Source: Actinomycetota bacterium | GTDB taxonomy: Bacteria > Actinomycetota > Actinomycetes > Nanopelagicales > Nanopelagicaceae | NCBI GenBank assembly: GCA_009704505.1 | Contig: WLEB01000008.1 | Location: forward strand, 1 to 33,018 | Length of the DNA stretch: 33,018 bases | Direction: 5' to 3' | In this document: positions 1-33,018 of the stretch, in pieces | How the letters are laid out: each line of letters begins with the position of its first letter | How positions within the stretch are numbered: the stretch's first letter is position 1 | Made by a program: the position numbers and the translations under genes | The notes under the pieces: generated by a model | What the model was told of the DNA's origin: nothing | The model's input: only the letters and a program-made list of their open reading frames with translations | The model's database searches: none

Positions 1-102
1 CATGCGACGGCCGGACTCGGAAACCTTTACAGTTCCTTCGAATTCACGCTTCTCCTTGCACTTAACGCAGTAAGCGTCACCCTTATATGTCTCTGCTGTC
101 AT
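1..102 (-). CDS. DUF5679-type small zinc-ribbon protein (partial, runs off the window start)
   Basis: Reverse-strand translation from ATG at 102: MTAETYKGDAYCVKCKEKREFEGTVKVSESGRRM. The YCVKCKEKREFEG motif is typical of DUF5679. AGGAGG Shine-Dalgarno lies just upstream (cctcct around 109-114). Confidence 0.85.
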   Translation of the reverse strand, partial: MTAETYKGDAYCVKCKEKREFEGTVKVSESGRRM

Positions 103-203
103 TGCTTTCCTCCTATCGACGCTTACGATCCCGTAGGGATGCTCCCCTTCTGGGGTAGGCGCTCTAGTACGAGATTACTCGCCCCACGCTTGATTAAGCG
201 TAA

Positions 204-818
204 TTACGCACCCTTATTTAGGAGTTTTTTTAGGGCCTCTGGGGCTGTGAGCGCGTTTTCGGCCGCCTCATAGCCCTGTAAATAGGCCTCAGCCTGCCCC
301 TCCAAGGGGAAACGGGCCAAAAGCTGCTTGAACCGTTCTCCATGGTCGAAGTACTCCAAATGGATGGCTTCATGGAAGAGGACATAATCCAAGACGTACT
401 CCGGCGCCCCCTTTAAACGATCTGAGATACGAATGGATCGATCTATCCCTGTGCAAGAGCCCCAGCGCTCGCGCATTGCCCTCCAATTAACCGAAGCAGG
501 TCGTGCCAATATCTCTGGGGCAAACTCAGTAAGCAATTGGCCTGCTCGAATCTGCAAACTTTCTTCACTCATCGTTGCAACGGCCTCTTGAGCGCGAATC
601 TTTGCCACCATTTCTGGAACCATCGCCCGTTCATCGGCCTTGCTCATTCTGGCCGGGATGGAAACAACAATTCGTCCTCCTTGGCGATAGGCCGAAATGT
701 TTTTCTTTCTTCGACTGGATCGGATTACGACGATCTCACCTTCTGTTATCCCAGGCAAGGTCGATTCTTCTAGAGTTTTCTCCACTGAAGATTCTGCCGA
801 GTAATCCGATTGCTGCAT
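204..818 (-). CDS. YgjP/SprT-like (DUF45) metallopeptidase
   Basis: 204 aa ORF with WRAMRERWGSC and an HExxH motif (VLFHEAIHLEYFDHGERF), typical of the DUF45/YgjP family. Confidence 0.85.
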   Translation of the reverse strand: MQQSDYSAESSVEKTLEESTLPGITEGEIVVIRSSRRKKNISAYRQGGRIVVSIPARMSKADERAMVPEMVAKIRAQEAVATMSEESLQIRAGQLLTEFAPEILARPASVNWRAMRERWGSCTGIDRSIRISDRLKGAPEYVLDYVLFHEAIHLEYFDHGERFKQLLARFPLEGQAEAYLQGYEAAENALTAPEALKKLLNKGA

Positions 819-960
819 AAGAAAAAGAATAGGTCATCTCTCAACTAAACCTTGAGAGATTGAGAGAAAACTACGGTGATTTCTTTTCGGTTGTTGAAAC
901 AAATAAGCCTTTATCTGAAGAAATCATGCTTTGTCAACCCAAAAACAGCGCGATGCTTAG

Positions 961-989
961 TTGATTATCGCTTCAAGAACGCTTATTTT
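961..989 (+). promoter_or_regulatory. Candidate sigma70-type promoter for the hairpin RNA at 997-1077
   Basis: TTGATT (961-966), 17-nt spacer, TATTTT (984-989). Predicted start falls around 996, at the base of the hairpin. Confidence 0.4.
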
Positions 990-996
990 ACGGGTA

Positions 997-1077
997 CGAA
1001 CTCCTCGGATAACAGTTCTACGTCAGCAAGGGGAAGGCTGACATAGAGCAAGTGACCGGGGAGTTCGCTTTTGTTTG
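997..1077 (+). ncRNA. Candidate structured small RNA (long imperfect hairpin plus T-rich tail)
   Basis: CGAACTCCTCGG (997-1008) pairs with CCGGGGAGTTCG (1056-1067), 12 bp with one G-U. Inner GTTCTAcGTCAGC (1015-1027) pairs with GCTGACaTAGAGC (1037-1049), one mismatch, loop AAGGGGAAG. A 6x6 internal loop separates the stems. CTTTTGTTTG follows. Confidence 0.45.
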
Positions 1078-1080
1078 AAA

Positions 1081-2397
1081 TTAAATTAAACCTGACAAAT
1101 CATCTGGAATTTCTAAACTCTTCAAGAAACTCTCAGGTGTCAACAAGTCATCTGCATTTGGCAAAATTCCACTCCAGATTCGATCACGTGCTTCAATATC
1201 TTTTAATTCACGAACCTGACGCCAAAATGCAGTTGCCTCACGTGCAAGGCGTGGTGAAACTTGTAATCCTAAGAGCGAAGAAAAAAGCTGTTGTGCTGGC
1301 GCCGACGTTGCACGTCGACGACGTAATGTCTCCTGTAAAGCATTTAAGTTTGGTAGGCGATCTCCTGCAGCTAATGTAACTACTTCTTCACTCCAGCCAT
1401 CTATTAGTGCAAGTGCAGTCTCTAACTTTGTCAGTGCCGCGCGCTGTGCAGGTGTTTCTTGTGGAGTAAAAATCCCGCTATTGAGTGCGATGTTTAAACT
1501 TTCTGGATTGTTCGGATCAAATCCACCGCCCTGTTCAAGAGCGCGTTGAGCCTGCTCCTGAATTGCTTCCATATCAATGTTAATTCCTTTGCCGTAATCA
1601 GTAATTGCAGTACGGATGTATGCAACTAGCCATGGATTATGAGAAAACAAACGTGCAACTGATGCTTCGCGAAGTGCGTGGAAGATTTGAACTTCTTCTA
1701 GGGCAATATCTAGTTCTGTCGACCATTCACGAATATTTTCTGGAACAAGTGCTGGGTATGCAGGATCAAGTAGGGGAAGACCCACATCATGTGCGCCAGT
1801 AACTTTTGATGCTAAAGCACCTATTGCTTGTCCTAACTGTGTAGCGATCAATGAACCAATAAAGGATTTAAGTAGGAGTGAAATCATCTCTACAGGCAGG
1901 GCCATGGCTGGATTCTCATCACTGTGGTCAGAATCGGATTCACCTTCACCAAAAGAGGCTTTATCCAAAAGTTCACTAACTGCAGCGGCTAGACCGATTG
2001 CCAAAGGCTCTACAGAGCTTTGCCAACCAGGCAGCGTGGAGTCGATCCAATCAGTACGAGCCAACACAGCATTTCCCATTTGAGAAGGTTGGGAAACTTG
2101 CGGAAATAAGACTGCTTCATTGAGCCACAACTCGGCAATTGAAAATGCCTGTTGAATTTGAGCCACATCGGTTTGGCCAACGGGAGCCGAACTTTGCGAT
2201 GTCGTGAATTTTTTGGCAACGTCACGGACAATATTTTTTGGCAAAGCTTCATCCGAACCTGTGAATCCAGGTCCATTAATTCCTAGCATCGAAAACTGTT
2301 CTTGGATCTGTTTCTGCATCTGCGCCATCATGGCGGCAAAATCCACAGGTTCTTCAGAACCGTCTGAGTCGCCAGGGGTAAAGCCAAAGTTTGCCAT
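1081..2397 (-). CDS. DUF2342 (PF10103) family protein, usually annotated zinc-dependent metalloprotease
   Basis: 438 aa ORF. Family-like segments: FHALREASVARLFSHNPWL..., LETALALIDGWSEEVV, LQETLRRRRATSAPAQQLFSSLLGLQVSPR, NADDLLTPESF. Confidence 0.85.
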   Translation of the reverse strand: MANFGFTPGDSDGSEEPVDFAAMMAQMQKQIQEQFSMLGINGPGFTGSDEALPKNIVRDVAKKFTTSQSSAPVGQTDVAQIQQAFSIAELWLNEAVLFPQVSQPSQMGNAVLARTDWIDSTLPGWQSSVEPLAIGLAAAVSELLDKASFGEGESDSDHSDENPAMALPVEMISLLLKSFIGSLIATQLGQAIGALASKVTGAHDVGLPLLDPAYPALVPENIREWSTELDIALEEVQIFHALREASVARLFSHNPWLVAYIRTAITDYGKGINIDMEAIQEQAQRALEQGGGFDPNNPESLNIALNSGIFTPQETPAQRAALTKLETALALIDGWSEEVVTLAAGDRLPNLNALQETLRRRRATSAPAQQLFSSLLGLQVSPRLAREATAFWRQVRELKDIEARDRIWSGILPNADDLLTPESFLKSLEIPDDLSGLI

Positions 2398-2513
2398 CTC
2401 TTAATCCTCCCAGTCTTAGAACAATTCTGCATTCTCATTCATTCCCGATTAAGTCACCTTTGTATTACGGCTCACAGCACGCTTACTCTTTCAATCCTTA
2501 GTAAGGTAGGCAC

Positions 2514-2813
2514 ATGTCTAATGCATTTTTAGCTCTTATCTGGTGGGTTGTTCCCGCTATTGGACTTATCGGTGCCCTTGGATACGTATTGTGGGTTACA
2601 AAGTTTCAGAGCAAGTTTCAACATGAAACAAAAAGATCTGTTGATCGCTTTCAACGCTTTCAAGATTCTCTCCGCGATACTCAAGCGCGAGAAGTTAACG
2701 CAGTTAATAACTCAATCTCCACCGAACTCCCAAAACTTTTTGATCAAGAAGAAATTGAACGCGATACCATTGCAAACAATCGTGATGCCCAGCCGAAACC
2801 AACGCAACAATAG
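2514..2813 (+). CDS. Small single-pass membrane protein of unknown function
   Basis: 99 aa ORF with an N-terminal hydrophobic helix (FLALIWWVVPAIGLIGALGYVLWV) and a polar tail. Same strand as the downstream protease. Confidence 0.6.
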   Translation: MSNAFLALIWWVVPAIGLIGALGYVLWVTKFQSKFQHETKRSVDRFQRFQDSLRDTQAREVNAVNNSISTELPKLFDQEEIERDTIANNRDAQPKPTQQ

Positions 2814-2834
2814 AGATCTAGCGCTGATTACCTA

Positions 2835-3632
2835 ATGCGATTTTCACCATTGCCCCGCTTGGTAACTATTACTTTAGGACTTTTCTTTTTACTTGCCACA
2901 ATTGCGCCCCTACCTTTTGCAATTGTTTTGCCCGGAGAGGCACAGAATATTTTTAAAGGTGTGATCACAATAAAATCAACTGAAAACTATCCAGCAACAG
3001 GTCGAATAGATTTGATGTCGATTCGTGTGACTAATCCAGATTCTTGGATCTTTGGACCTGAGATAATTTACTCATGGATTAGTAGTGAGCGCTCTGTTTA
3101 TCCAAAATCTGCAATATTTCCACCTGGTACTAGTTCTAAAGAAGAGCGCAAGCAGGCAAAGGCCGAGATGGTTAGTTCTCAGGATAAAGCGATATTTGCT
3201 GCGGTGAATTATTTACAATCAAACCCAAAGATTATGGCCCCCCAATCTTCATCTGCAGGGGAAGCAGAAAGTATTGGAAAAGAGCGAGCCAATAAACTGG
3301 AAACAAAAAACATTGAATTTAAAGTTAAGGAAACTGGTGGCCCAAGTGGCGGTCTAGTTTTTGCAATTGCATTAGTAGAACTTTTGACTGAGAAAGATGT
3401 TTTGCAAGGAGATCACATCGCAGGAACTGGAACAATTAATTCTCGCGGAATAGTCGGTGGGATCGGTGGCATTAATGAAAAAATCGCATCAGCCCAAAAA
3501 GTAGGAGCTACATTATTTTTTGCTCCAGTCAGTAATGCCTCTGAGATCGCAAATGTCCCAGCCGGCATTAAGGTTATTACCGTTGCTACCTTGGCTCAGG
3601 CAATTTCCTACTTAGAGAACAGCAAAAAGTAG
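2835..3632 (+). CDS. Membrane-anchored Lon-like (S16) protease, YlbL-related, apparently without a PDZ domain
   Basis: N-terminal TM segment. S16 catalytic motifs GGPSGGLVFAIAL (Ser) and HIAGTGTINSRGIVGGIGGINEKI (Lys). Only about 35 aa separate the membrane-proximal part from the S16 domain. Confidence 0.85.
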   Translation: MRFSPLPRLVTITLGLFFLLATIAPLPFAIVLPGEAQNIFKGVITIKSTENYPATGRIDLMSIRVTNPDSWIFGPEIIYSWISSERSVYPKSAIFPPGTSSKEERKQAKAEMVSSQDKAIFAAVNYLQSNPKIMAPQSSSAGEAESIGKERANKLETKNIEFKVKETGGPSGGLVFAIALVELLTEKDVLQGDHIAGTGTINSRGIVGGIGGINEKIASAQKVGATLFFAPVSNASEIANVPAGIKVITVATLAQAISYLENSKK

Positions 3633-3652
3633 TAAAAATCCACCCAACGATA

Positions 3653-3684
3653 GTTCTAAACCCCCAGAGGGTTAGAGATTTTTG
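3653..3684 (+). terminator. Possible intrinsic terminator after the S16 protease gene
   Basis: TCTAAACCC-CCAGA-GGGTTAGA imperfect stem (one bulge) followed by GATTTTT. Confidence 0.4.
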
Positions 3685-3721
3685 GACTTGAAGGTGCGCA
3701 TGGGTGCGATAGTTTTCTCCC

Positions 3722-6571
3722 ATGACTAATACCCCACAGTTCCAACGCCCCAACTTCCAATTTAAGGGACGAAAGAGTCCACTTGCATTGACCTTTGGAA
3801 TCCTTGTAGTTCTTGGAATTCTCTTCACTGCCTTAAGTGGTTTTTATGCAGATTGGTTGTGGTTTAAGTCAGTTGACTTCACAAGCACGTGGTCAACAAT
3901 TCTGGGTACTAAAGCTTTTCTCTTTGTTATCGGTGGATTACTAACCGCTCTTATTGTGATGGCGAATGTATTTATCGCCTATAAGCGCCGACCACTCTAT
4001 GTAACAATGATGGTTGAATCAGATAATCTAGAAAGATATCGCTCACAAGTAGAGCCAATCCGTAAAGGTCTATTCATCGCATTAAGCGTTGCTCTGTTTT
4101 ACTTTGCTGGCTCTGCATCATCACAGTTGTGGAGTACATGGTTGCTATTTCAGAACTCAACAAGTTTTGGCGTAACTGATCCGCAGTTCAACATGGATAT
4201 CTCATTTTTTGCTTTCCGTTTACCTTTTTGGCAATCATTAATTTCTTGGGGAATTACCACCACAGTTCTTGCAATTATTGCATCAGCAATTGTGCATTAT
4301 CTCTACAGTGGTATTCGTCTTCAGGTTCAACAAGATCGCACAACTGTTGCCGCACGTGTGCAGCTTTCAGTACTACTAGGTGTGGTCGTACTACTTAAGG
4401 CAGTTGCTTACTGGTTTGATAGATACGCACTTGCTCTTAAAGAGGGCCGTTTAATTACAGGATTAACGTATACAGATGTCAATGCTGTTTTACCTGCAAA
4501 AGCCATTTTGACTGGTATCGCATTAGTTTGTGCGGTTCTATTCTTTGCAACAATTATTCGTAAATCTTGGATATTGCCTGCAGCTGGCACAGCACTTCTC
4601 GTTGTCTCCTCGGTTTTATTCGCTGGTCTCTATCCAGGAGCAATTCAACAGTTCCAGGTCAAGCCAAGTGAGTCTTCTAAAGAAGCGCCATTTATTCAAA
4701 GAAACATTGACGCAACCCGAGCGGCTTATGGGATTTCAGATGTAACTGTGACTGATTATCAGGCAACCGCTTCAACTAACTCGGGTCAACTTGCAAATGA
4801 TGCTGCCACTATTGCAAATATTCGTTTGATGGATCCAAATGTTCTTTCCTCAACATTCCGCCAACTTCAGCAGATTCGCCCGTATTACAGTTTCCCTCAA
4901 ACTTTGGATATCGATCGTTACACAGTAAATGGTGTAAAGCGCGATGTAGTTGTCGCAGCTCGTGAACTAAATATTGTTGGTAATCCTTCACGTAACTGGA
5001 TCAATGATCACCTTGTTTACACACACGGTTTTGGTTTTGTTGCGGCCTTCGGAAACGAGCGCGACGCAGATGGAAAGCCATCATTTACAGTTGGTGACTT
5101 GCCACCAAAAGGCGCTTTAGGTGAATTCCAACCACGTATTTATTTTGGTGAAAATGTTCCTGATTATTCAATTATTGGTGGAGTCAAAACAGATACACCA
5201 GTGGAGTTTGATTATCCAGATGACTCTTCACCAAATGGCCAGAGAAACTACACTTACACAGGTAAAGGTGGAGTTCCAGTTGGTTCTCTTCTAAACAAGG
5301 CAGTATTTGCACTTAAATATCAAGAGCAAAGAATTTTGCTATCTAACTTGATCAACAAAGATTCAAAGATTCTCTTTGAAAGAAATCCTCGTGATCGCGT
5401 TGCAAAGGTTGCTCCATGGCTAACTCTTGATGGAGATCCATATCCAGCACTTGTTGATGGAAAAGTCCTCTGGATTATTGATGGCTATACAACAAGTGCG
5501 GGCTACCCATACTCACGCAGAACAGTACTTTCAGATGCAATTAATGACACTGTCACTACAAACACTGGTGCATCTGCATTACTTCGAAATCAAAGCATCA
5601 ACTACATTCGAAACTCTGTTAAAGCTACTGTAGATGCCTACGATGGAACAGTTTCCCTTTACACATGGGATGAACAAGATCCTGTTTTGAAAACTTGGGC
5701 AAAAGCATTTCCAAATGCACTACTTCCAAAGAGTGCAATCTCTGAGCAATTAATGGAACATGTCCGCTACCCAGAAGACCTCTTTAGAGTTCAGAGAGAA
5801 ATCTTGAGCTCCTACCATGTTAGAAGCGCAGAAGCTTTCTATGGTGGACAAGATTTCTGGCGTATCCCTCGCGATCCATCAACATTTGGAGCTAACGCCG
5901 GTGCACAACCACCGTATTACTTAACACTTCAAATGCCAGGAACTAAGGCTCCTGTCTTTTCATTAACGACTCCATTTGTACCTCGTGGAGGACGAGAGAA
6001 CCTGTCTGCATTTGCAGTTGTGAACTCAGATGCCGGTCCAGATTATGGAAAGATGTCGGTATTACAGCTTCCAAGAAATACAAACATTGCTGGCCCTTCA
6101 CAGGTAGCATCAAACTTTGAAGCAAAACCTGAAGTTGCAAACTCGCTGTCCCTTCTTCGCCGAGGTGGATCTGATGTTGTTCTGGGTAACTTGTTAACGC
6201 TGCCGGTAGGTGGCGGCTTACTCTACGTTCAACCAGTTTATGTACAGGCCACAGCTAACACATCTGCATATCCACTTTTGCAGAAAGTGCTGGTTTCATT
6301 CGGTGATCAAATTGGATTTGATGACACATTAAAGGGTGCACTTGATCAAGTGTTCTCTGGAAATTCTGGAACTTCTGCAGGTGGCACAACAACTGGCGGA
6401 AGTACAGGATCAACAAACAATTCTTCTCTTGCTAATGCATTAGCTAGTGCAAGGGCTGCATACCAAGATGGATTAGCAGCACTTGCTAATGGAGACTTTG
6501 CTGCTTATGACAGAGCACAAAAGCGATTGAAATCTGCAATCGATGCAGCGATCAACGCACAATCCAGATAA
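3722..6571 (+). CDS. UPF0182 family membrane protein
   Basis: 949 aa with multiple N-terminal TM helices, conserved long extracellular region (YSIIGGVKTDTPVEFDYP, RNPRDRVAKVAPWLTLDGDPYP, YTWDEQDPVLKTWAKAFP), and a Gly/Ser/Thr-rich linker near the C-terminus. Confidence 0.93.
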   Translation: MTNTPQFQRPNFQFKGRKSPLALTFGILVVLGILFTALSGFYADWLWFKSVDFTSTWSTILGTKAFLFVIGGLLTALIVMANVFIAYKRRPLYVTMMVESDNLERYRSQVEPIRKGLFIALSVALFYFAGSASSQLWSTWLLFQNSTSFGVTDPQFNMDISFFAFRLPFWQSLISWGITTTVLAIIASAIVHYLYSGIRLQVQQDRTTVAARVQLSVLLGVVVLLKAVAYWFDRYALALKEGRLITGLTYTDVNAVLPAKAILTGIALVCAVLFFATIIRKSWILPAAGTALLVVSSVLFAGLYPGAIQQFQVKPSESSKEAPFIQRNIDATRAAYGISDVTVTDYQATASTNSGQLANDAATIANIRLMDPNVLSSTFRQLQQIRPYYSFPQTLDIDRYTVNGVKRDVVVAARELNIVGNPSRNWINDHLVYTHGFGFVAAFGNERDADGKPSFTVGDLPPKGALGEFQPRIYFGENVPDYSIIGGVKTDTPVEFDYPDDSSPNGQRNYTYTGKGGVPVGSLLNKAVFALKYQEQRILLSNLINKDSKILFERNPRDRVAKVAPWLTLDGDPYPALVDGKVLWIIDGYTTSAGYPYSRRTVLSDAINDTVTTNTGASALLRNQSINYIRNSVKATVDAYDGTVSLYTWDEQDPVLKTWAKAFPNALLPKSAISEQLMEHVRYPEDLFRVQREILSSYHVRSAEAFYGGQDFWRIPRDPSTFGANAGAQPPYYLTLQMPGTKAPVFSLTTPFVPRGGRENLSAFAVVNSDAGPDYGKMSVLQLPRNTNIAGPSQVASNFEAKPEVANSLSLLRRGGSDVVLGNLLTLPVGGGLLYVQPVYVQATANTSAYPLLQKVLVSFGDQIGFDDTLKGALDQVFSGNSGTSAGGTTTGGSTGSTNNSSLANALASARAAYQDGLAALANGDFAAYDRAQKRLKSAIDAAINAQSR

Positions 6572-6613
6572 GGAACAAATTCACTATTCACAATTTGATC
6601 TTTGTGCATGGAT

Positions 6614-6643
6614 TTGGCCTTTAACTAAGTGTTCCAATAGGAT
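6614..6643 (+). promoter_or_regulatory. Candidate promoter for tRNA-fMet
   Basis: TTGGCC (6614-6619), 18-nt spacer, TAGGAT (6638-6643). The mature tRNA starts at 6655. Confidence 0.4.
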
Positions 6644-6654
6644 TGCTCTACCGA

Positions 6655-6731
<77 letters not shown>

Positions 6732-6743
6732 GTACAAGAAGTG

Positions 6744-6773
6744 AAAAAAGGACCCATATGGGTCCTTTTTTTA
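6744..6773. terminator. Bidirectional intrinsic terminator between tRNA-fMet and copA
   Basis: AAAAAAGGACCC-ATAT-GGGTCCTTTTTTT: perfect stem with A-run and T-run on opposite sides, so it can serve both convergent units. Confidence 0.85.
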
Positions 6774-6793
6774 TGGAAACAAATATTCAGTGT

Positions 6794-9037
6794 TTACTTG
6801 ATGCGAAGAGAATTTGTTACAACAAGAACACTACTCGCAGCCATTGCAGCAGCTGCATATAAAGGTGTGAGTAAGCCAGCAGCTGCTATTGGAAGCCCAA
6901 TCACGTTATAGATCAAAGCCCAGCCCATATTGAGGCGAATTATCTTTATGGTCTTTGTTGAAAGTTTTAATGCTTCGATGACGTTATTGAGACCAGTTTG
7001 CATCAACGTAATGTCGGCGCTATTGATTGCAGTATCAGTACCTGTACCCATTGCCATTGAAAGATCAGCGGCTGTGAGTGCAGCGGCATCATTGATTCCA
7101 TCGCCAATCATTAAGACTGTGTGTCCTTCGGACTTAAGCCTTTGCACGATCTCTAACTTAGTTTCAGGTGTTGCATGGGAAACTACATAGGCCGAATCAA
7201 TACCAACAGCTGATGCCACATTTGCTGCAACCTGCGTGCTATCTCCCGTTACAAGCCAAGGTGTAATACCGCGCGCGCGAAGAGATGTAACTGTTTGAGC
7301 AGCATTGTCTTTGAGTTGATCTCCCACTGCAAAGACTGCTAGTGCAACGCCATCCCATGCTAAAACGGCAACCGTGAATCCATCTGCCTCACCTTGCTCA
7401 ATTGCAGATTTGATTGACGGATGAAAAGCTGTCGCGCTGTGAGCTACAGCTGCAGGAGAGCCAATTAAAACCACTGGAGAGAGATCTGCGATTCGAACAC
7501 GACCTGCAGCACCGGCACCTGGTGTTACAGAAAAGTCACTTACTTCACCTTTACTTGCTCCATTTGATTGTGCGTACTTAGAAATTGAAGAAGCAACTGG
7601 ATGAGAATCAAGTGACTCAATTGCCAACGCCGAGGCGAGAATATTCTTTTCGGTAAGTATTGAAGCAAATGATGCTCCTAGAGTTTTACCTGCATCTAGC
7701 GAGATTGTTGACTGCTGTACATTCATTACACCCTCAGTAAGGGTCCCAGTTTTATCAAATAAAACGGTGTCAACTTTTCGTGCTACTTCTAACGTTCTAG
7801 GTTGGCGAATGACTATTCCGCGCAACGCGCCTCGCCCCGAAGCAACAAGAAGGGCAACAGGAGTTGCCAAACCAAGTGCACATGGGCATGCAATCACTAA
7901 AACCGTAATTGCAATTGAAATCGATTTCGTTAGCGATGAACCCGTGAAATACCACCCAGCAAATGTTCCAATTGCCAATACTGTAACTATCGGTACAAAG
8001 ACAGCACTAATACGATCTGCTAGTCGTTGAATTGGCGCCTTAGTTCCCTGGGCCGTAATAACCATCGATGTAATGCGGGCTAATTCCGTATCACTCCCAA
8101 TTCTTGTTGCCCTAACAATCAAGCGACCGTTGTGATTAAAAGAGGCTCCAATAACCTGAGATCCTGGGCCAACATTAATTGGCTTTGATTCTCCTGTTAA
8201 CATCGAATTATCAACAGAGCTTTCTCCGCTAACAACGACACCATCTGTTGCTATGCGATCGCCAGGGCGGACTTCAAACTCATCGCCAATCTGTAATTGA
8301 TCAATGGAGACGATGAGCGGAAAACCCCCACGAATAATTGTTACATCTTTACTGCCGAGTGCTAGTAGTGATGAAAGAGCACTACTAGCTTTAGCTTTAG
8401 CTCGTGTTTCTAAATAGCGACCAAGAATCACAAAGAAAATTACTCCTGCAGCAACTTCGGTATAAACATCGCCGACGCCTGTTGAATTTGCATAAATTGA
8501 CCATCCGAATGCTGCAAGTGAGCCCATTGAAATCAAATTATCCATAGTCGGATGGAAAAGATTACGTAGCGCAGCTTTATGAATTGGATATGCAACAAAG
8601 ATAACTACAGGCGCACTGAGGGCGATAACTGCCCATGCAGTCGGAGAATAAAGAGGATGTGCAAGAGCAAAATAATCAAGTGCCTCATGAATCCACATAT
8701 CAATCTGATGATGCCAACTCATGACCATGGAAATTGCAACTGCAGGAATAGCAAATATTGATGCAAAAAATAGCGCGCGTGCCGATTTTTTACTGTGAAG
8801 TGTTATGGATTGTGCATCAGCTACAAGTGTTGCTGAATAGCCAGCTTTTTCTACAATCTTAATAAACCCTTTGGCATCCATCTCTGCAGGTGCCAATATG
8901 TGTGCTGTCTCTGTTGCAAAATTTACCGTAGCACTAACACCTTCGATTGAGTTAAGAGCTTTTTCAACGGTATTTACACAGGATGAACATGTCATTCCCT
9001 CTATTGAAAGAGTTGTCGGTTCAAGTGGTGTGCTCAT
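6794..9037 (-). CDS. copA: Copper-translocating P1B-type ATPase
   Basis: 747 aa. HMA domain GMTCSSCVNTVEKAL, CPC transmembrane motif (VIACPCALGLATP), DKTGTLTEG phosphorylation site, MIGDGINDAAAL. Confidence 0.93.
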   Translation of the reverse strand: MSTPLEPTTLSIEGMTCSSCVNTVEKALNSIEGVSATVNFATETAHILAPAEMDAKGFIKIVEKAGYSATLVADAQSITLHSKKSARALFFASIFAIPAVAISMVMSWHHQIDMWIHEALDYFALAHPLYSPTAWAVIALSAPVVIFVAYPIHKAALRNLFHPTMDNLISMGSLAAFGWSIYANSTGVGDVYTEVAAGVIFFVILGRYLETRAKAKASSALSSLLALGSKDVTIIRGGFPLIVSIDQLQIGDEFEVRPGDRIATDGVVVSGESSVDNSMLTGESKPINVGPGSQVIGASFNHNGRLIVRATRIGSDTELARITSMVITAQGTKAPIQRLADRISAVFVPIVTVLAIGTFAGWYFTGSSLTKSISIAITVLVIACPCALGLATPVALLVASGRGALRGIVIRQPRTLEVARKVDTVLFDKTGTLTEGVMNVQQSTISLDAGKTLGASFASILTEKNILASALAIESLDSHPVASSISKYAQSNGASKGEVSDFSVTPGAGAAGRVRIADLSPVVLIGSPAAVAHSATAFHPSIKSAIEQGEADGFTVAVLAWDGVALAVFAVGDQLKDNAAQTVTSLRARGITPWLVTGDSTQVAANVASAVGIDSAYVVSHATPETKLEIVQRLKSEGHTVLMIGDGINDAAALTAADLSMAMGTGTDTAINSADITLMQTGLNNVIEALKLSTKTIKIIRLNMGWALIYNVIGLPIAAAGLLTPLYAAAAMAASSVLVVTNSLRIK

Positions 9038-9882
9038 GGATTAACTCCATTAACAACTTCATTGTGTAGCAATCCATTAGTAGAGATTGCGCTACTTCCA
9101 AAGGGGCCATTGCGACCAGAGATGTCAGTGAAAATACCACCAGCTTCTCGAACAATGATTTCTAACGCTGCCATGTCCCAAAGTGCCAAAGAAGGTTCTA
9201 TAGCAACATCTATGGAACCTTCCGCTACCAACATATGTGACCAAAAATCACCGATCGCACGTGTTCGCCAAGCAGAGTTCAGCATTTTTTGGAATGGCTC
9301 TAACCTAGAACCCCATCCAACAAAATCAGAGTATGAAATAGATGCATCAGAGATTGATGAGACTTTGGAAACCTTAATTCTCTTTTCTAGTGATTCATTT
9401 GAATCTAAATCTTCATTCATCTCATCGTGTGAATAGAATCGAACATAAGCACCAAGCTCGCGTGCAGCTGACCATCTACGAGAAAGTGCTGGAGCGCTAA
9501 CAACTCCAACAATTACTTCCTCAACACCTGAAGAATCAATCTCAACGAGTGCAATCAACGTAGCCCAGATTGGAACTCCGCGCATAAAATTTTTAGTTCC
9601 ATCAATTGGATCAATTACCCAATAACGAGAGCTTGCACCTTTATCACTTCCAAACTCCTCTCCCACTAAGCCGTCTTCGCTTCGGTGCATTGAAATCGCC
9701 TCACGAATTGCTGTTTCTACAGCGCGATCTGCATCGGTTACTGGGGTTGAATCTGGTTTAGTTGAAACAACTAAATCCTGTGCCTGATATCTGTCAAGTG
9801 AAATTGCATCAGCTAAATCGGCAAGTGCATGTGCAAATGCAAGATCATCTTTTAGGTCAGTGGACACGTGCGAGTTGCTCAT
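9034..9882 (-). CDS. hisN: Inositol monophosphatase-family protein, probably histidinol-phosphatase
   Basis: 282 aa with VGEEFG and WVIDPIDGTKNFMRGVPIWATLIAL, plus ALWDMAALEIIVREAGG. ATGA overlap with copA. Confidence 0.8.
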   Translation of the reverse strand: MSNSHVSTDLKDDLAFAHALADLADAISLDRYQAQDLVVSTKPDSTPVTDADRAVETAIREAISMHRSEDGLVGEEFGSDKGASSRYWVIDPIDGTKNFMRGVPIWATLIALVEIDSSGVEEVIVGVVSAPALSRRWSAARELGAYVRFYSHDEMNEDLDSNESLEKRIKVSKVSSISDASISYSDFVGWGSRLEPFQKMLNSAWRTRAIGDFWSHMLVAEGSIDVAIEPSLALWDMAALEIIVREAGGIFTDISGRNGPFGSSAISTNGLLHNEVVNGVNP

Positions 9883-9894
9883 AATGCTTAAAGT

Positions 9895-10932
9895 CTAATC
9901 CTCTATAGAAGCAGGGGCGGCATCTTTAACGGCTAATAACGAGCGGAGACTTGCCAATCGCGCAGTTCTATGAGGATTTGCAATTCCCTCAGGGCTAGCC
10001 CACGCATCAAGTTTGCATGTTTCTTCTGCATGCGAGCAATTAGAAAGACAGTTTGCTGCAACTTCTGATAAATCACTAAATGCATCAACAATCTTTTGAT
10101 TATCAATATGTGACAGGCCAAATGCACGGATACCTGGGGTATCAATAATCCAACCGTGGTTGTCTGTAGCTGTGGAACTCTTTAATGCAAGTGCAATTGC
10201 ACTTGATGATGTATGTCGGCCTCGTCCGGTTGCCTCATTCACATCTCCAGTAAGTCGATCAGCGTCTGGAACAAGTGCGTTGATCAACGTTGATTTTCCA
10301 ACACCCGAGTGCCCAACAAGTACTGAGATTTTGCCATCTAAAACCTTATGTAAGTGAGCTAGATCTTTCTCTCGTGAACTTGACTTGATTGCTGTTGGAA
10401 TTATCTCTACATCAAGCTCTGAATACTCTGCTAGAAAATCTGGAACCTTATTCAAATCAGTCTTTGTAACTACAACCTTAGGGACAATTCCTTCAGTAAA
10501 GGCCGAAACAAGAAAGCGATCAATAAGCCCACGACGGGGTTCTGGATTTGCTGCAGCAACAACAATTATTAATTGATCTATGTTTGAAACAATAGTTCGC
10601 TCTACTTGTGCAGAATCATCAACTGTTCGACTAAGAGAGTTTCGTCTATCCTTCACGCTTACTATCCGAGCCAATGAGCCTTCATCGCCAGATACATCAC
10701 CAACTAATGAAACTTGATCTCCAACAACGACAGATTTTGGTCCGAGTTCTCGTGCACGCATGGCAGTAACTATTACGCCGTCTTCGGTTATACATGTTTG
10801 ACGACCGCGGTCGACAGTTGTTACTAATGCGAAAATTGCATCTGAATGTGAAGGCCTGTCTTTGCTTCGAGGACGGGTACTTCTAGAAGGACGCACACGG
10901 GCATCTGATTCATCGTATTCGCGGGGCGTCAT
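9895..10932 (-). CDS. rsgA: Ribosome small subunit-dependent GTPase A (circularly permuted GTPase)
   Basis: VGHSGVGKSTLINALVP, TDLNKV, DTPGIRAFGL and a C-terminal Cys/His zinc motif (CLSNCSHAEETCKL). The ORF track opens at 10950. ATG at 10932 gives a 4-nt ATGA overlap with aroA and is the likelier start. Confidence 0.9.
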   Translation of the reverse strand: MTPREYDESDARVRPSRSTRPRSKDRPSHSDAIFALVTTVDRGRQTCITEDGVIVTAMRARELGPKSVVVGDQVSLVGDVSGDEGSLARIVSVKDRRNSLSRTVDDSAQVERTIVSNIDQLIIVVAAANPEPRRGLIDRFLVSAFTEGIVPKVVVTKTDLNKVPDFLAEYSELDVEIIPTAIKSSSREKDLAHLHKVLDGKISVLVGHSGVGKSTLINALVPDADRLTGDVNEATGRGRHTSSSAIALALKSSTATDNHGWIIDTPGIRAFGLSHIDNQKIVDAFSDLSEVAANCLSNCSHAEETCKLDAWASPEGIANPHRTARLASLRSLLAVKDAAPASIED

Positions 10933-12230
10933 ACTAAAAGAGATCTCCAAAGACCTGGAAAATCAGGCAAGGTTTTACGAGTTGTTTCAATGTTTTCTAC
11001 TTCAACATCTTTAACAACTAATCCAAGTACTGCGCCAGCAGTAGCTAGTCGATGATCATCGTATGTGTGAAAAACTCCACCATGAAGTGGCGCAGGGTTT
11101 ATACGTAAAGCAGATTCTTCTTCTACTACATCTCCACCGAGCGCGTTTATTTCTCTTGTTAATGCAGCTAAACGATCGGTTTCGTGTAATCGAAGATGAC
11201 CGATATCTCGTAAGTAAGAAGGTGAGTTGGCAAGGGCGGCGAGTGCAGCAATTGATGGTGTTAACTCTCCAACATCATGGAGATCAATATCAATTCCGTT
11301 TAACTGACCATTTCCGGTAACGGTTAACCCTTTTTCATTTATGGCAACAGTTGCACCCATTGAAGTAAGAATTGTTCGAAGTTGATCACCAGGTTGGGTT
11401 GTATTTGTTGGCCAATCAGCAATGGTGACGCTTCCTCCGCACACCATTGCAATTGATAGAAATGGCGCTGCATTTGAAAGATCCGGTTCGATTACTACAT
11501 CGCATCCATGTAACTGACTTGGTTTCACACTCCACGTTTGTTGTTTTGAATCAACATCAACTGTGCCACCAAACTGGCGCACCATCTCAACTGTCATCTC
11601 AATGTGAGGCATAGAGGGCAACGTCGGTCCTTTGTGTTGCACAATAAGTCCATCTTTAAATGATGGAGCAACCAATAAAAGCGCAGATAAGAACTGACTT
11701 GATGCACTTGCATCAATGGTTAGCTTGCCACCTTTGATCTGCCCATTGCCTTGCACAGTAAGAGGAAGGCTGTATCTATTTTCGTGATCAAGAGAAATGC
11801 CAAGTTCTTCTAAAGCTTTAATTACTGGACCTAATGGACGTTCATAGGATCGCGGATCACCATCAAATGAAACTTCACCCTTTGCAAGTGCAGCAAGTGG
11901 GGGTAGAAATCGCATAACAGTTCCTGCGTTTCCAACATCGATTCTAGAACCGCCTGTAAGAGGCCCTGGTGTAACTTTCCACTGTAGTTCTTGCTGCCCA
12001 TTTACTTCAACAATAGATTCTTCAATACCAATTCCAAGAGACTTTATTCCCGCAACCATTAGTTGGCTATCTCTGGAAACAAGAGGACGGCGCAAAATAG
12101 AAGGAGAGTTCGCTTGTGCGGCCAAAATCAGAGCGCGATTGGTAACAGATTTAGAACCAGGAATCACAACGCTTAACTGCACCGGTGTAGCCCCACGGTA
12201 AATGGAAGGCCAGTTAGTGTTGTGTGTCAT
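10929..12230 (-). CDS. aroA: 3-phosphoshikimate 1-carboxyvinyltransferase (EPSP synthase)
   Basis: 433 aa with PGSKSVTNRALILAA, GNAGTVMRFLPPLAAL, HETDRLAALTREI, DDHRLATAGAVLGL. Confidence 0.95.
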   Translation of the reverse strand: MTHNTNWPSIYRGATPVQLSVVIPGSKSVTNRALILAAQANSPSILRRPLVSRDSQLMVAGIKSLGIGIEESIVEVNGQQELQWKVTPGPLTGGSRIDVGNAGTVMRFLPPLAALAKGEVSFDGDPRSYERPLGPVIKALEELGISLDHENRYSLPLTVQGNGQIKGGKLTIDASASSQFLSALLLVAPSFKDGLIVQHKGPTLPSMPHIEMTVEMVRQFGGTVDVDSKQQTWSVKPSQLHGCDVVIEPDLSNAAPFLSIAMVCGGSVTIADWPTNTTQPGDQLRTILTSMGATVAINEKGLTVTGNGQLNGIDIDLHDVGELTPSIAALAALANSPSYLRDIGHLRLHETDRLAALTREINALGGDVVEEESALRINPAPLHGGVFHTYDDHRLATAGAVLGLVVKDVEVENIETTRKTLPDFPGLWRSLLV

Positions 12231-12307
12231 CGGTACATTCTAACCCCTGTCTATGATGCCAAGGATTGAATAATGAAAACGCCTTATGCCTGCGCTACCC
12301 TTGAATT

Positions 12308-13024
12308 ATGTGTGGCAGATACGCGCAAACGGCCGATATGCGCGAACTTATGGAGCAATTTGAAGTTTCTGGAACAGCTCCGCAAAAAAGCCTGCCATTA
12401 AATTGGAATATCGCACCTACAAATCCAATCTATATTATTAGGGGAACATCGCCTGATCTTGCAACTGTTTCTTGGGGTTTAATCGCTCCTTGGTTAAAAA
12501 CTTCGGTTGATGCAAAAAACTCACAATCTCGTGCAATTAATGCGCGTAGTGAATCTATTTTTGAGAAACCAACATTCAAAGATGCTTTCCGAACTACTCG
12601 CTGTCTTATTCCAGCTTCTGGATATTACGAGTGGGCAACAGCGTTAGGTAAGTATCCACCCAAACAACCTTTTTACATCTGTGCAAAAGATGACAAGCAA
12701 CTATCGATAGCTGGAATTTGGAGTAGTTGGGTTGGGTCTAGTGGAGAAATAATTGAAACAGCTTCGATAATTACTCAGGAAGCTCAAGGTCAACTCGAAG
12801 CAATTCATAGTCGAATGCCGGTTTTTATGCCCAAAGATCGCTGGCAACAGTGGTTGGATCCCAAAGAAAATAATGTAGATCGTCTGAAATCATTGATGGT
12901 TGTTGAGCGCCCTGATTTACTGGTGCAGGCCCGCCCAGTTTCACATGCTGTTAACTCAGTTGCCCGAAATGGAAAAGAGTTAACGGTAGAAACACCTCTT
13001 GGGGAGCCAGAAACTCTCTTTTAG
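12308..13024 (+). CDS. SOS response-associated peptidase (SRAP/YedK/HMCES family)
   Basis: Begins MCGRYAQT with the catalytic Cys2. [42 protein letters not shown] and HSRMPVF are diagnostic SRAP motifs. Confidence 0.95.
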
Positions 13025-13029
13025 CGATA

Positions 13030-13647
13030 GTGTTTTACGTGATGTCAATGGACTTAGTTAAAGAAAGCTCGGCGGACCGCGCTGTCCGCTTTGAGCGCGA
13101 TGCCCTTGTCTTTACTAACCAGTTATATGCAGCCGCCTTGCGATACACAAAAAATCCTGATGATGCAAAGGATTTGGTTCAAGATACTTATTTAAAAGCT
13201 TTTTCATCTTTCCATCAATTTGAAGAAGGTACTAATTTAAAGGCCTGGCTTTATCGAGTATTAACTACGACGTTCATTAATACATATAGGAAAGATCAGC
13301 GACGTCCACAACTTTCATCCGGAGAAATAGAGGATTGGCAATTAGCCGATGCGGCTTCTCATACGAGCGATCTAGGAAAATCGGCAGAAGTGGAAGCTCT
13401 AGAAAACTTGCCAGATAGTGATATCAAACGTGCATTACAAGATATTCCCGAAGAGTTTCGAATCGCTGTCTACTTGGCCGACGTTGAGGGGTTTTCCTAT
13501 AAAGAAGTTGCCGAAATTGTAGGCGTACCGACAGGCACGGTCATGTCTCGCCTTCACCGGGGAAGAAAACAGCTGCGAGAACGGTTAACAGAGTATGCAA
13601 AGGATCTTGGATACACCACTGACAAGAAGTCGGGGGCTAAGCCATGA
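13030..13647 (+). CDS. sigR: ECF sigma factor, SigR/SigH-like (redox stress)
   Basis: Region 2 [47 protein letters not shown]; region 4 [28 protein letters not shown]. True start may be one of the ATGs at 13042 or 13048. Confidence 0.88.
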
Positions 13648-14066
13648 GCGCACACTATGAGATTGCATGTAATGAAGTCTTAAACTCATTTGTTTTAATT
13701 ATTGAGGGATACATCGAAGTTCCTCAGTTAAATGAAATTGAAATTCACTTGTCACAGTGCCCATCTTGTGAATCTGAACTAAATCATGAGCAAGCAATGC
13801 GCACACTGATGCAAGAAACGCTGCGCAGAACCTGTAATGAGCAAGCACCTGATGATCTACACGATGCTATTTTCCGTCAAATTCATGGGAAAACTGCGGG
13901 TGCTTTTACAGAGGTTGTGACCCAATACAGCATGACTGAAATATCTATTGAGATTGATGAATTTGGTCAAATAGAACATCGTGAGATTCGAATAGAACAT
14001 AGTGAAGAGATTGTGGTTGTTAATAATCCTTTAGATCCAGATTTACACGATGGACAGGATAAATAG
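13644..14066 (+). CDS. rsrA: Zinc-associated anti-sigma factor, RsrA-like
   Basis: 140 aa, ATGA overlap with sigR. HxxxCxxC motif ([14 protein letters not shown]) plus upstream Cys (ACNEVL). Confidence 0.82.
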
Positions 14067-14068
14067 TA

Positions 14069-14488
14069 ATGCAGTTCTCAGATGAGGTTCTAGGAGCAGT
14101 TGGGCTAACAGAAATGATTGTTAGGCCAGGGGACACATCATTGGCAATTGGAATTGGCGACCTACCAATAGCCTCTCCCTCACAACTGATCAACTTAATG
14201 GAGCATGCTGCAATTCTTTCTTTAGATTTATATCTTGAACCTGGACAGACAACGATTCCGGTAAGCACCGAGTTTCTATCTCTATCTCCGGCAAGTATCG
14301 GTGCTGAACTACGAGCAACTTCACGCGTAATAAATGTTGAAGGAAAAGAGTTAACTTTTGAATGTGAAGTCTATGAACATGATCGTCAAATAGCAGCTGG
14401 CTTACTAAAAAGATCAGCGGTGGAGCGAGTATCTTTCCTCGCCCGCACCGCTGCGCTTAATTTGATGAGTGAATCACCAAATAATTAA
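14069..14488 (+). CDS. Hotdog-fold thioesterase-like protein
   Basis: 139 aa with a hotdog-like pattern (LMEHAAILSLDLYLEPGQTTIPVSTEFLSLSPASIGAELRATSRVINVEGKELTFECEVYEHDRQIAAGLLKRSAV). Co-directional with rsrA. Confidence 0.65.
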   Translation: MQFSDEVLGAVGLTEMIVRPGDTSLAIGIGDLPIASPSQLINLMEHAAILSLDLYLEPGQTTIPVSTEFLSLSPASIGAELRATSRVINVEGKELTFECEVYEHDRQIAAGLLKRSAVERVSFLARTAALNLMSESPNN

Positions 14489-14490
14489 AA

Positions 14491-14880
14491 TTAAGCTTTC
14501 TTTGTAGCCCAGAAAATCTCTGCGATTTCGTCAATTTTTGCAATTAACTTGTCTGCTACTGCAACATCTTGTGTGCCCTTTGTACCTGCGGCGCCAGCTA
14601 ACTTGGTTGCATCATTAAAGAGTGTATGTAGCTGTGGGTAAGCCTCAAAATGTGGTGCCTTAAAGTAATCGGTCCACAGAACCCATAGGTGTTCTTTTAC
14701 TTGATGTGAACGTTCTTCTTTGATCGCCACAGAACGTGATCGAAAATCAGCGTCGCTATTTGCTGCGTACTTTTCCATGCAAGCTTTCACTGACAGCGCC
14801 TCAATTTTTGCCTGCGCTGGGTCATAAACACCACATGGAAGATCGCAGTGTGCGTACACGGTTGTTTTTGGTGCAAACAT
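14491..14880 (-). CDS. sodN: Nickel superoxide dismutase
   Basis: Ni-hook HCDLPCGVYDPAQAKIEA after a short propeptide MFAPKTTVYA. ATG at 14880 follows AAAGGAGA, so the longer track ORF to 14946 is not needed. Confidence 0.95.
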   Translation of the reverse strand: MFAPKTTVYAHCDLPCGVYDPAQAKIEALSVKACMEKYAANSDADFRSRSVAIKEERSHQVKEHLWVLWTDYFKAPHFEAYPQLHTLFNDATKLAGAAGTKGTQDVAVADKLIAKIDEIAEIFWATKKA

Positions 14881-14923
14881 TTCGGTCTCCTTTAATTGAA
14901 CTTCAGGTGAGAGACTACCGCCC

Positions 14924-15235
14924 ATGAGCAGATTTGGCACAGTCAAGGTAGCAGGGGCATCAATGGCACCTACCTATAAGGATGGGGCCTGGTTATTTGT
15001 CCGGTGGTTCAACACTTCTCCTGAGAAAAACTTTAGCAATGGGCTCATAGGAAAAATCTACGTAATTGAAAAACGTGAACGCCCAGGAATTTTCCTTGTA
15101 AAAAGACTTAAAGATGTCAAAGAGAGCATGTATTGGGTTGAGGGAGATAACGAGAAAAGTACTGACTCACGAGTGTGGGGCTGGATTAATGAGGATGAGT
15201 TAGTTGGTCAAGTAATTTTTGCTTTAAAGAAATAA
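14924..15235 (+). CDS. sodX: Ni-SOD maturation protease (S26 signal peptidase-like)
   Basis: 103 aa with catalytic Ser in GASMAPT, Lys in FLVKRLKDV, and EGDNEKSTDSRVWGWI. Divergent from sodN. Confidence 0.9.
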   Translation: MSRFGTVKVAGASMAPTYKDGAWLFVRWFNTSPEKNFSNGLIGKIYVIEKRERPGIFLVKRLKDVKESMYWVEGDNEKSTDSRVWGWINEDELVGQVIFALKK

Positions 15236-15236
15236 C

Positions 15237-18200
15237 TTAACGCGTAAAAGCTTCAAGTAATAATGCTTTCTGTTCATCCTCATGAAGGTGATGACTTCCA
15301 GTAGCTGGAGAGGCAGTAGCTCTGCGAGAAATTCGGCGAAGAGTTCGTGCTCCAAATCCACGACCGCCATGTGCATCAGAAGTTCGAAGCGCAATATGTG
15401 ACCATGGTCCTTGATTTGCAGGCTCGTCTTGTACCCATAACAGATTGGCATTTGGATGCTTGTTTGCTTCAGCAACCATTTCATCAATTGGAAGTGGATA
15501 GAGAAGTTCTACTCGAACAATTGCTGTTGAGTTTTCTCCCATTTTTGCGCGCTCTGCAACTAAGTCGTGATAAATCTTTCCAGAACAGAAAATTACACGT
15601 GATGCATTACTGACAGTGGGATCACCAATAACTGGTTGGAAATAACCGCTAGTAAAATCACTAAGAGATGATGCTGCAGCCTTTAGTCGAAGCATCGATT
15701 TAGGAGTAAAGACAATCAATGGACGACGAGTTGGGTTCTTAGCGTGCCAACGAAGCAAGTGGAAATAGTTTGCAGGGCTTGCAGGTTGGGCAACAGTCAT
15801 GTTTTGTTCGGCGCACAACTGTAAATATCTTTCAATACGAGCAGATGAGTGATCTGGTCCTTGACCTTCATAACCGTGAGGCAAGAGTAAAACTAATGAA
15901 GATCGCTCGCCCCATTTTTGCAACGCTGAAGAAATAAACTCATCGATCACAGTTTGGGCACCGTTTGCAAAATCTCCGAACTGGCCTTCCCATAGAACTA
16001 ATGCTTCTGGGCGCTCAAGACTGTAACCATATTCAAATCCCATGGCAGCGTATTCGCTAAGTAGTGAGTCAATAACGAAGAATTGGTTTTCATCGCTAAT
16101 GAGTGAACGAAGAGGTGTCCATTCATTTCCATTTTCTTTGTCAATGATGACTGCATGGCGATTTGAGAATGTTCCACGACGTGAATCTTGACCAGCAAGT
16201 CGTATCGGATGCCCTTCTTTAAGAAGGGATCCAAAAGCAAGCATTTCTCCGGTGGACCAATCAATTGTTGCATCGTTAAGTGACTCAACTCTTTTCGCCA
16301 ACTGTGGAGTCAATTTAGGATGAACATGGAAGCCTTCTGGAACTGCAGATTGAGTTGCTGCAATCTCACGAGCAACGCTCTCTGGAATTGCAGTCTCGAT
16401 TGCCGTTGGATCAGGAGGCACGGGAGCCTTGAAGTTAGCATCAGAATTGAAATCAGTATTGGTTAATGATGCAAATACAGATTCGAGCTGAACCTGATAA
16501 TCACGTGCGATCTCTTCGGCCTCTACAGGTGTGATGTCGCCGCGACCGACCAAGGCCTCTGTGTAAAGGGTGCGAGTTGATCTCTTAGCATCTACTAATT
16601 TATACATCAATGGCTGAGTAAAGCTTGGTTCGTCACCTTCATTGTGACCGCGGCGGCGATAGCAAATCATGTCAATGACAACATCTTTATTAAATGCTTG
16701 ACGATATTCAAAAGCTAATCGTGCTACCTGAACACATGCTTCTGGATCATCACCATTTACGTGGAATACAGGTGCTTGAATTATTTTTGCAAAATCTGTT
16801 GAGTACTGGGATGTGCGAGAAGATTGTGGCCCAGTTGTAAAGCCAACTTGATTGTTGATAACGATATGAACGGTTCCACCTGTTCGGTAACCACCCAAAC
16901 CTGACATCTGAAGCACTTCAGCATTAACGCCTTGTCCTGCAAAGGATGCATCTCCATGCAAAAGTACGGGCAGAATTGAAAATGCATTCTTAATGTTGAG
17001 TCGATCTTGTTTTGCTCGAACAATTCCTTCAAGCACTGGGTTAACTGCCTCTAAGTGAGAAGGATTTGCTGCCAAATAAACTTTGGTTTGAGATCCAGAT
17101 TCAGCTGTAAAGACACCTGATGTGCCTAAGTGATACTTAACGTCACCAGATCCGTGGATTTCATTTTCAGCATAATGGCCTTGGAACTCTTGAAATATCT
17201 GCCCTGCTGATTTGCCGGCAACGTTTGCTAATACATTAAGGCGTCCACGGTGTGGCATACCAATACAAACTTCATCCAAACCTTTTTCAGCAGCTGCTGA
17301 AATAACTGCATCAAGAAGTGGAATAACTGATTCTCCACCTTCTAGAGAGAAACGCTTTTGTCCAACAAATTTTGTATGAAGGAATGATTCAAAAGCCTCT
17401 GCACTGTTTAATTTGCGCAAAACGCGTAACTGTTCTTCACGCGGCAGCTTGGCATAACCCACTTCGACACGCTCTTGAATCCATTGACGCTCTTGCGGTT
17501 CTTGTATGTACATGTATTCAACGCCAACTGATCGGCAATATGCATCACGGAGAATTCCTAGAATTTTACGAAGTGGCATGAACTTCTTGCCACCAAAGCC
17601 ACCGGTTGCAAACTCGCGGTCAAGATCCCAGAGAGTTAATCCGTGTGTGACTACGTCAAGATCTGGATGAGATCGTTGCATATAAACCAATGGATCTACA
17701 TCTGCAATCAAATGACCAAATGTGCGATAGGCCTGAATTAACTGCTGAACACGTGCAGTTTTATTGATCTCTTCGTCTCTAGTAAATGCAAAATCTGAAG
17801 ACCATCGAATTGGTTCATATGGAATGCGAAGTGCAGCAAAGATTTCGTCATAAAAACCTTCGGCGCCCAGCAGATATTCATGCATGCGTCGCAAGAAATC
17901 ACCTGACTGTGCACCTTGAATGACTCGGTGGTCGTAAGTACTTGTCAGAGTAATGACCTTGCTAACTGCCATATTGGCGAGTGTTTCTTCACTGGCACCT
18001 TGGAACTCTGCTGGGTAATCCATTGCACCAACGCCAAGAATTAAACCCTGACCTTGAACAAGTCGTGGAACTGAATGAACTGTTCCAATAGTTCCTGGAT
18101 TAGTAATCGACATAGTCGTTCCGGCAAAATCCTCAACGGCTAAAGTTCCAGAACGCGCCTTTTTAATAACTGCTTCATAGGCGCTCCAAAACTGTCCGAA

Positions 18201-18959
18201 ATCTAACTCTTCGCAGCCTTTAACAGAAGGCACTAGTAATTGCCGTGAGCCATCAGGCTTTGCTAGATCAATCGCAATTCCTAAATTCATATGTTCTGGT
18301 TTACCGATCGCTGGCTTTCCATCGATCTCACCATAAAATGCATTCATCTCTGGCATCGCTCTAACAGCTTTAATCATTGCGTAAGCCACAATGTGTGTGA
18401 AAGAAACTTTGCCGCCACGTCCACGAGCTAAGTGATTATTAAGAACTATTCGATTATCAATCATTAACTTTGCAGGAACAGCGCGCACTGATGTGGCTGT
18501 TGGAACAGAAAGTGATGCCTCCATCGATTGAACAACGCGAGCGCCTACTCCACGAATTGGTTCTAACGTTGAAGCCGATGGCGTGATTAAAACTGGAACT
18601 GGCTTAACAATTGGATCAGCCGGTGTTGCAGGCGTTAATGCATTCTCGCGCACAACCGGTTGTGTTGATTGAGGTGTTGCTACTGGTTGGGAAACCTGTG
18701 CAGCTGGTGCTTGTGCCGCTGGTGCTTGCGGTGCTGCAACTTGTGGTGCACGTTGGGCAGCTTTTGGAATTGGTGGAGTTGGTGGTGTGTTCTTATTGGC
18801 CGAAGTATTTAGTCCAGCGGCAGAGCCAACAGCTGAAGCCGGTTTATTTGTTTTGAAGTACTCAATCCATGCAGGGTCTACAGAAGAAGGATCTGCCAGA
18901 TAATGCTCGTACATTTCATCTACGAGCCAATCATTTGCGCCAAAATCCTGTGCCGACAC
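15237..18959 (-). CDS. kgd: Multifunctional 2-oxoglutarate metabolism enzyme (E2-like acyltransferase plus 2-oxoglutarate decarboxylase/dehydrogenase E1)
   Basis: N-terminal FGANDWLVDEMYEHYLADPSSVDPAWIEYF, Pro/Ala-rich linker, acyltransferase segment (TYDHRVIQGAQSGDFLRRMHEYL), then E1 (GMPHRGRLNVLANV, GDASFAGQGV, CYRRRGHNEGDEPSFTQP). GTG at 18959 preceded by AAAAGGAG is the likely start; the track ORF extends to 19073. Confidence 0.95.
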   Translation of the reverse strand: MSAQDFGANDWLVDEMYEHYLADPSSVDPAWIEYFKTNKPASAVGSAAGLNTSANKNTPPTPPIPKAAQRAPQVAAPQAPAAQAPAAQVSQPVATPQSTQPVVRENALTPATPADPIVKPVPVLITPSASTLEPIRGVGARVVQSMEASLSVPTATSVRAVPAKLMIDNRIVLNNHLARGRGGKVSFTHIVAYAMIKAVRAMPEMNAFYGEIDGKPAIGKPEHMNLGIAIDLAKPDGSRQLLVPSVKGCEELDFGQFWSAYEAVIKKARSGTLAVEDFAGTTMSITNPGTIGTVHSVPRLVQGQGLILGVGAMDYPAEFQGASEETLANMAVSKVITLTSTYDHRVIQGAQSGDFLRRMHEYLLGAEGFYDEIFAALRIPYEPIRWSSDFAFTRDEEINKTARVQQLIQAYRTFGHLIADVDPLVYMQRSHPDLDVVTHGLTLWDLDREFATGGFGGKKFMPLRKILGILRDAYCRSVGVEYMYIQEPQERQWIQERVEVGYAKLPREEQLRVLRKLNSAEAFESFLHTKFVGQKRFSLEGGESVIPLLDAVISAAAEKGLDEVCIGMPHRGRLNVLANVAGKSAGQIFQEFQGHYAENEIHGSGDVKYHLGTSGVFTAESGSQTKVYLAANPSHLEAVNPVLEGIVRAKQDRLNIKNAFSILPVLLHGDASFAGQGVNAEVLQMSGLGGYRTGGTVHIVINNQVGFTTGPQSSRTSQYSTDFAKIIQAPVFHVNGDDPEACVQVARLAFEYRQAFNKDVVIDMICYRRRGHNEGDEPSFTQPLMYKLVDAKRSTRTLYTEALVGRGDITPVEAEEIARDYQVQLESVFASLTNTDFNSDANFKAPVPPDPTAIETAIPESVAREIAATQSAVPEGFHVHPKLTPQLAKRVESLNDATIDWSTGEMLAFGSLLKEGHPIRLAGQDSRRGTFSNRHAVIIDKENGNEWTPLRSLISDENQFFVIDSLLSEYAAMGFEYGYSLERPEALVLWEGQFGDFANGAQTVIDEFISSALQKWGERSSLVLLLPHGYEGQGPDHSSARIERYLQLCAEQNMTVAQPASPANYFHLLRWHAKNPTRRPLIVFTPKSMLRLKAAASSLSDFTSGYFQPVIGDPTVSNASRVIFCSGKIYHDLVAERAKMGENSTAIVRVELLYPLPIDEMVAEANKHPNANLLWVQDEPANQGPWSHIALRTSDAHGGRGFGARTLRRISRRATASPATGSHHLHEDEQKALLLEAFTR

Positions 18960-19048
18960 TGGCAAGCTCCTTTTGCATTGACTAGGGTCTAAGCCTATAG
19001 GCAGTGGCCAGCATGCATAAACATTTGATTTCATAGCCTTCAGGGAGA

Positions 19049-19822
19049 TTGGCCACAGTAATTCAGGCGCCATTTACCCCCAAAATACGGCACAGTTTGG
19101 CTATGGGATTAGCCGTAGTTACTGGTGCCAGTCGAGGCCTAGGTTTTGAAAGCGCTAAGGCTCTAGCAAGTGCAGGCTTTGATTTAGCCATGATCGCAAA
19201 AGATCCAACACGGCTATCTCTTGCTCAGCAGAAATTATCTGAGAGTTTTCCCAATCAGAAATTTACGACTTATCAGGTTGATCTAGAGGATATACCTGCC
19301 ACCAGAGCGATCGCCGAAAAAATCACTTCTCAAGAACAGACCCCTGAGATTTTAATGATTGCCCATGGCGTTATGAGTGAAAAAATGTCTAAGACATTAA
19401 AGACTAACGATCATGAATGGCGACGAGTTATGTCAATTAACTTGGATTCTGTTTTCACTCTGGTAAATGCCTTGATGCCTGCAATGGTTGATGCCAGAAA
19501 GGGCCGAGTAATTATCTACTCAGCATGTTTGGGGAGAATGTCTGGTCCTGGAACTGCAGGCGGCCTTGCTCCTTATCGAATTAGTAAAGCGGGCGTAAAT
19601 GCATTTGTAAGAAATCTAGCCCATGAAACAGGTCTTGGTTCGCGTGGAATTTTAGTTGATGCGATTTGTCCCAACCATTCAGCAACTGACATGGGAGGCC
19701 CTGATGCACCCCGCACTGCCCAAGAGGGTGCTGCAACTGCAAACTGGCTAGCTCTTCGCGAGTTTAATCCAGGAGATACAACTGGCGTTCTATGGGAAGA
19801 CAACGAAATAGTTCCTTGGTAA
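19049..19822 (+). CDS. Short-chain dehydrogenase/reductase
   Basis: Rossmann TGASRGLG, YRISKAGVNAF active site. TTG start at 19049 or ATG at 19103. Confidence 0.87.
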   Translation: MATVIQAPFTPKIRHSLAMGLAVVTGASRGLGFESAKALASAGFDLAMIAKDPTRLSLAQQKLSESFPNQKFTTYQVDLEDIPATRAIAEKITSQEQTPEILMIAHGVMSEKMSKTLKTNDHEWRRVMSINLDSVFTLVNALMPAMVDARKGRVIIYSACLGRMSGPGTAGGLAPYRISKAGVNAFVRNLAHETGLGSRGILVDAICPNHSATDMGGPDAPRTAQEGAATANWLALREFNPGDTTGVLWEDNEIVPW

Positions 19823-19854
19823 TTCCTAATGGTTTATAAAGCAACTATCTGTCT

Positions 19855-20232
19855 TTAAACATCAGTTGGAATCGCACGTAATGTTGCAACCAATGTTGTC
19901 AGTGCAAGTAGGGCTAATCCTGCAGCTACAAACCACAACTGTGCCTGCAACATATATGTAACAACACCTAGCGCAATCAGATTTGCTAGTACTGAAGGCG
20001 ATCTTCCAAAGTACTTTCCTTTGCGATAACCAATAGCTGAAATAGCTAATCCACCCGAACCAAGAAGTGCAAACAAGAGCACACCCAATAGAGGTAACAC
20101 CTCAAAGGAATCGGCAAAAATTGTTAGCCCTACTAACCACAACGCTAAAGCAAAAATCACTCCAGCCTCAAGGAACAGTAGGGTTGCCACTAGTGCGCGC
20201 GCTTTTGCTGCTTTGACAGAATCTGAGTTCAC
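19855..20232 (-). CDS. Small multi-pass membrane protein of unknown function
   Basis: 125 aa, about four hydrophobic segments. Confidence 0.6.
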   Translation of the reverse strand: MNSDSVKAAKARALVATLLFLEAGVIFALALWLVGLTIFADSFEVLPLLGVLLFALLGSGGLAISAIGYRKGKYFGRSPSVLANLIALGVVTYMLQAQLWFVAAGLALLALTTLVATLRAIPTDV

Positions 20233-20247
20233 GAAGGGGAGTTTAAC

Positions 20248-20646
20248 TTAAGCAGCACTCTCATCACGTTGCTTAGAGATCAAAGTCAGTTCAATTAACT
20301 CACCTTGGTCATCTCGTGCAGCAATTTCTTTGAGTGATGGACGACCAGCTTTACGCTTTTTAGCAATGATGCGACCATCTTCAAATAGTTCACCACCCCA
20401 AACGCCAGCAGGTTCTTGGCGAGATAAAGCCCCTTCTAAACACTGTGCGCGTACGGGGCATCCCCCACATAGTGATTTAGCTTGGGCAACTTCCATCTCG
20501 TCTTCAGAAAAGTAGAGTTCTGGATCGCTACTGTGACATGGCAAGTTAAATGAAGAGCCATCGCTGTAGGTGCCTGTTACGGCGTCTAAGCCAATCTTTT
20601 CATCTGCCCAGCCTGGTACTAATAGTTCACTGAAGAGAACGCTCAT
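20248..20646 (-). CDS. whiB7: WhiB-family Fe-S transcriptional regulator, WhiB7-like
   Basis: Four Cys (LPCHSSDPELYF...SLCGGCPVRAQCLEGAL), EPAGVWGGELFEDGRIIAKKRKAGRPSLK (GVWGGE turn and AT-hook-like RKAGRP), next to uvrD2 as in mycobacteria. GAGGTGA ribosome-binding site. Confidence 0.85.
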   Translation of the reverse strand: MSVLFSELLVPGWADEKIGLDAVTGTYSDGSSFNLPCHSSDPELYFSEDEMEVAQAKSLCGGCPVRAQCLEGALSRQEPAGVWGGELFEDGRIIAKKRKAGRPSLKEIAARDDQGELIELTLISKQRDESAA

Positions 20647-20769
20647 GTTCTCACCTCTTTTTTCTGGGAAATCATCTCTCCCTGTTGGCCGATTGTTATC
20701 GGGTACTGCTTCCGGTCTTTCTCTTATGGGTTATTTGTCGTTACTCGTGTGAGTTTTGTTCTTTATAGA

Positions 20770-20809
20770 AAAAGAAAAAGGGCTCCGAATCCTTGTGGAT
20801 TCGAGGCCC
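20770..20809 (-). terminator. Intrinsic terminator/attenuator in the whiB7 leader
   Basis: Minus strand: GGGCCTCGAATCC-ACAA-GGATTCGGAGCCC followed by TTTTTCTTTTTC. 4 bp plus 7 bp stem around a 2-nt mismatch. Confidence 0.8.
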
Positions 20810-20832
20810 TTGGCTTCTAGTTCTATATCGAA

Positions 20833-20988
20833 TTAATCGATGGAACCACCATTGGCCTCTTGTCCGGCATAAAACGCTGCATAAAACGCAGGCTTTGAAG
20901 TATGCCAAGAAGACTTTTTGGTTGTATGAGAAGGAGTGATCGCAGCAGAACGCTGTGCGTTTGCTGTTACGAATGATGCGTTAGACAT
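20833..20988 (-). CDS. Upstream small ORF (51 aa) in the whiB7 leader
   Basis: MSNASFVTANAQRSAAITPSHTTKKSSWHTSKPAFYAAFYAGQEANGGSID*. AGAAGGGG ribosome-binding-like sequence upstream; terminator about 24 nt after the stop codon. Confidence 0.7.
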   Translation of the reverse strand: MSNASFVTANAQRSAAITPSHTTKKSSWHTSKPAFYAAFYAGQEANGGSID

Positions 20989-21105
20989 ATTCGTTGACCC
21001 CTTCTCTCATCTTAACTACCCGCCATGGATAGTGAAGTGACAATGGTAAAGCATGGGCGACCTTACTTGCAAGGTGATTAATTTGAGCCCACAGAGCCTA
21101 AAAAG

Positions 21106-22785
21106 CTAGCTGATCAGCCCTGCCTCAACTAAAAATCGTGAGGGTTTTCCGCGATAACTAAGGTGCAGATCTTTCTTGGCCCGTGTAATTCCGACATAGA
21201 ACAAACGTCTTTCTTCATCAATTGAGGCTTGGTCATTTGTGGTGCTGTTATTTTCTAAAGGCAATATGCCCTCGCTAGCACCCATAAGAATTACACGCTC
21301 CCATTCCAGGCCTTTTGCCGCATGTAAAGTTGCAAGAGTTGTAACTGGCATTGTTGGCGGGTTATTTTGACTCACCAAATCTTCTACTTCACGCAAGTAT
21401 GTGCGCAAATTCTTAGGTGAAAATGAACTGTCGCTATCTAACTCTCGAGCCAGGTGTAAAAGTGCGGCAATTCCATCAATAGATCCACCAGTTAAAAATG
21501 GTTGGGCAAGGGTGCGAAGTTCATCAAGCCACTGAACTCCTTGTGTTGGAATAACTGATGCATTTCGAACCACTCGAAGAAATTCACGCACTTCTTTACG
21601 ATCAAAAAAGCGTTCAGTATTTCGAACTTGATTTGGTAAGTTTGCAGCGTTCATAGCTTTTTCTAAACCATTAAGTTGGTTATTCGTTCTGGCCAATACG
21701 GCAATTTCTTGGGGCGGAACACCATCTTTAATTAGTTCAGTAATCTCTCGAATGATGCCAGCAATCTCTGCTGACTCATCGCTGTAGGCAGTGATCGTTG
21801 GTTTTGATCCATGCTCATTTACCGCAACTAACTCGTTACCCATGGCACCTTTGCGCAAAATACTATTTGCAGTGAATATGATTTCAGGTGTGGATCGATA
21901 GCCAGTTGTTAAGCGGATAACTTCAGCATCTGGGAATCTGTTTGTGAAGGAATTAAGGAAAACCGGTGTTGCTCCAGCAAAAGAGTAAATTGTTTGTGCA
22001 GGATCACCAACTACACATAATTCCTGGCGGCTTCCAAGCCAAGCATTAAGTAAACGCTGTTGCAGCGGGGAAACATCTTGATATTCATCAACAGTAAAGA
22101 AGCGATATTGATCCTGAACTCGCTCCCGTACTTCACGTTCTTGCTCGATCATGGCAGTGGTTAGAAGCAAGACGTCTTCAAAATCAATTGCTCTTTCTTG
22201 ATGTTTAACACTTTCATAGGCGGTGTACACCTTTGCTAACTGTTCTGGATTAATGCGCGGTTTAACTGTGCGCTTCACAGATTCTGTTAAATAGTCCGAA
22301 GGTGCAATTTGTGAAACTTTTGCCCATTCAATCTCAGTTGCAATATCGCGTAGTAGATCACGGGATGCTATTGAAAGTTCGCCTTGAAGTTGAGCCCGCT
22401 TGATTGCCTCAGTTAAAAAGCTTGATTTTGTAGTGATTAGATCAGGCGTGCGACCACCGAAAACCTGAGGCCAAAAAAACGTTAACTGCTTTAACGCTGA
22501 AGCGTGGATTGTGCGTGCTGCAACCGATGGAACACCTAAAGATCGCAACCGTGCGCGCATTTCTCCTGCAGCGCGAGCAGTAAATGTAAGTGCAAGAACT
22601 TTATGAGGATCCATCGTTCCTATTGCGGCGGCATATGCGATTCGGTGAGTAATGGCGCGTGTTTTTCCGGTACCTGCACCAGCAATTACACAGACGGGTC
22701 CGCGAGTTGCAAGTGCAACTGCGCGTTGCTCGTTATCTAGAGCGTCAAGAATTTCTTCTGCCCGAACGTTGCCTACGGTCTCCAC
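21106..22785 (-). CDS. uvrD2: UvrD/Rep-family SF1A helicase, UvrD2-like
   Basis: 559 aa. Walker A GAGTGKTRAITHRIAYA, DEYQDVSPLQQRLL, GDPAQTIYSFAGA, TLHAAKGLEW, VGITRAKKDLHLSY. Confidence 0.88.
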   Translation of the reverse strand: METVGNVRAEEILDALDNEQRAVALATRGPVCVIAGAGTGKTRAITHRIAYAAAIGTMDPHKVLALTFTARAAGEMRARLRSLGVPSVAARTIHASALKQLTFFWPQVFGGRTPDLITTKSSFLTEAIKRAQLQGELSIASRDLLRDIATEIEWAKVSQIAPSDYLTESVKRTVKPRINPEQLAKVYTAYESVKHQERAIDFEDVLLLTTAMIEQEREVRERVQDQYRFFTVDEYQDVSPLQQRLLNAWLGSRQELCVVGDPAQTIYSFAGATPVFLNSFTNRFPDAEVIRLTTGYRSTPEIIFTANSILRKGAMGNELVAVNEHGSKPTITAYSDESAEIAGIIREITELIKDGVPPQEIAVLARTNNQLNGLEKAMNAANLPNQVRNTERFFDRKEVREFLRVVRNASVIPTQGVQWLDELRTLAQPFLTGGSIDGIAALLHLARELDSDSSFSPKNLRTYLREVEDLVSQNNPPTMPVTTLATLHAAKGLEWERVILMGASEGILPLENNSTTNDQASIDEERRLFYVGITRAKKDLHLSYRGKPSRFLVEAGLIS

Positions 22786-23744
22786 GATTGCTCGCCTTGC
22801 AAGTCGTTTCGTGAATAACCATCAACTCGCGTGTACCAAGATTCAATCATTCTTCTTGCTACTGAAATTCCTGGTGGCAACAAAATTTCACCGGATGCAA
22901 CAGTCTGTTTCATTTCATCCCGACTAAGCCAACGCACTGCAGTTATCTCTTGACCATCTGGGCGCGCATCTTGTGGACGCTCAGCAAATGCTTCGAATGC
23001 GATCATGATTGATGCTGGAAATGGCCACGGCTGAGAAGTAATGTACTTTACTTGCGATGGATAAACTCCCGCTTCTTCAAATACTTCTCTGGAAACGCAC
23101 TCTTCGAACGACTCACCTGTTTCAACAAAACCTGCAAATGTTGAGAAGCGCTTCTCTGGCCAAATTGGTTGATGGCCTAACAAAATACGATCTTCTGCAT
23201 CTCTAACAAGTACGATAACTGCTGGATCAGTTCGAGGGTGATGTTGTGTTGAATCCTCGACACATACACGAACACTTCCTCCAAGATCGCTCACCGTTTG
23301 TGCCCCGCATTTGGAGCAATGCGTATGGTTTTCATGCCAATTAGCTAATCCAACTGCATGCATTGCAAGAGTTAAATCCTCGGCATCCAAATTGCCACCA
23401 ACTTCACGCAATGTTTTGAAACCTTGGTACTTGTCTTTTTCAAAATCTCCTGAACCATCATCAATCGGCTGATTTATCCAGGTTGTACGCCAAGCAAAAT
23501 ATGGCTGATCATCATCACGACTAGTACCTAGAAAAAAACGCTCGCCTTCAATAAAGATGCCTAAAAGTTCTGAGACTGCAGGTGCATCGATAAAAGTTAA
23601 GGCATCGTTAGTGGCGCTAAGTCGGGCATCTACTAGCTGAATAATCTGAGCCTTCTTCCAGAGTTGCTCCAATTTTGCGGCATCGGTACGTAAATCGCTG
23701 CCACGATCAATTGGTGAAAGATTGAGTTCACTCATAGGAGACAA
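22773..23744 (-). CDS. nudC: NAD(+) diphosphatase (Nudix)
   Basis: 323 aa. HCSKCGAQT zinc-ribbon remnant, Nudix box GFVETGESFEECVSREVFEEAGV, SQPWPFPASIMIAFEA (NudC SQPWPFP signature). Confidence 0.93.
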   Translation of the reverse strand: MSPMSELNLSPIDRGSDLRTDAAKLEQLWKKAQIIQLVDARLSATNDALTFIDAPAVSELLGIFIEGERFFLGTSRDDDQPYFAWRTTWINQPIDDGSGDFEKDKYQGFKTLREVGGNLDAEDLTLAMHAVGLANWHENHTHCSKCGAQTVSDLGGSVRVCVEDSTQHHPRTDPAVIVLVRDAEDRILLGHQPIWPEKRFSTFAGFVETGESFEECVSREVFEEAGVYPSQVKYITSQPWPFPASIMIAFEAFAERPQDARPDGQEITAVRWLSRDEMKQTVASGEILLPPGISVARRMIESWYTRVDGYSRNDLQGEQSWRP

Positions 23745-23762
23745 CGCTACTAGCCTTAGGCC

Positions 23763-24599
23763 GTGCTCGTAACCTCATGGAATCTGCTCCATGCAATGGC
23801 CATTCCCCCAACAAACGACATTTTGGGTGACCAGATAAAGCTTGGCCAGGGGATGCTAAAAATTAATGCGGATGTAATAGGCGTGCAAGAAGTAGATGAA
23901 AAACTAGAAAGATCAGGAAAAATCTCGCAGGTTCGATTACTTGCAGAATCTATGGGAGCGGCGGACTGGGCATTTGCTCCAAGTGTCATTGGAACACCAG
24001 GATTTAAATGGCGCGCAGTAAGTAACGGTGATTTGGCAATTGTAACTAACGATAATTCTCCCACAAACAATGGAGCAGAGTTAGTTGGTGGTTATGGAAT
24101 TGGCATCGCATCCAAGATTGCCGTCAAGCATTGGGATCGAATTGATTTAGGACGCTCAGTAATTGGTATGCCATTGATCATCCCAACAGAGGGAAAAGAT
24201 GGAAAACAAAAAGCAAAACCAATTTATGTTGCAGATGAACCTCGGGTAGCACTTGCTGCAACACTTGAAAATGGTTGGACTGTGATAAATACTCATTTAT
24301 CTTTTGTTCCATTTGTAAATCTCTTTCAGCTGCGAAAGATAAAACAATGGGCCAAACAACTGGGCAAAGAATATGGAACTCAAGTTTTAATCATTGGAGA
24401 CTTGAATCTTCCAAAGGGTATTCCAGCAATTGGCTCCAGCTGGAATTCACTGATCACTCAAAATACATACCCTTCATGGGGTGCAAAAATTCAGTTTGAC
24501 TACATTTTGAGTAACACGTTAAAAGCCGGTCAGTATGAAGTGTTAGAAACTGTCACGACCGGGATCAGTGATCATCTACCGATTCGCGTCAAGATCTGA
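23763..24599 (+). CDS. Endonuclease/exonuclease/phosphatase (EEP) family protein
   Basis: SWNLLH, ADVIGVQEVDE, VINTHLSF, LIIGDLNLP, SDHLPIRV motifs in order. GTG start. Confidence 0.88.
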   Translation: MLVTSWNLLHAMAIPPTNDILGDQIKLGQGMLKINADVIGVQEVDEKLERSGKISQVRLLAESMGAADWAFAPSVIGTPGFKWRAVSNGDLAIVTNDNSPTNNGAELVGGYGIGIASKIAVKHWDRIDLGRSVIGMPLIIPTEGKDGKQKAKPIYVADEPRVALAATLENGWTVINTHLSFVPFVNLFQLRKIKQWAKQLGKEYGTQVLIIGDLNLPKGIPAIGSSWNSLITQNTYPSWGAKIQFDYILSNTLKAGQYEVLETVTTGISDHLPIRVKI

Positions 24600-24624
24600 G
24601 AAGCCTAGGACTAAAATTTCTTTA

Positions 24625-27600
24625 CTACTTGCTCTGAACTTTAATGTCAGAGATTAGCTGAACAAGATCTGCTTCATTCAATAAATCTACTGGCTGATCA
24701 GTTATGCCAGTTGGAACGTAGTGAAAAGCTGCACTGACCTTTGAAAGTTCACATCCAGACAGCTTTGCCCACGCCAATCGATACATTGCTAGTTGAACTC
24801 GCGCAGATTCTCCTAATTTCTTTGAACCAGTTTTCCAGTCCACAACTTGATAACCATCTCCGTCTGAATAAATCGCATCTATTCGCCCTCGAATTAAAAC
24901 TCCAGCAATTGTTGTTTCAAATGGGACCTCAACACGGACAGGAGTTCGTGATGCAAAACTGCTCTTGAGCCATGATGCTTTTAGGTTTTCTAATGTTGAG
25001 TCATCTTCTAATGGATCTAAATAATCTAAATACTCATCACCAAACAAAGTTGCCGCATCAGAAAACTCTCGCTCCACCCATAGGTGAAAAGCGGTCCCTC
25101 TGCGAGAATACTGATCTTGGCCACGTGGCATGGGTCTGCGAATATTGAGTGCAAGTGCAACTGGGTCTTCATGGAGAGCAACCAAAGTCGATGTTGAAAG
25201 TCTGGTTGGAAGAGCAACCTCGATTACATCTTTTTTTTGCAGCTGTTGCTCTGTGATTAGTGATTTGGCATCTAAAATCCAGGAATTTACTTCTTTATTT
25301 TCACTTTCCGTTAATGGTTGCTCGGCCACTTGATTAAAGAGATCAACTGCGGTGTTAAATTGTGACCTCTTCTCTCCTAAGTAATCACGGGGCCATTGGG
25401 CGCTCTGAGGATTTTCAAGAGTTGGATTTTCGTCGCCTTCTTCAGGTGCAGGAACATCTGAAATCAATAAGCCGCCATTACTACTAGCTGATGCTGCAAT
25501 TATGTTGAAAATATTGCTAGGTACGACAGATCGTGAACCATCACGCCACCATGACGCCGTGCACAAAAGATGAGTCCTTGCTCTTGTTATTGCAACGTAT
25601 GCAAGACGCATCTCTTCACGCATTTTGATGTGATCTACACATTGGGTGCCAAATGCTTTGATTGCTTTTGCTGCTTCGCTGTTCTTCTCAATCCCATCAA
25701 ATGAAAATGTAGGAAGCTCTAGCGCGTCACCCCTTAGAGGAAATGGAACATGTTTTTCATTTTTCAACCAATTATCTGGATCGCTTTTGTTCACTCCAGG
25801 AAAAGTGCCCTCTGATAATCCCGGAACAGCAACTACATCCCATTCGGCACCTTTAGCCATGTGAACTGTGAGAATCTGAATCACATCGGTTCGCACTTCG
25901 GGTGCTCCAGCTTTAAGACCTGCCTCTTCATCCGATGCAACATCTAACCAATCTAGAAAAGCCGAAATAGATCCTCCTGATCGCTGAAATTTCGCGGCTT
26001 CATCTAAGAATCGATCTAGGTGCCTGCGACCAGTTTGTGAACCCTCACGCAGGACAATTTCTGTTTCTAGCGTTAAATAGTTTTCAATCTCGGTTATCAA
26101 ATCAGTGATCTGTCCACCTGAATAGGCACGTAATCGTCGAAAATCCTGTGCAAAAACAACTAAACGTTGATATCCAATGTCGCTAAAGGGAAAGTGTTTT
26201 GCCAGAGTTATCTCATCAAGTGCATCAATGATCGAGCCGCTGAATTGATCGTCAGCTTCTAACTGCTCTGGATTTCCTGCAGCAATCTTTTTTATGAAAC
26301 TCTTTGAATCAGCGTGAACTGATTTTGCTCGTTCTCGGCTAAATGAACCTAAAGCAGCGATGTCGCGTGGACCTAAATTAATTCGTGGACCAGTTAAATG
26401 GCGCATTAAAGAGGAACCAGCATCTGGATCTGTAATTATCTTCATTAAAGTAACAACATCGGCGACCTCTGGTATTTGGATTAGTCCACCAATTCCAATT
26501 ACTTCAACAGGTAATCCTTGTTGGCGCAGAGCGATTTCGATTGCAGGAATCTGACTACGCTTTCTAACAAGGACCGCGCATGACTTCAAAGCAGCTGGAT
26601 CCCATAGATTTTTAAAATACTCTCCAATTGCTGCAGCTTCGCTTTCAATCGTTTCATACACTCCATAAGAGAGTTCGCCAGCACCGGCACCGTCCCGTGC
26701 TTGAAGTTCTACAACTTGTTGCCCACCGCTGCTCTTAATCAGCTGACCCACTGCATTTGCTGCTGTCAGAATTATTCTGTCATTTCGAAATGTTGTTGGA
26801 AGTGAAAAAGTATGCGTTCCGTTTTGATTATCTATCTTTGGAAAATACTTTCCAAAAGATGCCATTGTCCCTGCTGATGCTCCGCGCCAGGTGTAGATGG
26901 CTTGAGAAGGATCGCCCACTGCCATGACTGGATGTCCAGCACCATATAGTGAAGAAAGCATTCGAACTTGTGATTGTGATGTGTCTTGATATTCATCTAG
27001 TAATACAACTTTGTATTTGCCACGCTCTAAGGTTGCAACATCTGGAAAGTTTTCTGAAATGTCTGCTGCTAGTGACATTTGGTCATCAAAAGAGAGTTCT
27101 CCTGCATCCTTGCGCCTTTGTAAAAAGCTTTCCACCATTGGAAGAAGAGCATTTCGCTGCTGCATTGCACGAACTACTGCTCGAGTTTCTTCATTTGTAC
27201 TGCCTGAGAACCTCTGCATCTGTTCTAACATTTCGTTATCAATTCTTTCAATGTCTGCTGGCTTTACTTGGTGTTCTAACATGAACTTTGAAAGACCTAA
27301 TAAATCTTTAATAACTGTGCTTACTGCGCTCTGATTGCGATAAGAATCATCTGCCCAGTTGCGAACAACATCGGATGCTATTTGCCAGATTGCAGCCTCA
27401 CCTAACGGCTCTGCATCAGCATCGATGCCATAGCGAATAGCATGTTCACTTAGAAGTTTGCCCGCATAAGAATGATAGGTAGTTACGTTCGTTCCAACAG
27501 ATGAAATGTGTTTAAACTCTGGTAGCTGTGCAAGTTGTCGCAAGCGCTTACGTATTCGAACCGAAAGTTCACCTGCAGCCTTGCGCGTGAATGTAAGTCC

Positions 27601-27834
27601 CAAAATTTGATCTGGTGTCGCTAAATCATTTGCCACTAGATATAAAACTCGATTGCTCATGGTCTCGGTTTTTCCAGAGCCAGCACCTGCAACAACCACT
27701 ACTGGTTCTAGACCACTTTCAATAATCTCTGCCTGGTGGCTTGTAATTGGTTTGATTTGTGAACCAAATTTAGGGTGAGCCTGTAATTTGGCAATAATTT
27801 CTTGCGGCGAGAACTTCACTTTGTCATTACTCAT
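24625..27834 (-). CDS. adnB: AdnB-like helicase-nuclease (UvrD/Rep motor plus PD-(D/E)XK nuclease)
   Basis: 1069 aa. GAGSGKTETMSNRVLYLV, LLDEYQDTSQSQVRML, GDPSQAIYTWRGA, TVHMAKGAEWDVV; C-terminal nuclease GRIDAIYSDGDGYQVVDWKTG...QLAMYRLAW. Confidence 0.9.
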   Translation of the reverse strand: MSNDKVKFSPQEIIAKLQAHPKFGSQIKPITSHQAEIIESGLEPVVVVAGAGSGKTETMSNRVLYLVANDLATPDQILGLTFTRKAAGELSVRIRKRLRQLAQLPEFKHISSVGTNVTTYHSYAGKLLSEHAIRYGIDADAEPLGEAAIWQIASDVVRNWADDSYRNQSAVSTVIKDLLGLSKFMLEHQVKPADIERIDNEMLEQMQRFSGSTNEETRAVVRAMQQRNALLPMVESFLQRRKDAGELSFDDQMSLAADISENFPDVATLERGKYKVVLLDEYQDTSQSQVRMLSSLYGAGHPVMAVGDPSQAIYTWRGASAGTMASFGKYFPKIDNQNGTHTFSLPTTFRNDRIILTAANAVGQLIKSSGGQQVVELQARDGAGAGELSYGVYETIESEAAAIGEYFKNLWDPAALKSCAVLVRKRSQIPAIEIALRQQGLPVEVIGIGGLIQIPEVADVVTLMKIITDPDAGSSLMRHLTGPRINLGPRDIAALGSFSRERAKSVHADSKSFIKKIAAGNPEQLEADDQFSGSIIDALDEITLAKHFPFSDIGYQRLVVFAQDFRRLRAYSGGQITDLITEIENYLTLETEIVLREGSQTGRRHLDRFLDEAAKFQRSGGSISAFLDWLDVASDEEAGLKAGAPEVRTDVIQILTVHMAKGAEWDVVAVPGLSEGTFPGVNKSDPDNWLKNEKHVPFPLRGDALELPTFSFDGIEKNSEAAKAIKAFGTQCVDHIKMREEMRLAYVAITRARTHLLCTASWWRDGSRSVVPSNIFNIIAASASSNGGLLISDVPAPEEGDENPTLENPQSAQWPRDYLGEKRSQFNTAVDLFNQVAEQPLTESENKEVNSWILDAKSLITEQQLQKKDVIEVALPTRLSTSTLVALHEDPVALALNIRRPMPRGQDQYSRRGTAFHLWVEREFSDAATLFGDEYLDYLDPLEDDSTLENLKASWLKSSFASRTPVRVEVPFETTIAGVLIRGRIDAIYSDGDGYQVVDWKTGSKKLGESARVQLAMYRLAWAKLSGCELSKVSAAFHYVPTGITDQPVDLLNEADLVQLISDIKVQSK

Positions 27835-30800
27835 TTCTCATTCACCGCCCGTCCATCACTTTGAACTGGGCAGGATTTTCTAACAGAGCAACCCTTACAG
27901 CGTTTATTAACAGTGGCGAAGAAGGTTGCAGCGGCCATACCTTCGCCAATACTTTCAATCTTCTCTTTTATTTCTTCTATATTGATAGATCGCTGTTCAC
28001 GAATAGCAGCTCCTGCGCTATCGGTGCCTAAGTAGACAAGTTCTGCTCCTGCACTAGTCACTCCATCGCTAAATCCACCCTCTGCAATCCCTAACTGATA
28101 GCTAGCTAATTGAAGGTTCTTCTTGGCCTCTTCCTTTGTAATGGCTGTGTTGCCGGTTTTAAAGTCAATTATGAAAAGTGAACCATCTGCTTCAACTTCA
28201 AGTCGATCGACTGTTCCAATGATTCGAGCACGACCTAGTTTTATATCAAACCGAATTTCTGCGCCTTTAACTTCTCGCGGTGTTTGTTTGTGGTACTCGA
28301 CGAATTTTTCTAGCATTGTTACTGCGGTTTCTAAGTTTGAAGCACTTACCCAACCACTATTGGGATCAATTAATTTCCATGAACTTTCTAAACTAGCAAT
28401 TAACTCACTCTTTGATGTCCCTGGTTGCTCCACCATCTTTGCTGCAAAAGCGTGAATGGCAGAACCCAGTATCTGCGCAGAGCTGTCTCCATCTGTTCCG
28501 CCGTTGTTTTGTAAAAACCACTTAACGCCACATTCAATAAATGATTCTGCTCCGCTTGGAGAGACAATAACTTCCTTATCGCTATCAATCACAGGCAGAT
28601 CGCTACTTAATGCAACAGCGCCAATCCAACTATCAGGATGTGCTAAAACAATTCCGTTATTACTCATTGACTTAAGGAGTTGCGCAGCAGTTTGTGCATT
28701 CTCACCATGTAACTGTGCGCGCAGTTCTGCCACCAATGCTGGAACTGTTATAGGGCGAGGTACCTCTGTAACAACTCTAGACTCTTCTTCATCTTCGTGA
28801 AGCATTACTTCGATTGCTTCAAAAAACTGTGAAGGTTCTTCATCTTCTCGCTGGACTGCAGTTATCAAAAGTGTTTGTGTTGCACGTGTTAGCCCAACAT
28901 GAAATAAACGTTGCTCATCTTGCATAAGGCCATTGGCTGCAATTACATCTAATTGATCGCGTGGAATATCTGGATTGCGATCTCGTTCTACTAAGCGTTC
29001 TGCGCCCAATAATGTAGATCGTTGCTTAAGGTTTGGCCAGGTACCTTCTTGTAAACCTGCAATTGCAACTAAATCCCACTGACGTCCTTTTGCACTGTGA
29101 ACTGTCAGAATTTCAACAAAATCAGGTCGAACACCCTTTGCCGTAATTACATCCCCTGCAATATCTTCAGTAGAGATTTCATTTATAAATGCAGCAGGTC
29201 CTGATAATGGAAAACGCTCTGAAAAACGTGCAGCGCTATCAAATAACTGCATTACGGCATCTAAATCTCGATCAGCAGCAGCTGCGCGTAATCCAAAGCG
29301 CAGAGATTGGTTTTGCCATGCGCTAGATAATTTCTGGCCATCACTAGTAACTGCGTTGTCCCAGATAGCCCACAAAAGTTCATCGGCCGTTGCTTTTTTA
29401 TTTCGTGCTACCGCCCGGGCGCTTTTCAATAGTTTATGGACCCGCAGCACACTTTCGGCGCCTTCGATGTTTAAATCTCCGTCATCGATGGCATCAATTA
29501 GTAACTGCGCGCCCGATCTTTCATCACCTTCTGGGCGCGCGGTGATTAGTGCTCTGCGAATTCTCCGTAGTGATATCGAATCGGCTCCGCCAAACTCACT
29601 GAGCAATAATCGCTCTGCGGTATCTAGATTGAGAGGTTGTGAATTGATTGCTACTCGAGCTAAAAGTAAATATGGAGAGATCGCAGGATTTCCAGCTAAC
29701 GCTTGTAACTCTGATGCAACTGGAATTCCTACTTGTGAAAAGGCTCTTCGAAGCGCCGACGCTGTTACTCCTGGAGTACGAAGAATCACGGCCATTTTGC
29801 TGTATTCGATACCGCCGCGAAGATGGGCACTACGAAATTGATGGGCAATAAATGCCGCCTCTTCTGCCCCCGATCTAAAGCGATGAACACCGACGTGGCC
29901 AAGATCTTTATTAACGCACGTTCTTTTGCGTGTCAGAGAGGAGCCGCGAAAACTTTGTACATAACTACTGCCAACTTCACATACTGCCTGGGAGTTTCGA
30001 TACACATTGCTCAGAACAAACTCCTGTGAGCGATAAGGATCCATCGCGCGCGCTAATCCATCTGGATCTGCACCGCGAAATCTACCCACGCTGCTATCTG
30101 CATCTGCGCAGATAACTAGGTCTTGACCTGCAAGTAAAGATAAAAGTTCGCGTTGTGCTGGATCTGTTTCTTGAAACTCATCAACCATTATTGTTGTAAA
30201 TCTTGTGCGAAGTTGGTCTAGCAATTCTGGGTTATTGCGCAGATGCAGTGAGGCTCGAGAGATGATCTCGGATGGATCAATTCTTAGTTTTGCATCTAGA
30301 GCAGAGATCTCGCGCATGACCATCGAATTGACGTATCGCTTCCAAAAAGCGGCTGCGGCAGACCAATACTTTTCACCCTCACTTTGCCCGAGTTTGGCTA
30401 ATTGATCCGGACCTATTCCACGCTCTGATGCTCGCAAAATTAAATCGCGAAGCTCTCGAGCAAAACCATGTGTTGTGAGCGCTAAGTGAAGATCTTGTGG
30501 CCATTCTTTATAGCCATCGTCAATGTCGCCCTGAAGTAGTTCTCGGATATAGCTTTCTTGTTCTGGGCCACTGAGCAAAATCGGATCGGGATCACCTTTT
30601 GCTTTCATCTTTAAAATTGAAAAGGCAAGTGAATGAAACGTGCGAGCCAATGGTTCAAACATTGTTTTCGTTGTGCGCAATGCAATTGCATCACGAAGTT
30701 GTGAAGCTGACTCACGACCAAATGTGATGAGTAAAATTGAATCAGGATTTTGTCCTGCATTAATCCGTGAAAGTGCAGCTTCAATTAGCACCGTTGTTTT

Positions 30801-30932
30801 GCCTGTGCCAGGACCACCTTGAACAACAACTGGCCCACCACGGTATGCAACTATTGCAGCCTGCTGGCTATCGAGTGCAACCGGAGCAGCCTGAAGTACT
30901 TGTCGTACTAGGGTAAACGGCGCTTTACTCAC
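27831..30932 (-). CDS. adnA: AdnA-like helicase-nuclease with C-terminal Cys cluster
   Basis: 1033 aa. GGPGTGKTTVLIEAALSRI, MVDEFQETDPAQRELL, TVHSAKGRQWDLVAIAGLQEG; nuclease GTVDRLEVEADGSLFIIDFKTG...QLASYQLGI; CKGCSVRKSC plus upstream ECGVKWFLQN. ATGA overlap with adnB. Confidence 0.9.
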   Translation of the reverse strand: MSKAPFTLVRQVLQAAPVALDSQQAAIVAYRGGPVVVQGGPGTGKTTVLIEAALSRINAGQNPDSILLITFGRESASQLRDAIALRTTKTMFEPLARTFHSLAFSILKMKAKGDPDPILLSGPEQESYIRELLQGDIDDGYKEWPQDLHLALTTHGFARELRDLILRASERGIGPDQLAKLGQSEGEKYWSAAAAFWKRYVNSMVMREISALDAKLRIDPSEIISRASLHLRNNPELLDQLRTRFTTIMVDEFQETDPAQRELLSLLAGQDLVICADADSSVGRFRGADPDGLARAMDPYRSQEFVLSNVYRNSQAVCEVGSSYVQSFRGSSLTRKRTCVNKDLGHVGVHRFRSGAEEAAFIAHQFRSAHLRGGIEYSKMAVILRTPGVTASALRRAFSQVGIPVASELQALAGNPAISPYLLLARVAINSQPLNLDTAERLLLSEFGGADSISLRRIRRALITARPEGDERSGAQLLIDAIDDGDLNIEGAESVLRVHKLLKSARAVARNKKATADELLWAIWDNAVTSDGQKLSSAWQNQSLRFGLRAAAADRDLDAVMQLFDSAARFSERFPLSGPAAFINEISTEDIAGDVITAKGVRPDFVEILTVHSAKGRQWDLVAIAGLQEGTWPNLKQRSTLLGAERLVERDRNPDIPRDQLDVIAANGLMQDEQRLFHVGLTRATQTLLITAVQREDEEPSQFFEAIEVMLHEDEEESRVVTEVPRPITVPALVAELRAQLHGENAQTAAQLLKSMSNNGIVLAHPDSWIGAVALSSDLPVIDSDKEVIVSPSGAESFIECGVKWFLQNNGGTDGDSSAQILGSAIHAFAAKMVEQPGTSKSELIASLESSWKLIDPNSGWVSASNLETAVTMLEKFVEYHKQTPREVKGAEIRFDIKLGRARIIGTVDRLEVEADGSLFIIDFKTGNTAITKEEAKKNLQLASYQLGIAEGGFSDGVTSAGAELVYLGTDSAGAAIREQRSINIEEIKEKIESIGEGMAAATFFATVNKRCKGCSVRKSCPVQSDGRAVNEK

Positions 30933-30941
30933 AGTCGTAAT

Positions 30942-31025
30942 TCAACCGTAATGGACTGACGAATCAGGGATATCACGGCCAGATTTAAATGCTGTTACTG
31001 CAGTTTTTGCAAGCAGGTCCGGCAT
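30942..31025 (-). CDS. Candidate 27-aa microprotein between typA and adnA
   Basis: ATG at 31025: MPDLLAKTAVTAFKSGRDIPDSSVHYG*. Fills most of the typA-adnA gap; protein-like composition; no clear Shine-Dalgarno. Confidence 0.35.
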   Translation of the reverse strand: MPDLLAKTAVTAFKSGRDIPDSSVHYG

Positions 31026-31037
31026 ATAAATCAAAGA

Positions 31038-32957
31038 TTAGTTGGCGTTGAGGTTAGCCTTCTTTTGACGTGAGGTTGCGCGAGCTCGCTCATCTCCGTT
31101 AAGGGTTACCTTGCGGATACGAACAACGGCAGGTGTTACCTCCACGCATTCATCTTCGCGGCAAAACTCCAACGCACCTTCCATGTTTAATTTCTTTGGT
31201 GGAATTAAACGCTCTGATTCATCTGTTCCTGAAGCACGCATGTTTGTCAGTTTCTTTTCGCGTACGCAGTTAACATCCATATCATCACTACGTGAGTTCT
31301 CACCAATAACCATTCCTTCATACACTTCATCACCAGGTTCAACGAAAATAGTTCCGCGATCCTGAGTTCCATAGAGTGCATAGGAAGTAACTGTTCCCAT
31401 TCGATCTGAAACAAGTGACCCTGTTCCGCGGGTACGGATATCTCCATACCAAGGTTCGTATCCATCAAATACATGGTGTAGCAAACCAGTTCCGCGAGTT
31501 TCAGTTAAAAACTCTGTACGGAAACCAATCAGACCACGTGATGGAACTTTGTAATCAAGTCGAATCCAACCGGTTCCATGATTAACCATTTGCTCCATGC
31601 GACCCTTACGCAAGGCCATCAATTGAGTAAGCACACCAAGATATTCCTCTGGTGCATCAATAGTTAAACGCTCCATTGGCTCAGAAAGTTTTCCATCAAT
31701 TGTCTTAGTAACAACCTGTGGCTTTCCAACTGTAAGTTCAAATCCCTCACGCTTCATAATTTCAACAAGAACTGCGAGCTGAAGCTCGCCTCGGCCTTGA
31801 ACTTCCCACGTATCAGGTCGCTCAGTATTTAAGACACGAAGTGAAACGTTACCTACTAACTCCGCATCCAAACGTCCCTTTACTTGGCGCGCTGTTAGAA
31901 GTTTTCCACTCTTGCCTGCAAGTGGAGACGTGTTAATACCAATAGTCATAGAAATCGATGGCTCATCCACAATGATTGGTGGCAATGCATGTGGGTTTTC
32001 TATGTCTGCAAGAGTTTCACCCAATGTAATGGTCTCTATTCCTGCAACAGCAATAATGTCGCCAGGGTGTGCCTCTAATGCAGGTACACGCTCTAATGCT
32101 TCAGTAATTAATAGCTCTGAAACTTTAACTCGTTCTACTGTTCCATCAGTTTTCATCCAGGCAACTTGTTGGCCTTTTTTGATTACACCTTCGCGCACAC
32201 GACATAGTGCAAGACGACCCAAGAATGCAGAAGAGTCAAGGTTTGTAACGTGTGCTTGCAACGGTGCACCTTCGTGATATTCAGGTGCAGGAATTGCAGA
32301 GAAGATCGTGTCAAAGAGAACATCTAAGTTTTCTTCAGCTGGCATTCCACCATCTGCGGGGCGAGTTAATGATGCACGACCTGCTTTTGCAGATGCATAA
32401 ACAACTGGAAACTCAATCTGATCTTCAGTTGCATCTAGATCTAAGAATAGTTCATAGGCCTCATCGACAACTTCTGCAATACGTGAATCTGGGCGGTCTA
32501 CCTTGTTAATAAGCAGGATAACTGGCAAGTTCTTTTCTAATGCTTTACGCAAAACGAAACGGGTTTGTGGCAATGGACCCTCTGATGCATCGACTAACAA
32601 GATAACGCCGTCAACCATTTCAAGACCGCGTTCAACTTCGCCGCCAAAATCAGCGTGACCTGGAGTATCGATAATATTTACAATTGTGTCACCGCGCTTT
32701 ACAGCAGTGTTCTTTGCAAGAATCGTAATTCCCTTTTCGCGTTCTAGATCCATTGAATCCATCATGCGATCTTGACCTTCACCTTGAACTTTGTGTGCAG
32801 CAAAAGCACCTGATTGCCACAACATCGCATCAACTAATGTTGTTTTGCCGTGGTCAACGTGAGCAATGATGGCAACGTTACGAAGGTTCTCGCGCTTTTT
32901 TACTGGCAAACCATCTAGGTGTGGCTGGCGCTTACTTGCAAAGGGTTTATTAGACAT
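31038..32957 (-). CDS. typA: Ribosome-associated translational GTPase TypA/BipA
   Basis: [35 protein letters not shown]-like [41 protein letters not shown]; TypA C-terminal domain [15 protein letters not shown]. Confidence 0.97.
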
Positions 32958-33018
32958 TGAATCGAAACTCCACTACATCTCCATCGGCCATTACATATTC
33001 CTTGCCTTCCATGCGGAC
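32950..33018 (-). CDS. ychF: C-terminus of YchF/Obg-family ATPase (partial, runs off the window end)
   Basis: Reverse translation [22 protein letters not shown], matching the conserved YchF TGS-domain ending (GK-YVVQDGDVMHFRFNV type). Overlaps the typA start by 8 nt. Confidence 0.85.
   Translation of the reverse strand, partial: VRMEGKEYVMADGDVVEFRFNV

Follow-up and report, generated by a model that had tools for sequence, protein, structure and literature searches.

The window, a 33,018-nt stretch of DNA analysed here as a whole, carries on its minus strand a whiB7-like gene preceded by a short upstream open reading frame (uORF) and a hairpin, and so raises the question of how expression of this gene is coupled to translation. 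The first-pass annotation had proposed that the riboregulator known from the whiB7/wblC genes of mycobacteria and Streptomyces operates here too, in what looked like a streamlined environmental actinobacterium. The description of the host is borne out by the assembly, which measures 1.07 Mb (79% complete) and whose named relatives are Candidatus Planktophila and the Nanopelagicaceae; the window comes from a Planktophila-like member of this family.

The whiB7 gene and its promoter

The gene (20248-20646, minus strand) encodes a 132-aa protein (PF02467, E 5.9e-17); among proteins of solved structure, its closest relative is WhiB7 of M. tuberculosis (E 3.4e-22). All 46 representative WhiB7 proteins contain the four-cysteine Fe-S motif C-X(20-24)-CxxC-X5-C, a G[VI]WGG sequence (GVWGG in the window) and a C-terminal GRP AT-hook, and GRP is absent from two other Wbl proteins of the same genome (L001 and L002). 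On these features the product is assigned to the WhiB7 (WblC) subfamily of Wbl proteins. The neighbourhood of the subfamily, with uvrD2 and nudC conserved nearby, is also found in the window: a uvrD-like helicase gene in the uvrD2 position (21106-22785, minus strand, PF00580 and PF13361) and an NAD(+) diphosphatase gene (nudC, 22773-23744, minus strand) lie upstream on the whiB7 strand, in the gene order known from M. tuberculosis. Adjoining this block are two UvrD-like helicases in tandem (AddAB-like; 24625-30932, minus strand), each with a PD-(D/E)XK nuclease domain, and at 15237-19073 (minus strand) an acyltransferase domain is fused to 2-oxoglutarate dehydrogenase E1, as in the actinobacterial Kgd type. 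A gene for a 125-aa probable membrane protein (19855-20232, minus strand), which has no Pfam or NCBIfam match, begins 15 nt 3' of whiB7 on the same strand and is possibly cotranscribed with it.

A WhiB7-type promoter was located by pattern matching at 21043-21081 (minus strand), 5' of the uORF, and consists of TTAAT (AT-hook site), N4, TTGC (-35), N20 and TACCAT (-10). This is the sole match in the window, against 0.05 expected, and 43 of the 46 representative leaders have the element at a fixed spacing before their uORF. Transcription is inferred to start about 7 nt 3' of the -10 box, near 21036. WhiB7 binds, through its AT-hook, an AT-rich site adjoining the -35 box; the AT-rich site in the window is thus a predicted WhiB7 site, which would allow autoregulation. 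The strict pattern TTAAT-N4-TTGC-N20-TANNNT marks whiB7 in 25 of the 26 genomes of the window's genus, where it seems to occur once per genome. Its use to define a regulon was rejected, as matches elsewhere in those 26 genomes are no commoner than those of a reversed control; a relaxed pattern was likewise rejected, its frequency not exceeding the control and its matches recurring little outside whiB7 and pairs of close relatives. Any WhiB7 regulon beyond whiB7 itself must therefore use weaker or different sites.

The uORF, the terminator and the spacer

The 51-codon uORF that had been read from the minus strand, with a ribosome-binding-like sequence before it, stood up to closer analysis. It occupies 20833-20988 (minus strand; MSNASFVTANAQRSAAITPSHTTKKSSWHTSKPAFYAAFYAGQEANGGSID), ends in TAA, and follows a Shine-Dalgarno-like AGAAGGGG (20998-21005) located 9 nt 5' of its ATG, a position at which close relatives also have a G-rich element. 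The frame, whose conservation had been proposed as a check, is open in every leader that extends across it, with no stop in 2525 codons of the representative leaders, compared with 67 and 96 in the two alternative frames of this DNA. Over 25 gapless uORFs from the window's genus, codons 2-36 (the sensor part) have a dN/dS of 0.45 (1.05-1.27 in shifted frames) and the tail one of 0.31 (0.84-1.19 in shifted frames), and purifying selection acts on the frame.

A dN/dS below 1, together with residues that are invariant within a genus (e.g. AFYAAFYAG), could also point to a functional small protein. However, uORF length ranges from 27 to over 70 codons across the family, the N-terminal part is alignable within genera only, its sequence and length shifting fast between them, those C-terminal residues that are conserved fall together with the antiterminator and stop hairpin region described below, and the peptide has no match in Pfam or NCBIfam, making such a protein very improbable. 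The rapid change of the N-terminal part suggests instead that the act of translation is kept, perhaps along with the composition, rather than a fixed peptide.

The uORF is followed, after 21 nt, by an intrinsic terminator (20768-20811, minus strand), comprising a stem-loop (20811-20778) and the U-tract TTTTTCTTTTTC (20779-20768). The short gap agrees with the first-pass annotation, which had put it at about 24 nt, and the strong hairpin and T-rich tail reported there are likewise real by folding: the hairpin alone folds with -21.2 kcal/mol, and a 67-nt piece containing the terminator with -30.2 kcal/mol, while its dinucleotide shuffles average -12.7 (z = -6.3, 0/200). RNAalifold on a MAFFT alignment of the terminator was spoiled by indels and returned only 8 pairs, and arm-swap permutations were used instead, by which the terminator arms covary across leaders with z = -12.3.

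From the end of the U-tract to the whiB7 ATG at 20646 there are 121 nt, matching the earlier estimate of about 120, and this segment (20647-20767, minus strand) consists of a spacer of 106 nt and the whiB7 ribosome-binding site (GAGGTGAG). Identity to near relatives is 84-94% in the uORF, 86-100% in the linker, 95-100% in the terminator and 88-100% in the ribosome-binding site. It falls to 14-47% in the spacer of relatives with a 95-97% identical terminator (two very close relatives, 91%), and to 31-42% in the DNA 5' of the promoter, the two closest relatives excepted. A separate promoter between the terminator and whiB7, raised at the outset as something that could carry most of the expression, was not seen as a conserved element in the leader alignments or as a match in the WhiB7-type promoter scan of the window, and the lack of spacer conservation itself speaks against a conserved one.

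Alternative pairings, the proposed switch and its inputs

The 3' end of the uORF contains a 24-nt segment (20845-20868, minus strand), 36 to 12 nt before the uORF end, which mimics the terminator 3' arm and is complementary to almost all of the 5' arm. The possible antiterminator GAGGCC, proposed earlier as the partner of GGCCTC in the terminator 5' arm, is indeed present at 20859-20854, but it is only the core of a larger element, in which about 24 nt of coding sequence take part in the pairing, accompanied by a hairpin around the stop codon. In the window the duplex between the uORF end and the terminator 5' arm has -22.8 kcal/mol; a 2x2 internal loop breaks its outer part, and arms swapped in from other leaders pair equally well in 22% of cases. 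Over 46 representatives the native pairing averages -21.3 kcal/mol, compared with -16.7 for arms exchanged between leaders and -13.2 for shuffled uORF ends, and outgroup leaders behave alike (-26.5 native, -22.0 swapped). The covariation that had been suggested as a check for both stems is thus present in the antiterminator as well as in the terminator, with z = -10.1 (0/20000 permutations, 46 representatives) for the uORF end and terminator 5' arm. These permutations treat related leaders as independent, for which a test with one leader per genus (z = -4.5) is a partial remedy; a control pairing of the same uORF segment with the terminator 3' arm gave no effect (z 0.4). Coordinated changes between clades include GAGG/CCTC to GCGG/CCGC and CTTGG/CCAAG to CCTGG/CCAGG.

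These observations also bear on a simpler reading, in which the terminator closes the uvrD/nudC operon, the uORF is a chance ORF and whiB7 has a promoter of its own further downstream. The uvrD gene does end only about 120 nt 5' of the uORF, and the terminator does sit between the two genes. However, this reading is already contradicted by the conserved promoter between uvrD and the uORF, the selection on the uORF frame, the covariation of the uORF end with the terminator arm and the unconserved spacer 3' of the terminator, and we consider it scarcely credible.

The hairpin around the uORF stop codon (20819-20847, minus strand, predicted by folding, with an ATCGA-TTAAT-TCGAT core at 20841-20827) lies within the loop of the antiterminator. 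It is present in almost all leaders, with a family mean of -10.8 kcal/mol compared with -4.5 for shuffled sequences (outgroup, -12.1 and -6.5). No priority is claimed for the stop hairpin or for the mimicry of the terminator arm. When the ribosome is stalled upstream, folding of the growing window RNA predicts the antiterminator as the structure of lowest energy up to the point at which only a few bases of the terminator stem are still to be transcribed; with a ribosome on the uORF stop codon, the terminator alone can form. Covariation and folding thus suggest that the antiterminator would exclude the terminator, in a manner sensitive to ribosome position. At equilibrium, the mean predicted terminator probability of full-length leaders is 0.76-0.81 ribosome-free and 0.96 once a ribosome occupies the stop codon; because the terminator is favoured in most leaders even ribosome-free, switching has to depend on the kinetics of folding during transcription.

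Together, the parts, the frame selection, the two mutually exclusive covarying pairings and the promoter support the proposed identity of the riboregulator, and we put the probability at about 0.9 that the element attenuates whiB7 transcription in a translation-coupled manner and is a homologue of the whiB7/wblC uORF attenuator of Mycobacterium and Streptomyces (mechanism summarised in PMC11550727 and PMC13393426). In the proposed mechanism, the WhiB7-boosted promoter would yield a leader RNA encoding the uORF, and a ribosome translating to the uORF stop would occupy the stop hairpin together with the 3' end of the uORF, leaving the terminator arm free to fold, so that transcription would stop before whiB7. 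If the ribosome stalls or is starved in the first ~35 codons, or fails to initiate, the uORF 3' end would pair with the nascent terminator 5' arm, and the resulting antiterminator would allow RNA polymerase to read through and WhiB7 to be made, which would then boost its own promoter.

The composition of the uORF offers clues to the input. Ala, Ser and Thr together make up 46% of the sensor part in family uORFs (53% in the window uORF), compared with 24% in window proteins, and Asp and Glu 1.2% compared with 12% (both p ~1e-23, by a rank test on 37-residue pieces that ignores relatedness). Proline is not enriched in the sensor part, which argues that a preference for C at codon position 2 alone does not explain the composition; Ser codons are almost always TCN, so that there may be a nucleotide-level share. 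Macrolide +X+ motifs (K/R-x-K/R) were rejected as the sensor, being depleted (4 observed, 16.5 expected, in 45 uORFs).

Chloramphenicol and linezolid stall ribosomes when the penultimate residue is Ala or, to a lesser degree, Ser or Thr (PMC8987054), and an Ala/Ser/Thr-rich composition would suit a broad drug detector. Alternatively, the same RNA machinery might sense mainly amino-acid starvation (e.g. of alanine) rather than antibiotics, through slow translation of the Ala/Ser/Thr-rich uORF in the absence of charged tRNAs. Ala accounts for 20% of the sensor part and for 22.6% of outgroup uORFs, amino-acid starvation induces whiB7/wblC in other actinobacteria (PMC11550727, PMC13393426), and alanine starvation induces whiB7 in mycobacteria according to the title of Poulton 2024 (via PMC13393426), so that an alanine-starvation input is conceivable in this lineage. 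However, the uORF lacks the single-codon runs by which classical attenuators of biosynthesis operons work, whiB7 has no biosynthetic role, and the composition suits chloramphenicol- or linezolid-type stalling equally well and so separates neither reading; starvation as the main signal is possible but unlikely.

Initiation may be a further variable. Of 112 family leaders, 37 have their first in-frame start codon 5-10 nt beyond the -10 box, so that about a third of the family would have a leaderless uORF; in 65 the distance is at least 20 nt, and the window uORF, which starts 54 nt after the -10 box, is of this led type. Apparently leaderless uORFs, with a start codon 6-9 nt beyond the -10 box, include L014, L044, L054, L070, L073, L076, L095, L105, L111, L112 and others. 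Such uORFs coexist with Shine-Dalgarno-led ones in the family, and at least one of them (L044) falls in the window's mainly led genus. A fuller proposal would have the family uORF tuned by its amino acids as a broad detector of peptidyl-transferase inhibitors, through stalls at penultimate Ala, Ser or Thr and avoidance of +X+ motifs and acidic residues, with the leaderless part of the family making initiation mode an additional input; this is speculative and rather doubtful.

Distribution and comparison with known systems

WhiB7 homologues were found in 140 of 151 family genomes (81 of the 83 good ones) and in 170 of 197 class genomes; the fairly complete family genomes G008, G013 and G046 have no detectable WhiB7 homologue. 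Among the family leaders retrieved, 147 carry a uORF whose end is followed 8-26 nt later by a terminator, and about 50 of the 52 leaders sampled from the class outside this family share the uORF and terminator layout. The apparent absence of the terminator from L066, L067 and L084 reflects a misplaced whiB7 start, as terminator sequence can be seen where these leaders were cut, and about 10 outgroup leaders were scored as terminator-less owing to a strict T-tail threshold. Leaders from about 35 class families share the promoter, the uORF end, the stop hairpin and the terminator layout. Thus the systems of mycobacteria and Streptomyces are of the kind first suggested, but the relation goes beyond mere similarity to homology across the class, as judged from the sampled leaders. 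No Rfam family matched the window leader near its gathering score, and our literature search found no paper naming Nanopelagicales and whiB7 together.

An attenuator that senses antibiotics and starvation in actinobacteria from soil and in pathogens therefore persists nearly intact in freshwater genomes of 1.0-1.5 Mb, which belong to one of the most streamlined actinobacterial branches; its retention in genomes that have shed much else suggests that whiB7 probably meets a routine need there. The alignment of more than 100 leaders places the antiterminator start about 12 codons before the uORF stop, and this fixed position predicts which stall positions can switch on readthrough. Stalling inside the whiB7 uORF, described as untested in a 2025 paper (PMC12121999), thereby becomes directly testable.

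The closest counterpart is the S. coelicolor whiB7/wblC attenuator (Lee, Lee and Roe 2022, Mol Microbiol 117:179; via PMC11550727, PMC13393426 and PMC12121999). As far as these secondary accounts describe it, it acts on the same gene and likewise has a uORF followed by an intrinsic terminator, with uORF translation governing the terminator/antiterminator switch; the leaderless uORFs in a third of Nanopelagicaceae are a difference from the system so described. The uORFs of Nanopelagicaceae contain more Ser/Thr and fewer acidic residues than outgroup uORFs, and they end in GTWSxIG or GGSx(D/E), not in WSPPV. The mycobacterial whiB7 leader (Dinan 2014, PMC4128351; Burian and Thompson 2018) also has a Shine-Dalgarno-led uORF, a T-tailed terminator, an upstream promoter and a helicase gene upstream, whereas the window leader is shorter (about 400 nt from promoter to whiB7) and its peptide is unalignable with the mycobacterial one save at the end. 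In the ARE-ABCF attenuators (lmrC, vmlR, tiaA; PMC12421871), an antibiotic-stalled ribosome on a short uORF similarly favours the antiterminator, as is predicted here; however, those uORFs have 3-9 codons with the drug stall at the start, while that of the window has about 50, with stalling possible along most of them. In the mycobacterial cysteine operons (Canestrari et al., as cited in PMC13236596), a leaderless uORF controls the downstream gene, as in part of the Nanopelagicaceae, but the sensor consists of Cys codons and the mechanism is described in that citing paper as translation attenuation, and the window leader is not leaderless. The element is thus the known whiB7/wblC attenuator in a new lineage, with lineage-specific details in its uORF composition, leaderless forms and strict promoter motif.
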